This document shows positions 1 to 64,000 of a stretch of 64,000 nucleotides of DNA, in pieces (the first letter of the stretch is position 1; each line of letters starts with the position of its first letter). The stretch is from Ohtaekwangia koreensis (GTDB taxonomy: Bacteria > Bacteroidota > Bacteroidia > Cytophagales > Cyclobacteriaceae). The DNA lies in the NCBI RefSeq assembly GCF_900167975.1, contig NZ_FUZU01000003.1:248001-312000 (forward strand). The letters are read 5' to 3'. The notes under the pieces are model-generated. The model did not search any database and was not told the DNA's origin. It was given only the letters and a program-made list of their open reading frames with translations. The position numbers and the translations under genes are program-made.

Positions 1-528
1 GTCTATTTCAATCAGGGCATTTGATTTTGATTCAACGATCATTTTTTTGAGCGCTGCTACTTTGCGATAGGTATTCTCAATAAACTTCTGCGCGCCAAAT
101 CCCGGGTTCACCGACATGAGGCATACCAGGTCTATATCTGCAATAACATTTTCAAGTTCAGTTATGGAAGTATGCGGATTGATAGCGACACCAGCCTTGC
201 AACCCAGTGCATGTATCTGTTGTATATTCCGATGTAAGTGTGGGCAAGCCTCTACGTGTACAGATATAATTTCGGCTCCTGCTTTATGAAAAGCTTCCAC
301 ATAACGCTCGGGCTGTACGATCATCAAGTGAACATCCAACGGCTTGCGCGCATGACGTTTTACCGCTTCTACTACTGGCAACCCCATGGATATATTCGGT
401 ACAAATACTCCATCCATAATATCAACGTGAATCAGATCTGCCTGACTTTCATTGAGCATGGTAATTTCGCGTTGCAGATTAGCAAAATCAGAAGCGAGTA
501 TAGAGGGAGCAACGATGGGTCTTGTCAT
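1..528 (-). CDS. rpe: Ribulose-phosphate 3-epimerase, 3' end cut by window edge
   Basis: Interconverts ribulose-5-phosphate and xylulose-5-phosphate in the cytosolic pentose phosphate pathway. I translated the minus strand from the ATG at 528; 176 residues are visible of a family length of about 215-220. Family motifs are clear: APSILASDF near residues 7-15, HVDIMDGVFVPN (metal and catalytic H34, D36), DVHLM (H67) and VNPGFGAQKF. The frame stays open to base 1 and ends on the residue that should be the second catalytic Asp of the VDGG motif, so the phosphate-binding C-terminus lies outside the window. It starts 12 bases after the metZ stop and is probably co-transcribed with it. Confidence 0.93.
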   Translation of the reverse strand, partial: MTRPIVAPSILASDFANLQREITMLNESQADLIHVDIMDGVFVPNISMGLPVVEAVKRHARKPLDVHLMIVQPERYVEAFHKAGAEIISVHVEACPHLHRNIQQIHALGCKAGVAINPHTSITELENVIADIDLVCLMSVNPGFGAQKFIENTYRKVAALKKMIVESKSNALIEID

Positions 529-540
529 AAGATAAATGAA

Positions 541-1719
541 TTAGCGTGAAGCTGCTATCGCCTGATCAATATCGGTAACTATATCTGCTATATCTTCCAG
601 TCCTACAGCAATGCGGATAAGTCCGGAAGTTATACCTACTGCAGCGCGTTCTTCTTCGCTGAGTTTTGAATGCGTGGTAGATGCAGGATGTATAGCAATC
701 GTTCTGGTATCACCGAGGTTGGGAGTATGTGAAATCATCTGCAATGAATTCAAGAATCTCCGCCCCTGCTCTACGCCTCCTTTGATCTCGAATGTTACGA
801 TACCACCGCCCAGTTTCATTTGCTTTTTAGCAAGTGCATATTGTGGATGAGATGGCAGGAAAGGATACTTCACCTTTTTCACATCAGGATGTTTCTCGAG
901 ATGTTCTGCGAGAGTCAATGCATTTTGACAATGACGATCCATCCGCACGGCTAAAGTCTCCAGGCTCTTCGATAAGATCCACGCATTGAACGGTGACATG
1001 GATGGACCGGTATGTCGTGTAAAGAAGCGGATGTCTTTTATCAGTTCTTTCGTTCCTAATATAGCACCACCAATAACGCGGCCTTGTCCGTCCATAAATT
1101 TGGTGGCCGAATGCGTGATAATATGTGCTCCCCATTTTGCAGGTTGCTGCAGGTATGGTGTAGCGAAACAATTATCAACGTTCAGTATCAGATTGTGTTT
1201 TGCTGCCAGTTTCCCAAGCCACTCCAGGTCGATGAGATCGAGTGCCGGGTTGGAAGGAGTTTCAACGAAAATCATCCTGGTGTTGGGCTGAATTTTCTTC
1301 TCCCATGTTTCCGGTTCGTTTACATCGGCATAGCTATGCGAAATACCAAACTTCGGAAATATTATATTGAGGATCTGATGGGTTGAACCAAATACCGAAC
1401 GACATGCGAGTACATGATCACCAGACTTCAGCAACGCGGCCATGCTGCTATACATCGCTGCCATACCGGAAGCTGTTCCTATACCATCCTCCGTTCCTTC
1501 AAGCTTGCAAAGTTTTTCTATAAACTCGTTTGTATTCGGATTGGAGTAGCGGCTATATATATTTCCAGGAATCTCATCGGCAAACATCGCGCGTGCCTGT
1601 TCAGCATCATCAAATACAAAACTTGATGTGAGGTATAACGGAACGGAATGCTCGCGAAATGGTGTACGCTGATGTTGCGTACGGATAGCGTCTGTATCGA
1701 AATTTCTTTTCTCTTCCAT
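541..1719 (-). CDS. metZ: O-succinylhomoserine sulfhydrylase / Cys-Met metabolism PLP enzyme
   Basis: A 392-aa fold-type I PLP enzyme of the Cys/Met metabolism family. The cofactor lysine is K207 in HSATKFMDGQGRVIGG, and the YSRYSNPNT segment (about residues 55-63) is the usual substrate-loop motif. The DGQGR context after the lysine is typical of MetZ, which makes homocysteine directly from O-succinylhomoserine and sulfide, rather than cystathionine gamma-synthase; that choice is by resemblance, and methionine gamma-lyase or MetB activity cannot be excluded. It lies between an OsmC gene and rpe on the same strand. Confidence 0.88.
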   Translation of the reverse strand: MEEKRNFDTDAIRTQHQRTPFREHSVPLYLTSSFVFDDAEQARAMFADEIPGNIYSRYSNPNTNEFIEKLCKLEGTEDGIGTASGMAAMYSSMAALLKSGDHVLACRSVFGSTHQILNIIFPKFGISHSYADVNEPETWEKKIQPNTRMIFVETPSNPALDLIDLEWLGKLAAKHNLILNVDNCFATPYLQQPAKWGAHIITHSATKFMDGQGRVIGGAILGTKELIKDIRFFTRHTGPSMSPFNAWILSKSLETLAVRMDRHCQNALTLAEHLEKHPDVKKVKYPFLPSHPQYALAKKQMKLGGGIVTFEIKGGVEQGRRFLNSLQMISHTPNLGDTRTIAIHPASTTHSKLSEEERAAVGITSGLIRIAVGLEDIADIVTDIDQAIAASR

Positions 1720-1775
1720 GTATAAAAATGAATCTGAGTCTGTGATAATTAAAATTGGCGGATGTAGACTGAGGT

Positions 1776-2195
1776 TTATTTGATTACCTCAACGCTATAA
1801 GTGACTTTAGCGTTTTTCTCCAGGGTTTTGGCTACGGAACAATATTTCTCAACAGACAAGCTCACTGCTTTTTCTGCTTTATCGGTATCAATATCTCCAT
1901 AGAGTTTAAAATGTGCATGCACTTCAGTATACAGTGACGGAGTCACATCTTTTTCACGTTCGCCTGTTACGGTGATCTTAATATCTTTCAGATCCTGGCG
2001 TTGTTTTTTCAGAATGCTCACTACATCTATAGCACTGCAGCCACCCATTGCCGCCAATAGCATTTGCATCGGGCGCATTCCTAAATTTGATCCTCCTGAT
2101 TCAGGAGATGAATCCATCTGCACCGCGTTCCCTGCATCGTTGCGTGCTTCCATGTGGAAGGCATCATTCAAACGGTTTAATTCAATCTTTATCAT
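1776..2195 (-). CDS. OsmC family peroxiredoxin-like protein
   Basis: A 139-aa OsmC/Ohr-fold protein, a family that reduces organic hydroperoxides through a thiol pair. The two redox cysteines are C53 in MGGCSAIDV and C119 in EKYCSVAKTL, at the family's usual spacing. I chose the ATG at 2195 because it overlaps the TGA of the upstream symporter gene as ATGA, the classic arrangement for translational coupling; an upstream in-frame start at 2222 would add nine basic residues from inside the symporter gene. Substrate is unknown; this subfamily is often annotated only as an OsmC family protein. Confidence 0.88.
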   Translation of the reverse strand: MIKIELNRLNDAFHMEARNDAGNAVQMDSSPESGGSNLGMRPMQMLLAAMGGCSAIDVVSILKKQRQDLKDIKITVTGEREKDVTPSLYTEVHAHFKLYGDIDTDKAEKAVSLSVEKYCSVAKTLEKNAKVTYSVEVIK

Positions 2196-3580
2196 ACTGC
2201 TTTTTCTCTTTCTTCCGACCACATATAGCCTGCTGCTATCATTCCCAGTAAGCTAACAAGCGTTGCTGGTATAAGACTTGGCCATGGTGTTTCAAAGGCC
2301 TCAAAGATAATCCAAGTTATCATACCCAACACCATCGAAAGTAATGCTCCTTTACTATTGGCGCGCTTCCAATACAATCCCAGCGTTAATGGAACAAAAA
2401 GTGAAACGAGACTGAGTATAGAAGACTCCCCTACCAATTCATAGATATTAGACCGAAAACAGGCCATAATAGTTGCCATTACAGCAAATAAAATCACACA
2501 TATTTTGGTTAGCACAAGAAACTGACGGTCGGTATACCGATGCTTTGTTAAAGGCTTGATCAGGTTTTCTGAAAAGATGGCTGCTGGTGCAAGTATAGCC
2601 GAACTCGTTGTACTCATGATCGCTGACAAGAGTGATCCGAAGAACAGTATCTGAACTGGCATTGATGCATGCTGCAATACCATGTTGGGCAATGTGAGTT
2701 GTGTGTCACCGGCAACCTGGTCCGGGTATAGATGCTTCGTACATAAGCTGATGTATAGCGGAAGCATAGCGATGGTGAGGTATAGCAACGCTGCAATGTG
2801 GCAAGACCAGATTGCTGTTTTGGCGGAACCGGAAGACATCGCCCGTTGAAAGACATCCTGTGAAGGTAATGAGCCGAGCCCGAGTACAGCCCATGCAGCT
2901 ATATAGGCAGCAATTTCCTTCAGATCAAATGTGGGCAGAAAGCGGAGATCTTCCTTTGGCACTTCACGAAGCACGGCTGATACACCTCCGGCTTTTTCGG
3001 ATAATATATAGGCCAGTACAACCATCCCTAAAATGATAATTATACTCTGGAAAAAATCGGTGATGGATATAGCCCACATGCCCCCGGCATAAGTATATAA
3101 CGTTACAATCACTGAACTGATCACAACACCTTGCCACAAGGGTATATCTACAACCACATTCAGGATAAGCCCCATAGCGACCAGCTGTGCCGCTATATAC
3201 CCGAGGTATGGTAAGGCCAGAAAAAGACTGGCGGTTAGTTCGGTTGTTTTATTATACCTGACTTTAAAGAAATCGCCCAGAGTAAGCAGGTTCATCTTAT
3301 AGAGCCTGCGGGCATAGATCAATCCAAAAAGAAAAAGGCATAACGATGCTCCGAAGGGATCTTCAATCACTGCATATAATCCACCTTCCAGAAATTGTGA
3401 GGATGCGCCAAAAACTGTTTCGGAACCAAACCAGGTTGCAAAGAGTGCTGCTGAACTTAATACGATTGGCAAGCTTCTGCCTGCAAGCATAAAATCTCCG
3501 GTAGTCTTAACTCGGCGTGCAGCCCAGAAACCTATTACTACCGTAAGGATCAGGTATACAATGATTGAGAGTAGTAACAA
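2192..3580 (-). CDS. Sodium:solute symporter (SSS family)
   Basis: A 462-aa inner-membrane protein with about 12-13 hydrophobic helices and SSS-family hallmarks: an N-terminal helix followed by TTGDFMLAGRSLP, the ATWFGSETVFGASS stretch near residue 50 (sodium-site helix TM1) and YTYAGGMWAISITDFFQ in the central region. It imports an unidentified solute with Na+; the sequence does not tell whether this is a sugar, amino acid, pantothenate or other substrate. Its stop codon overlaps the start of the OsmC gene by four bases. The gap of about 70 bases on its upstream side separates it from the DUF5777 gene. Confidence 0.9.
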   Translation of the reverse strand: MLLLSIIVYLILTVVIGFWAARRVKTTGDFMLAGRSLPIVLSSAALFATWFGSETVFGASSQFLEGGLYAVIEDPFGASLCLFLFGLIYARRLYKMNLLTLGDFFKVRYNKTTELTASLFLALPYLGYIAAQLVAMGLILNVVVDIPLWQGVVISSVIVTLYTYAGGMWAISITDFFQSIIIILGMVVLAYILSEKAGGVSAVLREVPKEDLRFLPTFDLKEIAAYIAAWAVLGLGSLPSQDVFQRAMSSGSAKTAIWSCHIAALLYLTIAMLPLYISLCTKHLYPDQVAGDTQLTLPNMVLQHASMPVQILFFGSLLSAIMSTTSSAILAPAAIFSENLIKPLTKHRYTDRQFLVLTKICVILFAVMATIMACFRSNIYELVGESSILSLVSLFVPLTLGLYWKRANSKGALLSMVLGMITWIIFEAFETPWPSLIPATLVSLLGMIAAGYMWSEEREKAV

Positions 3581-3651
3581 TTTCTTTTTTACAATTAGAC
3601 CTGCTAAAAGTAAAAAACGAAATGATTATTTCATTGCATCCGTAGCTATAA

Positions 3652-4545
3652 CTATTTCTTTTTCTTGAGCTGAAATGTTCGCGTTACGTTGAACCCAAGA
3701 TGAATGTCACCATCAAAGAAATCTCCTTTTGTCTCGGTGATGAACGTGCGCTCTGTCAGGCTTGATGTATTGGTAAGTACAAGTTGAAAAACGTGACCAC
3801 CGGTTTCTATATCAACGCCAAAGCCTACGGAGTTATAACGCTTGCTTCCCTCATCGAACAAGTCATTATCCGGAGCATCGAGGCGGTAATAGTATTCACT
3901 TGTAAGTGCAACGCTGCGCGTAATTTTAATCCTTCCGCCAACACCTATAGCGAGCTGATCATTTTTTTCCTTTGACTGATCAACAGCATTTTTATGAATA
4001 TAGGTTGGCATGATCTGGAGCGACAGATTGGATGTGAATTTTCGTGCAATCAAAAACTGTCCGGTATAGGCCAACCGGTCTACAGTTTTAAAACCATCGG
4101 GCTCATTATCTCTCTTGGGGGAAATGCTATAGGCGGTACCGCCCAACACTGTTACCGTTACAGGAAAGTTCTTCTCTCCTGTACTTTGCCTCAGAAGTTT
4201 ATACTTCAAGTAACCATCCATGATCTTATCAGCAGAGTTACGGCCGATACTTACAGAAAGATTATCCGTTATACCATAGTCAAGGCCGAGACGAACGTAG
4301 GCTTGATCGAGACCATACATTTCATAAAGACCATCATTTACTCTTCCGAAGCGGTGAGCAAAGATGAACTCCAGCGTTCCAGCATTTTTAGTCTCCACAC
4401 TATGTCCGTTTACAAGGCGTGTGCCCTTAAACGTTGCAATGGTATAGCCCGTGTCCTTGTTTTCTTTTTCAAGTTCTTTCAACAGATCATTATCCTGAGC
4501 AAAGGAAACTACAGGAAGGAAGAGGAGCGCTATAATTTTTTTCAT
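3652..4545 (-). CDS. DUF5777-type outer-membrane beta-barrel protein
   Basis: A 297-aa protein with a short signal peptide (MKKIIALLFLPVVSFAQ) and alternating-residue strands typical of a small outer-membrane barrel, ending in a basic Lys run rather than an aromatic C-terminus. The pattern (AHRFGRVNDG, LGLDYGITDNLSVSIGR) matches what I recall as DUF5777, found in Bacteroidota beside YceI and small c-type cytochromes. The same neighbours are here: the YceI gene ends 9 bases upstream. Function is unknown; context suggests an envelope role linked to a lipid-binding protein and a haem protein. Confidence 0.75.
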   Translation of the reverse strand: MKKIIALLFLPVVSFAQDNDLLKELEKENKDTGYTIATFKGTRLVNGHSVETKNAGTLEFIFAHRFGRVNDGLYEMYGLDQAYVRLGLDYGITDNLSVSIGRNSADKIMDGYLKYKLLRQSTGEKNFPVTVTVLGGTAYSISPKRDNEPDGFKTVDRLAYTGQFLIARKFTSNLSLQIMPTYIHKNAVDQSKEKNDQLAIGVGGRIKITRSVALTSEYYYRLDAPDNDLFDEGSKRYNSVGFGVDIETGGHVFQLVLTNTSSLTERTFITETKGDFFDGDIHLGFNVTRTFQLKKKK

Positions 4546-4554
4546 ATGTGGGCC

Positions 4555-5097
4555 TTAAAGTGGTCTGTAATTAAAATCTACTGTCACCTCTACTTGCTGA
4601 GCGATGTTCTGCCATACAATTTGTGGTACTTTGATATTATAGTCCTTGAGCTTTACAACAAATCTTGATTTGAGATATAGCTGGTTGTTCCTTACCTCGG
4701 CGGTCCCTGGAAACTCCACTTCTTTGGTAACGCCATGTATGGTTAACTTACCCACAGCTTTTACTTTTTGTATACCTGAAGATGAGGGATCGAATCCTAT
4801 AATCTTTCCCTGAAAAGAAGACTTGGGATACTTTTCAGATTCCATATACTTCTCATTGAAGTGTACCTGCATAAGTTTTTTGTCGAATTGAAAATCACTT
4901 ACATTCAACAGATACGCTATATCTCCCTGGTGAACATCGAAGATGCTGGTGACTTTATCATTCTTTGCTGCAATGTCTTCAATCACACCATCCGAGAAAA
5001 AAGATATACTGGCCCTTTCGATAAAGAAACGTTGTTGCCCTATTCCAACGTTACATCCTACTATTAAAGAGAGTATTAATATTAAAATCAGCCTCAT
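4555..5097 (-). CDS. YceI-family lipocalin-like lipoprotein
   Basis: A 180-aa YceI-like protein; the family folds as an extended lipocalin that binds polyisoprenoid or similar lipids in the periplasm. Family features include a two-stranded KYPKSSFQGKIIGF segment, VKAVGKLTIHGVTKEV and a C-terminal strand ending VTVDFNY. The start at 5097 gives a short hydrophobic signal with a lipobox ending in C15 (LIVGC), so it is probably lipid-anchored; four more residues are possible from 5109. It lies 9 bases ahead of the DUF5777 gene and downstream of the cytochrome-like gene, all on the minus strand. Confidence 0.82.
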   Translation of the reverse strand: MRLILILILSLIVGCNVGIGQQRFFIERASISFFSDGVIEDIAAKNDKVTSIFDVHQGDIAYLLNVSDFQFDKKLMQVHFNEKYMESEKYPKSSFQGKIIGFDPSSSGIQKVKAVGKLTIHGVTKEVEFPGTAEVRNNQLYLKSRFVVKLKDYNIKVPQIVWQNIAQQVEVTVDFNYRPL

Positions 5098-5310
5098 GAA
5101 GCAAAACAACTAAAATTTATTGAGGTTATACATAAATCTACAAGTAACTTCTGTTATGCTTTTTATATTTCTACTATAGCAGAAGAAATATAGGTGTTAA
5201 TTTTCTAATGATTTTAAATTGAAACTTTGCATTCTACTTGTGTGAATCATCCGATTGCATTTTCTGAAACCATAATTTCCCTGGTGTCAGCCATTGATAA
5301 GGTATATGTA

Positions 5311-5673
5311 CTAATTATTCGGAGCTCCTTGCTCGATCCAGCAATAGATAGCTTCCCGCTCGGCTTGTGTTATACTTCCGGTACGTGGCATTTTACCAGG
5401 ATCTGTTAGCGGGAGCGTTATTCTGCGCTGTACTTCCTGCCCGCTCTCTTGTAAATTGCCAAGCACCGTCCAATCAGGAAGACCAGAACTACTGTTGTGA
5501 CATCCTGCACACTTAGCAAGAATAATAGGTGCAACATCATTCGTATAGCTCACCGTTGTATTACTATCACACTCGACTATAAAAGGTGAGCCGAGATTAT
5601 GATCAACGCAGGATGTGATCACAATGACCGTAAACGAAATAATAAAAGAAGGCAGAGTAAAACGTCTAATCAT
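5311..5673 (-). CDS. Small haem-c (cytochrome c-like) lipoprotein
   Basis: A 120-aa exported protein. The signal ends in a lipobox (ITSC, C22), so it should be membrane-anchored. A single CXXCH haem-attachment site, CAGCH at residues 55-59, follows the NDVAPIILAKC segment seen in the small Planctomycetes-type cytochrome domains, and M95 in PGKMPRTG is a plausible sixth haem ligand. It is the most upstream gene of the cytochrome/YceI/DUF5777 trio, separated from YceI by about 210 bases. Electron partner unknown. Confidence 0.85.
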   Translation of the reverse strand: MIRRFTLPSFIISFTVIVITSCVDHNLGSPFIVECDSNTTVSYTNDVAPIILAKCAGCHNSSSGLPDWTVLGNLQESGQEVQRRITLPLTDPGKMPRTGSITQAEREAIYCWIEQGAPNN

Positions 5674-5800
5674 ATCAAAAGATAAGAAATTTTTCAGAAA
5701 GGAGTTTCTCTGTATGCAATATCACACGTAACGGATTGCGTGACATGAAGAATCCTGATGATATATAGAGCAAAGAGATATAGCTCTGGGTTGGTTTAAA

Positions 5801-5874
5801 AATGAAAATCCCCCGAAGTCCTAGACCCCGGGGGATGATCACTGTCTATAGTTGGCTTTAATCTTGAGTCAAAG
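5801..5874 (-). ncRNA. Repeated hairpin element, copy 1 (putative small RNA)
   Basis: Outer stem ATCCCCC (5809-5815) pairs with GGGGGAT (5830-5836) around a loop with a smaller GTC/GAC pairing. On the plus-strand right side lies the block TGTCTATAGTTGGCTTTAAT, which is shared exactly with copy 2. Read on the minus strand, the conserved block comes first, then the hairpin, then an imperfect U-tract (ATTTTCATTTTT), which looks like a tiny transcript ending in an intrinsic terminator. A TTTG sits 19 bases before TATAGACA on that strand. Strand and RNA status are inferred from this geometry. Confidence 0.5.
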
Positions 5875-5986
5875 ATATAGCGGTAGTAAAAAAGTACCAT
5901 CCCTGAATCGATCACTTGAAAATAATTCAGATGAATGGAATTATTTACAGATGGATGACCTGCCGACTTATTTGTGAAAGGTTATA

Positions 5987-6060
5987 AAATGAAAATCCCC
6001 CGAAGTTCTCGACTAAGGGGGATTGTCATGTCTATAGTTGGCTTTAATCTGTTTCAAAGG
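5987..6060 (-). ncRNA. Repeated hairpin element, copy 2 (putative small RNA)
   Basis: Same design as copy 1 about 190 bases away: ATCCCCC (5995-6001) pairs with GGGGGAT (6017-6023), flanked by the identical TGTCTATAGTTGGCTTTAAT block. The loop differs from copy 1 at several positions while the outer stem is unchanged, and a one-base length difference between hairpin and block breaks any shared reading frame. This argues for conservation at the RNA or DNA level, not as a peptide. Minus-strand reading again ends in ATTTTCATTTT. Confidence 0.5.
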
Positions 6061-6126
6061 TAAAATTTTTTTTTATTGAATCAACCGATTGCGTCAGAAA
6101 TTTTCAGAAATCTTTGAAGTTACAGG

Positions 6127-6312
6127 TTACCTTTTACGGATGGAGTCATTTTTCGCGGAATCCGCCTTCATATAGGTGCCCTTAATTCGCTCGGGTAGCT
6201 GCGATTTTGAACCTGGAAAAGTTGTTTTACGGCTGATGTCGTAACTCGCATAGCCTATAAATATGATGAATGCTATCACGAACAGACCAAATATGTTCTT
6301 CCCTTTTGTCAT
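6127..6312 (-). CDS. Small single-span membrane protein, unknown
   Basis: A 61-aa protein with one hydrophobic helix (about residues 8-24, IFGLFVIAFIIFIGYASY) and a polar, charged tail rich in Lys, Ser and Asp. It begins 11 bases after the stop of the large Npt1-like gene on the same strand, which makes a shared transcript likely, and it may be an accessory of that carrier. I do not recognise the family. Support comes from its position, a sensible membrane topology and lack of a competing frame. Confidence 0.6.
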   Translation of the reverse strand: MTKGKNIFGLFVIAFIIFIGYASYDISRKTTFPGSKSQLPERIKGTYMKADSAKNDSIRKR

Positions 6313-6323
6313 TGAAAACCTGC

Positions 6324-9300
6324 TCAGATATACTCCAACACCTTATCCGCCAACTCTACATTATCAGAAAGAAGTTCATAGAACTGGTCTTTATTAAACT
6401 TCAAAATAACAGAATCTGTTTTTGCTATGATCAAATTTGTATTCAGGTAATTCTGGAAGCCTACCATCTCCCCTATAAATTGACCCTGATCAAATTTAGA
6501 AACAAATTCACCTCGATGGTAAAAATCGACTGTGCCTGTGTTGAGTACATAGAAGTAATTGTTTGAACGCTCGTCCAGGACAAGCGATTCATCTTTCTTC
6601 ATCCGAAGCTCTTCACTTAAGTCAGCCATATAGGTTAACGTGAGGCCTGCTACATCTTCAAATATATTTATCTTTTGAAAGAACAATACCTTTTCAAATC
6701 GCATCATACGCTTTGAATGTATAATCAGCATGTCAAGTTCATACTTTATATCCGCTCCCAGGCGTTTGGAGTTCTGCTCGTATTCTACGGGATTGATTTT
6801 ATGAAGTGCCCATGCGGATACTTCACGAATCAGCAGATCAGGATTAAATAACTGTGCGATCAAATCGAGCTTGAAGTCTTCTATCTTCTGAATGCCAATC
6901 TGAAAGAGTACACATGCCTTCGTCCAACGGTTAGACTGGGTAAAATCGCGGTTGATAATGAACTTCAAAACGAGGCGCGAATCAAGTTTAACCCGCGGAA
7001 AGAAATATTCAAGCCGGCTGATTCTCTCTGCATCGGATACGTCATCCAATATAGGTATAACACGCTGCTTCAATTGTTCCGACAAGAATACATCCAGAAG
7101 CTCAATAGCGTAGGTAACACCTTCTGCCGTACCGCTATCAATGTTTTCCTTTACCAACTGAATGGACCGCGTATCATACAACATTGTCAACAATGTATAG
7201 ATGTGCTCAATATCATTTTGAATTTCATGACGAAGCGCAGTCTTGATCTGTTCGCTAAAGCCATCATCTCCTATCTCATGTATAGCGCTCAGGTTCCAGC
7301 TGATATCTGCTATATCTGATTCGATAACATATTTAATTCGGGTGATCTGAGATATACCTGCTTTGAAACCACATTCTCCCAATGACAAGAGCACTTGCGA
7401 TACGATTACCTTATTGGGATAATCCATTTTATTCCAAAGAATTTCGCGTGCACGTTGTCCTCCTATACGGCCAATTACCTGCACGATACGCAGCATCATC
7501 TGTGTACTCTGCCCACTGCGATAGAAAGCAGTATCCAGGGCTGGCAGCGTAGTAGCACCAATCTGTACCAATGCATTCATCGCCTGGTTGCTATATACCG
7601 GACTGCCCAGGTTTTCGATGATGGTATTAATAATTTCCGGATTATGTTTCTTGATAGATGTTTTAATCGCGGTGTTCCGTACCTGAGGTTCACTGTCAAT
7701 CAGCAGTTCCATAAGAAATGAAGTACACTCTTCTTTCGAAGTATGCAGCAACAATTCTGCGGCATAGTGACGGTCATTCGGATTTGTTGACCGTGTAAGC
7801 TTTTGAATACGCGTTTTGGTTATGTCGCCACCATTCTGAATGATCAGTTCAAGGTCACTTTTACTCAAAACATTTTTCTCCGAGCCATCTACTTTTGTGC
7901 CGTCCATGCGGATAACATACTTATCGGAAACAGATAGTCCCTTCAGCTCATTCATCCGCTCCTGCCCATAATAACGAATGGATTCATCCTCGTTCTTCAT
8001 GAGGTTGTTAACCCACACCGGTACTTGAGCAGCGTTGATCTTCTCTAATAATTTATAGGAGAACACCGCCTTCGATGCATTCGGTATATTTAATAAACCC
8101 TCCAGACGATTCGTTACCTGGGCGAAACCTTTTTCAAGTTTCTCCTGCTGTATATCCGTACCTTCCAACTTCAACCGGATCTTGTTCCGATATCCATTAT
8201 ACATATTATTGACCACAAAGAAATATGCGCCTGCAAGCAGCAGAAGAAATATAGCGACATGTATAACTTTGAAGAAAGGTAAAAAGGCAAGACCAAAGAT
8301 CAGCAGACCGGCTACAAAGCGAGCACTCTCATTCATCAATCCTTCCACTTTTGACTGAATGTTAAACCGCAGGCGATTATCGAGTGGAATGAAAAATAAT
8401 TTAAAGACAGGGTTCTCCAATGAATCACGAAGCGTCCAGTTGAACAATCGCGTTAGCGCTACGAATAAAAAGAAGTATAGGAAACCCGTTGCTCCAAGTA
8501 CTTTCTCGTATCCAAATATACCTCCCGTCAGCAGTGAGCCGATGGCAAACAAAATGATTACCAAAGGAAGAACGAAAAGAGAAATACGCAGACCATAATT
8601 ACTGATGATACGCTGGTTGATGAACGTCTGCATAATGAGACTGATGCCGTATACAGCTCCTGTAAAAAATGAGTTGAAGTTGGTAAGCTCACGTTCCTTC
8701 GGATATTGAATTTGCACCAATTGCTGAAAAGCATACTGGCTAAACATAAACATCACCATGGAGATGAGCAGGAAAACGGAGAGTGCTCGTATATAGGGTT
8801 CCTTCAATAACTTGTTAAGGCGTGTTTCTCTTCGTACCGTTACACCAAATTCACGCGGATCATTTTTAGAAAGTGAGAATGATGATGAGATGAAGAACAA
8901 TAAAATAGATACTATAGCTATACTGATCGCACATACCAGTAAGTAATTCGATGTATCGTGAATGACCTTGGATGTAAACGGAATTATAATGAGCGTAGCC
9001 AATATAGCTGCGATCAACTGCCCGGTGTCAATCCATCCTATAATTCTTTTGGATTGACGGAAATTAAAGAGTCGTCCAAAAATCCCCCAGTAGCTTAGCA
9101 GAAGTATAGCAGAGATTGGGCCAGTCATGCAATACAAGGCAAACACAAAGTAGTTATGCCAGGCAGGGTCTCCGAAGTTGAGGAGCCAGTAAGCGCCTAA
9201 TGTAAAAATCAATATTAGCACAACGCTTGCCAGCGCGAGCGTTGTAAAACGAATCCAGTTCTGAAAAAATGAAAATACAAAAGTAGTAACGATACCCAGT

Positions 9301-9482
9301 GCACCTGCTGCGAGAAAAGCCTTGTTCAAGTACGAGCCCATCCTGTTCAAAAACAGGGAGTCGGCTGTTACCTGGTAGGTTGCAATAAAAATACCCATGA
9401 AGAACCCTGTACAAAGCATCACGATGATCTGCTTTTGTTCCTCACTCTTTATGCGGAGTACATTTGCTAAACGACTTGCCAT
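6324..9482 (-). CDS. Npt1-like carrier fused to HEAT repeats and a cNMP-binding-like domain
   Basis: A 1052-aa inner-membrane protein. Residues about 15-440 form some 12 hydrophobic helices resembling the ATP:ADP antiporter / Npt1 branch of major facilitators. Residues about 540-850 look like armadillo/HEAT helical repeats (for example NPNDRHYAAELLLHTS, PQVRNTAIKTSIKKHNPE). Residues about 940-1052 resemble a cyclic-nucleotide-binding beta-roll (YFYVLNTGTVDFYHRGEFV, GQFIGEMVGF). The expected phosphate-cassette Arg is not visible after GEM, so nucleotide binding there is doubtful. Bacteroidota carry this architecture, but the substrate is not established. It starts directly behind a TATCTTTG promoter box. 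Confidence 0.8.
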   Translation of the reverse strand: MASRLANVLRIKSEEQKQIIVMLCTGFFMGIFIATYQVTADSLFLNRMGSYLNKAFLAAGALGIVTTFVFSFFQNWIRFTTLALASVVLILIFTLGAYWLLNFGDPAWHNYFVFALYCMTGPISAILLLSYWGIFGRLFNFRQSKRIIGWIDTGQLIAAILATLIIIPFTSKVIHDTSNYLLVCAISIAIVSILLFFISSSFSLSKNDPREFGVTVRRETRLNKLLKEPYIRALSVFLLISMVMFMFSQYAFQQLVQIQYPKERELTNFNSFFTGAVYGISLIMQTFINQRIISNYGLRISLFVLPLVIILFAIGSLLTGGIFGYEKVLGATGFLYFFLFVALTRLFNWTLRDSLENPVFKLFFIPLDNRLRFNIQSKVEGLMNESARFVAGLLIFGLAFLPFFKVIHVAIFLLLLAGAYFFVVNNMYNGYRNKIRLKLEGTDIQQEKLEKGFAQVTNRLEGLLNIPNASKAVFSYKLLEKINAAQVPVWVNNLMKNEDESIRYYGQERMNELKGLSVSDKYVIRMDGTKVDGSEKNVLSKSDLELIIQNGGDITKTRIQKLTRSTNPNDRHYAAELLLHTSKEECTSFLMELLIDSEPQVRNTAIKTSIKKHNPEIINTIIENLGSPVYSNQAMNALVQIGATTLPALDTAFYRSGQSTQMMLRIVQVIGRIGGQRAREILWNKMDYPNKVIVSQVLLSLGECGFKAGISQITRIKYVIESDIADISWNLSAIHEIGDDGFSEQIKTALRHEIQNDIEHIYTLLTMLYDTRSIQLVKENIDSGTAEGVTYAIELLDVFLSEQLKQRVIPILDDVSDAERISRLEYFFPRVKLDSRLVLKFIINRDFTQSNRWTKACVLFQIGIQKIEDFKLDLIAQLFNPDLLIREVSAWALHKINPVEYEQNSKRLGADIKYELDMLIIHSKRMMRFEKVLFFQKINIFEDVAGLTLTYMADLSEELRMKKDESLVLDERSNNYFYVLNTGTVDFYHRGEFVSKFDQGQFIGEMVGFQNYLNTNLIIAKTDSVILKFNKDQFYELLSDNVELADKVLEYI

Positions 9483-9492
9483 AGGTAGTGGC

Positions 9493-9500
9493 CAAAGATA
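9493..9500 (-). promoter_or_regulatory. Bacteroidota-type -7 box TATCTTTG
   Basis: An exact TAnnTTTG match on the minus strand, 10 bases before the start codon at 9482 of the Npt1-like gene. It directly abuts the T-tract of the skp terminator. No clear -33 TTTG is visible. The implied 5' leader is only a few bases. Confidence 0.4.
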
Positions 9501-9503
9501 AAA

Positions 9504-9538
9504 AAATCCGGCCCCGATACATGATCAGAGCCGGATTT
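9504..9538 (-). terminator. Intrinsic terminator after the skp-like gene
   Basis: A 9-bp perfect stem, AAATCCGGC with GCCGGATTT, is followed on the minus strand by further T residues. It lies just past the stop of the OmpH/Skp gene at 9560 and before the Npt1-like gene. Confidence 0.88.
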
Positions 9539-9559
9539 CTGTAATGGTTTCTCTGGAAA

Positions 9560-10177
9560 TTATTTTTTAACTGCAGTCGTGTCTGTTTTCACGCCTGTAG
9601 CTTCTTGAGTATACTCCGTATTCAATCCAGCGATTACATCTTTTGTTATATCAAGTGCTTCGCCTGCGAAGAGAACATCACTGGTAGGATCGTACTTCAA
9701 TACAACTTGTAAACCTTTTTCGGTTCCGTATTTTTTAAGATACGCAGTAACACGCTGGTATAGTTCGCGGTTCAATTTTGCTTCCTCTTCCATCAACTGC
9801 TGACCGAGGTTCTGTTGATAGAGTTGAAGGTTCTGTTGTTTTTTTCTAAGGTCTTCTTCAGTAGCCTGCGCCTGGCCAAGCGTCATGCTGTTTACATTAC
9901 GCTGATAAGCAGTGATCTCGTTTTGAAGCCCCATAGCTCTGTTACGATACTCCTGTTCAATCTTTTTTGATTTGTCTTCGAGTTGAACTTTTTGATTTTT
10001 CAGGTAGTCGTAGTATTTCAACACTGTATCAGAATTGATATAGGCTACTTTAAGATCACCTGGTTCAACAGCAGCTTCCGAAGATGTTGCCGGTTTAGTA
10101 GATGAGAAATGTAAATAAAACAATACACCAACTGCTACCAGCAGCACGATGTTTAAAATCAACGAAAGATTCTTCAT
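9560..10177 (-). CDS. OmpH/Skp family periplasmic chaperone
   Basis: A 205-aa protein with an N-terminal hydrophobic segment (residues 5-24), the conserved KVAYINSDTVLKYYDYLK strand-helix start of the OmpH/Skp family, a long coiled coil (about 60-150) and a C-terminal strand region with VVLKYDPTSDVLFAG. Skp holds unfolded outer-membrane proteins in the periplasm. The hydrophobic segment has no clear cleavage site, so it may stay anchored. Its own terminator follows at 9504-9538. Confidence 0.85.
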   Translation of the reverse strand: MKNLSLILNIVLLVAVGVLFYLHFSSTKPATSSEAAVEPGDLKVAYINSDTVLKYYDYLKNQKVQLEDKSKKIEQEYRNRAMGLQNEITAYQRNVNSMTLGQAQATEEDLRKKQQNLQLYQQNLGQQLMEEEAKLNRELYQRVTAYLKKYGTEKGLQVVLKYDPTSDVLFAGEALDITKDVIAGLNTEYTQEATGVKTDTTAVKK

Positions 10178-10285
10178 TCTTTAAGGTTCAGAGTTCAGGG
10201 CGCAAATATGTACAGAAAATTTGGAGGCAGAATACGGGAACGCGAGATTTTACGTAAATCTTTTCATGTTCTGCCTGCTGGCAAA

Positions 10286-10849
10286 TCAACCAGCTTCCTG
10301 ATCCTCAGTCTGGAAGGAATAAAGTGTGGGGTCTAACTTCAGTGTATCTTCATTGAAGTCTTTAATGAATTTTTCGATGACCTTATCCGTGATATGCTCC
10401 ACGTGCAGGCCTACATCGAGGCTTACACCAAATTCCGCATTGTCATCGAGGTCAACATGTTCCTTAACTTTTACAGTTTCATCTTCCTCAAGTTCCATGA
10501 TGACTTCGGCCATGAAAAGGCCAATCTCCTCTTCGAGTGGATCGAGGTTTTCGAGGTTTCCGTTCTCGTCCTCCTCATAGGTAATCTTTTTGTATTCCGG
10601 AAAATGCTTGGCAGCGCGATGCTCTGCAATTTCGTAAAGCTCACTCTCGTGCTGGAGACGGAGTGTATAAATAACGGTGTCGTAAATTACATCTTTACCT
10701 TCAAACTTGCCGACAAAATAGAAGTGAGCATATTCATCTGAATTTTCATCCTCGTCATCAAACAAGTAATTTCTTCCCAAGGCAGCCATTCTTGCCTGGT
10801 AGTCTTCAATAACCTTCAAATCGAAACCTAAATTCTCTACTGATGCCAT
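10286..10849 (-). CDS. Acidic conserved protein, unknown
   Basis: A 187-aa soluble protein, strongly acidic throughout (runs such as FDDEDENSDEYAHF and EEDENGNLENLDPLEEE) with no signal peptide or membrane helix. The pattern of short hydrophobic strands (AHFYFVGKF, VIYDTVIYTLRL) suggests an alpha/beta fold. I do not recognise a family. It stands alone between skp and the gamma carbonic anhydrase on the minus strand, with about 110 bases on either side. Confidence 0.75.
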   Translation of the reverse strand: MASVENLGFDLKVIEDYQARMAALGRNYLFDDEDENSDEYAHFYFVGKFEGKDVIYDTVIYTLRLQHESELYEIAEHRAAKHFPEYKKITYEEDENGNLENLDPLEEEIGLFMAEVIMELEEDETVKVKEHVDLDDNAEFGVSLDVGLHVEHITDKVIEKFIKDFNEDTLKLDPTLYSFQTEDQEAG

Positions 10850-10960
10850 AACTCGACCAATCGTTCTTTAATTTAAAAATAAATGCCCGAAAATTCACAA
10901 TTATAAAGTAAGAAAATGCTCCTCTCATCAATTTATTTTTGACGGACGAACATTGACACT

Positions 10961-11470
10961 TTACTTAAACCATTCCGCATACATCGGATAGTTACGGGCA
11001 GTCCGTTGAATGACTGCTTTCATCTCTTCACCAATCTCTTTAATGCGTTTTGCCGGCATACCAGCATAAATGCTGCCCGGTTCAACAATAGTACCAGCAA
11101 GTACCACGGCTCCTGCGGCTATCACCGAATTCTCTCCGACAATAGCATCATCCATAACAATCGCCCCCATACCGATCAAAACGTTGTCTTTAATAGTACA
11201 TCCATGTACGATGGCGTTGTGAGCGATCGATACGTTATCTCCTATTGTCGTTTTCGCTTTTTGATAGGTGCAGTGTATCACGGCACCATCCTGTATGTTG
11301 GTATTGTTGCCAATGGTAATAGAGTGAACATCTCCGCGCACTACGGCATTAAACCACACCGTGCAGTTATCGCCCATCACAACCTCTCCTACCACCGTTG
11401 CATTATCTGCCAGAAAACAATTGTTCCCAAACTTCGGCTCATGTCCGCGTACTGCCTTTATCAAAGCCAT
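10961..11470 (-). CDS. Gamma-class carbonic anhydrase family protein
   Basis: A 169-aa left-handed beta-helix protein of hexapeptide repeats (VVGEVV, AIVHGC, VLIGMG, AIVGEN). The three zinc-ligand histidines of the gamma carbonic anhydrase family are present as H66 (VIHCT), H84 (SIAHN) and H89 (IVHGC), and the C-terminal PAKRIKEI helix is normal. The family (CaiE/YrdA/Cam) works as a trimer with the metal between subunits; many members lack measured carbonic anhydrase activity. It is divergent from miaB, sharing about 120 bases of upstream region. Confidence 0.88.
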   Translation of the reverse strand: MALIKAVRGHEPKFGNNCFLADNATVVGEVVMGDNCTVWFNAVVRGDVHSITIGNNTNIQDGAVIHCTYQKAKTTIGDNVSIAHNAIVHGCTIKDNVLIGMGAIVMDDAIVGENSVIAAGAVVLAGTIVEPGSIYAGMPAKRIKEIGEEMKAVIQRTARNYPMYAEWFK

Positions 11471-11562
11471 AAATTAAGTATTAAGCTGGGACGAAATCTA
11501 CAATCGTAAATTGAAAATCGTAAATCCACTGACAAGATGTCACCATAAAACACTAAAAGTAT

Positions 11563-11570
11563 TACTTTTG
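11563..11570 (+). promoter_or_regulatory. -7 box TACTTTTG upstream of miaB
   Basis: An exact TAnnTTTG match 18 bases before the chosen miaB ATG at 11589. It lies downstream of other possible in-frame starts, which supports 11589 as the real one. No clear -33 element. Confidence 0.42.
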
Positions 11571-11588
11571 CGACTTAATCTGAGTACG

Positions 11589-13049
11589 ATGGAGAAACTG
11601 ATAGGAGATCTGGATGTATTGAGTCCTCAAGATACAGAAGCAACCGAGGCAATACATCTTTTAAAAGACGAAAACAGAGGTAACAAGCGCAAGCTATATA
11701 TAGAGAGTTATGGATGTCAGATGAATTATGCTGACAGTGAGATCGTAGCATCGATTCTACAAAAAGAGGGATTTGATACCACCTCTGATATAGCCGCTGC
11801 CGATGTTGTTTTTTTGAACACATGCTCGATCCGTGAAAAAGCGGAGCAGACCGTACGCTATCGCCTTACCCATATTAATGGCCTGAAGAAACATAAACCG
11901 GAGTTATTAGTGGGCGTGCTAGGCTGTATGGCAGAGCGTTTAAAAGCGAAATTCCTGGAGGAAGAAAAGATAGTAGACCTCGTTGCCGGGCCAGATGCAT
12001 ACCGCGACCTTCCGTCATTGATCAGCCAGGTAGACGAAGGTCAGAAGGCAGTGAACACATTCTTGTCGCGCGAAGAAACGTATGCTGATATAAGTCCGGT
12101 ACGGCTAAATTCAAATGGTGTTACAGCGTTCATCTCAATCATGAGAGGCTGCGATAACATGTGCTCGTTTTGTGTTGTACCATTTACACGCGGACGTGAG
12201 CGTAGCCGTGATCCACATTCTATAGTAGCTGAGGCGCAAGACTTGTTTGCAAAAGGTTTCCGTGAAGTAACACTACTTGGTCAGAATGTAGATTCATACA
12301 AATGGAGTCCGGAAGAAAACAGCAAAGCATGGATTGAAAAGAACGGCATAAACAACGTTGTAAACTTTGCTAACCTGCTTGAGCTGGTCGCCAAAGTACA
12401 TCCCGATCTCAGGGTACGATTTTCTACTTCTCATCCGAAGGATATAACGGATGAAGTATTATATACCATGGCCAAGTACGAGAACATCTGCAAAAACATT
12501 CACTTGCCTATGCAAAGCGGGAGTTCTCGTATTCTTGATTTGATGAATCGTGGATATACACGCGAATGGTATCTGGAAAAAGCGATGAGTATCCGCAGAA
12601 TTCTCGGTGATGATTGTGGTATATCTTCTGATATGATTACCGGCTTTTGCACCGAGACGGAAGAAGATCAACAGGATACTTTGAGTCTCATGAATATTGT
12701 GAAGTATGACTTCGCCTATATGTTCTATTATTCTGAACGTCCGGGAACATTGGCTACCAAGAAGTATACCGATGATATCCCGCTGGATGTAAAAAAGAAA
12801 AGACTGGAGGAAGTTGTAATCAGACAACGCGAGCACTCTCTAATACGAAATCTGCTTGACGTTGGTAAAGTACACAAGGTATTGATTGAAGGATTTTCCA
12901 AAAGATCAGACAATGATCTGCAGGGACGCACTTCTGCTAACAAAGTGGTTGTCTTTCCGAAAGGCACACATAAAAAAGGTGAGTATGTTCATGTATTGGT
13001 CGAAGAATGTACTGGGGGAACACTGATAGGAAAAGTCGTGAACAGCTAA
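11589..13049 (+). CDS. miaB: tRNA-2-methylthio-N6-dimethylallyladenosine synthase
   Basis: A radical-SAM methylthiotransferase that converts i6A37 to ms2i6A37 in tRNAs. From ATG 11589 it has 486 residues: an N-terminal UPF0004 domain with cluster cysteines C43 (ESYGCQMN), C79 (NTCSIRE) and C113 (LGCMAERL), the radical-SAM CxxxCxxC at C188, C192 and C195 ([10 protein letters not shown]), and a C-terminal TRAM domain. A start at 11511 is possible in frame but lies upstream of the likely promoter. MiaE, which hydroxylates the MiaB product, is encoded 3.4 kb away on the other strand. Confidence 0.95.
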
Positions 13050-13129
13050 TTATCCGTAGCAGTTCAACAACTAGTCCTGGTGTTTCTTCTCACTGTTAAA
13101 AAGAAGACCACAACGTTTTAACGGATAAT
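13049..13129 (+). promoter_or_regulatory. Structured leader between miaB and the sigma-54 activator
   Basis: A perfect 9-bp inverted repeat, ATTATCCGT (13049-13057) and ACGGATAAT (13121-13129), encloses two smaller hairpins: AGTT/AACT at 13061-13072 and TCTTCT/AGAAGA between about 13085 and 13107. This could form a three-way junction just 5 bases before the next ATG (13135). No U-tract follows, so it is not a standard terminator. Confidence 0.4.
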
Positions 13130-13134
13130 GATCC

Positions 13135-14397
13135 ATGGCAATTTCAGATTTAGAAATACAAAATGTAAAACAACGCTTTGGTATAATCGGTAACTCTCCG
13201 TTGCTGAACAATGCTGTAAGTGTAGCAATACAAGTATCACCGACCGATATGTCGGTATTGATTACAGGTGAAAGTGGAAGTGGTAAAGAATCCTTTTCCA
13301 AAATTATACATCACCTCAGCCCCCGCAAGCATGGGCAGTTCATTGCCATCAACTGCGGATCTATACCGGAAGGAACCATTGACTCCGAATTATTCGGTCA
13401 CGAAAAAGGATCTTTCACGGGAGCACACGAAGCTCGTAAAGGATACTTTGAGGTAACGAATGGAGGCACAATCTTCCTGGATGAAATTGGCGAGATGCCC
13501 CTTGGTACACAAGCACGATTACTCCGCGTACTTGAAAATGGTGAGTTCATTAAAGTAGGATCTTCCAAAGTTCAAAAAACAGATGTGCGTGTAGTGGCGG
13601 CTACCAACGTAAACCTGATGCGCAACGTTGAAGAAGGAAAGTTCAGAGAAGATCTATACTATCGCCTTAGCACGGTGCCGATTTACGTTCCGCCTTTGCG
13701 TGAAAGAGGAAGAGATATAGAACTTCTATTCAGAAAATTCGCAACAGACTTTGCTGAGAAATATAGGGTGAAGCCTATTTCTCTAACAGATGATGCAAAA
13801 GAAATTCTGATAAAATATCGGTTTCCTGGAAACATCCGCCAGCTTAAAAATCTGGTGGAGCAGATCTCAGTTTTGTCAACGGATAACAAAGAGATCAATG
13901 CCGAGACATTTCAACGCTATCTTCCAAAGGAAAATAGTCTTCCTGCTATATATAAGAATTCGCTATCGGAGAAAGATGGAGTATCTGAGCGCGACATCTT
14001 ATACAAGGTGTTGTTCGACATGAAGAAAGATTTTAACGATTTGAAAAAACTGGTGCTGGATACATTTACAAATCCATCGAAGGCTGCACAGATCGTAAAG
14101 GAACATCCCGGTCTCTTTGAAGGTATTCATCAGGAAGGAAACAACGGCTCTTCTTCAGAAGCAGTGGTGCTGAATTTGCCACCTGCCAACATGGAAGACA
14201 ACGAGCATGTAGAAGATGTTCATGACATTACACATGAAACGGAAGACGATTCTCTTTCGATCGAGAAAAAAGAAAAAGAGTTGATCGTGAGAGCGCTCCG
14301 AAAAAATAATAACAAACGTAAATATGCGGCACGCGATTTGGGCATTTCTGAAAGGACTTTGTATAGAAAAATAAAACAGTACGATCTTGAAGAATAA
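13135..14397 (+). CDS. Sigma-54-dependent activator without receiver domain
   Basis: A 420-aa AAA+ enhancer-binding protein. Walker A is GESGSGKE (residues 45-52), the sigma-54 contact loop is GSFTGA (92-97, a conservative form of GAFTGA), Walker B is GGTIFLDEIG (110-119), and the C-terminus (about 385-420) is a Fis-type helix-turn-helix (YAARDLGISERTLYRKIKQ). It lacks an N-terminal sensor or phosphoreceiver, so control must come from another protein or from its own level. An unusual acidic linker occupies about residues 270-385. It sits between miaB and lptE; the target promoters are unknown. Confidence 0.9.
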   Translation: MAISDLEIQNVKQRFGIIGNSPLLNNAVSVAIQVSPTDMSVLITGESGSGKESFSKIIHHLSPRKHGQFIAINCGSIPEGTIDSELFGHEKGSFTGAHEARKGYFEVTNGGTIFLDEIGEMPLGTQARLLRVLENGEFIKVGSSKVQKTDVRVVAATNVNLMRNVEEGKFREDLYYRLSTVPIYVPPLRERGRDIELLFRKFATDFAEKYRVKPISLTDDAKEILIKYRFPGNIRQLKNLVEQISVLSTDNKEINAETFQRYLPKENSLPAIYKNSLSEKDGVSERDILYKVLFDMKKDFNDLKKLVLDTFTNPSKAAQIVKEHPGLFEGIHQEGNNGSSSEAVVLNLPPANMEDNEHVEDVHDITHETEDDSLSIEKKEKELIVRALRKNNNKRKYAARDLGISERTLYRKIKQYDLEE

Positions 14398-14401
14398 ACG
14401 T

Positions 14402-14956
14402 ATGGGCATGCGCATGCCTCTCTCCTACATTCACCCGGCATCCTTACTACTTTCGATTATATGTTTGACTGGCACGTTACTGCTCGAGTCATGTGGTGTA
14501 TATTCCTTTACAGGAACCAGCACGCAGGCCAAGACTATATCTATAAACGAGTTCTATAATAATGCAGATCTTGGGGCTGCTAATATGAGCCAGACATTTA
14601 CCAATGATCTGAAAACATATCTCATTCAAAACTCTGACCTGACCGTAATTCAGGAAGAAGGTGAATTACAGATGGATGGCGAGATCACTGATTTCAGGCT
14701 CACTCCTATCTCACCGGTGTCTACAGGGAATGAAACGCAGATTAACAATGCCTCATCCACGCGCCTGACGATCACGGTAAAAGTAACGTATGTCAACACA
14801 CTTGATGAAACGATGAGTTTTAAAGATAAATCATTCTCTTTCTATAAGGATTTCACCAACGACCAGAACTTCGCTGACATAGAAGAACGACTGACTAAAG
14901 AGATTTTCGACAGGATTATCAATGACATCTTCAATGCTTCCGTTGCCAATTGGTAA
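14402..14956 (+). CDS. lptE: LPS-assembly lipoprotein LptE family
   Basis: A 184-aa exported lipoprotein with a lipobox at LLLESCGVYSF; the CGVYSFTG start of the mature protein is the typical Bacteroidota LptE beginning. Mature region shows the expected two-layer pattern ending in an amphipathic helix (EERLTKEIFDRIINDIFN). LptE plugs the LptD barrel and helps deliver lipopolysaccharide to the outer surface. Closely spaced ATGs at 14402, 14408 and 14414 are all possible; an in-frame start at 14387 would overlap the regulator gene. It follows the regulator by 4 bases. Confidence 0.82.
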   Translation: MGMRMPLSYIHPASLLLSIICLTGTLLLESCGVYSFTGTSTQAKTISINEFYNNADLGAANMSQTFTNDLKTYLIQNSDLTVIQEEGELQMDGEITDFRLTPISPVSTGNETQINNASSTRLTITVKVTYVNTLDETMSFKDKSFSFYKDFTNDQNFADIEERLTKEIFDRIINDIFNASVANW

Positions 14957-14980
14957 AATTTAGTATTTTTACCTTTAGGC

Positions 14981-16012
14981 ATGACATCTGTGGAAAAAGA
15001 TCTATTCATAAAAGTTTTAAATCGTTACTCTGATAGCTCCGTTGAAGAGGCTAAGGAAGTGCTTTCCCTGAAGGAGAGTTTCCCCTATAGCCAATTGCTC
15101 CACGCACTGTCGGCTCGCTTGGCTAAAGACCATGGTTTTAGTTCGCATCAATCTGAACTTCAGATCGCTGCAGTATATGCTGCCGATCGCGGAGTACTGA
15201 AAGAAGTGATGACAGAAGAAACCATACAGCTTCAGTATCCCGAGAAAACATCGATTGTCTCTGACGATCATACTGTTGTGGTTTCTCCATCTTTTACGGT
15301 TGCATCACGCACCACAGGAGAATCAAATCTCGCGGAAGAAGTAATGCACGACCTGGAGAGACTTCATCAACTCAGACATAATTTTGAAATGTTGTTTGAT
15401 GACCATCAACCTACTGCTCAGAGTAATGTCGTTGAAGCTGTTGAAAAAGAAGAAGAGCCTGAAGTAGAAGAGGTTCAAAAAGACACTGCGAAATCGAAAA
15501 AGGAACGCATCAAGGAACTCGCGAAAGCTACGCTGGCGAAGTCTGAACCTGAGGAGACTAAATCGAAAAAGGAACGCATTATAGAATTGGCAAAGGCCTC
15601 ACAGGAAAAGGGAGATGATACTCCTGAAACTGAGCCCGAACCAAAAACCAAGGGTAGAAAAAAAAAGAGCGAAAACTCCGGTGAAGAGTTAATTGAAGAA
15701 ATTGCCAACAAGGAAGAGCTTAGCCCTGAGGGAGATAAGCAAAAAGAGCAACTTGAGATCATTGAGCAGTTCATTAAGATTCAACCCTCGATCACTCAAA
15801 CCAAAGAGAAACCTTTTACACCTCCTTCCGGAGATTTGTCTACAATAAAAACTGGCGAATTTGGTGACAACATAGTTTCTGAAACGCTGGTCGAAATTTT
15901 AGTAAAACAAGGAAAAAAAGACAAGGCTATAGAAGTTCTGAAAAAGCTTATTTGGAAGTTTCCACAAAAAAAGGCTTACTTTGCGGCTCAAATTGAAGAT
16001 CTAAGAAAATAA
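14981..16012 (+). CDS. Charged protein with internal repeats and TPR-like C-terminus, unknown
   Basis: A 343-aa soluble protein. The N-terminal 60 residues are helical (EAKEVLSLKESFPYSQLLHA), the middle is a Lys/Glu-rich linker containing two near-identical repeats of SKKERIKELAKA / SKKERIIELAKA about 25 residues apart, and the last 45 residues look like one TPR-type hairpin (ETLVEILVKQGKKDKAIEVL). No signal or membrane segment. It is fixed between lptE and secG, 2 bases ahead of secG, so it may be an envelope biogenesis or translocation accessory. Family not recognised. Confidence 0.72.
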   Translation: MTSVEKDLFIKVLNRYSDSSVEEAKEVLSLKESFPYSQLLHALSARLAKDHGFSSHQSELQIAAVYAADRGVLKEVMTEETIQLQYPEKTSIVSDDHTVVVSPSFTVASRTTGESNLAEEVMHDLERLHQLRHNFEMLFDDHQPTAQSNVVEAVEKEEEPEVEEVQKDTAKSKKERIKELAKATLAKSEPEETKSKKERIIELAKASQEKGDDTPETEPEPKTKGRKKKSENSGEELIEEIANKEELSPEGDKQKEQLEIIEQFIKIQPSITQTKEKPFTPPSGDLSTIKTGEFGDNIVSETLVEILVKQGKKDKAIEVLKKLIWKFPQKKAYFAAQIEDLRK

Positions 16013-16014
16013 AT

Positions 16015-16356
16015 ATGTACGCATTAGTTATCGGTTTAATCATCCTTTTCTCAGTACTGTTAGTATTGGTTGTTCTGGCGCAAAATTCTAAAGGTGGTGG
16101 CTTAACCAGCCAATTCGGTGGTTCTGCAGCCAGTAACATTATCGGTGTAAAGAAGACTGGTGATCTTTTGGAAAAACTCACCTGGAGCTTTATCATCGGT
16201 ATTATGATACTTTGCCTGTCTACCAATTTTATCACAGCAGACAGAGGCGGTTCATCAAATTCAATTCTTGACAGAGCTGGTGAACAAGCTCCTGCTCAAC
16301 AAGCACCAGCACTCGATCTGCCGGCTGACAACGCTCCTACTGATACAACGAAATAG
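16015..16356 (+). CDS. secG: Preprotein translocase subunit SecG
   Basis: A 113-aa inner-membrane protein with two transmembrane helices (about residues 3-24 and 58-78) separated by the conserved cytoplasmic loop QNSKGGGLTSQFGGS. SecG supports SecA-driven export through SecYEG. The C-terminal tail is Ala/Pro/Gln-rich, longer than in E. coli and common in Bacteroidota. It is the last gene of the miaB-to-secG run and is followed by a clear terminator. Confidence 0.93.
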   Translation: MYALVIGLIILFSVLLVLVVLAQNSKGGGLTSQFGGSAASNIIGVKKTGDLLEKLTWSFIIGIMILCLSTNFITADRGGSSNSILDRAGEQAPAQQAPALDLPADNAPTDTTK

Positions 16357-16380
16357 GAATTATACTCTTGGAAATATATA

Positions 16381-16410
16381 ACGGGCTGCCTCTGGTGGCC
16401 CGTTTTTATT
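16381..16410 (+). terminator. Intrinsic terminator after secG
   Basis: Stem ACGGGC (16381-16386) with GCCCGT (16398-16403) followed by TTTTATTTT. It lies between the convergent secG and miaE genes and might also serve miaE weakly from the other strand. Confidence 0.87.
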
Positions 16411-17013
16411 TTAATGCATCCGGTCTCCCCGCACATCCAGGTTCTTTACGATCTCGGCCTCCTGTTCCAGCAACTCGTTCCAGCGGTTCATCACTACATC
16501 TTCCGGCATATACTCTTTGGCCAGTTGAAGAAATTTCTTGTAGTGACCAGCTTCTGAAATCATCAGCTCGTGATAAAACTCTGCAAGTTCAGGATCGGGT
16601 ATATTCTTCCAGAGTATCTTGAATCGTTCACAACTCCGGGCTTCGATCAACGCATTCATTAACAACCGCTCCATAAGTTGTTGCTCGCGCGAACCTCCGC
16701 GTTGAATCACCTGGTTTAGTTTATCAACATACTCATCCTTTCGTTGCTTGCCCAGGCTCCATCCACGTTTTCGTAGTTCAGCAACAACCCGCTCAAAGTG
16801 ACTCCATTCTTCCGCCACAATGGGCATCAGCTCTTCTACAAGCTTGTCCTTTTCAGGATACTGAACGATAATCGATATACCCGATGAAGCAGCCTTCTGT
16901 TCGCAGTAAGCGTGATCAACAAGAATCTCTTGGATATGTGTTTCAGCGATATCGATCCAGCGCGGATCTGTAGGTAGTTCGAGTCCGAGTGTGAATTTAT
17001 CTTTTGCTTCCAT
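16411..17013 (-). CDS. miaE: tRNA-(ms2io6A)-hydroxylase
   Basis: A 200-aa non-haem diiron monooxygenase of the ferritin-like fold. It hydroxylates the isopentenyl group of ms2i6A37 in tRNA using O2. Carboxylate/His ligand motifs are visible in four helices: HAYCEQKAA, EEWSHFERV (ExxH), EARSCERF and EAGHYKKF (ExxH). Length matches the family. Having MiaB and MiaE in the same neighbourhood fits a complete ms2io6A pathway; miaA is not in the window. Confidence 0.88.
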   Translation of the reverse strand: MEAKDKFTLGLELPTDPRWIDIAETHIQEILVDHAYCEQKAASSGISIIVQYPEKDKLVEELMPIVAEEWSHFERVVAELRKRGWSLGKQRKDEYVDKLNQVIQRGGSREQQLMERLLMNALIEARSCERFKILWKNIPDPELAEFYHELMISEAGHYKKFLQLAKEYMPEDVVMNRWNELLEQEAEIVKNLDVRGDRMH

Positions 17014-17102
17014 GGATTACAGTTGAAAGATTAAATAGAAAAGCACTACGTCAACGCTTTAATTATTGTGCCCGGTATACTTCTGAATCCCTAAGCTACT
17101 GA

Positions 17103-19067
17103 CTAATCGTAAAATGACCAATCGAAACCAAAGTCGATTACGTTACGCTGCCCGGGATAATGTGGTGTAGGTAAATATCCCTCTTTCGTGATGGCTTGCA
17201 TCAGGTTATTATACTTTAAAAATATCCTTCCGCGTTTGATCCTGGCGTTCAGGAAAATATCAATCAGAGGAAACTGAAGAGATGTAAAAGTTTGCTGTAC
17301 ATAGAATTGCTGTGTAGGGACATCGTACCCCATGGCATGATAGGATGATTTCCAATGAACATCAACACCCATGTGTATATCAAAATTGCCATTGAAGAAA
17401 ATGTTCTCGTATGAAAGCTGACCGTTTAAAAACAAGTCAGGCACCTGAATTGCATCTTCGGCATTTTGCAGTACACGAGTATATATAGCCTTTCCTTTCA
17501 TGTGAATATGCCTGGCAAGAACCAATGACAAATTCACTTCGGGTGCGATGAAAACTTGTCCGGCGGATGTTTGTACCGGCAATACGGTTTGATCCAAACC
17601 AAAGTCTCCTTCTTTAAAAAATATATAGTTACCCAGACGCGTAAAGGTTAAACCAGGTGAGACTGAAAGCGTACTCGAATTGTAATGAATATACCCATTT
17701 ACCTGCGTAACGTTAACATCGCTGAATCCCGTAGGATATGTGAAGGATGGATACCAAACATCATGGCTACCACGGTATGCCTGCTGAATGAACGAAGGAG
17801 CATACTGTGCTTGTTTGATTGTAGCTTCAAACCATCGGCTTTTTATACTTCCTTCAATACGATAGTTACCGGTTTGCATAACTTCTACCCAGCCGCTTAC
17901 TTCTCCTATTGAATCGAGGCGTAGCGACATACGTCCACCAAGGTAACTTTCTGTGCCCTTCATCTTTATGCCAAGTGAATCCTCGGCAGCGTTGATATAG
18001 CTATAGGTCATGTTATAATTGCGAAGAGCATAGTAGCCATTATAGAACAACTTCAGAAGATTTCCTTTGATCCCGACTTCATTCCTTACGTATTTGAACT
18101 TCACACCATCATCCACATGCGTGCTGTCAAATTCTGTGTGATCGAAATAATCGTCAGGTTCTGAAGCTGGTGTATCACGAAATGCATTGCTCTGGCGGTA
18201 GCGATCAAACACATGGTATACCTGTAATGCTTTTCCGATTTCATACTGATGGAAGAGGTGCAAATTCATACGCAACTCTCTGCTGAGCGCTTCTGTAAGC
18301 GATGGCTGCGCATTGGTAAAAAAGTAATCGGCATATCGAAAGTCGGTGGTGTTACGTAATACACCTCCATACTCATCGGCCTGCATACTGTTTCTCCGGA
18401 AGTTGAAGAACAGCCGATACGTACTGTCTTTCGACTGATAGGCAGTATATATATCATAATAATTGGAGAGCACATTTCGATCTCCTTTACCAGCACGCTG
18501 AATCTGCTTATCAATAAACAACCCTCGGTAGTTAAAGCCTACATTCCAGAGTGGAGTAACGTTACGGCTATATGCGGCACGCGTTATTGATCTTCCCTTT
18601 CCTCCCAGCGTCACCCGCATGTTTGTATAGGGGGATCTCGTATTGTAATACTTTACATCCTCAGCATCCCAGATAGGATCATACTGATGAAAGCCAGCGC
18701 TCACACCAATGACATCCGGAACCTGGTAATAAATCGGATTCATCGCTGTGCCGATGTTGCCAAGATCCTGGTACATATTTTCCCGCTGCTGAATATAGGT
18801 ATAGCGATGAAAATTCCGTGGTGTTGTGTCTATAAAGTGATAGGTCTGTCGATTCAGAAAAACATCCTTCTCAAAGTAATAGCGAGAAGTCTTGGGGCCG
18901 TAAACTTGTTTGGTGGTATCATCGATAATCCGCGATCCTCTTCGGGGCGCATCATCCTGCGCACGGGCAGTCAGACCGATTGCTAAAAGACCTATGAAAA
19001 GTATAACTTTTGTAAAACGCACGCGCAAAAATAGACTTTTAAATGATTTGAGATGTTTTCTGCTCAT
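17103..19067 (-). CDS. Putative porin (Porin_10 family)
   Basis: A 654-aa outer-membrane protein with an N-terminal basic stretch, a hydrophobic signal (about residues 18-35) ending TARAQ, then many alternating beta-strands and a C-terminal aromatic residue cluster (FGFDWSFYD). The DTTPRNFHRYTY and QDLGNIGTAMNP segments near residues 80-110 are typical of the Bacteroidota family I know as putative porin/Porin_10. The start at 19067 overlaps the 3' end of lpxK by 29 bases, suggesting co-transcription. Cargo unknown. Confidence 0.82.
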   Translation of the reverse strand: MSRKHLKSFKSLFLRVRFTKVILFIGLLAIGLTARAQDDAPRRGSRIIDDTTKQVYGPKTSRYYFEKDVFLNRQTYHFIDTTPRNFHRYTYIQQRENMYQDLGNIGTAMNPIYYQVPDVIGVSAGFHQYDPIWDAEDVKYYNTRSPYTNMRVTLGGKGRSITRAAYSRNVTPLWNVGFNYRGLFIDKQIQRAGKGDRNVLSNYYDIYTAYQSKDSTYRLFFNFRRNSMQADEYGGVLRNTTDFRYADYFFTNAQPSLTEALSRELRMNLHLFHQYEIGKALQVYHVFDRYRQSNAFRDTPASEPDDYFDHTEFDSTHVDDGVKFKYVRNEVGIKGNLLKLFYNGYYALRNYNMTYSYINAAEDSLGIKMKGTESYLGGRMSLRLDSIGEVSGWVEVMQTGNYRIEGSIKSRWFEATIKQAQYAPSFIQQAYRGSHDVWYPSFTYPTGFSDVNVTQVNGYIHYNSSTLSVSPGLTFTRLGNYIFFKEGDFGLDQTVLPVQTSAGQVFIAPEVNLSLVLARHIHMKGKAIYTRVLQNAEDAIQVPDLFLNGQLSYENIFFNGNFDIHMGVDVHWKSSYHAMGYDVPTQQFYVQQTFTSLQFPLIDIFLNARIKRGRIFLKYNNLMQAITKEGYLPTPHYPGQRNVIDFGFDWSFYD

Positions 19068-20094
19068 TCAGGACTGCATTTAAAATCATCGCATCAAAAT
19101 CCTGTCCACTTTTTAAAAATTTCACTTCTATCGGAATATAAAATAACGGAAGCGTCTTTATTTCGCTTGCTAATTTCTTATCAGCCAGCTTCACCATATC
19201 TTTTTCAGTAGTGATAAAGCTTACGGAGGAATCCTCGTTCGCTATAGCCTTCAGGCGTTTAACATCATCGGGGGTATATTGATGATGGTCTGCAAAATCA
19301 AGGTGCCTGACGATGGTATAGGCCGATGCTATAAATTTTTTGAAAGGCTCTGCGTTGGCAATCCCGGTAATCAGTACAACACGGGCTTGGAGTTGACGTG
19401 CTGGATCACCAAAGGCGACCGTATCACCATAGTGGATGGTTGAGAAGAAAACAGGTTTGGAAGCATACGCTCTCACAGACTGTTCAATGTTCATGCGTTC
19501 ATCATCCGATATTTCCGATGGACATTTTGTAATAACAATAGCATGAGCCCTCGCAGCGTTGCTCCGAGATTCACGCAGGCGACCTGCCGGTAAAAGATGA
19601 TCGGTATAGAAGGGACGATTGTAATCGGATAACAATACATTAAAGGATGCCTTTACACGTCTGTGCTGATAAGCATCATCCAGCAAAATCACATCTGTAT
19701 CTTCATGCTCTTGCAGAATATTAGGAATGGCAAAAGCGCGATCCTCTCCTACCGACACGATCACTTTATCTTTAAACTTCTTGTAAAACTGAATCGGTTC
19801 GTCACCTATTGTTGAGGCATCATCCTGATCAGATGCAATTCGAAATCCCTTGGTCTCTCTTCCATAGCCGCGGCTTAGCGTTGCAATTTTATACTCATCC
19901 CTCAACAGGCGGATCAGGTGCTCGATCATAGGCGTCTTTCCTGTGCCTCCTACAGTGAGGTTACCAACATTAATGACCGGTATATCAAATTCAGCCGATG
20001 GTTTGAGACCGCGATCATATAGCATGTTCCGCAGCCCCGTAATAACATTATACAGGACAGCAAAAGGAAACAACAGAATGCGAAGTAGTGCCAT
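19039..20094 (-). CDS. lpxK: Tetraacyldisaccharide 4'-kinase
   Basis: A 351-aa membrane-associated kinase that phosphorylates the 4' position of the lipid A precursor. The P-loop is GGTGKTP (residues 49-55) within INVGNLTVGGTGKTP, followed by the LSRGYGRETKG motif and the LDDAYQHR segment typical of LpxK. An N-terminal hydrophobic segment anchors it on the inner leaflet. It is divergent from the Nif3-like gene, with a minus-strand TATTTTTG box 12 bases upstream. Confidence 0.94.
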   Translation of the reverse strand: MALLRILLFPFAVLYNVITGLRNMLYDRGLKPSAEFDIPVINVGNLTVGGTGKTPMIEHLIRLLRDEYKIATLSRGYGRETKGFRIASDQDDASTIGDEPIQFYKKFKDKVIVSVGEDRAFAIPNILQEHEDTDVILLDDAYQHRRVKASFNVLLSDYNRPFYTDHLLPAGRLRESRSNAARAHAIVITKCPSEISDDERMNIEQSVRAYASKPVFFSTIHYGDTVAFGDPARQLQARVVLITGIANAEPFKKFIASAYTIVRHLDFADHHQYTPDDVKRLKAIANEDSSVSFITTEKDMVKLADKKLASEIKTLPLFYIPIEVKFLKSGQDFDAMILNAVLNEQKTSQII

Positions 20095-20106
20095 GAATAT
20101 TCAAAT

Positions 20107-20114
20107 CAAAAATA
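20107..20114 (-). promoter_or_regulatory. -7 box TATTTTTG upstream of lpxK
   Basis: Exact TAnnTTTG on the minus strand 12 bases ahead of the lpxK start, in the 82-base divergent region shared with the Nif3-like gene. Confidence 0.35.
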
Positions 20115-20139
20115 AGATGTTCACTTTATCAGGAGCCAT

Positions 20140-20147
20140 TAACTTTG
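20140..20147 (+). promoter_or_regulatory. -7 box TAACTTTG upstream of the Nif3-like gene
   Basis: Exact TAnnTTTG on the plus strand, 29 bases before the ATG at 20177. It and the lpxK box face away from each other. Confidence 0.42.
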
Positions 20148-20176
20148 AAGCATAACTTCACCCCAACAATAAACAC

Positions 20177-21277
20177 ATGGCTGTAAAGATAAAAGATGTA
20201 ACCGATTACCTCGAATCCATTGCTCCAAGAAGCTACCAGGAATCATACGATAATGCAGGACTTATTACGGGTGATCCAACGTGGGTGGTACAAGGTATAT
20301 TGGTTACACTGGACTGTATCGAGTCCGTTGTGGATGAAGCTATAGCAAAGCGCTGCAACCTTATTGTAGCACACCACCCGATTGTGTTTCGCGGTTTGAA
20401 AAAGCTAAACGGCAACGGTTATGTAGAGCGCACAGTGATCAAAGCCATAAAAAATGATATTGCGATCTACGCCATTCATACCAACCTTGATAATGTACAC
20501 ACCGGTGTGAACCGGAAGATCTGTGAAAAGATAGGTTTGAAGAATCTGCGAATCTTATCTCCTAAAAAAGAAACGCTAACCAAACTGGTCACTTTTATTC
20601 CAACTGAAAATGCAGAAAATGTACTGGCAGCCCTTCATCACGCAGGTGCCGGTGAGATCGGTAACTATAAAAACTGCAGCTTTCGTTTGAATGGAACTGG
20701 TACTTTTATGCCAACCGACAAAGCTAATCCTCATATTGGAGAAGCTAACAAGCAGGAATATGTTGAGGAAGTTAGAGCCGAAGTGATTTTTCCTTCATAT
20801 TTAGAAGCGAAAATTTTAAAAGCACTTCGACAATCGCATCCTTACGAAGAAGTTGCATATTATTTAACACCCTTATTGAATGAGAATCAAGAGGTTGGGT
20901 CAGGAATGATAGGTGAGCTTGAAACTCCGATTGAACCATTAGCCTTTCTTACAGGTTTAAAGTCTAGTATGGATTTACAAGTGATCCGTCACACAAAAAT
21001 ATCAGGAGGCCAAATTAAAAAAGTGGCCGTTTGCGGGGGCTCAGGCAGTTTTATGCTTCCTCACGCATTGCAATCCGGAGCCGACATTCTTGTTACGGCT
21101 GACTTTAAATACCATGAATTTTTCGATGCCGATAACCGCATAATAATTGCAGATATTGGTCATTATGAAAGCGAAGTATTCACCAAAGAACTTTTACAGG
21201 ATGTTTTAATGAAAAAATTTTCTACTTTTGCGATCATTTTTTCAGAAACTGCCACGAATCCAATTAGCTACCTATAA
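20177..21277 (+). CDS. Nif3-like dinuclear metal centre protein
   Basis: A 366-aa member of the NIF3 / YqfO / 'GTP cyclohydrolase I type 2' family, a hexameric toroid with two metals per subunit. Metal ligands are visible in IVAHHPIVF (HHP motif) and near the C-terminus in ADFKYHEFFDADN and IADIGHYESE. Between them sits the PII-like insert seen in the longer family members (about residues 135-240, LHHAGAGEIGNYKNCSF). The biochemical role of the family is unsettled. The coiled-coil protein gene follows after 3 bases. Confidence 0.9.
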   Translation: MAVKIKDVTDYLESIAPRSYQESYDNAGLITGDPTWVVQGILVTLDCIESVVDEAIAKRCNLIVAHHPIVFRGLKKLNGNGYVERTVIKAIKNDIAIYAIHTNLDNVHTGVNRKICEKIGLKNLRILSPKKETLTKLVTFIPTENAENVLAALHHAGAGEIGNYKNCSFRLNGTGTFMPTDKANPHIGEANKQEYVEEVRAEVIFPSYLEAKILKALRQSHPYEEVAYYLTPLLNENQEVGSGMIGELETPIEPLAFLTGLKSSMDLQVIRHTKISGGQIKKVAVCGGSGSFMLPHALQSGADILVTADFKYHEFFDADNRIIIADIGHYESEVFTKELLQDVLMKKFSTFAIIFSETATNPISYL

Positions 21278-21280
21278 CGA

Positions 21281-22087
21281 ATGGAAAATCAATCAATCGC
21301 CCAAAAGCTCGAAGCACTCGTAAAACTCCAGTCCATTGACACCGAATTAGACGAACTGAAAAAACTCCGAGGCGACTTGCCCGATGAAGTTCAGGATCTG
21401 GAAGATGAAATCGAAGGCTACAAGACACGTCTCACCCGCCACGAAGCAGAGCTGAAGGAGATCGAAGAAGGAAACAAGAAGTACAAAGAGAATATCAAGG
21501 AAGCTGAAAAGCTCATCAAGAAATACAGCGAACAACAGAAAAACGTTAGGAACAACCGGGAATTTGATGCCATCACAAAAGAAGTAGAACTTCAGGAACT
21601 CGAAATCCAGATCTGTGAGAAAAAAATAAAAGAAGGTAAAGATAGCATCACGCAGAAAAAAGATGAGATCGAAAAAACCACTACGCTGATCAAAGAACGT
21701 GGAGATCATCTTGACAACAAGAAAAAAGAATTGAACGATATCATGGCAGAGAGCCATGAAGAAGAAAAGAAACTTCTTACCGAACGCGAAAAAGCTACCA
21801 AGAAAATCGAAGAAAAACTTTTGAAGTACTACGAAAGACTCAGAGGAAGTTTGTCCAATGGCCTGGCCGTTGTACGAGTAGTACGCGGTGCTGCTGAAGG
21901 TTGTAACATCGTGATCCCTCCTCAAAAGATTGCTGAGATCCGTGAGAAAAAGAAAATTGTGATCGATGAACATTCCGGTCGTATCTTAGCAGACGTAGAT
22001 ATGGATTCCCTCGATGAAGGAGACAAACCTAAAGCCGCTAAAACTGCTGTTACCATTGTACCAAATCGCAGAAAGAAAGTTGAATAA
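21281..22087 (+). CDS. Coiled-coil protein with degenerate C4 zinc ribbon
   Basis: A 268-aa protein: residues about 8-190 are nearly continuous coiled coil (Lys/Glu heptads), followed by a ribbon-like domain at 195-240 and a basic tail. The layout matches the zinc-ribbon (zf-RING_7/YbgI-partner) family that often follows Nif3-like genes. The usual CxxC...CxxCGRIL ligands have decayed: only C208 remains, with A205, D229 and S232 in the other places although PPQKIAEI and SGRILADVD are kept. Zinc binding is therefore unlikely. Codon use is strict (few ATA codons), suggesting good expression. Confidence 0.85.
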   Translation: MENQSIAQKLEALVKLQSIDTELDELKKLRGDLPDEVQDLEDEIEGYKTRLTRHEAELKEIEEGNKKYKENIKEAEKLIKKYSEQQKNVRNNREFDAITKEVELQELEIQICEKKIKEGKDSITQKKDEIEKTTTLIKERGDHLDNKKKELNDIMAESHEEEKKLLTEREKATKKIEEKLLKYYERLRGSLSNGLAVVRVVRGAAEGCNIVIPPQKIAEIREKKKIVIDEHSGRILADVDMDSLDEGDKPKAAKTAVTIVPNRRKKVE

Positions 22088-23567
22088 CATTGTATTTTGT
22101 TTACACAAAAAGGCAGGCCTTGCAGCTTGCCTTTTTTTATGTGCTGTTTTAACGACATCTGTTAAAGCGCAGGAATGGAAGTTTGATGCGACCACACAAC
22201 GCGCGTACGACCTTGTTCTGAATCTTCAGACCGAAGAAGCACACGCATTAATACCAACACCCGAAACTCCGCAGGAGCACTATATAGTTGCCTTAGCGGA
22301 AGCCCTTGAGTTGATGATCACAGAGGATGTTGAAAAATTCTCTGACTATGAAGACCGGTTTGAAAAGAGACAAGAGCGCAAAAGTAAACTCTCCTCTCCG
22401 GAAGATCTTTTCCTTCAGGCGGAGATTGGATTACAATGGTCTTTCATTTATTTGAAGTATGGTCATGAGTTTGATGCGGCACTGAATCTGCGACAAGCCT
22501 ATCAAACAACACAGGAGATAAAAAAACGATTTCCAACGTTTAACGCTATTAAAAAAACTTCAGGACTACTGGATATAATCATTGGCTCCGTGCCGGAAAA
22601 ATATGATTGGGTTCTGGGCTTGCTCAACATGGAAGGCTCCACTGAACTCGGATTGAAAGAGCTCTCATCCATACAGGATACGGATCATGCACTGGCATTT
22701 GAGTCCAGTTTGCTCTATGCGTTAACACAGGGATTTGTATTGGAGCAAACCAGTTTGGCACTAACAGAGATCAAGAAAGATATAGCAGCAAATCCAACAA
22801 ACAAGCTCGCACTTTTCCTCGGAGCATCGCTGGCTATAAAAAACTCACAGAGTGAAGAAGCCTTGCGCTTTATTAATAAACTAAGCGAACAATCGCAGGG
22901 ACTTCCCCTATACTATGCCGATTACCTGAGAGGTGAAATATACCTTCACAAAGGCGAATATCTGAATGCGACCTCCGCATATCGTGCATTTATTGGCAAC
23001 TATAAAGGCGTTAACTATATGAAGGACGCCAACTATAAAATTGGTCTTTGTTATTGGCTCAATGGAAACAGCAGTGATGCTAAAGTAATTTTTAAGCAGG
23101 CAAAAACGATTGGCAAAGAATCCGCGGAAGCGGATAAATATGCAGCCCGAAGCATGGCTGAAAATGAACTGCCACACATCAAGCTCACCAAAGCACGTTA
23201 CTCTACAGATGGTGGCTACTATGATGAAGCTAAAAAAGTACTGGCGTCTATTACAACGCAGGAGCTACCCACAAAACGCGACCAAGTTGAATTTGCTTAT
23301 AGAAAGGCACGTGTTGCGCATAAGACAAACGATTTATCAACGGCCAAGGAATTTTACCTGCAGACCATCAAGATCAATGGAGAAGAGCCCTGGTACTTTG
23401 CTCCCAACGCAAGCCTACAACTTGGATATATAGCACTGGCTGAGAAAAATACAACGCAGGCGCGAGACTACTTCAAGCGGGCACTCAGTTATAAAAAGCA
23501 CGAGTATAAGAATAGTATTGACAGCAAAGCGAAATCTGCTTTAGCTCAGCTCAACGAAAGTAAATGA
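22080..23567 (+). CDS. Exported TPR-repeat protein, probable TTG start
   Basis: About 495 aa with a signal peptide (hydrophobic stretch AGLAACLFLCAVLTTSVKAQ) and TPR-like helical pairs over most of its length, for example KIGLCYWLNGNSSDAKVIF and APNASLQLGYIALAEKN. No in-frame ATG lies close to the signal peptide; the ATG at 22014 would put 22 extra residues from inside the upstream gene in front of it. TTG at 22080, overlapping that gene by 8 bases with a purine-rich AGAAAGAAAG just ahead, gives a normal signal peptide. The signal-peptide codons also form a terminator-like hairpin. Function unknown. Confidence 0.75.
   Translation: MNNIVFCLHKKAGLAACLFLCAVLTTSVKAQEWKFDATTQRAYDLVLNLQTEEAHALIPTPETPQEHYIVALAEALELMITEDVEKFSDYEDRFEKRQERKSKLSSPEDLFLQAEIGLQWSFIYLKYGHEFDAALNLRQAYQTTQEIKKRFPTFNAIKKTSGLLDIIIGSVPEKYDWVLGLLNMEGSTELGLKELSSIQDTDHALAFESSLLYALTQGFVLEQTSLALTEIKKDIAANPTNKLALFLGASLAIKNSQSEEALRFINKLSEQSQGLPLYYADYLRGEIYLHKGEYLNATSAYRAFIGNYKGVNYMKDANYKIGLCYWLNGNSSDAKVIFKQAKTIGKESAEADKYAARSMAENELPHIKLTKARYSTDGGYYDEAKKVLASITTQELPTKRDQVEFAYRKARVAHKTNDLSTAKEFYLQTIKINGEEPWYFAPNASLQLGYIALAEKNTTQARDYFKRALSYKKHEYKNSIDSKAKSALAQLNESK
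22108..22138 (+). terminator. Terminator-like hairpin inside the TPR gene's signal-peptide codons
   Basis: Stem AAAAGGCA (22108-22115) with TGCCTTTT (22128-22135), loop of 12 bases, then T to 22138. It has all features of an intrinsic terminator for the coiled-coil gene that ends at 22087, yet lies within the first 20 codons of the TPR gene. It could act as an attenuator relieved by translation. Confidence 0.7.
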
Positions 23568-24169
23568 GTACGATCATTATAGCGCTCAACCGAAAACATA
23601 GTGCCTGTATAGTTCAATAAGTATAGGCATAGATTTTCGTGCTCAAACATATCCATACTCTTCAACGGATAATTGAGCAAGTGACACATCAAAATCCGGA
23701 TGGCACGGCCGTGCATACAAATCAGAATCGTTTCCTCATCGGTATGGCTCATGATGTGATCCACCGCAGGCTTCATTCGTACAATCACATCTTCCGGGCT
23801 CTCCCCTCCTTCAATCTTCAGAGATATATTGCCCAACTGCCATTGCTTCAATACATAGTGATAATATTCGTCTTCCGATGGAGTAACTTTATGCCCCTCC
23901 TTTGTTCCCCAGCTGATCTCGTTCAATCCGGCAAGCTGTTCATGCGGCAGTCCTAATTCCAGAAAGCCTTTAACGGATTGATGGGTACGTTTCAATGCTG
24001 AAGTATATACTTTCTGAAACGGCACGTCCTTATACATTTCAAAGAAAGCCTGCGCTTGCTCTCTGCCGCGATCATTCAAATCGGTATCAACACCACTTCC
24101 CTGGACAATATTCTGCAGATTATATTCCGTCTGCCCGTGACGGATGAGGTAGATTTTTTTACTGGTCAA
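23546..24169 (-). CDS. Histidine phosphatase family protein (phosphoglycerate mutase-like)
   Basis: A 207-aa cytosolic enzyme with the RHG catalytic motif at residues 9-13 (LIRHGQTEYN) and the second catalytic histidine in LICMHGRAIRIL. Substrate could be a sugar phosphate, alpha-ribazole phosphate or another phosphomonoester; the sequence does not decide. The start is TTG at 24169, since no in-frame ATG lies upstream of the RHG strand. Its 3' end overlaps the convergent TPR gene by 22 bases. Confidence 0.85.
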   Translation of the reverse strand: MTSKKIYLIRHGQTEYNLQNIVQGSGVDTDLNDRGREQAQAFFEMYKDVPFQKVYTSALKRTHQSVKGFLELGLPHEQLAGLNEISWGTKEGHKVTPSEDEYYHYVLKQWQLGNISLKIEGGESPEDVIVRMKPAVDHIMSHTDEETILICMHGRAIRILMCHLLNYPLKSMDMFEHENLCLYLLNYTGTMFSVERYNDRTHLLSLS

Positions 24170-24312
24170 TTTTGCATTATTTTGGGCGCAAGTATAGCTA
24201 ATCGCAGGCAGTTATTCGTTATTCCGGGAAAGTAATCCGCTCCGCGGATGGAACATGATGAAGAGGCGTTGAATGGCAGCAGATTACTATTTATTATGAA
24301 TGCAAAAGGAAC

Positions 24313-24738
24313 ATGGGAATTTTTAAGAATGTAACGGTTGAGGAATTGAATAAGTGGGGACCTAACACCATGGCCGAAAATATAGGGATTGAATTTACGG
24401 CCGTAGGCGAAGATTACCTCGAAGCAAAAATGCCGGTAGATCATCGAACTCATCAGCCAATGGGATTGTTACACGGTGGCGCTTCTGTGGCCCTTGCCGA
24501 AACGATGGGAAGTGTGGCTGCGATGTGCTGTGTAGATATAACAAAACAGTACTGTGTAGGGTTAGAGATAAATGCTAATCATATTAAAAGCGTACGTGAT
24601 GGCTATGTGAAAGGCGTTACAAAACCGATACACATCGGAAAGAAAACACAGGTATGGGAAATACGGATTTCCAGTGAAGCGGGCGAACTTGTGTGCATCA
24701 GCAGAATTACAATGGCCGTCATAGACAAAAAGAATTAA
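24313..24738 (+). CDS. Hotdog-fold acyl-CoA thioesterase, probable DHNA-CoA thioesterase
   Basis: A 141-aa PaaI/YdiI-type hotdog thioesterase with the signature HQPMGLLHGGASVALAETMG at about residues 48-67, where the HGG and the following Glu (E64) are the catalytic elements. It lies 20 bases ahead of menF, and MenI-type thioesterases release 1,4-dihydroxy-2-naphthoate from its CoA ester in menaquinone synthesis, so that role is the best guess. A general acyl-CoA thioesterase remains possible. Confidence 0.85.
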   Translation: MGIFKNVTVEELNKWGPNTMAENIGIEFTAVGEDYLEAKMPVDHRTHQPMGLLHGGASVALAETMGSVAAMCCVDITKQYCVGLEINANHIKSVRDGYVKGVTKPIHIGKKTQVWEIRISSEAGELVCISRITMAVIDKKN

Positions 24739-24758
24739 GAAACAGAATACACGTCAGA

Positions 24759-25961
24759 ATGAATAAAGTTGCTTCAGTTTCCACATCTATACTTCATGAA
24801 ACTGAATACGTAGCGCGGCTCATTAATTACGCAGTTGAAAATCAATATTCAGTTGCCGTGTGGCGGCTTCCCAATGATCCGGTAAGACATCTTATTATTT
24901 CCCGCAAGCCGCAGCACTTAAAACGGGATGCAGCACTCGAAGAACTTGAACAAGGCTTCATCTTCGCTCCATTCGACCGAAACAATGATACGATATATCT
25001 CCCTGCAGACTATAAATTTTCTTTCGCCGATGGCGCTTTGAAACCCGCGGAAGACCCGGTAGAGGCAACCTCCTATACCTGGTTTGAAGAACAGTTCACA
25101 AATACTATAGCTCCCCACGATGCTGTAAAATATCACCGTATCGAGCAGAGTACACACCATACCGTTATACCCTATATTGATTTAGTAAAAAAGAGTGTTC
25201 ATGAAATTGAAAAAGGAACTTTTGAGAAAGTTGTTCCTTCGAGATCCAAAGTAATCGATCTGCCGCTTGAATTTGATATAGTATATTCTTTTCAGAATCT
25301 ATGCAATGCATATCCCAATGCGTTGATCTCTTTTGTAAGCTCACCACAAACCGGTAGCTGGCTTGGCGCTACACCGGAAGTACTGGTGAGCGTTGAAGAC
25401 AAAACCATTTTTCGTACCGTTGCCCTGGCCGGCACGCAGCCGTACAACGCAGGTATAGATCTGAAATCAGTAGCGTGGACGCAAAAAGAAATTGAAGAGC
25501 AGGCGCTTGTTGAACGATACGTGATCAGTTGTTTTAAGAAGATCAGAGTTCGCGAGTATGACGAGTACGGTCCCAAGACGGTTGTGGCTGGTAACCTCAT
25601 GCACCTCAAGTCAGACTTTACAGTAGACATGAAAGCCATCAACTTTCCGCAACTTGGCTCAGTGATGCTGCAGCTGCTTCATCCCACATCAGCAGTATGC
25701 GGTATGCCTTTAGAACCCGCGCTTGACTTTCTCTACGAACATGAAGGCTATAACCGACAGTTTTATGCTGGCTTTCTCGGGCCAGTAAATGTAGCCAACA
25801 ACATCAACATCTTTGTTAACCTCCGTTGCATGCAATTACTCGACAGTAAAGCTATACTATATGCAGGGGCTGGTGTAACCGTTGATTCATCACCGGAGAA
25901 AGAATGGAATGAAACCGAGATCAAGTTCAACACATTGTTAAACGTTATCCGAAAAGCATAG
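24759..25961 (+). CDS. menF: Isochorismate synthase
   Basis: A 400-aa chorismate-binding enzyme that makes isochorismate, the first committed step of menaquinone synthesis. The conserved C-terminal domain carries FEKVVPSRSK, SWLGATPEVLV, RTVALAGTQP, HPTSAVCGMP and the final YAGAGVTVDSSPEKEWNETE motif with the magnesium-site glutamates. I chose ATG 24759; an earlier frame-open start at 24693 would overlap the thioesterase gene. Isochorismate use in siderophore synthesis is possible, but menD, menB and menE in the window argue for menaquinone. Confidence 0.92.
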   Translation: MNKVASVSTSILHETEYVARLINYAVENQYSVAVWRLPNDPVRHLIISRKPQHLKRDAALEELEQGFIFAPFDRNNDTIYLPADYKFSFADGALKPAEDPVEATSYTWFEEQFTNTIAPHDAVKYHRIEQSTHHTVIPYIDLVKKSVHEIEKGTFEKVVPSRSKVIDLPLEFDIVYSFQNLCNAYPNALISFVSSPQTGSWLGATPEVLVSVEDKTIFRTVALAGTQPYNAGIDLKSVAWTQKEIEEQALVERYVISCFKKIRVREYDEYGPKTVVAGNLMHLKSDFTVDMKAINFPQLGSVMLQLLHPTSAVCGMPLEPALDFLYEHEGYNRQFYAGFLGPVNVANNINIFVNLRCMQLLDSKAILYAGAGVTVDSSPEKEWNETEIKFNTLLNVIRKA

Positions 25962-26019
25962 GCAGGGTGTATATATACATTAGCTATTCAGCGGTATCTG
26001 TTATACCTTCATCGAACTT

Positions 26020-26856
26020 ATGAACTCGTCCATTAAAGATGCTTCACACCCGTCTATAGTATATTATGATGGTGATTATCCTTCGCGGAATCAAACTGAA
26101 TATCCGGAAAATTTTGATGAGGTCGTCACATACCAAGGTATAGCAGACGATGTTGATAAGTATATTCAGCTAACCGCGCAATACGGCAAAAAAGTACTGG
26201 AGCTTTGCTGTGGCACCGGCCGGATTTCAATTCCTTTGATAAACCAGGATTGTGTTGTTACAGCTGTGGATGCTTCGGCTGCTATATTAAAACAATTCCG
26301 AAGAAAGGTTGGCAGCATTCCATTTCCTAAAAGCGAAAACCTTTCTATTGTAAAGCAAGATGTAACACAGTTATCGCTTGACACGCGTGACTTTGATGTA
26401 GTAATCTGCGGCTTCAACAGCTTACTCTGTATAGCGGATTTCAATTTACAACTTCAGACTTTACGGAATGCTGCAGATCACTTAAGACCACATGGTCTGC
26501 TTGCCCTCGATATATGGAATCCGCTAGCTGTAAATTTATATGGTGACATTAAACCCGAACCATTCTTTACCCGCAAGAATCCTCACAACGGCAACACCTA
26601 TACGCGTTTTGCAGCAACCGGACCGATGACTATAAACCAGGTACAATCCGTATACGGCTGGTATGATGAATTCAAAAAAGACGGTACGGTTACACGACAA
26701 TCCTATCATATGGAGTGGCGTCTTATTTTTCGTTATGAAATACAATTGATGTTAGAGAGGGCAGGCTTTACACTGAAAGCGATCTACGGCGGAAATCACA
26801 ACGAGCCACTGACTTCAGATAGCCTGAAAATGTTTATTGAAGCCGAGAAAGTTTAG
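26020..26856 (+). CDS. Class I SAM-dependent methyltransferase
   Basis: A 278-aa cytosolic methyltransferase. The SAM-binding motif I is VLELCCGTGRISIPL (about residues 58-72), motif II ends VVTAVDAS with the acidic ribose ligand, and FDVVICGFNSLLCI is the motif IV strand. The C-terminal half has an antiparallel insert (YTRFAATGPMTINQVQSVYG) often seen in small-molecule methyltransferases. Substrate unknown. It follows menF by about 60 bases, but does not resemble MenG/UbiE closely. Confidence 0.85.
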   Translation: MNSSIKDASHPSIVYYDGDYPSRNQTEYPENFDEVVTYQGIADDVDKYIQLTAQYGKKVLELCCGTGRISIPLINQDCVVTAVDASAAILKQFRRKVGSIPFPKSENLSIVKQDVTQLSLDTRDFDVVICGFNSLLCIADFNLQLQTLRNAADHLRPHGLLALDIWNPLAVNLYGDIKPEPFFTRKNPHNGNTYTRFAATGPMTINQVQSVYGWYDEFKKDGTVTRQSYHMEWRLIFRYEIQLMLERAGFTLKAIYGGNHNEPLTSDSLKMFIEAEKV

Positions 26857-26935
26857 TAAGAATTTTATCATAGAAGAAAGCCCGTTCCAACATCATTACC
26901 CTTGGAGATTTGTATTCGAATATAACCTTTACTAT

Positions 26936-26971
26936 ATTAAAGTATACAACCCCATTAAAGTATACAACCCC
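26936..26971 (+). repeat. Perfect 2 x 18-bp tandem repeat
   Basis: Two adjacent identical copies of ATTAAAGTATACAACCCC lie between the methyltransferase gene and the small ORF at 26994. They are in a non-coding spacer and may reflect slippage or a double binding site. Confidence 0.85.
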
Positions 26972-26993
26972 ACGCCTCCAAACCTACTATCCG

Positions 26994-27179
26994 ATGGAAA
27001 AAGTTATTTATTCATCCGAATTAAAGGAACAATTACAACTGGTAGCAAAAGCTACACAGGAATTAACCAAAGAAGACAGTTGTAAATCTCTGGAACAATT
27101 CCTGGCAGAGATCAGCTTCATTCAATATCTTCTTGATGAACTCAAGGAAAAAAGTCCTGCCGCGAATGATCAAAGATAG
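26994..27179 (+). CDS. Small helical protein, unknown
   Basis: A 61-aa ORF from ATG 26994, predicted to be almost entirely helical and charged (SELKEQLQLVAKATQELTKE, FIQYLLDELKEKS). No signal or membrane helix. It ends inside the 3' end of the convergent DUF1624 gene (10-base overlap). The composition looks like a real small protein, but I do not recognise it; a longer in-frame start at 26910 would be translated through the tandem repeat and is less likely. Confidence 0.5.
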   Translation: MEKVIYSSELKEQLQLVAKATQELTKEDSCKSLEQFLAEISFIQYLLDELKEKSPAANDQR

Positions 27180-28390
27180 CTGAGCCACCATTGTTCACGG
27201 TGATTGATCTTATAGGTATCGTACCATTTACAAAGTGGATATAGTGCGAGCACCACAGCAATCCACACCAGGTATACTGTACCAAGACTAAAGCCATATC
27301 CCTTCAAAGCCGGTGAATCGGTAACCCAGGTATTGAACACCATGTCCGACAAAGTATATCCCGTAAGGATGGCAGCTATAACAGCCAGTATATGGATCAC
27401 GTACAAGTGAAGAATATAATAGAACATGGGTACGCGGCCTAGTGAAACAAGTGCCTGTGTCAACTTTCCTTTATACCTCTCGGATATTGCCAGGAAAATC
27501 AACGCTGGTCCGAGCGTTATCAAAACATATAGTAAAGAGGGTGGATATTTGGTGACGTTGATGAATGAAAGAAACGTAAACAGAGGATCCTTCTGAACCG
27601 ACCATGCATGCGGATCGCCATATATATTTAAAAGTCTGAGCAATACGAAGAGAACAACAGCCCCACCTCCGATGGAAAGAAGTATTCTCTTTCTCGTTGA
27701 AGCATCATACGTGGGTTGATACAACGAGCCAAAGCAATAGCCGAGTAGCATCACACCAATCCACGGTATAATCGGGTAGCCGACAAATACAAATGTGAAC
27801 GGGAATCGAAATCCCCCTTGCTCATGCAAGAGCGACCAGCCCATGGCATCGGCTCCTTGTCCGGCTACATGAATCGGGTCGAGTATATTATGACCTGCAA
27901 CTAAAAGTACTCCCAGCACCAGAATGGCTTTAAAAGGCAAATGAATAAAAAGTGCAAGTGAAATCATGCCGATTGCAAGCGCCCATATCACCGTGAGTGC
28001 AATCAATGAAAAATGAATATTGAAAAACCAGGCGAAGTTTAATACAGTAAATTCCAGTACGATCAGCCAGACGCCACGCTTCAAAAGAAATGCCGACAGT
28101 TCTTTTTTCCCTTTACGACTTCCTACCATAAAGGCAGATGTACCGGCGAGGAATACAAATACAGGAGCACAGAAGTGAGTGATCCACCGCGTCATAAATA
28201 TAGCAGCCGTTGTTTTATTCAGGTCTGCCGGATTGAAAAGGAAAGCATCCGCATGAAAATAATCACGCACATGATCGAGTGCCATAATCACCATCACAAG
28301 GCCACGCAACAAATCGATCGATTCGATGCGGTTGGATGATTTAAGTGTGGTGCTAAAAGGATGAGGGGTTGTAAGGGTTACTGTGCTCAT
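27170..28390 (-). CDS. DUF1624 / heparan-alpha-glucosaminide N-acetyltransferase-like membrane protein
   Basis: A 406-aa inner-membrane protein with about 10-11 helices. The family signature is in the first helix region, RIESIDLLRGLVMVIMALDH, followed by the HVRDYFHADAF and FCAPVFVFLAG stretches. Relatives include human HGSNAT, which transfers acetyl groups across a membrane to an amino sugar; bacterial members are thought to acylate envelope glycans, but this has not been shown for this one. It is convergent with, and overlaps by 10 bases, the small ORF at 26994. Confidence 0.82.
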   Translation of the reverse strand: MSTVTLTTPHPFSTTLKSSNRIESIDLLRGLVMVIMALDHVRDYFHADAFLFNPADLNKTTAAIFMTRWITHFCAPVFVFLAGTSAFMVGSRKGKKELSAFLLKRGVWLIVLEFTVLNFAWFFNIHFSLIALTVIWALAIGMISLALFIHLPFKAILVLGVLLVAGHNILDPIHVAGQGADAMGWSLLHEQGGFRFPFTFVFVGYPIIPWIGVMLLGYCFGSLYQPTYDASTRKRILLSIGGGAVVLFVLLRLLNIYGDPHAWSVQKDPLFTFLSFINVTKYPPSLLYVLITLGPALIFLAISERYKGKLTQALVSLGRVPMFYYILHLYVIHILAVIAAILTGYTLSDMVFNTWVTDSPALKGYGFSLGTVYLVWIAVVLALYPLCKWYDTYKINHREQWWLSYL

Positions 28391-28730
28391 GGGGCGCGAA
28401 ACTACGGATAAATGATAATGAGTTTAAAGCGGCGGTGGAAATATAAATTTTACCAGTTCAAACGTAATCAGCAAGGAACAGGTTGACACTTTCCTTGAAG
28501 GATATACATGAATAATTTTCATCCAAACCGAAATTCTTTTCATTATCTATTTTCGATTGGGAATCAATTCTTTATAGAGACATAAGCGGACAGAATATAT
28601 ACAATCGTTGAAAAATATCTCCAATCTTAACGTCCAGGTATACACCAACCGATGCCGAACAAATCATTCCCACAGGCATAAAATTTACACCTGGATAATC
28701 CGTTACTTCCAAAAACAATTATAAAAGTAT
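28391..28730. other. 340-base divergent intergenic region
   Basis: Separates the DUF1624 gene from the SPW gene. AT-rich with scattered ATATA words and a weak AAGGAA/TTCCTT dyad near 28473-28497. No ORF, tRNA or clear promoter match seen. It must hold promoters for both flanking genes. Confidence 0.6.
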
Positions 28731-29186
28731 ATGAGATTCATATCCACAAAAGTGCATGGCGTTCTGGACTATCTCGTGGGGGCAGCACTGATTGGAATTC
28801 CCTGGCTGCTTGGCTTCACGATCGATAGCCCTGAGACTTGGGTACCGGTTGCATTGGGCGGTAGCACTTTATTCTACAGCCTGCTTACGAACTATGAACC
28901 AGGTCTTATAAAATTACTACCGATGCCTGTTCACCTAATTATTGATTTTTTATCCGGTGTTCTGTTGGCGGCATCACCCTGGCTTTTCGAATTTGCCGAT
29001 CATCTTTACATTCCGCACGTTGCCTTTGGCGCTTCTGAAATTATAATCACACTGCTAACGCGAACTGTGCCCGGTAAGAAGTCTTCAGCCAATCAAAAGG
29101 TAAAAGAAGGGGACGATAGCACCTTGCGTAAAAGTCCATGGGTGACAAAGGAGCAAAGGGGTCCTTGGGTGACACCAGCCAAGTAA
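28731..29186 (+). CDS. SPW repeat membrane protein
   Basis: A 151-aa protein with four hydrophobic helices arranged as two related halves, each containing the short motif that names the family: IGIPWLLGF (about residues 22-30) and AASPWLFEF (about 80-88), preceded by HGVLDYLVG and HLIIDFLSG. The polar C-terminus carries a small duplicated SPWVTKEQ / GPWVTPAK stretch. SPW proteins are widespread small membrane proteins without a known function. A terminator follows directly. Confidence 0.8.
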   Translation: MRFISTKVHGVLDYLVGAALIGIPWLLGFTIDSPETWVPVALGGSTLFYSLLTNYEPGLIKLLPMPVHLIIDFLSGVLLAASPWLFEFADHLYIPHVAFGASEIIITLLTRTVPGKKSSANQKVKEGDDSTLRKSPWVTKEQRGPWVTPAK

Positions 29187-29205
29187 CGTCAAGATTATAG
29201 TATAG

Positions 29206-29240
29206 AAGCTTGTTACCCGTGAGGGCGACAAGCTTTTTTT
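29206..29240 (+). terminator. Intrinsic terminator after the SPW gene
   Basis: Stem AAGCTTGT (29206-29213) with ACAAGCTT (29228-29235), then TTTTT to 29240. Confidence 0.88.
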
Positions 29241-29390
29241 ATACTATTGGTCGTCATTAGTATACATTTAGCGAATAAAGAGTTAACATATACTTAATTC
29301 AATCGATTGTAAGAAATTGACGAAATATTTTATGCGGTTATCAAACCATTGCTGGTTTATAAACTACCATGAATAGTTATATTTACTAAC

Positions 29391-30023
29391 ATGGTAAAGA
29401 TAGCCGTACTTGATGATCACGCCCTGTTCAGAATTGGCTTAATGACTCTTCTCAAAGAAGAGCCACGTTTTGAAATAACAGGCGAATACAAAAGCTTCAA
29501 TGCTATAAAACCATATGTCTCAACACTTGATGCACACCTGGTGCTTGTAGACATCTCTCTTAATAAACAAGCAGGCTTCGATGTCGCCAGCTATATCAAA
29601 GTACATAATCCCAACATCCGGATAATTATACTTACCCTGTTAAAAGAAGAGTGCCACATCATGAATGCTATGGAAGCTGACATTGACGGCTATATCCATA
29701 AAGACTCGGAACCTGAAGAAATCCTTTCGGGGATAAACAGAGTGTTAGAAGGGGAGAAATTCTATTCACTCGAAATATCCAATCTGCTGATCACAAACCT
29801 TCATAAAAGAAATTTCAGAGGACTCCCCTTCCTTACCACGAAGGAAAAACAAATTATCAGGTATCTGATGGAGGGAAATTCAAGTAAAGAAATAGCGGCC
29901 ATGCTTGATGTGAGTCCGCGTACCATCGATACGCACCGCGCGAATATACTTGGCAAGTTCAACCTGAAGAATACAACCGAACTGGTGACAAAAATAGCCG
30001 AGCAAAAAATCCGGATCTCCTGA
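29391..30023 (+). CDS. Orphan LuxR/FixJ-type response regulator
   Basis: A 210-aa two-domain regulator: a receiver (residues about 3-120) with acidic DD pair at 8-9, phospho-acceptor Asp in VLVDIS (about residue 53) and the conserved Lys in HKDSEP; and a C-terminal LuxR helix-turn-helix (FLTTKEKQIIRYLMEG, SSKEIAAMLDVSPRTID). No histidine kinase gene is near, so its partner is elsewhere. A near-match TATATTTA to the -7 consensus ends 5 bases before the ATG, suggesting a very short leader. Confidence 0.9.
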   Translation: MVKIAVLDDHALFRIGLMTLLKEEPRFEITGEYKSFNAIKPYVSTLDAHLVLVDISLNKQAGFDVASYIKVHNPNIRIIILTLLKEECHIMNAMEADIDGYIHKDSEPEEILSGINRVLEGEKFYSLEISNLLITNLHKRNFRGLPFLTTKEKQIIRYLMEGNSSKEIAAMLDVSPRTIDTHRANILGKFNLKNTTELVTKIAEQKIRIS

Positions 30024-30684
30024 TTCAATCCCTCACCCATCCTCTCTTACTACTTATCGATTCATGCGAACGTGACATTGCTTGTGCGCAGTATTCGTTA
30101 CAACGCAGCATAAAACTATACTATATTAAAAAATTACATAGCGTTTCGGTTTAACACCAAGTATATAGTATATTTCCGCTAACGTTGTAAAAAATCGCAT
30201 TACAATTTTTTCTGCGCATTACCTACAAACCGATCCGTAAATTCTTCAGCTTATTGCTAGGTAATATTGCCGATGCATCCGGTATATCTCTCATCTTATC
30301 TTACTCATGGGATTGCTTTACCAAATCAAAAACATCAAATATAGCAAGCTATCGTTTGAAAAGTGATCCCGGGCGAGTTCGCTATGTGTAGCAAAGGTGG
30401 AAGGGTTGAATTCAGGTTCCGCGAACAGACGTCTCATTCATTGACCTAATTAAACCTATAAATATATATGAGAAGAATACCACCACATCCTAAGATTTAA
30501 AGTGTTGTACGCTTCTTCAGCAATCGTCTGAAGATAGCCCGGATACGAATTGCTTTATAGTACCGACTCCTGTTGGTTAACAGTCGTGAACGCACACCGC
30601 GTTCATACACTCGTGTATTGTCTTTTTGATAAGGTGAAAACGCTATATATAACGAGTCACCTCCGTATTCATCAACACTAAATA
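30024..30684. other. 661-base intergenic region upstream of the TonB receptor operon
   Basis: Largest gene-free stretch in the window. I see a weak hairpin TTGTAA/TTACAA followed by six T (about 30185-30211) that might end the regulator transcript, a 7-bp hairpin TCTTCAG/CTGAAGA at 30514-30534 and a DNA dyad ATACAC-TC-GTGTAT at 30605-30618. No tRNA or known riboswitch pattern recognised. The short ORF on the minus strand at 30497-30709 has no protein-like features. Confidence 0.5.
30605..30618. promoter_or_regulatory. Dyad ATACAC-TC-GTGTAT upstream of the TonB receptor
   Basis: A perfect 6-bp dyad with a 2-base centre, 66 bases before the receptor start. Size suits a dimeric repressor or activator site; no direct evidence for binding. 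Confidence 0.25.
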
Positions 30685-33615
30685 ATGAACATGAAAACAG
30701 TTCTACCATTACTACTAGTCATTGTATGTATTTTACCAACCCTGGCCCAGGAATCTAAAATAACAGGCAAAGTATCGTCCACTGTCGATGGTGCTCCCTT
30801 ACCCGGTGTGAGTGTTATCCTGAAAGGTGATGCCGGCAAGGGTACACTTACCGATGCACAAGGTATATATACCATCACCGCGACACCGAATGATATATTG
30901 GTGTTCTCTTTCATCGGCTTCAAAACGAAAGAAGTTAAAATAGGATCGGAAACAACCATCGATGCTCCTCTGGAGGAGACCTTAAATGAGTTGAGTGAAA
31001 TAGTTGTTACCGGCACACGAAGCGTGGGGCGCACGGTGCTTGAAACACCTGTGCCTGTAGACGTGATTCCAATCCAGGATATTATGGGAGAGCTTCCGCA
31101 AATAGACCTCGCGCAAATGCTCGCTATACTTGCTCCAAGTTTCAATGCAGTGCGGTCGCAAGGCGGTGATCTTGATTCTCACGTTGATCCGGCTCAGCTC
31201 AGAAACCTGGCGCCTAACCAGACACTCGTACTGGTGAATGGTAAACGAAGACATACTTCTTCCCTTCTCATTATTACAACTGCCGTTGGAAGTCCTTCTA
31301 CCTCTGTGGATCTGATGACTATACCAGCCTCTGCTATAGAAAAGGTGGAGATCCTTCGCGATGGTGCAGCAGCACAGTATGGCTCCGATGCAGTCGCGGG
31401 TGTAATCAATATAGTATTGAAAAAAGGTACTGATAAACTTACCGGAAGCTTTACCGGTGGCGGATACCTGAACTCCGGAGGCGATGCCGGTAGTCTGACT
31501 GACAAGGGTAATCCGGATGGGTATAATTATCAGTTGACGGCAAACTATGGATTCTCCCTCGGTGCGAAAGGATTCATTAATCTTTCCGGGGAGCTCACAC
31601 AACGGAGGCCAACACTACGTCCTTTTGTAAACGACTGGGAAGTATATGACGCCACCTATCTGAATAATGAACGAACGGATAAATATGGCAATCCCGTCAT
31701 TACAAATCCTGAGCTCATTGCTGCCTTGGGAAGCGGTAATGAAGCACTGGCCTCTTCTGTAAAAACATCTGAAGGATTGATGGCTGCACGTGGCCTGGAG
31801 CCTGAAGACTTCGCAGTATATGCTGGTATGCCGGCTATAACATTGGGAAGTACATTCTATAACGCGGAGTACGCATTAAGCCCCACCACTACCTTATATG
31901 CCTTCGGAGGTATATCTTATAAATTCCTGGAAGGATATTCGTGTTATTTCAGAAGGCCCGCACAAACCGATCGCTTTAATTATTTACTATATCCCAATGG
32001 ATTCAGACCACAGATGACTTCCAACACCGCGGATTACTCTTCTACGATCGGACTTCGAAGTAAAGCAGGGCTGTTCAATATGGACTTCAGCAATACGTTC
32101 GGTAGAAATAAAATGCGCATCGGTATGGTGAATACTTTCAATGCGTCACTCGGTTCTAATTCACCGGTGGAAATGAATCTGGGTACACACCAGTTCTCGC
32201 AAAACACTACAAACCTTGACTTCTCACGTAACTTCAAAGATATAGCGCATGGACTAAATATAGCCTTCGGTGCTGAAATGCGCGTGGAAAATTACAAGAT
32301 CCTGAAGGGACAGGAAGAAAGTTATACCACGGGAGATGCCGGTACATTAACGATCACACAAGATGGACTTTTAGTGGGTCCCGATGGAAAACCCCTGGAA
32401 GATGGCAGCAGCACTCCTATTGTTGATGCGAATGGAAATCCGGTAGCAGTACAACGTGGAGACCAGGTCATCATAAAATCACTGGCATCCAATTGCCAAT
32501 GCTTTGCAGGATTCGGTCCTAAAAATGAACGCGATGAGTATAGAACGAACGTTGCTGCGTATATAGATGCTGAGCTTGAGCTTTCTGAAGCTCTACTTAT
32601 AGCAGGCGCAGCGCGTGTTGAAAATTACTCTGACTTCGGAGGAGTCGTTACCGGTAAATTTGCAGCGCGATATTCTATACTTAAGAATCTTTCGCTTCGC
32701 GGATCGATTTCCAGCGGATATAGGGCACCCTCTTTACAGGAACTAAACTATACACATACCGCTACCGTATTCCTCCCGGATCAGAATGGCGTACCACAGC
32801 CCGTTGACTATACTACCTATCCTACCAACAGTACAGCGGCACGGGTACTGGGCATCAAAGAGCTTTCCCAAGAACGCTCCAAGAGTATAGGAACAGGCCT
32901 CACCTATCAACCTATCATTGGCTTTGAGATCACCGTTGATGCCTATCAGATCGATGTAAAGGACCGGATTTTCAGAACGAACAGCTTCAATGCTGCTGAG
33001 GTTGGCAATAACTACGATGAAGTAATCGGAGCACAGGGCGAAGCGCAGTTCTTTGTGAATGGAGGTAATGTACGATCAAAAGGTATAGAGCTCGTGGGTA
33101 ATTATACTACAAGCCTTACCGGCAATTCTCAGATCAACATAAACCTGGCGGCTATATTTAGCAAGAACGAACTTATCGATACCAAGGTGGTCGATCTGAA
33201 TGTTGAGAACCTGACAGACGAACAACTTGTTGAGAAGTATTTGAACCGATCTGTTATAGGTCAGTTTGAGACGGGTACACCCCGCACAAAACTGATCGGT
33301 TCTGCAAATTACCGCTTCGGAAAGTTCTCTTCTATGTTCCGCGGTACCTACTATGGAAGTGTTACTGAACTTTCAACCGTTTCCGATGCCAGCGGAGTAT
33401 ATTATGATCAAACTTTTTCGGGACAGACTATATTTGATATGAGCATCAGCTACGACCTTACCATGAACCTAAAACTGTCTGTTGGCGGCAACAATATATT
33501 TGACAAGTACCCAGACATCATGCGAGAGGAGAACAGAGGTTTCTACCTGTACTCCAACAGCCAGCAAGGTTCCAATGGCGCATATTACTACGGACGGATT
33601 TTATTCAACTTCTAA
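30685..33615 (+). CDS. TonB-dependent receptor with carboxypeptidase-like N-terminal domain
   Basis: A 976-aa outer-membrane transporter. After a signal peptide ending LPTLAQ come a CarboxypepD_reg-like beta-sandwich (about residues 25-105, SSTVDGAPLPGVSVILKGD), a plug domain (about 110-240, ending with IEKVEILRDGAAAQYGSDAV) and a 22-strand barrel ending in YGRILFNF with terminal Phe. A TonB-box-like stretch LSEIVVTGTR precedes the plug. No SusD partner follows, so it is more like a small-molecule receptor than a glycan SusCD pair. It heads a run with a lipoprotein, a Tat-exported aminotransferase and a permease. Confidence 0.92.
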   Translation: MNMKTVLPLLLVIVCILPTLAQESKITGKVSSTVDGAPLPGVSVILKGDAGKGTLTDAQGIYTITATPNDILVFSFIGFKTKEVKIGSETTIDAPLEETLNELSEIVVTGTRSVGRTVLETPVPVDVIPIQDIMGELPQIDLAQMLAILAPSFNAVRSQGGDLDSHVDPAQLRNLAPNQTLVLVNGKRRHTSSLLIITTAVGSPSTSVDLMTIPASAIEKVEILRDGAAAQYGSDAVAGVINIVLKKGTDKLTGSFTGGGYLNSGGDAGSLTDKGNPDGYNYQLTANYGFSLGAKGFINLSGELTQRRPTLRPFVNDWEVYDATYLNNERTDKYGNPVITNPELIAALGSGNEALASSVKTSEGLMAARGLEPEDFAVYAGMPAITLGSTFYNAEYALSPTTTLYAFGGISYKFLEGYSCYFRRPAQTDRFNYLLYPNGFRPQMTSNTADYSSTIGLRSKAGLFNMDFSNTFGRNKMRIGMVNTFNASLGSNSPVEMNLGTHQFSQNTTNLDFSRNFKDIAHGLNIAFGAEMRVENYKILKGQEESYTTGDAGTLTITQDGLLVGPDGKPLEDGSSTPIVDANGNPVAVQRGDQVIIKSLASNCQCFAGFGPKNERDEYRTNVAAYIDAELELSEALLIAGAARVENYSDFGGVVTGKFAARYSILKNLSLRGSISSGYRAPSLQELNYTHTATVFLPDQNGVPQPVDYTTYPTNSTAARVLGIKELSQERSKSIGTGLTYQPIIGFEITVDAYQIDVKDRIFRTNSFNAAEVGNNYDEVIGAQGEAQFFVNGGNVRSKGIELVGNYTTSLTGNSQININLAAIFSKNELIDTKVVDLNVENLTDEQLVEKYLNRSVIGQFETGTPRTKLIGSANYRFGKFSSMFRGTYYGSVTELSTVSDASGVYYDQTFSGQTIFDMSISYDLTMNLKLSVGGNNIFDKYPDIMREENRGFYLYSNSQQGSNGAYYYGRILFNF

Positions 33616-33628
33616 CCTGTAACAGCTG

Positions 33629-34129
33629 ATGAAAAATTTACTTCTTACAACGACCCGGATGATGTTTATACTTATACCGGCTCTTCTATACTTAACCGCA
33701 TGTGAGCAAGATAATGTTGAACCTGAGCTAAACACCGCTCCGGGAGGTGGCACACTTTCGGTATACAAGGCCTATACTCTTAACGCTGTACAGGGAAATA
33801 TAGAGGGACGTATTGTATTCTGGAAAGACAATGCTAAAAATACACTGGTGCAGGTTTCGCTGTATAATACTACCAGCGATAAGTTTTATCCTTCCGGGAT
33901 CTATAGCGGGAAAGCGGAAGATGCTTTGCTGACCGAGCTGCAGCCCCTATACTCTGTCAACGGCAGCACCGGTGAATTTGGAACTTCTAAATTCTATGTC
34001 ATTACCAGCAAAACATTTTTTGATGAGCTTGAAGAGTACGATGCACACGTGAAGATCTTTCTGGAGTCGAGCGTGATTGCTGCAGGTGATATAGGAGAAA
34101 ATGCTACCCCGGTAGCGGCCAGTGAATAG
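33629..34129 (+). CDS. Lipoprotein linked to the TonB receptor, unknown
   Basis: A 166-aa lipoprotein: signal peptide with lipobox ending ALLYLTAC (C25), then a mature domain of about 140 residues with beta-strand character (NIEGRIVFWKDNAKNTLVQV, YSVNGSTGEFGTSKFYVI). It starts 13 bases after the receptor stop, so it is surely co-transcribed, and could be a surface or periplasmic substrate-binding partner. I do not recognise its domain. Confidence 0.78.
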   Translation: MKNLLLTTTRMMFILIPALLYLTACEQDNVEPELNTAPGGGTLSVYKAYTLNAVQGNIEGRIVFWKDNAKNTLVQVSLYNTTSDKFYPSGIYSGKAEDALLTELQPLYSVNGSTGEFGTSKFYVITSKTFFDELEEYDAHVKIFLESSVIAAGDIGENATPVAASE

Positions 34130-34171
34130 AAAACCAACTCAACAATATATTCCACCAAACAAACCAGTAAC

Positions 34172-35356
34172 ATGACAACACCGGGTATTAGTAGAAGAAC
34201 ATGGCTGAGACAGAGCGCTGTCACTGCAGGCGGCATTGTAACCAGTCTTGCATTGCCGGGCACCATCGAGGCGAAACCTGCCTTTGGGATGAAGCCCTAT
34301 AAAGGACAATATCATCTGCTCGAACAATATCATATTGCTCCTTCGGATATGGAAAACCTGAAGGCGCGCTTGCTGGCAAATGAAAATCCGTGGGGACCTT
34401 CAAAGAAAGCAGTCGCGGCCATTGCAGAAAGTGCCAGTAAAGGCAACCGGTATGTATATAAAAGCTGCCTGAAGATGATCGAGATCCTGGCGCAAAAAGA
34501 AGGTGTTGCTCCGGAGAATATACTCCTGGCACCGGGATCAACCGATGTACTTGAGAAAGTAGCATTCGCGCTTTGTATGAAAGGCGGCAATGTAATTTCA
34601 GCAGATCCTTCCTATATGTCGCTGGTAAATACAGCCACGTCTATTGGTGCTACCTGGAAAAATGTACCGCTTCGCGCGGACTATGCGCACGACCTAACTG
34701 CCATGGCCGGCGTTGTCGATGCTGATACCAAACTGATATATATCTGTAACCCAAACAACCCTACCGGTACATTAACGCCTATTGAAGAGATCAAGACCTT
34801 CAGCAGAAAGGTGGCTTCCAAAGCTCCTATATTTATCGATGAAGCTTACCTCGAGCTATTGGATGAACCCGACAAGCAGACTGCCGTTGGCCTGATCAAG
34901 GAAGGACATGATGTGATCATCAGCAGAACTTTCTCGAAGATCCACGGTATGGCCGGATTACGGATCGGGTATATGGTGGCAAAACCGGAACGTGTTAAAA
35001 TGATTCAGGACTTGGTGCGTACTGAAATGGGCATCAGCATTACCTCACTCGAAGGTGCGCTCGCCAGTATGAACGATATAGAGTTTCAAAACTATACACG
35101 CACCAATAACAAAAAGAACCGCGAGTACGTTTTTGCCGAGCTTACAAAAGCAAAAATGAATCCTATACCTTCCTATACCAGTTTCATTCTCTTCCCGATA
35201 CAAATACCGGTAAAGGATATGATGGCAAAGATGCTTGAAAAAGGCGTAGGTATACGGGGATACGATATACACGGCAAGCCGTACGGCCGCGTTAGTATGG
35301 GCACCATGGATGAGCTCAAACTCTTTGTGAAGACTTTGAATGAAATTGTGAGTTGA
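34172..35356 (+). CDS. Tat-exported class I/II PLP aminotransferase (HisC-like)
   Basis: A 394-aa enzyme of the histidinol-phosphate aminotransferase-like branch of fold-type I. The N-terminus is a twin-arginine signal: ISRRTWLRQS (RR at residues 8-9), then a weakly hydrophobic stretch ending LPGTIEAKP. The catalytic fold is intact: NPNNPTGT (193-200), FIDEAYLE with the pyridine-N Asp, and the PLP lysine K256 in SRTFSKIHGMAGLRIGY. Tat export implies folding with PLP in the cytoplasm and action in the periplasm. It is placed between a TonB-receptor lipoprotein and a permease. Confidence 0.88.
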   Translation: MTTPGISRRTWLRQSAVTAGGIVTSLALPGTIEAKPAFGMKPYKGQYHLLEQYHIAPSDMENLKARLLANENPWGPSKKAVAAIAESASKGNRYVYKSCLKMIEILAQKEGVAPENILLAPGSTDVLEKVAFALCMKGGNVISADPSYMSLVNTATSIGATWKNVPLRADYAHDLTAMAGVVDADTKLIYICNPNNPTGTLTPIEEIKTFSRKVASKAPIFIDEAYLELLDEPDKQTAVGLIKEGHDVIISRTFSKIHGMAGLRIGYMVAKPERVKMIQDLVRTEMGISITSLEGALASMNDIEFQNYTRTNNKKNREYVFAELTKAKMNPIPSYTSFILFPIQIPVKDMMAKMLEKGVGIRGYDIHGKPYGRVSMGTMDELKLFVKTLNEIVS

Positions 35357-35406
35357 TAGCAATCATTCTACACGGTATATAGCCGTTCTGAAAGAGGCAC
35401 ACCGCA

Positions 35407-35434
35407 CCGGCATGAGTATATATACTCATGCCGG
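35407..35434. promoter_or_regulatory. Perfect 28-bp palindrome
   Basis: Half-site CCGGCATGAGTATA is followed immediately by its exact reverse complement, with the axis between 35420 and 35421. It lies in the 140-base gap between the aminotransferase and permease genes. No U-tract follows. It could be a dimer/tetramer operator or, as RNA, a strong hairpin that alters expression of the permease relative to the upstream genes. Confidence 0.75.
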
Positions 35435-35496
35435 CCGCGAGGGTGTTGAAGAAAGATCTTCCTGCATCAATCACCAACAATTCACCGATACTAATT

Positions 35497-36642
35497 ATGA
35501 GTTCTGCCACCACAAAAACCATATCATTATTATTGCTTATTGTTATTGGCTATCTCTTTCGTAAAAAGATAAAGAATAAAGATCAGCGCGAAGGAATCAA
35601 GACCTTGATCCTGAGCCTGGCGCTGCCCGCGACTATATTTATAGCCTTACTGCAGATCGATTTCAAATCTGATCTCATCATCATTCCAATCTTGTCGTTA
35701 GGATTCAATATCGTTATGCATTTGCTGGTTGATAAGCTGCCCTTGCGTTCCGTCTTTCACATTCCGTTAAATCAGTATCGCACGCTCATCATGCTGATCC
35801 CTTCGTTGGCACCGGGGCTGTCATGCTTTCCATTCATCATGGAATATAGCGGACAAGGCCCGCTGGCAATGGCAGCATTGGCTGATGTTGGTAATAAGAT
35901 CTTCGTGCTCATCATCTCCTATACCATTGCCATGAAATGGTATTTTGAAGTCAACAAAGAGAGTGCGCCCAACCAGAATAACAAAGTAAAAGATCTGCTG
36001 CTATCCTTGCTGAATGAGCCGGTAAACCTGGTCATTCTTACAGCGGTTGTAATGCTGTCGCTGGGACTTTCGTATGCTACTTTCCCTGAGTTTATACGCC
36101 TGAGTATAGATCGACTGAGCCTGATGATGACTCCATTGGTATTATTATTCATCGGACTCTCCATGCGGCTCACGTGGGACCAGGTGCGCACTATATTTTC
36201 ATTTCTTTTCTTCAGGTCTGGTATAGCATTCCTGATCAGTGCATTGTTATTATACTTTTTCCCGGTAACAGATATACCTACCATCCTGCTCATGGTTGTT
36301 TTCCCACAAAGCGCCTGTAGCTTCTGGCCGTATGCGCATATGGCAGCCGTTGGACAGATGGAAAGTAAATCTTCAGACAAGCCTATATCGAGAACATTCG
36401 ACCTGGACTTTGCTATGAATGTACTGGCGTGTTCGATGCCATTCTCCGTTATCCTTATCCTGATCATTTACGCCTCCGGAAGTTTCTTCGCGGTTACCTC
36501 GAATATATTTATATGTTCAGGAGTGTTGCTGACGATGGCCGTGCTGGTAGTGGTATTCTCTTCACGCATGATCGCTGTCTACAAAACAAAGGCAATGGAG
36601 ATCGCTCCCAGCGTAGAGAATGGAGAGAAGGCTGCAGGATAA
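35497..36642 (+). CDS. AEC-family (auxin efflux carrier-like) permease
   Basis: A 381-aa inner-membrane protein with about 10 helices in two similar halves, matching the AEC family that includes malate permeases (GYLFRKKIKNKDQREGIKTL and LILSLALPATIFIALLQI at the N-terminus, IGLSMRLTWDQVRTIF in the second half). I chose ATG 35497; an in-frame start at 35428 lies inside the 28-bp palindrome and adds no helix. It is last in the receptor-aminotransferase run and may carry the keto-acid product or the imported substrate across the inner membrane. Confidence 0.82.
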   Translation: MSSATTKTISLLLLIVIGYLFRKKIKNKDQREGIKTLILSLALPATIFIALLQIDFKSDLIIIPILSLGFNIVMHLLVDKLPLRSVFHIPLNQYRTLIMLIPSLAPGLSCFPFIMEYSGQGPLAMAALADVGNKIFVLIISYTIAMKWYFEVNKESAPNQNNKVKDLLLSLLNEPVNLVILTAVVMLSLGLSYATFPEFIRLSIDRLSLMMTPLVLLFIGLSMRLTWDQVRTIFSFLFFRSGIAFLISALLLYFFPVTDIPTILLMVVFPQSACSFWPYAHMAAVGQMESKSSDKPISRTFDLDFAMNVLACSMPFSVILILIIYASGSFFAVTSNIFICSGVLLTMAVLVVVFSSRMIAVYKTKAMEIAPSVENGEKAAG

Positions 36643-37026
36643 AATCTATCTATACAGGGATGTGTTTCTTCACAGAGTACATCCTTATATATAGCTTTCA
36701 GAACAGGATCAAATAAATGAACAACAATACCAACAAGAGCGCGACCCATTGCAAAGCCTTGCTCGATCGCGTAAATTCATATTGACAGATCGGGCAAATT
36801 TTACTTCGGGAGCTAACTTGCATCGCACAGGATGGGCATTCCTTCGTTTTCATATAGCATCTAAATGGAATGTAAATCTAGCGATAAATTCCGTTTCCTT
36901 TTTCCCGCTGACGTCTCCCTTGCTGTGTACTTCATCAACAAAACCCAGGACCACCTAATATATTTCATCCGGTATGCTGAACCGATAAATTTTTAACCTT
37001 AGGTTTGAGCAGAGTTTTGTTTCAGC
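36643..37026. other. 384-base intergenic region
   Basis: Contains an imperfect hairpin GGATGT/ACATCC at 36658-36684 just after the permease stop, followed by an AT-rich run, possibly a weak terminator. A short open frame at 36749-36958 has no ribosome-binding or protein-like features and is not called. The right end holds the promoter box at 37000. Confidence 0.55.
37000..37007 (+). promoter_or_regulatory. -7 box TAGGTTTG upstream of the AHSA1-like gene
   Basis: Exact TAnnTTTG match 19 bases before the ATG at 37027; no obvious -33 element. Confidence 0.4.
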
Positions 37027-37410
37027 ATGAAAGATTTCAAAAAATACTACATCATCCCGGCATCACCGGAGTTTGTATACCTGGCATTGACCAACCCAAC
37101 TACGATTCAGCTATGGTCAGGCGAACCTGCTGAAATGTCTACAGAGCCCGGATCAGAATTTTCGCTTTGGGATGGAAACATTGTGGGGAAGAACATTTCG
37201 TTTGAACACGAAAAGAAAATTGTGCAGCAATGGTATTTCGGTGATCAGGTGGAAGAATCAATCGTCACGATAAAACTGCATCCGGCTACGGAAGGCACTT
37301 CTGTTGAGCTGAGACATACAAATATACCCGACCAGGATTATGAAGATATTGTAGAGGGCTGGAACACCATGTATTTTGGCGCCTTACAAGAATTCTACGA
37401 AGAAGAATAA
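37027..37410 (+). CDS. SRPBCC / AHSA1-like (activator of Hsp90 ATPase homologue) protein
   Basis: A 127-aa protein of the START-like helix-grip fold. It begins with the strand-helix KKYYIIPASPEFVYLALTNP, then WSGEPAEMSTEPGSEFSLWD and a final long helix (YEDIVEGWNTMYFGALQEF), as in AHSA1-domain proteins. Bacterial members bind small hydrophobic ligands or have unknown roles; no link to Hsp90 is implied. Stands as a single gene ahead of the AraC regulator. Confidence 0.82.
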   Translation: MKDFKKYYIIPASPEFVYLALTNPTTIQLWSGEPAEMSTEPGSEFSLWDGNIVGKNISFEHEKKIVQQWYFGDQVEESIVTIKLHPATEGTSVELRHTNIPDQDYEDIVEGWNTMYFGALQEFYEEE

Positions 37411-37452
37411 ATCAATCCGTTTCAGCACTGGATATAGTATCGGCTAGCAGGC

Positions 37453-37474
37453 CTATACCCTTTTAGGGGTATAG
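37453..37474. promoter_or_regulatory. 8-bp inverted repeat upstream of the AraC regulator
   Basis: CTATACCC (37453-37460) and GGGTATAG (37467-37474) flank a TTTTAG centre, 53 bases before the regulator ATG and 42 bases after the AHSA1-like stop. It might be an operator or an RNA hairpin. Confidence 0.4.
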
Positions 37475-37527
37475 CATGATTTTGCATTCGTGAAGTGATT
37501 ATATTGGTATATCGATCACGGAATACA

Positions 37528-38343
37528 ATGACGCTCCCTGCTATATCGCTGCTTGAAAAACAAGCGCCCTCAGCACCACTGAATGCCTTTGTTGAAGAAT
37601 ACCGCTACCGGAAAATCTCCTTGCATGATAGCCATACCATCATCAAAGAGATGCCTTGTCGTGCGGCAAACTCACTTGATTTTTTTATAGGCGGAAGCTA
37701 TAAAACTTTTCTGTGTTCTTCAGGGCAGCTCATTCCATTTGCGCGTTGTACCATTCGCGGCCCACGCACGTATCGCAAATATAGGATCGAGATCAATGAA
37801 GACTTTGCCTGTTTCAGTATCCGCTTCAAGCCCACAGGTATATATCAGTTACTGGGTATACCCATGAGTGAATTTTGTGATCAGTCCGTAGACGCTTCCC
37901 TTGTGATGCCTGCCTTGTTCAATGACATAACCGAACAGCTTATGGAATGCAAAGATTTTGATAGCTGCAAAAATATGATTGAGCCCTTTCTGATTAATCA
38001 GTTATCACTTCGATCAGCAGATTCCGCTTCAGAAAAACTCGCCACGTTGATCAAAGACGTGGCATCTGCCAGTCGTATCACATCCCTATATAAAGACATT
38101 CCGCTATCAGGCCGCCACCTCGAACGCAATTTCAGGAAGGAAGTTGGCGTATCCCCTAAGACCTATAGTAATCTTCTGCGCTTCGAAAAAGTAATGCAGG
38201 CACGCAAACAACGTCCCTCCGAGAAATGGTCTGTCATTGCCTACGAGTTCAATTACTTTGATCAGATGCATCTTGTAAAAGACTTCAAGAAATTTCTCAA
38301 CATCACTCCCACTGCGTTTCGTCCTGGTGATTTTGCTTTTTGA
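37528..38343 (+). CDS. AraC-family transcriptional regulator
   Basis: A 271-aa regulator with an N-terminal sensor-like domain (about 1-150; SLDFFIGGSYKTFLCSSGQ, CFSIRFKPTGIYQLLGIP) and a C-terminal AraC DNA-binding domain with two helix-turn-helix units (LYKDIPLSGRHLERNFRKEV and the PxxY-like FNYFDQMHLVKDFKKFLNIT). The N-terminal domain resembles the uncharacterised DUF6597 type. ATG 37528 was chosen over a frame-open start at 37495 because of the motif start. An inverted repeat lies just upstream and suggests self-control. Confidence 0.88.
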   Translation: MTLPAISLLEKQAPSAPLNAFVEEYRYRKISLHDSHTIIKEMPCRAANSLDFFIGGSYKTFLCSSGQLIPFARCTIRGPRTYRKYRIEINEDFACFSIRFKPTGIYQLLGIPMSEFCDQSVDASLVMPALFNDITEQLMECKDFDSCKNMIEPFLINQLSLRSADSASEKLATLIKDVASASRITSLYKDIPLSGRHLERNFRKEVGVSPKTYSNLLRFEKVMQARKQRPSEKWSVIAYEFNYFDQMHLVKDFKKFLNITPTAFRPGDFAF

Positions 38344-38369
38344 TATGCCATTCGTTGTGTCTGAATGTA

Positions 38370-38377
38370 TATATTTG
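38370..38377 (+). promoter_or_regulatory. -7 box TATATTTG almost touching the DinB start codon
   Basis: Exact TAnnTTTG ending 4 bases before the ATG at 38382. If used, the transcript would be leaderless or nearly so. Confidence 0.35.
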
Positions 38378-38381
38378 GTGA

Positions 38382-38894
38382 ATGAGTGATACACGAGAAG
38401 TCTGGTTACGCGGACCCATTCCTGAAATCCCTGCATTGCTGCAGCCAGTGGCACATGCGATGCTACAGGCCACCGAAGAAATAAGAAAAGCAACTGCTGA
38501 TTTTGATACCAATAAGCTATGGATCAAGCCCTATAGCCAGGCTTCTGTTGGTTTTCATCTTCAGCATTTATCGGGTGTACTCGACAGGCTCTTTACCTAT
38601 GCACGTGGTGAAGCACTTTCTGAACAACAACTGAGGGCGTTGCAACTGGAAGGAGATTCATCACAAATCTATACCGCACAAGATCTTGTACGGGCGTTTG
38701 AGCTACAAGTGCAATATGCATTGCAGCAGTTACGTGAAACCGATGAGCGAACATTGCTTGAACCTCGCGGTGTCGGCCGGCAACAAATTCCTTCGAATGT
38801 ATTAGGACTTCTCTTTCATGCCGCTGAACACACACAACGGCATGTCGGCCAATTGTTAGTTACCATTAAAGTGGTGAAAGAGAATAAAGTATAA
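38382..38894 (+). CDS. DinB-family (DinB_2) four-helix protein
   Basis: A 170-aa protein of the DinB/YfiT metal-binding four-helix bundle. Putative metal histidines are in GFHLQHLSGVLDRLF and in LLFHAAEHTQRHVGQLL, the family's typical H...HxxxH pattern. Members include bacillithiol and mycothiol S-transferases, and many are uncharacterised; the substrate here is unknown. It ends 18 bases from the convergent VF530 gene. Confidence 0.83.
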   Translation: MSDTREVWLRGPIPEIPALLQPVAHAMLQATEEIRKATADFDTNKLWIKPYSQASVGFHLQHLSGVLDRLFTYARGEALSEQQLRALQLEGDSSQIYTAQDLVRAFELQVQYALQQLRETDERTLLEPRGVGRQQIPSNVLGLLFHAAEHTQRHVGQLLVTIKVVKENKV

Positions 38895-38912
38895 ATGTGA
38901 ATGCACCTCGCG

Positions 38913-39134
38913 CTATGCCCGCTCGATGGTATCTATATAGAGCGCTTCTACTTTTGTTCGGGCCCACGGTGTTTTACGAAGAAACGTAAGGCTTGATTTT
39001 ATACTCGGATTTTCATTGAAGCAACGAATAGTAATGCGATCACCGAGTTCCTCCCATCCATAATGATCTACTAAATATTGGACGATCATTTCCAAAGTCT
39101 TACCGTGCAGCGGATTGTTAGGCTGTTTTTCCAT
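38913..39134 (-). CDS. VF530-family small DNA-binding protein
   Basis: A 73-aa protein matching the VF530/DUF2132 family: [20 protein letters not shown] at residues 8-27 and [20 protein letters not shown] in the middle, with TKVEALYI near the end. The family folds as a compact helical domain reported to be double-stranded-DNA binding. Role unknown. It follows the YwbE gene by 11 bases. Confidence 0.88.
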
Positions 39135-39145
39135 CTTCGTCAGAA

Positions 39146-39340
39146 TTATTGAGTGATCTCCTGTACTCTGCCGATCTGACCATCCTCGAGGCGCACCTTA
39201 ATACCGCGGTGATGTACAGGAGCGCTGGTAAGTATATCTTTTACTATACCTTCCGTTAAGGTTCCGGTCCGTTGATCTTTCTTCAAAACAATCTTAACCT
39301 GAATTCCTTTTTTAATATTGGCTCGTACTGTACCGTTCAT
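39146..39340 (-). CDS. YwbE-family protein
   Basis: A 64-aa protein with the family pattern [20 protein letters not shown] and [20 protein letters not shown] (DUF2196/YwbE), a small beta-barrel of unknown function found widely in Firmicutes and Bacteroidota. It probably shares a transcript with the VF530 gene. Confidence 0.88.
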
Positions 39341-39417
39341 TGTATATCGTAAACTATACCCGCAAAGGTAATGAACAGAAGCGTTTGAAAAAGTAAATTG
39401 GCGTTTGAAAAAAGATA

Positions 39418-39657
39418 TCAGCTCTCCGTAATAACCGTGATGCCGGCAGCCTCATATGTACCCTTCGCATCTCTTTTAAGTTTCAGAAATACCTTGGCAT
39501 CCGGATTACTTTCCATAAACTGACTATCTTGCTGCTTCCAAGTATATTGTGCTTCATGAAAGCCTTTTGCATGCACTGTGTCGCCAACAGAAATATCTAC
39601 AATTGCTGTGCGGTCAATTTCAAATAACATTGTACTGCTTCCGATCTCGTATACCAT
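39418..39657 (-). CDS. Small beta-rich protein, unknown
   Basis: A 79-aa protein without signal or membrane segment. Strand-like stretches (TMLFEIDRTAIVDISVGDTV, VFLKLKRDAKGTYEAAGITV) suggest a small beta fold. I do not recognise it. It begins about 80 bases upstream of the YwbE gene on the same strand and has a normal codon pattern. Confidence 0.6.
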   Translation of the reverse strand: MVYEIGSSTMLFEIDRTAIVDISVGDTVHAKGFHEAQYTWKQQDSQFMESNPDAKVFLKLKRDAKGTYEAAGITVITES

Positions 39658-40164
39658 GAATCCTGAAAGTTAAATTCAGGTTTACCAGTTAAAATATTAT
39701 ACCCGGTTAAAACAGCCATATATAGTTATAGCAGTACCTGTTTTCTTCTCAAAATGTGACCTGTAAAACCGTTTCATCGTGTATAAAGTAGGATTGCATT
39801 GAATGAATACATTTTACACCCAAAATCTTCACTTTAGGCATATATCATACATCATACCAAATCGAATTATATTCTGATTTAAGGATATTTAAAGCTTCTT
39901 TAACCTTAAAACGTGATTTTTAAGGACCGAAATCAGAATAATATTCCGTAACAACATTTAAACAGTAATAGAATTTGGTCCGGGGGCGCTTCTTCTCTCA
40001 TCAGTTTTGCTCCGCCTGATCAGCGGAGAAGATTATCCTGATGATGCTGCCGGATGGCTTTCCTTACGCGAAGCAAGGGAACCATCGCTTTGCATGAGAA
40101 GCGGAGAAACGATTCTTCACCTTTGTATCGTCAATTAACAACGACATCATTTAACAACAACAAT
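39658..40164. other. 507-base intergenic region with structured inverted repeat
   Basis: AT-rich divergent region upstream of the secreted 192-aa protein. It contains the inverted repeat at 39863-39948 (listed separately). The stretch from about 40040 to 40130 is open in one frame that continues into the 192-aa protein, but signal-peptide position argues for the start at 40165. Confidence 0.55.
39863..39948. promoter_or_regulatory. Nested inverted repeat upstream of the secreted protein gene
   Basis: Arms CGAATTATATTCTGATTT (39863-39880) and AAATCAGAATAATATTCCG (39930-39948) are nearly perfect reverse complements. Inside, CCTTAAAA (39904-39911) pairs with TTTTAAGG (about 39918-39925). This could be a structured RNA leader or a set of protein sites; no U-tract follows. 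Confidence 0.45.
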
Positions 40165-40743
40165 ATGAACTCAAAATTCTCTGCCTTAGTTTTCGCTTTT
40201 ATCATCATGTCTGCTACTGCATTTGCTGATGCTCCTGCATCACTAACGGTTATCTCTACCTCTACTTCTAGCGTTTACAAAATCTATTACAAAACTAAAG
40301 AAGTTGGTAAAGTAAAAGTATCTATCATCAACAGCGCAAATCAACTGGTTTTCTCTGAAGTATTGAGCAACGTTGCATCATTTGTACGTCCCTATAACTT
40401 CAGCGAATTAGCAGAAGGAGAATATACTATCGTTCTGGAAGATAAGAATGGTAAGCAAGTTGAAAAAGTCAACTATACCATGAATAGAATTGTTAGCTTC
40501 ATTAAAGTTACTGAAGTTGCTAACGATCAGAATAAATATATGTTGAATGTAGCGAACAACGGATCAGAAGTTGTTACTGTAAAGATCTTCGCGAACAACG
40601 CTTTGTTGCACAAGCAAGATGTTCAGGTTACAGGTTCTTTCGGTTTGATCTACAACCTGAGCCAGGTAAAAGCAACAACGGATTCTAAAATCACTTTCGA
40701 AGTATCTACCAGCAGCGGAAAAACTGAGATGATCACTTTCTAA
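40165..40743 (+). CDS. Secreted beta-sandwich protein, probably highly expressed
   Basis: A 192-aa exported protein: signal peptide MNSKFSALVFAFIIMSATAFA, then two related beta-sandwich units (KEVGKVKVSIINSANQLVFS and SEVVTVKIFANNALLHKQDV), ending in an amphipathic strand. The structure resembles the short repeat folds of Bacteroidota surface proteins, but I do not recognise a named family. It contains no ATA codons and uses ATC for Ile even after T-ending codons, unlike its neighbours, and is followed by a strong terminator; both suggest high expression. ATG 40165 was chosen for the signal peptide. Confidence 0.8.
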   Translation: MNSKFSALVFAFIIMSATAFADAPASLTVISTSTSSVYKIYYKTKEVGKVKVSIINSANQLVFSEVLSNVASFVRPYNFSELAEGEYTIVLEDKNGKQVEKVNYTMNRIVSFIKVTEVANDQNKYMLNVANNGSEVVTVKIFANNALLHKQDVQVTGSFGLIYNLSQVKATTDSKITFEVSTSSGKTEMITF

Positions 40744-40764
40744 ACATATAAAACATTATAGGTT

Positions 40765-40796
40765 AAAAGCCACCAGGTCTCTGGTGGCTTTTTCTT
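40765..40796 (+). terminator. Strong intrinsic terminator
   Basis: A perfect 12-bp stem, AAAAGCCACCAG (40765-40776) with CTGGTGGCTTTT (40781-40792), loop GTCT, then TTCTTTT. Confidence 0.93.
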
Positions 40797-40906
40797 TTAG
40801 TATACTTTGAGATGGTTTATAGAACATGATTACTCATCGCACTGTTCTTTGGAATAATTTTTTGATAAGATCAATCAGATGATTTTCCAATAAAACAAAG
40901 TGTTCC

Positions 40907-41815
40907 ATGCGTGTGATACCTCTTCTGAAAAATTTCTGGTCGTTGCTTAAAAGTACGTACAGGCAATGGAATGAGCGCGACCCTTTCAGCAACAGCGCTA
41001 CGATCGCATACTATACTATCTTTTCACTTCCCGGATTACTGGTAATCATTATCAATCTTGCCGGATACTTTTTTGGTCAGGAAGCTGTCACCAACCAGAT
41101 CTCAGCACAGATCAATGACATGATCGGGACAGGCACTGCGAAAGATGTTGAGTCTATCATTGCGAAAGCAAGTGAAAACAAAGGATCAACACTTGCATCG
41201 ATTATTGGTATAGCAACCTTGCTCTTCGGTGCAACAGGCGTGTTCTATAAACTGCAACAGATCCTGAACCAGATGTGGGAAGTAAAGCCACAGCCCAAAC
41301 AAAAATTTCTCAAGCTCATTCGCGACCGGATTTTTTCATTCGGATTGATTTTGGTAGTCGGATTTCTTATGCTGATCTCATTAGTGATTTCTGCAGGACT
41401 CAGTGCTGTGCGCGATTGGGTTGTCGGCTATTTATCGGAATCACTTATCATCGTTTTCAGAGTGGTAGATATTGTAGTATCGCTTGGCATTGTCACATTA
41501 CTCTTTGCGGCCATCTATAAATTTCTTCCCGATGCGCGAATCCGTTGGAAGGACGTATGGATTGGTGCAACGCTTACAGCCATACTATTCGTAATCGCGA
41601 AATTTGCACTGGGATTTTATTTCGGCAATGCCGACCCTGCTTCTACCTATGGAGCAGCAGGGTCAGTGATATTAATCATGCTTTGGGTTACGTATGCGGG
41701 AATGATTCTCTTGTTTGGGGCTGAATTTACACAAGTATATGCAACCCGCTTTGGCAAGAAGATCGAGCCAACAGAAGGCGCGGTTTCCACTTCGCAGGAA
41801 ACCGTGCACTCCTGA
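40907..41815 (+). CDS. YihY/BrkB-family inner-membrane protein
   Basis: A 302-aa protein with six main helices. The family motif ATIAYYTIFSLPGLLVIII follows the first 30 residues, and PDARIRWKDVWIGATLTAIL and STYGAAGSVILIMLWVTYAG complete the YihY/BrkB pattern. Older annotation as ribonuclease BN is wrong for this family; the true role is unknown, though lipid or large-solute transport has been proposed. It ends 16 bases from the convergent metallo-hydrolase gene. Confidence 0.88.
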   Translation: MRVIPLLKNFWSLLKSTYRQWNERDPFSNSATIAYYTIFSLPGLLVIIINLAGYFFGQEAVTNQISAQINDMIGTGTAKDVESIIAKASENKGSTLASIIGIATLLFGATGVFYKLQQILNQMWEVKPQPKQKFLKLIRDRIFSFGLILVVGFLMLISLVISAGLSAVRDWVVGYLSESLIIVFRVVDIVVSLGIVTLLFAAIYKFLPDARIRWKDVWIGATLTAILFVIAKFALGFYFGNADPASTYGAAGSVILIMLWVTYAGMILLFGAEFTQVYATRFGKKIEPTEGAVSTSQETVHS

Positions 41816-41831
41816 GCCTTCCAAGTATATA

Positions 41832-42920
41832 TCAGTTAAGCAAGTGATGCAACGCATGCCGCGACTTACCCTTGAGAGCACTACTCAACAGATCGTTTCC
41901 TATACTACTTTTACGTTCCGCTCTCTTTTTAGCCTGATAGTATATCAGGAAACCAACCGATAAAACGGCAAGCGATATACCCACCACTTTTAAAGCTGTA
42001 GGATAACTCGTTTCAACAGCAGGCGGCAGATATACTACACCGGTCTCGTCTGTTACAGCAGGCTCATTTACATAGCGGCCATGCTCTGGCTGCGCGAGTT
42101 TTTCAAAACGTGTTGAAAGGCGTTGTAAAGCAAGTTGCATCTCTTCACCCTGCATCGGTTCTCCATGACCTGTCGCTATAATTTGCGGATCAAGGGCTGC
42201 AAGTTTCAGTACTGATATTTTTGCTGAGGCCCAGTTGCAGGTGAAATACTTGGGTGGCCCTGACAGTTGCTTCTTATAAGACAATGCATACAAAGCCGAT
42301 TCAGGTCGTGTTGTTACAACGGCATCGCCAGCAATTAACACCTTGTCGCTTTCGCGGAATAAACTGATATGACCCGGTGAATGTCCGGGAGTATGTATAT
42401 ATCTCCAACCGCTAAGTCCTGGTATAACGTTATCGCTATTATCAAGAAGCGGCTGAATATAGGGTTGTATATCTATAGGTCCCTTCGGATACATCCACGA
42501 CATAGAAGACATCAATCCACCACCCACGGTGGGGTCTGCAGGAGGATAAGATGATTTACCTGTAAGATATGGCAGTTCCAGCGTGTGAGCGTAAATAGGA
42601 ACACTCCACTCCTGCGCGAGCGTATGCAATGCACCAACATGATCGAAGTGACCGTGTGTAAGAATGATTCCGGCAGGCTTGCTGCCTTCACCAAACAGAT
42701 CGCGAGCCATTGCTTTGATCCGTGGTGCTGACCATTTTAAACCTGCATCCACCAGGAACCAGGCTTTCGTTTCACTGTCCTGAATAAAATAATAATTTAC
42801 AAAGACATCTTTCTTCCCCCACACTCCTGGAGCAATGGAGTAATCATACGCTGAAGGTTTCGCTGGTATATTCATATCAACAGGCTTTTTATAATCCTGT
42901 TGATAAAACATAAAAAACAT
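41832..42920 (-). CDS. MBL-fold metallo-hydrolase with C-terminal membrane helix
   Basis: About 362 aa. The metallo-beta-lactamase zinc motif is HGHFDHVG, followed by a third His in HTPGHSPGHISLF, an Asp in IAGDAVVT and a final His in ATGHGEP. After a linker, a single helix (TALKVVGISLAVLSVGFLIY) and a basic tail anchor the C-terminus. Start is uncertain: ATGs at 42920, 42911 and 42875 are all possible and none has a clear ribosome-binding site. Substrate unknown; glyoxalase II-like or lactonase activities are common in the fold. Confidence 0.82.
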   Translation of the reverse strand: MFFMFYQQDYKKPVDMNIPAKPSAYDYSIAPGVWGKKDVFVNYYFIQDSETKAWFLVDAGLKWSAPRIKAMARDLFGEGSKPAGIILTHGHFDHVGALHTLAQEWSVPIYAHTLELPYLTGKSSYPPADPTVGGGLMSSMSWMYPKGPIDIQPYIQPLLDNSDNVIPGLSGWRYIHTPGHSPGHISLFRESDKVLIAGDAVVTTRPESALYALSYKKQLSGPPKYFTCNWASAKISVLKLAALDPQIIATGHGEPMQGEEMQLALQRLSTRFEKLAQPEHGRYVNEPAVTDETGVVYLPPAVETSYPTALKVVGISLAVLSVGFLIYYQAKKRAERKSSIGNDLLSSALKGKSRHALHHLLN

Positions 42921-43022
42921 GCCCGCCCCAAAAGGACATGCCGGTATGGGCAACTCCGTTACGGTATAGTACTGAGAATGATGTTGATGAATGTAGTTAC
43001 AGAATATAGTTCAGAACTCGCT

Positions 43023-43877
43023 TTAAGAGCGGAACCACTTCCAGAATTTCCCCAACCAGGTTGTGGGAGTTTTGTCAAGATGATCAGAAGTCATCTGCAT
43101 CACGGGTTCATCGATCAAACGCGCGGGCTTTGTAGGAACAGAAGCTTTAACGCGTTGCTGATAGTATAGCGTACGTCTCTCCTTTTCACGTTTTGCTTCT
43201 TCCTCACGTTTTAATTCCGCTTCGCGTGCTTCATGTTCGCGTTGTAACGCTATAGGATTTCTTCGTGGCTGTTGGCTTCTGCGTTCGGAAGTATAATTCT
43301 TTCTTCCCTCAGATCGATTCCTGGTTGGTCTAACAGGTGCAGGTTCCTGAACTTTATCTTCCGGGGTTGCTGATGTTTCTTCTTCAGGGAGTTTTGCGAT
43401 CTCTTTTTTCTTCGGTTCCGGAAGTTCTATTTTACCCAACACTTTCAATCCGGCCAATTCAACTTTAGGAGCTTTGATAACTTCCGTCTTGTCCTCGATA
43501 ACTTCAGTCTTATCGTCCTCCTGTACATCAGCGACAATAATCTTTGTCTCTGCAGGTGCCGACTGAATTTCCTCTTGCAAAGAGGGTATAATTACCGGCT
43601 CTGGCTCAACCACAACCGTTTCTATAGCAGCCTCTGGCTCGAGGTTATTGATCTCGATGATATTTTTATCGGATACAACTTCCTGTACTTCTTCAACAGC
43701 CGGTTGCATAATTTCTTCCAGACGTGCAGGTGCAAAGTGTTGAATCACACGCACTACATACTCGTCATCTAACCGCGCATTCGTGCCGTCATCAATGCGG
43801 ATGTTGCTCGTTGCCAGAAAATCAACGATTTCAGCAGGTCTTACTGCCAGTTTTCTGGCCAATTGTCCTAACCTCAT
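43023..43877 (-). CDS. Orphan IF2-N-domain-like protein with charged linker
   Basis: About 284 aa. The first 50 residues (MRLGQLARKLAVRPAEIVDF, then IDDGTNARLDDEYVVRVIQH) closely resemble the N-terminal IF2_N module of Bacteroidota initiation factor IF-2. The rest is a Glu/Pro/Val-rich segment followed by an Arg/Lys/Glu helix (HEAREAELKREEEAKREKER) and a short C-terminal basic-aromatic patch (TWLGKFWKWFRS). There is no GTPase domain. It may be a binding adaptor that borrows the IF-2 module; function unknown. ATG 43877 chosen over TTG 43904. Confidence 0.75.
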   Translation of the reverse strand: MRLGQLARKLAVRPAEIVDFLATSNIRIDDGTNARLDDEYVVRVIQHFAPARLEEIMQPAVEEVQEVVSDKNIIEINNLEPEAAIETVVVEPEPVIIPSLQEEIQSAPAETKIIVADVQEDDKTEVIEDKTEVIKAPKVELAGLKVLGKIELPEPKKKEIAKLPEEETSATPEDKVQEPAPVRPTRNRSEGRKNYTSERRSQQPRRNPIALQREHEAREAELKREEEAKREKERRTLYYQQRVKASVPTKPARLIDEPVMQMTSDHLDKTPTTWLGKFWKWFRS

Positions 43878-43943
43878 AGGATATACTTCATTAAACGGGT
43901 GCAAATATACCCATAGAAACAGTACGAAGACTTAGTCGTTCGA

Positions 43944-45842
43944 TTAAAAATCAATGGATACCACACCGTAGCCTTCCACAGGCTCCAGTCCGTGTTCTTT
44001 CGCAGGAATCCACGATGGACCTTCCAGCAAGATTTGCTTTGCTTTTTTATCCACCTCTTCGGATACACTCGTCTCTACTTGAATATCGGCTATCAACTTA
44101 TCCGTTGTAACCCTGAATGACAATCGCACAGTACCTTTCTCCGAGCTCTCAAACTTCTTTACCGCTTCCTGAAAATACTGTCCAAGTTTCGTATAGCCTC
44201 CTTCGGGCAACGGGTATAAACTACTGGCGTCATATACTACACCTTCTCCCTTTATACTTCTCGACCTGCCATGAAGCAATTTCCCCTGGTGATAATTCTC
44301 TTCATAATACATTTCTCCGTTTTCATGGCGACCATACCAGTATCCTTCTTTGTATCCATCTTTATACTCGCCTTCGGTTGCCACAACTCCATTCGCATAG
44401 CGTTGAATCTGTTTGCCTTCACCATCTTTCACCCATTGATGGCCTGTCGAGTCCCAAAAGTTCTTTAGAAAATAACGATCGGTATAGTATACTTCACTTT
44501 CCAATCGTCCATTAGTATGATAGGTCTCCCATTTTCCGATGCTCCTGTTATCTTTATAGCGACCAGCAGAGGTATAGGTGTTGTGATCTGAGTAATATAA
44601 AAACACGCCATCGCGTTTATCGTCTTTATAAGATCCCTTCATTTGTATAACACCGTTTGCATAGTGGTCGCGCACAGCTCCTTGCCACAAACCTAATGAA
44701 TCGCGATAGCCAATCCGGTAATATTCAGCGGGTGGCCCCGACACTTCTTCCCAATTGCGATCGTACCATACCGTTGTCATTTTCATGGGAGGCTGATCAG
44801 GTTCAGGCTCCTCTTTCTCAACGCGTACCCGCGTCATCAGTAAAGGGTAATCCAGCGATATAAAAGCCTTCAAAGAATCCTGCGCCAATTCTATACTATC
44901 CAGGTATATATAGGATTCACGATCAATCATCGCTACGCGCGCGATATTGATTTTCTTGCGTAATGCTATATACCGCTTTAGCTTAAAGGTATCAGGTTGC
45001 AAGGCTTCCGGTATATATTCCTGCTCCTGCAAGAGTATACCGGCAGTATCCCACAACATCGTATTTTTCCGGAACGCATCGGCAAAAGCCTCATCCGACA
45101 GGTTCTTCTTATCGAAGACCGCATTCGCGGAATCTTCTGCCGCCAATACTTTCTGAAAGAAATCAAAGTAATGTACCTGGTAACGAGGAAGCGCAAAATA
45201 TAGCAGTATAAGGATTGGAACGAATGCATACTCCACTAAAACCTTGTGAAACGACCGGGTGAACACCAGCGTAAATACCGCCAGTACGATACCGGCCGCA
45301 AGACCACCGAAGTGTGCCGCCTGATCTCCATTGAGTGCAGCAGAGAATAATGTATTAATACCCAGAAAAACAATGAAAGTAATCAGAATGGGTACTGCAG
45401 AAGTTTTCTGTTGCCTGCTATAGTATAGATTGAAAACAAGCAGAAATCCCAGTAGTCCGAAAAGCGCTCCTGATGCTCCCACCCCGACATTAAATAAATG
45501 CCAGTACAAACTACTGTATGCAGCGGCTATACCCGTGCTAAAATATACCCATAAGAATTTCTTCGTTCCCACTTTTTCTTCCAACTCACTTCCCACCAAG
45601 AACAACGCACTCATGTTTAGGGCGATGTGTAGTAAATGTCCATGCATAAACATGTGCGTGAACAATCTATACCATTCATCGCGCAGTACATAGGGATTAA
45701 ACAGCGCTCCACGTTTCAGGGCATTCTGACTCCAGGCAGGTTCATCAAGCGTGCCCGTCTGAAAATACATCACGACAAAAACACCGATGTTAACAACCAG
45801 GAGTATAATGGTGGCCGGGTATTTCTTTATAAACGCTAGCAT
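43944..45842 (-). CDS. Rhomboid protease fused to MORN/YwqK repeats and a TonB C-terminal-like domain
   Basis: A 632-aa membrane protein. Residues about 1-200 are a rhomboid domain with H72 and N76 of the HxxxN motif (GHLLHIALNM), catalytic S124 in GVGASGALFG and H177 in QAAHFGGLAAG. After an additional helix (about 200-215) and a linker, residues about 375-545 contain repeated YxNGxxxxxGxYKDxxxxG units of the MORN/toxin-antitoxin YwqK type. The last 70 residues (GTVRLSFRVTTDKLIADIQV, GPSWIPAKEHGL) resemble the periplasmic TonB C-terminal fold. It likely presents the C-terminal part on the periplasmic side. Confidence 0.83.
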   Translation of the reverse strand: MLAFIKKYPATIILLVVNIGVFVVMYFQTGTLDEPAWSQNALKRGALFNPYVLRDEWYRLFTHMFMHGHLLHIALNMSALFLVGSELEEKVGTKKFLWVYFSTGIAAAYSSLYWHLFNVGVGASGALFGLLGFLLVFNLYYSRQQKTSAVPILITFIVFLGINTLFSAALNGDQAAHFGGLAAGIVLAVFTLVFTRSFHKVLVEYAFVPILILLYFALPRYQVHYFDFFQKVLAAEDSANAVFDKKNLSDEAFADAFRKNTMLWDTAGILLQEQEYIPEALQPDTFKLKRYIALRKKINIARVAMIDRESYIYLDSIELAQDSLKAFISLDYPLLMTRVRVEKEEPEPDQPPMKMTTVWYDRNWEEVSGPPAEYYRIGYRDSLGLWQGAVRDHYANGVIQMKGSYKDDKRDGVFLYYSDHNTYTSAGRYKDNRSIGKWETYHTNGRLESEVYYTDRYFLKNFWDSTGHQWVKDGEGKQIQRYANGVVATEGEYKDGYKEGYWYGRHENGEMYYEENYHQGKLLHGRSRSIKGEGVVYDASSLYPLPEGGYTKLGQYFQEAVKKFESSEKGTVRLSFRVTTDKLIADIQVETSVSEEVDKKAKQILLEGPSWIPAKEHGLEPVEGYGVVSIDF

Positions 45843-45876
45843 GACGGTGCCTTCATTAAATTGGTGGGCTAAACAG

Positions 45877-45884
45877 CAAATTTA
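45877..45884 (-). promoter_or_regulatory. -7 box TAAATTTG upstream of the rhomboid fusion gene
   Basis: Exact TAnnTTTG on the minus strand, 34 bases ahead of the ATG at 45842. Confidence 0.4.
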
Positions 45885-45911
45885 TACCAGCTATACAGTT
45901 ACAGTATAGAT

Positions 45912-46313
45912 CTATTCGTCTGGTCCTTTTCTCCATTTCTTTTTCTCGGAGTGAAGCTTCTTCTTCTGAATCCGGTTTTGAACCGATGTTTTGGAGGGCT
46001 TCGTGGCCTTACGCGCTTTCTTTTTTTCAAAGGCCTTCGCGATGACCTTTTGGAATTTCAGAATTACGGCTTCCTTGTTATCAAGCTGCGAGCGTTTATC
46101 CTGTGATGTCAATACCAGTACTCCCTCCGTTGTAAGGCGGGTGGCCAGTTTCATAGCCAGGATCTGTTTTTCTTCTTCGGTGAGAATAGATGAATTCGCA
46201 ACATCAAACTTCAACGTTACTTTCGTATTTACTTTATTTACATTCTGCCCGCCAGGTCCGCTGCTGCGCGATGTACTGAAAACTAATTCTCTGCTTAACT
46301 TTGTTGGATCCAT
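45912..46313 (-). CDS. arfB: Alternative ribosome-rescue factor B
   Basis: A 133-aa peptidyl-tRNA hydrolase that frees ribosomes stalled without a stop codon. The catalytic GGQ is at residues 21-23 in SSGPGGQNVNKVNTKV, and the long basic C-terminal tail (KKKARKATKPSKTSVQNRIQ, then KKWRKGPDE) that enters the empty mRNA channel is intact. Length matches ArfB/YaeJ rather than full release factors. Confidence 0.94.
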   Translation of the reverse strand: MDPTKLSRELVFSTSRSSGPGGQNVNKVNTKVTLKFDVANSSILTEEEKQILAMKLATRLTTEGVLVLTSQDKRSQLDNKEAVILKFQKVIAKAFEKKKARKATKPSKTSVQNRIQKKKLHSEKKKWRKGPDE

Positions 46314-46343
46314 TGCGTGGATACGGATTTATACCGGTATATG

Positions 46344-47132
46344 TTACTTGATAATTTCCTTTACTAATTTTCGCTCTTTTGCTTCTCCGTTTTCTTCGTA
46401 GACGTAGTAAGCGTTACTTTCTTCTTTCAGAGCGATTACTTTCTTCACTTCGTTATCTTCAAAATATATAGCAGCCTGATCATCGCAGGCATAGCCCGGT
46501 TTAAATTCCCTGGACTTTATATACGAGTGATAGAGCGGTCTGCGCGTAGGCTCCGAATCATAATGTGGACAATGACTTCCTTTGATAAAACCCAGGCATT
46601 CCACCTTGGATATATCTTTCGGACGTGAATCAGTAGTACCGTGTTCGAACCAGCAAAGTGAGCCTGCGCTTCCACCAGCCAAAACAATTCCTTTGTCCCA
46701 CGCCTGGCGTAAAATGGTATCTATACCCTGCGCCTTCCAGATGGCCATCATGTTCAAGGTATTGCCACCTCCTACTACAATACCATCCATGCTCAGTAAA
46801 ACTTCTTCAAACGATACCTTCTGATTATAGCTGCTGATAAACATACGTTGTACAAAAGGCTTTACGTCCAGCGGAGCACAAGTCTCAAACCAGTTTGCAA
46901 TACCAAACGGATTGTCGGCAGATGCCGTGGGTATAAAACAAAGACGCGGCATACTTTTACCCGTAAGCCCAGCCATATATTTGATAAACGTTTGGTTATA
47001 ACCTCCTCCGAAAATCAGGATTTTACGTTTGTTATTTTCTTCAGACATACTCATAGCGCTCGATGATGACAGTGGTAAATTCATTCCTACAAAGGTTGTA
47101 CTTGTTATTCCGATAAATTTTCTTCTTTTCAT
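46344..47132 (-). CDS. Peptidase E-like (S51) protein with Tat-like leader
   Basis: About 262 aa of the type 1 glutamine-amidotransferase-like fold. The nucleophile elbow GGSAGSLCWF carries a Ser, as in dipeptidase E and cyanophycinase rather than the Cys of amidotransferases; HCPHYDSEPTR holds a likely catalytic His. The N-terminus (KRRKFIGITSTTFVG) looks like a twin-arginine signal, which would place the enzyme in the periplasm, unusual for peptidase E. ATG 47132 was chosen because the twin arginine sits 3 residues in. Peptidase E cleaves aspartyl dipeptides; the true substrate is unknown. Confidence 0.82.
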   Translation of the reverse strand: MKRRKFIGITSTTFVGMNLPLSSSSAMSMSEENNKRKILIFGGGYNQTFIKYMAGLTGKSMPRLCFIPTASADNPFGIANWFETCAPLDVKPFVQRMFISSYNQKVSFEEVLLSMDGIVVGGGNTLNMMAIWKAQGIDTILRQAWDKGIVLAGGSAGSLCWFEHGTTDSRPKDISKVECLGFIKGSHCPHYDSEPTRRPLYHSYIKSREFKPGYACDDQAAIYFEDNEVKKVIALKEESNAYYVYEENGEAKERKLVKEIIK

Positions 47133-47224
47133 ACTCTTGAGAGGGTCGGGTTTGAAGAGCTGTTTTAAGATATATATTATTTGATACAAAATAAACCGAT
47201 AGCAACGAAAAGCTTAAAAGTAAG

Positions 47225-48196
47225 TTAAGACTGTTTGTGAGCCAGGGTATATTCTTCTACCAGGGTGCGTACGATCTGCGCCATGGGCAACACACGTTTC
47301 ACATGTTCAATGGCAGGGCCGGCACACCAAACGGTTTTATAGGTAGCACCAAAGGCTGCCTTCTCCACGGCCTTCATGCCGCGCAACGCGATCAGCATTT
47401 TAGCATACTTTTTTAAGGTCTTGTTATTATTCAGGATCCATTCCAGCAAGTTGGCTTTCGTACCAAGCTGTTGGACATAAGGCGTATTGATCACTGTAAG
47501 AGGTGAACCGGACAGCTTATTTGTGCGAACTATATCTTTTTCACCGTAATCAATCATCGCCTGTTTATACTCAGGAGATATATCGGATTCTTCACACGCT
47601 ATAAAGATGGTGCCAACCGATACACCCGCAGCTCCCCAATCTATAGCCTGCTTTATGTCTTGTCCGTGTGCTACACCACCTGCAGAGATAATCGGAATGT
47701 TGCAATGCTCTTTTAGCTCAGTAATCAATTCCTGTGGAGATAAATTTCCTGCATGGCCCCCAGCCCTGGCGTTGACAGCGATCACGGCATCAGCTCCCAG
47801 CGCTTCTACTTTTTGTGCGTATTGCAGATCCACTACATCACAAAATACTTTTATACCCAGTGGACGGCATCGCTCGATTACTTCTTTCGGATTACCAAGC
47901 GAAGTAATGATATAGTCTACTTTCAATTCCAATAAGGTATCCAGCTGACTTTTATACTTTGGGTTTGATTTGTTCACGATCAGGTTAACACCAAACGGTT
48001 TTGATGAAAAGGCTTTGATCTCCCGGATGGCAGCCCGCAATTCCTGGTCGGTTCTATAGTTCAACGCCGGGAATGCCGCTGTAACGCCCTGGCTAAGGGC
48101 CGCCTTGATCATCTTTGTGTTTGAGATCAGGAACATAGGAGCGACAATGACGGGGTATTCGATTCCCAGGAGTTTATCCAGTGTGATGTTCGACAT
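47225..48196 (-). CDS. Nitronate monooxygenase family flavoprotein
   Basis: A 323-aa FMN-dependent TIM-barrel of the NMO/2-nitropropane dioxygenase family. Recognisable parts are the N-terminal YPVIVAPMFLISN strand, AVNARAGGHAGN with the catalytic His region, PIISAGGVAHGQDI and GAAGVSVGTIFIACEES binding the FMN phosphate. It could oxidise nitronates or act as an enoyl-reductase-like relative. It follows the NAD(P)-binding protein gene by 11 bases. Confidence 0.88.
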   Translation of the reverse strand: MSNITLDKLLGIEYPVIVAPMFLISNTKMIKAALSQGVTAAFPALNYRTDQELRAAIREIKAFSSKPFGVNLIVNKSNPKYKSQLDTLLELKVDYIITSLGNPKEVIERCRPLGIKVFCDVVDLQYAQKVEALGADAVIAVNARAGGHAGNLSPQELITELKEHCNIPIISAGGVAHGQDIKQAIDWGAAGVSVGTIFIACEESDISPEYKQAMIDYGEKDIVRTNKLSGSPLTVINTPYVQQLGTKANLLEWILNNNKTLKKYAKMLIALRGMKAVEKAAFGATYKTVWCAGPAIEHVKRVLPMAQIVRTLVEEYTLAHKQS

Positions 48197-48207
48197 GTAT
48201 ATATAGG

Positions 48208-49023
48208 TCAGCGGTTTTGTGATTGTGCAGTACTTGCTATAGCAAGTGGATCGTGGTGAATAAATGTATAGTTTAGTAGTTGCTTCAGCTTCTCTGAACT
48301 CACAATTTTAGATTTGCTGCTATCGGACTCAACAAATGTCGGAGGTTCCATATCGAGTATTTCACTGGCACGGGTATAAAACTCTTTTCGGGTTGGATGC
48401 AGATCTGCACATGCGTTGAATACTTCATCCCAGATTTGCTGTTCAATAATTTGTTTGATTATATCAATGCAATCATCCAGATGAATAATGTTGACAGCAT
48501 GGTTTTTACCTGCTAGATCTTTTTTACCGGAAAGAAACCTCCCGGGATGTCTGCCGGGCCCAACAAGTCCTCCGAAGCGAATCGTGGTCGTTACAAACTG
48601 TGCATTGATTATCGCCTCTGCTTGCGCGAGATAAGAATCCTGCGCAGCATCTTCTTCGTGTACTATACCGTCACGATCCGGGTAAACTGCTGTTGAGCTT
48701 ATATATACTATATTGGAAATGCTACCACGCTTTGCTTCCTCCAATACTTGTTCGAGTAGCGCGAGGTACGTTTCCGGTGAACTTGATTTTATCCGTGGTG
48801 GTATACTGATGATCAGTATATCCGACTGAAAAAAAAGCTGAAGGTCTTTCCCTTCTGCACGCGGATTGAATTTTAACAAGTATGGCTTTATACCGAGCTC
48901 CGTGAGTTCGTTAAACTTCACTTCCTGTGTAGTAGACCCGGCAACGCTATATCCCGACCTGACAAGTTCTGCACCAAGCGGTTTCCCCAGCCATCCGCAT
49001 CCCAGGATACTAATCGATCTCAA
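48208..49023 (-). CDS. SDR-like NAD(P)-binding protein (YeeZ type)
   Basis: A 271-aa extended short-chain-dehydrogenase-like protein. The dinucleotide motif is ILGCGWLGKPLG, of the GxGxxG type seen in YeeZ-like epimerases, followed by a Thr-Thr pair (AGSTTQEVK) after the second strand. The active-site strand IVYISSTAVYPD contains the Ser-Thr-Tyr set. Start is TTG at 49023 because no in-frame ATG is near the N-terminal strand. Substrate unknown. Confidence 0.83.
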   Translation of the reverse strand: MRSISILGCGWLGKPLGAELVRSGYSVAGSTTQEVKFNELTELGIKPYLLKFNPRAEGKDLQLFFQSDILIISIPPRIKSSSPETYLALLEQVLEEAKRGSISNIVYISSTAVYPDRDGIVHEEDAAQDSYLAQAEAIINAQFVTTTIRFGGLVGPGRHPGRFLSGKKDLAGKNHAVNIIHLDDCIDIIKQIIEQQIWDEVFNACADLHPTRKEFYTRASEILDMEPPTFVESDSSKSKIVSSEKLKQLLNYTFIHHDPLAIASTAQSQNR

Positions 49024-49075
49024 TGTATTATTTCTTTAAAGGGTCTGGTCAGCGGACGCATGTATATATATACCG

Positions 49076-50275
49076 TCAGTTTGCTGTAATTTCAATTTCA
49101 ATACGATCGTTCAGTTTGGCACTCGGTCCGTTTTCAGGCGCAAGCATGTTCTGTGAACCCCACGCATAAATATCCGCTCGGCTTTTATCTATACCGTGGT
49201 CGATGAGATAATTCTGTACAGCCAGTGCACGCAGCCTTGAAAGTTCCTTGGCATTGCCGGTAACTTCTTCAGCACCCTTTGTTGTAAAATAATTTTTGGA
49301 TTGTCCTACCGCTATGATCTTCTTAGAATTCATGGTGTTGCAATGACCGTGAATTTTGATCCTGTAATTCGGATTATTCGTCATCATGCTGACGAGTTCA
49401 TCTAATTCGCTTTTAGATTCCGGTAACATCACCACAGCATCTTTATAAAAGGCCACATGGTACATAACGGATACATCACCCTTCTTCATGCGTTCCAACG
49501 TATAAGGAATAACCCAGGCACCTTTTGAATCTTGTACCGCACCACCTTCGATCGTTGACGGATTGTTGTAGTCCATAAACCGCACAACTTCCTTATACCC
49601 AAAGATACCGCATACCAACGACATCGGATTGTTAGCGTTGGACGGACGAAGTATATCTATATACTTATCTGTTTTATAAGTCGCCAGGTCACGACCACGG
49701 TTAAAATCCACATTGTGTACTTCACCTTTCACTGGCTTGCCATCGGCCGTTTGCAACACGAATCTAAAAAGTTTGCCACGCACCACTGCGGGTACTTCGG
49801 GCTCCGCGTTCGCGGCACTATCCGGTGTAGCAGCCGGAATTTCAGCAACAGTCACAGTGTCAGCCGTTACGGGAGGAGCTACATCCGGTATAACTGCAGC
49901 GGTCGTGTCTTTAGGCGGATCAACTTGCACTACCGGTTTTTCTATTACGACTGGCGGCAATGCGCCACCTTCCAATACACCGGTATAAAGCCAGGCATCT
50001 TTAAATTCACTTTCTTTCTGAAGACTCGTGACCTTTGCTTGCACCTCAGCACGGTTTGTACTTTTAAGAGTATATACATAGTAGAGATGCTTCTTGTTAT
50101 ATAGTCCGTAATCTGCATAATACAGACGACTGCGGACATAGCCGGTAAACTTTTCCGCATTTATTTCTACGGCAAACACTCCTACTACAGCATAATGATA
50201 CTGCTGCGCAAAAGTGGCCGAAGCAATGAGAACAAAAAATGCCATGACGGCCAAGCGGGTAACTATATTTTTCAT
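49076..50275 (-). CDS. OmpA-family envelope protein with possible SPOR-like N-terminus
   Basis: A 399-aa exported protein: signal peptide ending SATFAQ, a region at about 25-100 whose helix-strand pattern (KFTGYVRSRLYYADYGLYNK, KSEFKDAWLYTG) recalls a SPOR domain, a Pro/Val/Thr-rich linker (about 105-165), a beta-rich middle and a C-terminal OmpA peptidoglycan-binding domain (about 285-399). The last has the usual IKIHGHCNTMNS and LSRLRALAVQNYLIDHGIDK motifs with an Arg/Asp ligand pair for meso-DAP. It tethers the outer membrane to the wall. Confidence 0.85.
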   Translation of the reverse strand: MKNIVTRLAVMAFFVLIASATFAQQYHYAVVGVFAVEINAEKFTGYVRSRLYYADYGLYNKKHLYYVYTLKSTNRAEVQAKVTSLQKESEFKDAWLYTGVLEGGALPPVVIEKPVVQVDPPKDTTAAVIPDVAPPVTADTVTVAEIPAATPDSAANAEPEVPAVVRGKLFRFVLQTADGKPVKGEVHNVDFNRGRDLATYKTDKYIDILRPSNANNPMSLVCGIFGYKEVVRFMDYNNPSTIEGGAVQDSKGAWVIPYTLERMKKGDVSVMYHVAFYKDAVVMLPESKSELDELVSMMTNNPNYRIKIHGHCNTMNSKKIIAVGQSKNYFTTKGAEEVTGNAKELSRLRALAVQNYLIDHGIDKSRADIYAWGSQNMLAPENGPSAKLNDRIEIEITAN

Positions 50276-50462
50276 AGGCTTTAGAGGGGGAATGCTGCTA
50301 AATTAGTAAAAAGGTTCTAGCTATGAGTCATCCTCCGTGAATTGATCCTGATTTTTACATTCTTTTCGTTAACGCTTGCATAATGTAGTTCGGGCTCATC
50401 GTGTGGATTTGAAAATTTTAAAAAGTTTTTTTTGAGTTCTTTCACACGGTATATCCACGAAA

Positions 50463-51239
50463 TTAAAAATCAGTATTGGGCTCTCTCAAACTCAACTCCT
50501 CGATCCAGATATTACGAAAAAGAACATCGTGTCCTTCAGCCTGTAACTTCAAACCGCCCGGAACATCGGTAATACCTTTACCCCCATCATTGCCTCCATC
50601 AATTCCTGAATTAGCACCACCCCATACTTGCTGTATAGGTTGATTGGTATATACTTTCCGGCCGTTAAAGTACATGGACAACATCGCTTTTTCCGTGAGC
50701 TTTCCATTTTCAAATCGTGCAGCACGGAAAACTATATCATACGCATTCCATTTGCCCAGACCGTTGTATGCATCGTATGGTGATTCGGTTTCATTGATCA
50801 CCGCTGCCATACCATGACTTGTGGAGTCACCATCCAACACCTGGATCTCATAGCGGTTTTGTAGATATACACCGCTGTTACCTCCCGGCTTTACAATCAG
50901 AAATTCAATGTGAAGTCTGAAATCACGAAAGTCTTTTTTCGTAACTATATCTGCTGTGCCGTATTTACCACCGGCAGCAGTAGGGTCGTTACCGTTCAGT
51001 ACCGTGCCTTTATCAACCGGATCTTTCACGATGGTCCATTTTATAGGCAATGAAGCCGCCAGTCGCGGACCTTTCCAATACGTCCACTTCTCATCCAGCA
51101 TCTTTCGCGTACCGTCAAAAAATATCTCTGCCTTTTTAGGGGCCTTCACCCCCACACCAACTTGTGCGTGTACCGGAAACGCGAACGCTATACTCACAAT
51201 TGCCAGGAATATGATGCGTGTCTTGAGAGTCTTTTTCAT
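50463..51239 (-). CDS. Secreted DUF1080 (3-keto-disaccharide hydrolase-like) protein
   Basis: A 258-aa protein with a signal peptide ending FPVHAQ and a concanavalin/laminin-like jelly roll of the DUF1080 family: FRDFRLHIEFLIVKPGGNSG, GVYLQNRYEIQVLD, GKWNAYDIVFRAARFENGK and a final ILE/NIWIEEL strand. DUF1080 proteins hydrolyse 3-keto-glycosides in Bacteroidota. It stands alone; no oxidase or isomerase partners are near. Confidence 0.87.
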   Translation of the reverse strand: MKKTLKTRIIFLAIVSIAFAFPVHAQVGVGVKAPKKAEIFFDGTRKMLDEKWTYWKGPRLAASLPIKWTIVKDPVDKGTVLNGNDPTAAGGKYGTADIVTKKDFRDFRLHIEFLIVKPGGNSGVYLQNRYEIQVLDGDSTSHGMAAVINETESPYDAYNGLGKWNAYDIVFRAARFENGKLTEKAMLSMYFNGRKVYTNQPIQQVWGGANSGIDGGNDGGKGITDVPGGLKLQAEGHDVLFRNIWIEELSLREPNTDF

Positions 51240-51323
51240 TTTTTAAAGGTTATAGTTCTATACTTTGTTGAAACATCTATCAAAGATCATAAGGCCGGCC
51301 GCTATATATTATGAAGCACGGTA

Positions 51324-51695
51324 TTATACCCAATTTCTTTTCTCAAAAAAACGAAAAGCAAGGTAACCCAGTCCTACCCCTATGGTATTGGCAACAACGT
51401 CTGCTATAGATGGACCGCGTCCGGGAACAAACTGTTGTAAAAATTCGATCATGATACCGAAGGCTGTACTATACAGTGTCGTAATCAAAAGCACCTTGGC
51501 GGGACGCCCGGTATAATCGCAGGTCTTCTTCAAGGCATAAGACGACAGCAGCATCAGTGTACCGAAAATAAAAAAGTGAACAACTTTATCGATTTGAAAG
51601 AACCCTACTTTCGGAAGGGTCTTGCCCGGAATCAATGTTACCACCAGAATTATAAACGACCACACCAACGCAGGCCAGGTATACCGAATCAACAT
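51324..51695 (-). CDS. VanZ-family membrane protein
   Basis: A 123-aa protein with four helices and family motifs IPGKTLPKV, DKVVHFFIFGTLMLL and EFLQQFVPGRGPSIADVVAN, the last being the VanZ/YgkP signature. VanZ members influence sensitivity to glycopeptides, but most are uncharacterised. It follows the class IV aminotransferase by 2 bases and completes a three-gene run with it and the P1 peptidase. Confidence 0.87.
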   Translation of the reverse strand: MLIRYTWPALVWSFIILVVTLIPGKTLPKVGFFQIDKVVHFFIFGTLMLLSSYALKKTCDYTGRPAKVLLITTLYSTAFGIMIEFLQQFVPGRGPSIADVVANTIGVGLGYLAFRFFEKRNWV

Positions 51696-51697
51696 AC

Positions 51698-52552
51698 TCA
51701 GAAAACTTTTGCTTTATAGTCAGCATCTTCCAACGCGATAAGATCCTTCAATAGCGAGAGACTTACTTCACCTGGTTTTCCATTTCCTATTTGTGTTTCA
51801 TTTATCTGTACAATCGGAACAATTCGTTTGGTTGTACTTGTAAGGAAAGCTTCTTTCGCCTGACAGATATCATCGAGGGTAACGATGGCTTCTTCAGCCC
51901 TATATCTTTTCGCGGCAAGCTTCAGTATATTTTTACGGGTGATGCCGTGCAACACATGATGAGCCGGTGTCACTATAGTATTGTCTTTTCGTACAATAAA
52001 AAGATTACAACGTGGAAATTCTGAAACTATACCATGCTGATGGTATAGCACATCCATTGCTTTACTTTCCTTTACCTTGTTGATAAGCCAGATGCCAATG
52101 GAGTAATTGATCGTTTTGGCGGATGCGAGATCCCTCCCATATTCATGGGTAATGATTTTGACACCATTTTTAATTTGATCCTCACCGGGCAGTGTAAGCG
52201 AATGCTGTGTTATAATCAGGTTCGGTTCAGCTGGTTGATAGCCATCTTCTGAATAGCCGCCCGTAAGAATCATTTTTATACCTGACTCTGCTATATCATT
52301 TTTTTCAATCAAAGTATAGATCACTGACTTGAGCTCTTCGCGCGTATGCGGAACCGTCAGGTGCATAATAGCCGCAGAGTTGTAAAACCGGTCGAGGTAA
52401 TCATCCAGAAAGTAAGGATGTCCATCGTGGATCTTGAAGAAATCAAAAATACCATACCCTCGTTGAATGGAGAGATCGCGCACATGCAGAAATGCATTTT
52501 CAACGGGCACGATTTCATGATGTATATAGGAAAACTTACTATTTGATGGCAT
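51698..52552 (-). CDS. Class IV PLP aminotransferase
   Basis: A 284-aa fold-type IV aminotransferase (branched-chain, D-amino acid or aminodeoxychorismate lyase group). Family features include RGYGIFDFFKI in the N-terminal domain, GGYSEDGYQP, the lysine-containing INYSIGIWLINKVKE strand, SEFPRCNLFIVRKD and the phosphate-binding GITRKNILKLA. The exact substrate class is not fixed by these motifs. Its start overlaps the end of the P1 peptidase gene by 14 bases, so the two are probably translated together. Confidence 0.85.
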   Translation of the reverse strand: MPSNSKFSYIHHEIVPVENAFLHVRDLSIQRGYGIFDFFKIHDGHPYFLDDYLDRFYNSAAIMHLTVPHTREELKSVIYTLIEKNDIAESGIKMILTGGYSEDGYQPAEPNLIITQHSLTLPGEDQIKNGVKIITHEYGRDLASAKTINYSIGIWLINKVKESKAMDVLYHQHGIVSEFPRCNLFIVRKDNTIVTPAHHVLHGITRKNILKLAAKRYRAEEAIVTLDDICQAKEAFLTSTTKRIVPIVQINETQIGNGKPGEVSLSLLKDLIALEDADYKAKVF

Positions 52553-53669
52553 TGTGTTTTTTTAGAATGTCAAGTACTTCTTCAATGGGTAATGCTTTTA
52601 CTGTGCGTTGATCTTTTCCCTGCAAGGTTTCTGCCTTGAACAAGGAATTGATAATGGCTTCTTCGGTAGCTTCAATCGCGGCCATAAATAACGGAGACAT
52701 TTCATCATTTAGCAACAGTGTTGTGGTGTGTGTTTTCCCTGATGAAGTATGGGGTATACGAAGCGACTCCATGGTAGAGAAAGCAATCACGTAATCACCA
52801 CTGCCGTTGGAAGCTATACCACCGGTACGAGCCAGTCCCATGAATGCACGTTTGGCAAGACGCTCCAGATTGCGAGCGTCCAGTGGGGCATCCGTTGCAA
52901 CGATGATCATGCACGATCCATCGCCAGAATCTTTTAACTGATCGCTCAGGTAAAATTGTTTAAGCTCCTCACCTACCGGCACACCATCGATCTGCAACAC
53001 ACCGCCAAAATTAGATTGCACCAGTACACCAACGGTATAGCTACCCGATGCCTGCGGAAGTTTGCGCGATGCCGTACCAATACCACCTTTAAAACCAAAA
53101 CACACCGTGCCTGAACCTGCTCCTATATTTCCTTCAGCTACAGTACCGGTATCCGCTTGCTTTATTGTCTGCAATACATCTGCCTTGGTAACTGCGCGTG
53201 CGCGGATGTCGCTTAACCCTCCATCGTTCGTCTCTCCTACAACTGCATTTACAGATTGTACTTTTTCGTTACCGGGCTGTTGCAAAGTATAGTCGATCAC
53301 CGCGTCCATAGCAGTGGATACATTTAACGTATTCGTAAGTATAATCGGAGTCTCCAGGTTTCCGAGCTCCGTCACCTGTGTTGTGCCTGCAAGCTTACCG
53401 AATCCGTTCCCTATATATACCGCAGCCGGTACTTTCTGCTGGAAGATATTACCATCGTGTGGAAGAATGGCAGTGACGCCCGTATGGACATTATCGCGGT
53501 GAATGGTGGTGTGTCCAACCTGAACGCCTTTAACATCTGTGATCGCATTGTATGTACCGGTAGGTAACACACCAATCTTTACGCCATAGTCGCGTGCACG
53601 CTTACGAGGTTGTGCGTTTGTAAAGATGAAACAAAATATACCAATCGTTAAAAAAAGAATTCTAATCAT
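52539..53669 (-). CDS. Secreted P1-family (DmpA-like) aminopeptidase
   Basis: A 376-aa Ntn-hydrolase-like peptidase of the DmpA/L-aminopeptidase D-esterase family with a signal peptide ending IFTNAQ. It has AITDVKGVQVGHTTI near the N-terminus, GGIGTASRKLP in the middle and the self-cleavage/nucleophile region ASNGSGDYVIAF near residue 295, where the Ser in NGS is expected to become the N-terminal nucleophile after cleavage. It releases N-terminal residues or beta-amino peptides. It heads the run with the class IV aminotransferase and VanZ. Confidence 0.88.
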   Translation of the reverse strand: MIRILFLTIGIFCFIFTNAQPRKRARDYGVKIGVLPTGTYNAITDVKGVQVGHTTIHRDNVHTGVTAILPHDGNIFQQKVPAAVYIGNGFGKLAGTTQVTELGNLETPIILTNTLNVSTAMDAVIDYTLQQPGNEKVQSVNAVVGETNDGGLSDIRARAVTKADVLQTIKQADTGTVAEGNIGAGSGTVCFGFKGGIGTASRKLPQASGSYTVGVLVQSNFGGVLQIDGVPVGEELKQFYLSDQLKDSGDGSCMIIVATDAPLDARNLERLAKRAFMGLARTGGIASNGSGDYVIAFSTMESLRIPHTSSGKTHTTTLLLNDEMSPLFMAAIEATEEAIINSLFKAETLQGKDQRTVKALPIEEVLDILKKHNAIK

Positions 53670-53788
53670 AGCATTCTGAATCGAGCAGTAAGATACAAAC
53701 TAAAGAAGCATGTATATAGTTGCACGAAAAACAAAAAAACCGGAATGCTGTTCAGGTTTTAATTTATAAACGATGTGTTGTATACGAC

Positions 53789-54526
53789 CTAGTTACGGAT
53801 ATAGCTTGCATGAAGCTCTCTTATTTCTTTAATATCCTGTCTGAAGAATTTACGTTCAGGTCCTTTCATGTGTTCAAGCTCTTCATTCAGTTCTGCCAGT
53901 TTAACTTTGAGTACATCTGGTTTATTGATGGCGATCAGGAATTTGCAAAACTCTGCACGCTGCTTGTAGTTTTTAAAAGACTTATCCATACTTTCAAAAA
54001 GACTTTCCGCTTTCGCTGTGTTCCCTGTGTGATACTGTGACCACGCATAGCCTGCTTTTTCTTCCGCCTCTACAAAACGTTTTTCAGATTCAAGTGCTTC
54101 ACCATATTGAATTACTGAATTGTAATCTTTATTCAGATAACTCGCATGTAAAAGCTTGATACGCAATGCGGGGTCGTCCGACATAAATCCCGTAAGGCAT
54201 TCTTTATACAATACTATTGCATCGGTATATCTGTTATTGCCTACGTATGCATCTGCAAGATTTGTTTTGTTCGTTATATTATCGCTGAACTGTAACGCCT
54301 TCTCTAACTGCTCAATCTTATAGTTACTGTTTACAACTTCTTTTACTCCCTCGGCAATAGTGTTGATATTGTTCCGGTTATAAAAATTATGGTACATATA
54401 AATGAGACAGCCCAAACCCGGTAAAATTATAATGAACCAATACCAACGTTGTTCAGCATTATTTTTATAGGCATGATATAAACAGAATGCCTGGAGAATC
54501 AAGAGTGGAGTATAGAAGCCGATCAT
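53789..54526 (-). CDS. Membrane-anchored TPR protein, unknown
   Basis: A 245-aa protein with two N-terminal helices (about residues 3-20 and 28-48, WFIIILPGLGCLIYMYHNFY) that give a short membrane anchor, then TPR-like repeats (TNLADAYVGNNRYTDAIVLY, LLHASYLNKDYNSVIQYGEA). Such proteins usually scaffold other proteins. I do not recognise an exact family. It lies 120 bases upstream of the P1 peptidase gene on the same strand. Confidence 0.75.
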   Translation of the reverse strand: MIGFYTPLLILQAFCLYHAYKNNAEQRWYWFIIILPGLGCLIYMYHNFYNRNNINTIAEGVKEVVNSNYKIEQLEKALQFSDNITNKTNLADAYVGNNRYTDAIVLYKECLTGFMSDDPALRIKLLHASYLNKDYNSVIQYGEALESEKRFVEAEEKAGYAWSQYHTGNTAKAESLFESMDKSFKNYKQRAEFCKFLIAINKPDVLKVKLAELNEELEHMKGPERKFFRQDIKEIRELHASYIRN

Positions 54527-54609
54527 ACAAAAACGATTTTAAGTACCTGCAAGGTGAGTCTAAAGGTACTTATAAAAATTGATTCGACTACTGCTGCACC
54601 TGTTAACAT

Positions 54610-56202
54610 TCAGTTACCTGGAATATAACGCGGTGCACGCCTGTGTTTTGTGCCTTGTTCATACGCGAAAGCGATTTCGAGCAGCAGCGGCTCACTCCAT
54701 GCTTTCCCGAAAAACGACACATCTACGGGCAATTCATCAATAAAACCCATGGGCACTGCAATAGCCGGATACCCTGCAATCGCGGCAAGCGAGGAGCTTC
54801 CTCCCATAAAATGATCGCCATTGATCAAGTCTGTCTTCCATGCTGGCGAACCTGTAGGTGCCATGAGTGCATCCAGTTTATACTGCGCAATCAGTTTATC
54901 GATGCCGTCTTCGCGTGTAGCTTTGTGCATCGCGGCCAACGCTTCTTTATATTCTTTACTTTCAAGGTCACCTTTTACATGCGCCATCTCCAATAACTTC
55001 TGGTCGAAGTAACGAAGCTCAACAGAATCTTTTTTATTGAACGCGATTAACTGCTGAAGATCTTTAACCGGTGCGTTCGGTATACTTGCAAAGTATTTTG
55101 TAAGTCCATCTTTAAATTCATATAGCAGCACCTGGAAAGACGGACCACCAGCACCTTTACCGGCAGGCTCTTCGATTTCTATTATTTCTGCACCCTGACT
55201 TTTTAAATACGCAACGGTCTGTTTCATTAACGTATCTACCTTTGCATGATATCCTGAAACATCTTTCAATAAACCGATACGCTTTCCCTTCAAGCCATCC
55301 TTTTTCAGGAATGAAGTATAGTCCTTGTGAATTATAGCATCCGGGTTCAACGTCTTGCTATCAGATGAATCTATACCTGCTAATATACCCAGGGCAATTG
55401 CTACATCTTCTACCGTGCGTCCCATAGGGCCGGGTGTATCTTGTGTAAAAGAGATCGGTATAATTCCTGACCGGCTGATCAAACCAACGGTAGGTTTCAA
55501 CCCTACTATACCATTATTATTCGCAGGACAAACAATCGAACCATTGGTTTCTGTACCAATGGCCAGTGCACATAAACTCGCTGCTACAGCAGCACCCGAT
55601 CCCGAACTTGATCCACATGGATTCCTGTCCAATATATAGGGGTTCTTCGTCTGCCCACCTACTCCACTCCATCCACTGGAAGACATGTCTGCGCGGAAGT
55701 TTGCCCATTCACTCAGGTTTGCTTTCGCGATGATGATGGCGCCTGCATCTCTCAACTTACGGGCAACCCAACTGTCTTTAGAAGCAAATGAATTACGGAG
55801 TACAACGGCTCCGGCGGTAGTGGGCATCTTGTCATGAGTATCTATATTATCCTTAAGAATTATAGGTATACCGTGTAGCGGCCCGCGAATCTTACCCTCC
55901 TTCCATTCTTTCTCGAGCGTTTCTGCAATCTGCAAAGCATCCGGGTTGATACAAATGACAGCGTTGATCTTCGGACCATTTTTATCAATGGCGTCAATGC
56001 GTGCAAGATAATCCTTCACGACACCGGTTATAGTATACTTATTTGTGCGATAACCCTCCTGCAATTGCCGGATGGTAATTTCTTCGAGGTATGCGTGTTC
56101 TGCAGCGGGTGCGTTGCTTTCGCTTCGCTTGGGTTCACAAGACCAGAACATCCCGGTTATAGCAATACCAAGAGTAAATATACGGAGCAGATAAAATCTC
56201 AT
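54610..56202 (-). CDS. Amidase-signature family lipoprotein
   Basis: A 530-aa amidase-signature enzyme. Its catalytic Ser-cis-Ser-Lys triad is visible as the Lys in IPIILKDNID (about residue 115) and the Ser pair in CGSSSGSGAAVAAS with GTETNGSIVCPAN. The N-terminus (LGIAITGMFWSC) carries a lipobox, so it is probably membrane-anchored outside the inner membrane; Bacteroidota have many such exported amidases. ATG 56202 gives a better signal peptide than the one at 56223. Substrate unknown. Confidence 0.88.
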   Translation of the reverse strand: MRFYLLRIFTLGIAITGMFWSCEPKRSESNAPAAEHAYLEEITIRQLQEGYRTNKYTITGVVKDYLARIDAIDKNGPKINAVICINPDALQIAETLEKEWKEGKIRGPLHGIPIILKDNIDTHDKMPTTAGAVVLRNSFASKDSWVARKLRDAGAIIIAKANLSEWANFRADMSSSGWSGVGGQTKNPYILDRNPCGSSSGSGAAVAASLCALAIGTETNGSIVCPANNNGIVGLKPTVGLISRSGIIPISFTQDTPGPMGRTVEDVAIALGILAGIDSSDSKTLNPDAIIHKDYTSFLKKDGLKGKRIGLLKDVSGYHAKVDTLMKQTVAYLKSQGAEIIEIEEPAGKGAGGPSFQVLLYEFKDGLTKYFASIPNAPVKDLQQLIAFNKKDSVELRYFDQKLLEMAHVKGDLESKEYKEALAAMHKATREDGIDKLIAQYKLDALMAPTGSPAWKTDLINGDHFMGGSSSLAAIAGYPAIAVPMGFIDELPVDVSFFGKAWSEPLLLEIAFAYEQGTKHRRAPRYIPGN

Positions 56203-56328
56203 CGTGTAAGGGTTGGGTATCACTATAAATGTAAATCATTTCGTTAACCATCGCCCTATTTTATGAGCGACCCTGTGATAATCTTGTTTAACTGGTTAAT
56301 AAAAAAGATCAAAGGAGATTGAAAGATT

Positions 56329-56427
56329 ATGCTATATGCTTACAAGCAAGCGATGTTCATCTTAGCAGAAGGTAATGCGGCTGCGAAAACCTATATGATT
56401 TCGCAGGTATATCCAGAAAGTATATAA
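56329..56427 (+). CDS. Possible 32-aa small protein
   Basis: A short plus-strand frame from ATG 56329 (MLYAYKQAMFILAEGNAAAK...) with an AAAGGAG sequence 11 bases before it, in a gap between two minus-strand genes. Composition is protein-like and includes an amphipathic helix, but the frame is short and could be chance. Bacteroidota do not depend strongly on Shine-Dalgarno sites, so the AAAGGAG is only weak support. Confidence 0.2.
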   Translation: MLYAYKQAMFILAEGNAAAKTYMISQVYPESI

Positions 56428-56461
56428 AGAAGCAGGGTCTAAAATCAAGCGCAAAAACAGA

Positions 56462-57793
56462 TCATGCTATGGCATGATTTACATGCTTGTCCACAACAAC
56501 GTGCTTTTGCTTTTCAGCAACGTGGATGGTAATACGTTGAAGTATCACAGACAGAATTAAACCGAACAGTACAAACGCTACAAAGAGTATGAACCCCGGC
56601 TGTAATGATGTTTCGTTGGTGGATATACTTGCCAATGATTCCGTCTTCATATTCAGATTCGAAAGCTGGCTATCGAGTATACCCTTGAAACCTATATATG
56701 CCATAAAGATTGCTACAACATTTACATCGGCCATGCTCCATTTACCCGATTTAAAAGCAAAGAATTGAATCACTTTACTATTGCGCCATTTTTCACTGCC
56801 TAATAAATATAGTTTGGTAGCGAGTAATTTCCCGATTGGGAAAACGATACTGAAAATCAAAATCAGTACACCCACAAAAGCAGAATCGAATTGGCCGGTC
56901 TCCAGCAATACGCGAACGACATCAACAATGCTTTTACTTTGGAAGAAGATCACCTGGTCACTAAACGAAATCCGTTCCCCGATCAGCAAAAAGCTCATCT
57001 CTTTAATACGCGCGTCAATCTCGATCATGGGCGATGTCAGTCCAACAAACAATACAATCAATGCCAATAAAATCGATATTATAAACAAAGGTGTATGCAA
57101 TGTTACCTGGTTTTTGAGTGCCCACCACATAATCAGAAATACGATCATTATACCCAGAATTATATAGGCAAAAAAGTATGCTTTCTCCTGTAAAGACAGA
57201 AGTGCATTTTCGCTTACACGGTTGAAGTCCGCTACATCTGCCGTACCATATTTGTTTAATATAGCCTTCACACGGTTCACATCATTGGCACTGTCGTACG
57301 TGACCGAACCAAATTCCTTCAGTTTACTTTGCGCCAGAAATTTAAGCTTCTCTCTATTTTTGGGTTTCTTGATTTCGTTGACAATGGTAGCAGCAAGCTC
57401 GGGTACTTTTGCATGGATCTTCTCTTCATCCACCAGTGTCTTCACTGCGAACCTTCTGAGTTTACCGCGAACCGTTTTCTGCTTTCTGTCAATCATGCTA
57501 TCGGCTTTATTAATGACGGCATGAAGTACCTGCGATAGTTGTTCTTTTACGACAGCTTCCTGTTCCTTGGTAAATTCAAAATCATCGATGCGATGTGTTA
57601 CAACTCTCACGAGGTGATCGCGCCAGGCATTAACAGACAATAGCCCATAGGTTATGTTGTTCAGAACGCTATAGTCTTTTTTAATCTCTGCCCTTTCATT
57701 AGAGAGATGGTATACCTGAAATCCACTCCATGCTGCAATAACTAATAATATCCCACCCACGAATATTAAAAGCGAACGTTGAAGTAGTTTCAT
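56462..57793 (-). CDS. PqiA-like inner-membrane protein with N-terminal extracytoplasmic domain
   Basis: A 443-aa membrane protein. The first helix (LLIFVGGILLVIAAWSGFQ) is followed by a roughly 190-residue, mostly helical soluble region rich in Lys/Glu/Val. The C-terminal half (about 205-430) has four or more helices with the paraquat-inducible protein A pattern: LFVGLTSPMIEIDARIKEM and SMADVNVVAIFMAYIGF. PqiA proteins work with MCE proteins in lipid transport between membranes, but no MCE gene is adjacent. The extended N-terminal region is unusual. Confidence 0.75.
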   Translation of the reverse strand: MKLLQRSLLIFVGGILLVIAAWSGFQVYHLSNERAEIKKDYSVLNNITYGLLSVNAWRDHLVRVVTHRIDDFEFTKEQEAVVKEQLSQVLHAVINKADSMIDRKQKTVRGKLRRFAVKTLVDEEKIHAKVPELAATIVNEIKKPKNREKLKFLAQSKLKEFGSVTYDSANDVNRVKAILNKYGTADVADFNRVSENALLSLQEKAYFFAYIILGIMIVFLIMWWALKNQVTLHTPLFIISILLALIVLFVGLTSPMIEIDARIKEMSFLLIGERISFSDQVIFFQSKSIVDVVRVLLETGQFDSAFVGVLILIFSIVFPIGKLLATKLYLLGSEKWRNSKVIQFFAFKSGKWSMADVNVVAIFMAYIGFKGILDSQLSNLNMKTESLASISTNETSLQPGFILFVAFVLFGLILSVILQRITIHVAEKQKHVVVDKHVNHAIA

Positions 57794-57985
57794 AAGAGTG
57801 TATCATTAGGTAGCATGCTATCATTTAAAATATACATGCCGGTAGTAAGTAGCACGGAAGAACCGTTTGCCTGCCTCTTAATCATGTTTTTAGGGTAGAA
57901 AGTTCTACACCTTAGCTTTGTTTTTTGTGAATTCCCCCTTTACGAGGAAATCTATACCTATAAAATATGATTAATTTTATTTCAA

Positions 57986-57993
57986 TACCTTTG
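57986..57993 (+). promoter_or_regulatory. -7 box TACCTTTG close to the start of the 73-aa gene
   Basis: Exact TAnnTTTG match ending 7 bases before the ATG at 58001, leaving a leader of at most a few bases. Confidence 0.42.
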
Positions 57994-58000
57994 TCAGACT

Positions 58001-58222
58001 ATGGCAGAATCACTAAACCTTTTAGAAGAAACCATCAATCACTTTGAGGAAGGCGCTAAGTCTGTGCGGGCTTATACAAACAATACTACGTATATTATTA
58101 CCAAGGCTGGCGAGAGCGAAGATTTCTGGGTGGCTGCTGAAGAGCCAACCTTTCCAAAGACCAAAACAAAATCACTCGATACTTATTTCAAAGATGTCTT
58201 CGGGATCGATGCCCGTTACTAG
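58001..58222 (+). CDS. Small soluble protein, unknown
   Basis: A 73-aa soluble protein with a helical start (NLLEETINHFEEGAKSVRAY), a strand (TTYIITKAGESEDFWVAAEE) and a charged tail. It has no signal peptide or recognisable motif. The near-leaderless promoter box and good ORF composition support it. It precedes the TraB-like lipoprotein gene by 68 bases. Confidence 0.65.
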   Translation: MAESLNLLEETINHFEEGAKSVRAYTNNTTYIITKAGESEDFWVAAEEPTFPKTKTKSLDTYFKDVFGIDARY

Positions 58223-58290
58223 ATCAAATTTTCAAATGCTGGAATATTTAGATAGTTTACTTTCTAAAATACTCTAACGTTTAAAAATTA

Positions 58291-59172
58291 ATGAAATCCG
58301 CAGCCCTGCTTTTTATACTTTGTTGTTTATTCAGCAATTGCCAGGAAAACAAACCCGCTATATCTTTAGGCGATACCCATGAAATGGTCGATTATCTTAG
58401 GGTAGCCTCTATGATAAATGAACTCGGCGGCCCTACGGTATTGGACCTTAAAAACAGCAAAGGCCAACAGGTTGTGCTGGTCGGATGTCCGCATTCGCGG
58501 GATACCACTGCCAAAGAATTTGATCTTATCGATGTATACTTTAAACATCTTAAACCTGAAGTTGCTTTTAACGAAGGCGGCAGTATACAGGAAAGTGTCC
58601 ATTATGTTTCAAGGAACGAAGCTATACTGAAAGGTGGCGAGACTGCTTTACTTAAATATTATTGCGATCAGTCCGGCATTAAAATGCTGAATGGCGACTT
58701 TACAGAAGAAGAAGAATTCGAAGCCATGCTCAAGCGTTACCCTAAAGATGAGCTCTTGCTATACTATAGCTTCGAACGTTTTATCGTTCCATACAAGTAT
58801 GGTATGGATAGCGACAAACCTATTGAGGAAGCATACGCTGATTTCACAGACGGCTATCTCGCCAAACACAAGTTTCCGCTAACCGAAGAAGAGAAATCAT
58901 TCGATTATTTTAAGGCGCTATACAAGAAGTACATGGCTAATGAGTTCGACCTGGGAAGAGCTGACATCGAACAATTCGATTTTCTGAATGACAATTGCAA
59001 GTTCTGTGCAGTCGGCAGAGCTTCCAAAGTAGTGCGGGATGAAGTGTTGCTTCAGAAAATTAATGCGGCACTCGATCAATACAACCGAATCTTTATAACC
59101 TTCGGGGGAGCGCATGCCCTTGCCATTGAGCCGGCTCTTAAAAACCTTTTGCGTAAAAAAGCTGCGGAATAG
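58291..59172 (+). CDS. TraB/TIKI-like lipoprotein
   Basis: A 293-aa exported lipoprotein: signal MKSAALLFILCCLFSNC with lipobox C17. The mature protein carries two GxxH motifs, GCPH at 65-68 and GGAH at 272-275, at the start and end of the domain, as in the TraB/TIKI/GumN group of putative metallopeptidases, with acidic residues after DTTAKEFDLIDVYF and EVAFNEGG. Identity to known members is not obvious and the length fits. It would act in the periplasm or at the surface. Lies upstream of menD. Confidence 0.6.
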   Translation: MKSAALLFILCCLFSNCQENKPAISLGDTHEMVDYLRVASMINELGGPTVLDLKNSKGQQVVLVGCPHSRDTTAKEFDLIDVYFKHLKPEVAFNEGGSIQESVHYVSRNEAILKGGETALLKYYCDQSGIKMLNGDFTEEEEFEAMLKRYPKDELLLYYSFERFIVPYKYGMDSDKPIEEAYADFTDGYLAKHKFPLTEEEKSFDYFKALYKKYMANEFDLGRADIEQFDFLNDNCKFCAVGRASKVVRDEVLLQKINAALDQYNRIFITFGGAHALAIEPALKNLLRKKAAE

Positions 59173-59293
59173 TTAGTAATTTAAAACGTTAACCTCCTGC
59201 CTGTAACGGGATTATACGTAAATCATAACACCGGCATCAAAGTGATATTTGAATATTCGCGCTCCCTCCCCATATTCGCACACGAATAATTCA

Positions 59294-61024
59294 ATGGCCC
59301 GTTTTCAACCTATCTATGACATCGCTGAGCTCTGTTCCCGAAAAGGTTTAACACAGGCTATACTTTGCCCTGGCTCGCGATGCGCTCCTTTAACATTAGC
59401 ATTTGTCAGACACCCTGATATTACTACACGCACGTTCAGTGATGAACGCAGTGCTGGTTTTGTTGCCCTCGGTATAGCGCAGCAAAAGAAAGCTCCTGCG
59501 GTTGTGGTGTGTACATCAGGCTCGGCTGCCTATAACCTCGCTCCTGCGGTTGCCGAAGCCTGGTTCAGTGAGACACCGCTCATTATACTTACTGCTGATA
59601 GGCCGGCAGAATGGATCGCACAACATGATGGACAAACGATTCATCAGACTGAAATTTTTGGCAAGCATGTCAAAAAGTTTTTTCAGCTTCCGCAGGAGTA
59701 TGAACATGCCGATAGTCAGTGGGCGATCAACCGGATAGTAAACGAAGCGATCAATCTTTCTTTTCAGGAACCGAAAGGTCCTGTACATATTAATGCTCCG
59801 TTTCGCGAGCCTCTATATCCTTCTAAAGAAGATGCCATCACGTTCAGTACAACAGTACGTGTTATGGATGAATATACTTCTCCTTTCACACTCTCGGAAG
59901 AACAAAAGAAAAAGCTCACATCCGAGTGGCGAACGTTTCATAACACGTTGATCGTTGCTGGGCAGCATGAAGATGACCCGGAGTTGAATCAAGCGCTGTC
60001 CGCTTTCTTCGCGCAGCATAATATACCTATAGCAGGCGATGTCATTTCCAATCTTCATGATGTTGAAAAATTGGTGAGACATGCGGATACATTTCTCGGC
60101 CAGGCATCCAATGACGTAAAGAAAACATTGCGCCCCGATCTGCTGATCACATTTGGAAAGTCTATCATTTCAAAAAACCTGAAATTGTTCCTTCGGAAAT
60201 ATACTCCGAAAGTACACTGGCATATACAACCCGCCGGAGTCGTAGCCGATACATTTCAAAGTATAACCAATGTATTCAACGCGAGTCCTGCAAACTTTTT
60301 TCAATTCTTAAGCTCCCTTCCAAACACAGAATCGTTCGAGAACCAAAAGCAGAACAACTTCAATAAATTTTGGGAAGTTGAAGAACGTAGGGCTGTGCGT
60401 ACGCTGGAAGATTTTTTTCCGCAGGATGAATTTGCCGAGCTTGAACTGGTACATACTATCATTCAGAATCTCCCTGAGAATTGCAATCTGCATCTTGCCA
60501 ACAGCATGAGTGTACGTTATGCGAATTCCATCGGGTTGATGGCACATCAAAAAGGAATCCAGGTATATTCAAACCGTGGTACCAGTGGTATAGATGGTTG
60601 TACGAGTACAGCCGTAGGACACTCATTGTCCAATGACCGTCCGAACGTTCTCATCACGGGTGACCTTGCTTTCTTTTATGATCGCAACGCTTTCTGGCAT
60701 AATTATACTTTGCCTAACTTGCGCGTGGTGCTACTGAACAATCATGGAGGCGTGATCTTCAAAATGATTGATGGCCCGGGATCCTTGCCGGAAGCTGATG
60801 AATACTTTATCACCAGACAAAAACTGTCAGCGAAAAAACTATGTGAAGAGTTCGGGTTCGATCATTTGAAACTTGACAATAAACGCAAGATCAAAAACCT
60901 GGTGAAGGACTTTTTTGATTTTGATGGCAAGACTAAAATTCTTGAACTGGAAACGGATACACTGATTAATAAAATCATATTTGATAATCTGAAAGAGAAA
61001 ATAAAAAAGAGTTATGAGCTTTAA
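59294..61024 (+). CDS. menD: 2-succinyl-5-enolpyruvyl-6-hydroxy-3-cyclohexene-1-carboxylate synthase
   Basis: A 576-aa ThDP-dependent enzyme that joins 2-oxoglutarate to isochorismate in menaquinone synthesis. Family features are the N-terminal [15 protein letters not shown] segment, the [20 protein letters not shown] motif, and the ThDP pyrophosphate motif [20 protein letters not shown] (GD...N near the C-terminus). ATG 59294 was chosen; a frame-open earlier start at 59249 is not ATG and extends past the conserved start. MenB begins within its last codons (11-base overlap). Confidence 0.95.
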
Positions 61025-61838
61025 ATATCCCTGGCAACCAGTTAAAGAGTATAAGGACATACTGTTCCATAAATTTGAAGGCATTGCACGCATCAGTATA
61101 AATCGTCCGCATGTACACAATGCTTTTACACCTTTAACGGTGCAGGAGATGATTGATGCCATGCACATTTGCCGTGAAGATGCAGATGTACGCGTTATCA
61201 TTTTAACGGGTGAAGGCGGAAAGGCATTTTGCAGTGGTGGAGACCAAAGCGTGCGCGGTCATGGAGGATATGTTGGAGAAGATACAACGCCACGGCTAAA
61301 CGTTCTCGATCTGCAGAAGATGATCCGTTCTATACCGAAGCCGGTGATCGCGGCCGTAGCAGGCTGGGCCATTGGTGGCGGACACGTATTGCACGTGGTA
61401 TGCGATCTTACAATCGCTGCAGAGAATGCCCGCTTCGGTCAGACAGGTCCGAAGGTTGGTAGCTTTGATGGTGGCTTTGGTGCATCTTACCTGGCACGAA
61501 TCGTTGGCCAGAAGAAAGCGCGTGAGATATGGTTCCTGTGTGATCAATACGATGCCAAAGATGCGCTTGATATGGGGCTGGTAAATAAAGTAGTACCGCT
61601 CGAATTACTGGAAGAGACCTATGTTGAGTGGGCACAGAAGATCATTACAAAAAGTCCGCTGGCGATTCGCTTGCTGAAAAGTTCTTTCAACGCAGAGCTC
61701 GATGGACAGGCCGGTATACAGGAGCTTGCTGGTAATGCAACACTTCTATATTATCTTAGCGAAGAGGCAAAAGAAGGTAAGAATGCCTTCCTAGAGAAAC
61801 GTGATCCGGACTGGTCGAAGTATCCTAAATTTCCATAG
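61014..61838 (+). CDS. menB: 1,4-dihydroxy-2-naphthoyl-CoA synthase
   Basis: A 274-aa crotonase-fold enzyme that closes the second ring of the naphthoquinone by Dieckmann condensation of o-succinylbenzoyl-CoA. Signature parts are [17 protein letters not shown], the oxyanion-hole stretch [32 protein letters not shown] and the MenB-specific [20 protein letters not shown]. The Gly-Ser-Phe-Asp-Gly-Gly pattern is that of the bicarbonate-dependent type. Translationally coupled to menD. Confidence 0.96.
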
Positions 61839-61864
61839 TCGTCTATATATACCTATATACTTAC

Positions 61865-62233
61865 ATGCAAATAGAGAAGCTTGAAATCTTACGCAGTATA
61901 GCAGAGATGGCGTACGTGATCGCGAAAGCTGACAAAGGCCTGAGCGCGGAAGAACGTATTGCCTTTAATAAAATTATAGTAGATGAATTAAGCTATGATT
62001 CATGGGCTGCCCAAAGCCGGTTTGATTTGTTGGATGAAGTTATTCAGCCTTCTATTGAAACGGCCTATAACCAGGCTATACATGATCTTCGAAAACATAA
62101 GGAACACCTTACAGGTGATCTCCGGTCAACCGCTATTCGCGTGGTCGAGCGTGTAGCCCAGGCATGTAGTGGAACGCACGAGATTGAAGCGTTTATTATA
62201 GACCGGTTCAAGAAAGATCTGCAGCATCTGTAG
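61865..62233 (+). CDS. TerB-like helical protein in the menaquinone operon
   Basis: A 122-aa all-helical cytosolic protein. Segments AEMAYVIAKADKGLSAEERI and VIQPSIETAYNQAIHDLR recall the TerB/tellurite-resistance fold with its acidic loop (ADKGLSAEE). There is no membrane helix. It starts 26 bases after menB and 2 bases before the secreted PPC gene. A role in menaquinone synthesis is not known; it might be a passenger gene or a binding partner. Confidence 0.68.
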   Translation: MQIEKLEILRSIAEMAYVIAKADKGLSAEERIAFNKIIVDELSYDSWAAQSRFDLLDEVIQPSIETAYNQAIHDLRKHKEHLTGDLRSTAIRVVERVAQACSGTHEIEAFIIDRFKKDLQHL

Positions 62234-62235
62234 TT

Positions 62236-62730
62236 ATGGCGTGCAGAATAATGTTGTTCGTAGTGTTGCTGCAGCTTGTTCTCTGCGTCAACGTAAAGGC
62301 ACAGGATAAAATGGAATCTTCCTCAACTATATATGTGTTCCGGCTCAAGCCGCATGAAGATCTGAAGAAATCCATCATGGCCTGGGCGAAACAACATCAT
62401 ATAAAGGCGGGTATCATCGTCACATGTGTTGGCAGTCTCGAACAATATAGTCTTCGCTTTGCCAACCAGGAGAATGGCACATTGCATAAAGGACATTTTG
62501 AAATTGTATCCTTAACAGGAACATTCACCCAAGATGCTGCACACCTCCACCTGGCGGTTTCAGACAGCACTGGCCAAACTATAGGCGGCCATCTACTCGA
62601 TGACAACTTCATATATACTACCGTTGAAATAGCCGTTGCCGAATTGAATGACGTTGTATTCGAACGCGAGACCGATGCCACGTATGGTTATAAAGAGCTT
62701 GCTATACGAAGAAGAAATAGAAAGCCATGA
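62236..62730 (+). CDS. Secreted PPC (DUF296)-domain protein
   Basis: A 164-aa protein with a signal peptide (about residues 1-22, ending CVNVKAQ) and a PPC/DUF296 trimerising domain: YVFRLKPHEDLKKSIMAWA, HIKAGIIVTCVGSLEQYSLRF, QDAAHLHLAVSDSTGQTIGG and HLLDDNFIYTTVEIAVAE. The PPC domain is best known from plant AT-hook DNA-binding proteins; there is no AT-hook here and export makes DNA binding unlikely. The ATGA overlap couples it to menE. Role unknown. Confidence 0.83.
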   Translation: MACRIMLFVVLLQLVLCVNVKAQDKMESSSTIYVFRLKPHEDLKKSIMAWAKQHHIKAGIIVTCVGSLEQYSLRFANQENGTLHKGHFEIVSLTGTFTQDAAHLHLAVSDSTGQTIGGHLLDDNFIYTTVEIAVAELNDVVFERETDATYGYKELAIRRRNRKP

Positions 62731-63827
62731 GCTATCCGTTTCCATCCCTCTGGATTAATGGCCGGAATGTATACATACAGGATATTATAGCCGCGAGAGC
62801 TTCCGCTGAAAATGACTTCGAGCAGAGTACATTCGACTTCATTAAAAACTGGCTTGGAGACAAAGACGTTTTCGAAATTCAAACAAGTGGTTCTACGGGA
62901 ACTCCCAAGAAGTTAATTGTTACACGCGATCAAATGATAGCAAGTGCGCGGATGACCGAGCAGGCACTTTCATTAAAGGCCGGAGACACAGCGCTGGTAT
63001 GTCTGAATACCCAATATATAGCAGGTCGAATGATGCTGGTGCGTTGTTTCACTACAGGTATGCGTATGGTAGTGACCGATCCTTCCGCGAACCCGCTTGC
63101 GTATAGGCCATCCGATGTGTCAATTGATTTCACGGCCCTTGTGCCCTATCAGCTTTATACCATCTTGTCTTCTGAACAAGCCGGTGTGCTGAATACAATC
63201 CGTTGCGCCATTATTGGTGGAGCGCCTTTGAATACGGAAACAAGAGAGACACTTCAAGCCTATACGTGTCAGTTTTATGCCACTTATGGAATGACGGAAA
63301 CCATATCGCATATAGCATTGCAGGCATTGAATGGTGCTATAGCTTCCCCTGCATTTAAAGCGCTTCCTGGAGTAACGCTAGGGGTAGACGCCAGAGGATG
63401 CCTTACCATTGAAACACCTCACCTTGAAGAAAAGATCACTACAAATGATTTGGTCGACCTGCACGATGCTATGCATTTTATATGGCTTGGACGTTGGGAT
63501 AACGTTATCAACAGTGGTGGCGTTAAGATTATCCCTGAGCATCTTGAATCAAAAGTGAGCAATGTGCTATATAGATGTGGAATTTTAAGGCCATTTTTTA
63601 TAGGTTCAATCCCCGATTATAAATTAGGAGAAAAAATAGTGCTCGTTTTAGAAGATGACGGACCGTTGGATGAGAAAAATAAATCAAAAATCTTTGAAGA
63701 ATTTAAACAATCGTTTTCTGCTTACGAAAGTCCAAAGGAAATATTTACCATTACAAAATTCATTTATACTGATACCCATAAAATTAACCGTAGAAAAACG
63801 ATTGAAATGCTTACAAAACAAGTGTAA
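62727..63827 (+). CDS. menE: o-Succinylbenzoate-CoA ligase, short form
   Basis: A 366-aa ANL-superfamily adenylating enzyme. The P-loop-like motif TSGSTGTPKKLIVTRDQM, the YGMTETISHIAL A5 motif and a C-terminal domain (KIIPEHLESKV, and the A10 lysine region THKINRRKTIEML) are visible. It is shorter than typical MenE (about 450-490 aa) through a shortened N-terminal region, as is common in Bacteroidota. Its start overlaps the PPC gene by ATGA. It supplies OSB-CoA to MenB. Confidence 0.88.
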   Translation: MSYPFPSLWINGRNVYIQDIIAARASAENDFEQSTFDFIKNWLGDKDVFEIQTSGSTGTPKKLIVTRDQMIASARMTEQALSLKAGDTALVCLNTQYIAGRMMLVRCFTTGMRMVVTDPSANPLAYRPSDVSIDFTALVPYQLYTILSSEQAGVLNTIRCAIIGGAPLNTETRETLQAYTCQFYATYGMTETISHIALQALNGAIASPAFKALPGVTLGVDARGCLTIETPHLEEKITTNDLVDLHDAMHFIWLGRWDNVINSGGVKIIPEHLESKVSNVLYRCGILRPFFIGSIPDYKLGEKIVLVLEDDGPLDEKNKSKIFEEFKQSFSAYESPKEIFTITKFIYTDTHKINRRKTIEMLTKQV

Positions 63828-63976
63828 ACGTTACATCACATATTACTTCCCCCAATTAATCATCGACTTTGAATATTAACGCATTTTTTAACGTATTACC
63901 CTTATTTATAGGGTATTGATACAATCTTTTAATTTATTTTACGAATAAAGGTTACATCTGTATCAATTATTTTATT

Positions 63977-63984
63977 TAGCTTTG
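63977..63984 (+). promoter_or_regulatory. -7 box TAGCTTTG at the window's right end
   Basis: Exact TAnnTTTG match just before an ATG at 63987 (frame continues to the window edge as MSNS). Probably serves the next gene, but the gene itself is outside the window. Confidence 0.3.
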
Positions 63985-64000
63985 GTATGTCTAATAGTTG

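Follow-up and report, generated by a model that had tools for sequence, protein, structure and literature searches.

Why would a gene for a HisC-like aminotransferase with a predicted export signal lie between genes for a TonB-dependent receptor and an auxin efflux carrier-type permease? This question is raised by a locus in a 64,000-nucleotide stretch of the Ohtaekwangia koreensis genome (contig NZ_FUZU01000003.1; hereafter the window). A first-pass annotation had described a four-gene run of receptor, lipoprotein, aminotransferase and AEC permease, and this run proved real, with all parts recovered in their expected places on the plus strand. Upstream of it, a NarL-type response regulator (29391..30023, plus strand; GerE and Response_reg in Pfam) may tentatively be counted as part of the unit, as a possible regulator of the receptor module. 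A regulator of this type also precedes the receptor in the near relatives L168, L169, L170 (the same genome region as L117) and L172, as well as in L137, where receptor and lipoprotein are split from enzyme and permease.

Conservation of the enzyme–permease pair

In 79 of 80 named permease loci, which represent the best 80 of 364 relatives and are hence biased towards close kin, the enzyme gene lies directly upstream of the permease gene on the same strand; the sole miss, L171, starts at a contig end. Within the window's family (148 genomes), the same holds for 51 of 53 permease matches, the two misses being a match of 23% in G114 and a match in G002 that is split over contig fragments, another of which adjoins the enzyme. 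Enzyme and permease are a fixed pair, far beyond chance.

The order of all four genes, which the first-pass annotation had proposed to follow in relatives, is not lost there either: it is kept in 24 of the closest 80 named loci and in 7 of 148 family genomes, the window's own counted. Among its carriers are Arenibacter, Maribacter, Cellulophaga, Fulvivirga, Marinoscillum and Dawidia; as to source labels in the set, L168 and L169 are uncultured-MAG records with doubtful genus names (Bacteroides, Chitinophaga), and the "Rickettsiales" MAG of L235 is probably mislabelled. Window-type receptor and lipoprotein genes were found at only 7 of the family's 51 enzyme–permease pairs, where absence of the receptor was read mainly from the lipoprotein search and retrieved loci, with five receptor candidates scored per genome. 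G136 keeps receptor and lipoprotein and has no permease. Divergent from the receptor, an Lrp/AsnC-type gene is present in 15 of the 24 window-type loci; regulators of this type typically respond to amino acids. An M14 carboxypeptidase-like gene adjoins the locus in two genomes, in front of it in L141 and behind it in L142, which shares a contig with L204.

Interchangeable outer-membrane modules

The receptor (30685..33615, plus strand; 976 aa) combines a barrel (PF00593), a plug (PF07715) and an N-terminal carboxypeptidase-regulatory-like domain (PF13715). It is followed, 13 bases later as the first-pass annotation had it, by a lipoprotein of 166 aa with the lipobox LTAC (33629..34129, plus strand). 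A TonB receptor and a lipoprotein in front of an enzyme gene recall SusC/SusD (RagA/RagB) systems; however, the window receptor reaches only 111.9 bits with the SusC model TIGR04056 (cut-off 368.25) and was rejected as SusC on this score, and the lipoprotein gave neither a Pfam family over cut-off nor a SusD match. Moreover, the enzyme behind them is a PLP enzyme with a predicted Tat signal and not a hydrolase. In the lipoprotein, Cys25 is invariant and a GGGTL motif conserved over 23 aligned sequences. Its model (pLDDT 84.7) is a predicted beta-sandwich that weakly resembles the Cu/Zn-SOD fold (best E 0.011), with no fold match at E ≤0.001; an enzymatic role was dropped, and we claim no function for this protein because its best match is so weak.

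In other relatives, a true SusC/SusD module stands in the same position, with SusC scoring 664.6 bits and SusD-like_2 310.7 bits. When classes were set manually from the table of loci, the window-type receptor and lipoprotein formed the outer-membrane half in 24 of the 80 named loci; SusC, SusD and another lipoprotein did so in 26 (including L183, at a contig end, which was classed from its lipoprotein alone). Common ancestry of the two modules' lipoproteins was considered and rejected, as profile comparison aligned the signal region only. On the permease tree, made by a quick method that carries a long-branch warning, module type needs four switches. Judged from the sequences, the outer-membrane half is exchangeable between two modules with unrelated lipoproteins. 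The conserved unit described in the first-pass annotation therefore stands, but it is wider than was thought, receptor and lipoprotein being one of two interchangeable modules. It follows that enzyme and permease would form the core, whereas the importer would set the form of the captured substrate.

Alternatively, two independent neighbors without a joint pathway might have met here, an uptake pair having come to lie by chance before the conserved enzyme–permease pair. This would agree with the 22 of 80 named loci that have neither module on the expected side, a class that includes contig-end loci such as L171 and a few loci whose SusC gene is on the opposite strand (L178, L195, L209, L231), and with the split arrangement in G132, where receptor and lipoprotein are on a separate contig. 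Chance proximity is nonetheless most improbable in our view, given a same-strand spacing that, measured between match coordinates, is 38–66 bases in 7 of the 9 genomes having a lipoprotein close by, an order common to Cytophagia and Flavobacteriia at roughly 35–55% identity to the window proteins, and the recruitment of two different importers to one place.

A HisC-like enzyme with a predicted twin-arginine signal

The third gene (34172..35356, plus strand) encodes a fold-type-I PLP aminotransferase of 394 aa (PF00155, 151.6 bits) whose N-terminus reads SRRTWLR, followed by a hydrophobic stretch. Both the arginine pair at residues 8–9 and K256, named in the first-pass annotation, were found, the latter within SFSK, and R8, R9, N196, D223, Y226, K256, R264, R362 and R373 are invariant in an alignment of 25 sequences. 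An RR alone is weak evidence for export, since the genome's true hisC also has one near its N-terminus, without a hydrophobic stretch after it: mean hydropathy over 15 residues is +1.08 after the motif in the called enzymes of the named loci and −1.29 after the chance RR of hisC. The case for a Tat signal is instead built on the conserved full signal. All 86 enzyme ORFs longer than 340 aa that were called at the named loci carry the complete motif RR-x-hydrophobic-hydrophobic-[KRQ]; this count excludes L194, which is also missing from the permease tree because the gene caller overlooked its genes and tblastn found them. With TatC encoded in the genome as well, the proposal of a PLP enzyme with a predicted Tat signal gains support.

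Is the enzyme simply a mis-annotated cytosolic HisC, which the first-pass annotation had considered in case no true hisC existed elsewhere? The fold and the catalytic residues are those of HisC, yet the window enzyme scores 242.3 bits with the HisC model TIGR01141, under its cut-off of 276.55, while another gene of the genome reaches 367.8. This true hisC belongs to a complete his operon on contig 6 (HisG, HisD, HisC, IGPD, GATase, two His_biosynth and PRA-CH/PH), and together with the conserved Tat motif it led us to reject this explanation.

The best NCBIfam match is PRK09105 (NF006580; 258.6 bits over residues 5–392, below the cut-off of 444), ahead of hisC and PtaA. Aminotransferase is nevertheless a name taken from the family, as HisC-like folds include decarboxylases and cyclodehydratases, and CobD (137.7 bits) and GntC (113 bits) also match. 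The exported PLP enzyme might hence carry out another reaction, i.e., decarboxylation, elimination or cyclodehydration, whose product the permease exports or imports; PvdN, a PLP enzyme exported by Tat, offers a precedent for unusual chemistry (PMC6206403). Since all seven top NCBIfam matches are aminotransferase families and none of the usual catalytic residues varies, we regard such a reaction as quite unlikely.

A divergent permease with a PIN-type predicted fold

The permease gene (35497..36642, plus strand) was correctly noted as present in the first-pass annotation, whereas its start had been listed at 35428. In an alignment of 27, 24 of 26 homologs begin at a methionine aligned with position 35497 (MSSATT), and the listed start falls inside a perfect 28-bp palindrome (35407..35434, no strand) between the enzyme and permease genes; the true start is very probably 35497. 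The palindrome, possibly an mRNA stem-loop, has a single genomic site even with up to three mismatches, and a dispersed repeat was rejected for this reason. Similar imperfect hairpins, judged by eye, lie between the enzyme and permease genes of L168 and L169.

With PF03547 the permease scores 27.7 bits, marginally over the gathering cut-off of 25.7. Its AlphaFold model (pLDDT 82.7) backs the family assignment of the first-pass annotation: the best PDB folds are LYCHOS and PIN8/PIN3/PIN1 (PIN8: E 2.6e-5, TM 0.63/0.74), and all 33 fold matches at E ≤0.001 are LYCHOS/GPR155 or PIN. A profile search for a solved homolog returned none at E up to 0.1. The protein thus models as a PIN-type/AEC carrier; it differs from known AEC/PIN carriers as a divergent subfamily marked by an APGL[ST]CFPF motif, with 33.4 bits against a cut-off of 246.05 for TIGR00946.

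A possible role in periplasmic transamination

In the reading that we lean towards, and consider somewhat probable, the locus would be an operon whose products carry out transamination in the periplasm, supplied by a dedicated importer in the outer membrane. Receptor and lipoprotein would bring an amino-bearing compound into the periplasm, most likely an amino acid or a short peptide-like compound. The HisC-like enzyme would fold with PLP in the cytoplasm, be exported by Tat, as its signal predicts, and swap the amino group with a keto partner, a chemistry suggested by its family and intact catalytic residues. The carrier, by its predicted fold, might then move an organic acid across the inner membrane, either the keto product or an exchange partner. 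In its favor stand the fixed enzyme–permease pair, the conserved Tat motif, the two modules in front of one pair, the Lrp/AsnC-type and M14 carboxypeptidase-like neighbors, the PIN/AEC fold, the precedent of PtaA and the oxidase sister loci described below. Against it stand the loci with neither module, the few family pairs with a window-type receptor and lipoprotein, the arrangements in G132 and G136, and the receptor's resemblance to siderophore receptors. In addition, window-type loci do not explain where a periplasmic amino acceptor would come from, and permeases of this type are uncommon, occurring in 9 of 395 genomes sampled from the phylum.

Individual PLP enzymes that Tat exports to the periplasm have been described before. 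According to PMC6206403, PtaA of Pseudomonas pyoverdine maturation is a periplasmic transaminase exported by Tat with PLP and active in the periplasm, and PvdN is another such enzyme. The window enzyme resembles PtaA (NF051461) as a HisC-like PLP transaminase with a predicted Tat signal; it differs in its score (212.4 bits against a curated cut-off of 500) and in its gene context, with an AEC carrier as constant neighbor and, in many loci, an outer-membrane importer in front. The locus could, by analogy to PtaA on pyoverdine, serve tailoring rather than nutrition, the exported enzyme modifying one group on a particular metabolite, for instance a siderophore or another chelator, on its way into or out of the cell while the permease handles the partner acid. 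Among solved structures, the receptor is closest, through its plug region alone, to siderophore and colicin receptors, so that an iron-chelate substrate would fit too; neighboring genes were mostly clustered rather than annotated, and biosynthesis genes may lie nearby. However, the PtaA match is far under its cut-off, and the SusC/SusD alternatives and the oxidase sister loci described below point to the nutrient class, which makes tailoring rather unlikely.

These sister loci carry a related second class of Tat-aminotransferase, whose gene immediately follows one for a flavin amine oxidase-like protein in 6 of the 20 further Tat-aminotransferase loci. The flavoprotein of L261 is a near full-length relative of the solved L-amino acid oxidase 2jae of Rhodococcus opacus (E 1.4e-107, residues 42–519; L261 was the only one of these loci compared with solved structures). 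Twin-arginine signals were seen in the second-class enzymes of L257 and L261, the two N-termini read, and L261 and L268, two of the six oxidase loci, also have a SusC/SusD/lipoprotein set. The oxidase-like gene pairs with the second class and gave no match in the window (E up to 1e-8); in L175 and L177, from the same genomes as L139 and L140, an enzyme of the second class takes the place of the first next to the permease. Periplasmic transamination may belong to a modular extracytoplasmic deamination in Bacteroidota, in which swappable importers feed Tat-exported aminotransferases that work either with a dedicated AEC keto-acid carrier or with an L-amino acid oxidase that is itself exported. 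Amino groups would then be taken off in the periplasm, leaving chiefly carbon skeletons to pass the inner membrane. We offer this wider scheme tentatively, as possible rather than probable. Of the 20 further loci, 14 lack an oxidase gene and 16 lack a SusC match, which counts against the transamination reading.

The first-pass annotation knew of no described system of this composition, and our literature search agrees. No operon of receptor, lipoprotein, Tat-aminotransferase and AEC permease was found among the matches listed, nor a paper combining TonB-dependent receptor, aminotransferase, auxin efflux carrier and Bacteroidetes, or one joining oxidase, aminotransferase, SusD and Tat themes. 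The arrangement, as part of a conserved gene set carried by many Bacteroidota, seems undescribed.

A periplasmic transaminase raises the question of where its amino acceptor comes from, and one answer is hinted at by the sister loci that join an aminotransferase to an oxidase, namely local production of keto acids. If our reading is true, it would provide a function for a set of genes that sequence models locate close to the histidinol-phosphate aminotransferase and auxin efflux carrier families. In soil and marine Bacteroidota, glycans and peptides are the main known substrates of uptake loci; in these bacteria, the capture of nutrients at the outer membrane would then be tied to an amino-nitrogen chemistry that takes place outside the cytoplasm.

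Gene order around the Tat-signal aminotransferase

The four-gene run proposed in the first-pass annotation was found at 30685-36642, on contig 4 of the 7.24 Mb genome. It comprises a TonB receptor (30685-33615), a lipoprotein (33629-34129), a HisC-like Tat-signal aminotransferase (34172-35356) and an AEC permease, whose ORF is listed as 35428-36642. We place the permease start rather at 35497, because the methionine aligned with this position is the first residue in 24 of 26 homologues and the listed start falls within a perfect 28-bp palindrome. This palindrome (35407-35434; one copy in the genome) separates the enzyme and permease genes. By eye, two metagenome-assembled genomes with doubtful genus labels (L168, L169) show similar hairpins with paired base changes at the same place, and loci L170, L172 and L207 show other stem-loops. 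A NarL-type response regulator gene (29391-30023) adjoins the receptor, and keeps this position even in L137, where the receptor is split from the enzyme.

The first-pass annotation had suggested a search for co-occurrence in other Bacteroidota, and the adjacency of enzyme and permease was borne out. A permease match occurred in 52 of 148 genomes of the window's family, and for 51 of the 53 matches the aminotransferase lies directly upstream on the same strand, with a gap of 5 to 284 in match coordinates. Of the two exceptions, one is a 23% match in G114; the other is a contig fragment in genome G002, where a second fragment does adjoin the enzyme. Among the named loci, the best 80 of 364 relatives, the enzyme is immediately upstream in 79 (77 of one class, two of a second class, L175 and L177); the remaining locus, L171, starts at a contig end. 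Across the phylum such permeases are uncommon, with matches at E up to 1e-15 in 9 of 395 sampled genomes, a count that includes the window's own. In the permease tree the closest named kin, with the two doubtful genomes set aside, are Dawidia soli and Parachryseolinea silvisoli.

Exchange of outer-membrane modules

Beside the conserved pair, the outer-membrane module is exchanged, and a quick permease tree needed four switches between types. In these best 80 of 364 relatives, 24 loci carry the receptor and lipoprotein of the window and 26 a same-strand SusC, SusD and another lipoprotein (L183, at a contig end, assigned by the lipoprotein alone). In eight more (Cyclobacterium, Lunatimonas) the pair faces a second Tat-aminotransferase that comes with the SusC/SusD/lipoprotein set. 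The remaining 22 have neither module on the expected side, in some cases because of contig ends. Judged by record labels, both types occur in Cytophagia; the receptor type is also present in Flavobacteriia and the two doubtful genomes, the SusC/SusD type also in Saprospiria. Two different facing Tat-aminotransferase units, one with the permease and the other with SusC/SusD, are seen in L191, L197, L206, L216, L217, L219, L225 and L236; facing units also occur in L134, L135 and L153, loci of the unnamed set that come in part from these genomes.

Likeness between the two lipoprotein types is confined to the signal region. A close relative of the window lipoprotein (at least 43% identity) occurs in nine family genomes, directly before the enzyme in seven; in G132 it and the pair are on separate contigs, and G136 lacks the permease. 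The alternative small lipoproteins share a strongly conserved ELDKSGILDxxxGIDSIPV motif (alignment A4), and the one member tested matched no Pfam family. Outside the operon, distant lipoprotein relatives (for example G083:C1, G080:C68 and G044:C157) match repeatedly in succession along one reading frame of some 600-650 codons, apparently as tandem repeats.

Properties of enzyme and permease

The enzyme matches PF00155 (151.6 bits), and among the 25 best of 91 NCBIfam families it reached no curated cut-off (PRK09105, 258.6/444; hisC, 242.3/276.55; PtaA, 212.4/500). Its closest solved structure, 3ly1, is itself a putative enzyme. R8, R9, N196, D223, Y226, K256, R264, R362 and R373 are invariant in 25 of 25 aligned enzymes. 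The twin-arginine motif is present in 39/39 enzymes called from 40 family loci fetched, and in full, followed by a hydrophobic stretch, in 86/86 called in the named loci; the genome encodes TatC. That the enzyme is the cell's HisC is ruled out, since a canonical hisC (367.8 bits) sits inside a complete his operon.

The permease scores marginally by sequence (27.7 bits, cut-off 25.7). Its predicted fold (AlphaFold, pLDDT 82.7) gave 33 matches with E up to 0.001, exclusively LYCHOS/GPR155 and the plant auxin carriers PIN8, PIN3 and PIN1. Organic anions are the cargo of AEC/PIN proteins.

Substrate class and possible pathway

Neighbouring genes and sister loci point to amino acids or peptides as the substrate class, although the closest solved relatives of the window receptor, matched via the plug region only, are siderophore and colicin receptors, which counts against it. 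Of the 80 named loci, 16 have an Lrp/AsnC-type gene (assignment from one tested member) upstream on the opposite strand; 15 of these belong to the 24 window-type loci. Of the 26 loci of SusC/SusD type, 16 have a co-oriented FecR-like gene upstream, and two genomes, L141 and L142, have M14 carboxypeptidase-like genes as neighbours. Other Tat-aminotransferases were found at 20 further loci. In six of them (L257, L258, L261, L262, L264, L268), the gene directly upstream of a second-class enzyme is flavin amine oxidase-like; the other 14 lack such an oxidase. No SusC match was obtained in 16 of the 20, and L261 and L268 have the SusC/SusD/lipoprotein set. Comparison with solved structures covered one oxidase-like protein, that of L261, which matched L-amino acid oxidase 2jae (E 1.4e-107); at both N-termini read (L257, L261) a twin-arginine signal is present.

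Pseudomonas already provides known examples of single periplasmic PLP enzymes, and PMC6206403 describes Tat export of PtaA and PvdN with PLP bound. Among the matches listed in the open-licence literature we found no description of an operon in which a Tat-aminotransferase and an AEC carrier accompany a TonB receptor or SusC/SusD, in line with the novelty first claimed for this composition.

The sequences show the order of the genes, the conservation of the signals and the swapping of modules, and the folds are predictions; the pathway itself is inferred. An amino compound would enter the periplasm, where the enzyme, presumably exported by Tat with PLP bound by analogy with PtaA and PvdN, might transaminate it, and an acid would be moved through the inner membrane. 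The mechanism is weakest where the amino acceptor is concerned; in the sister loci, the oxidase could supply keto acids.
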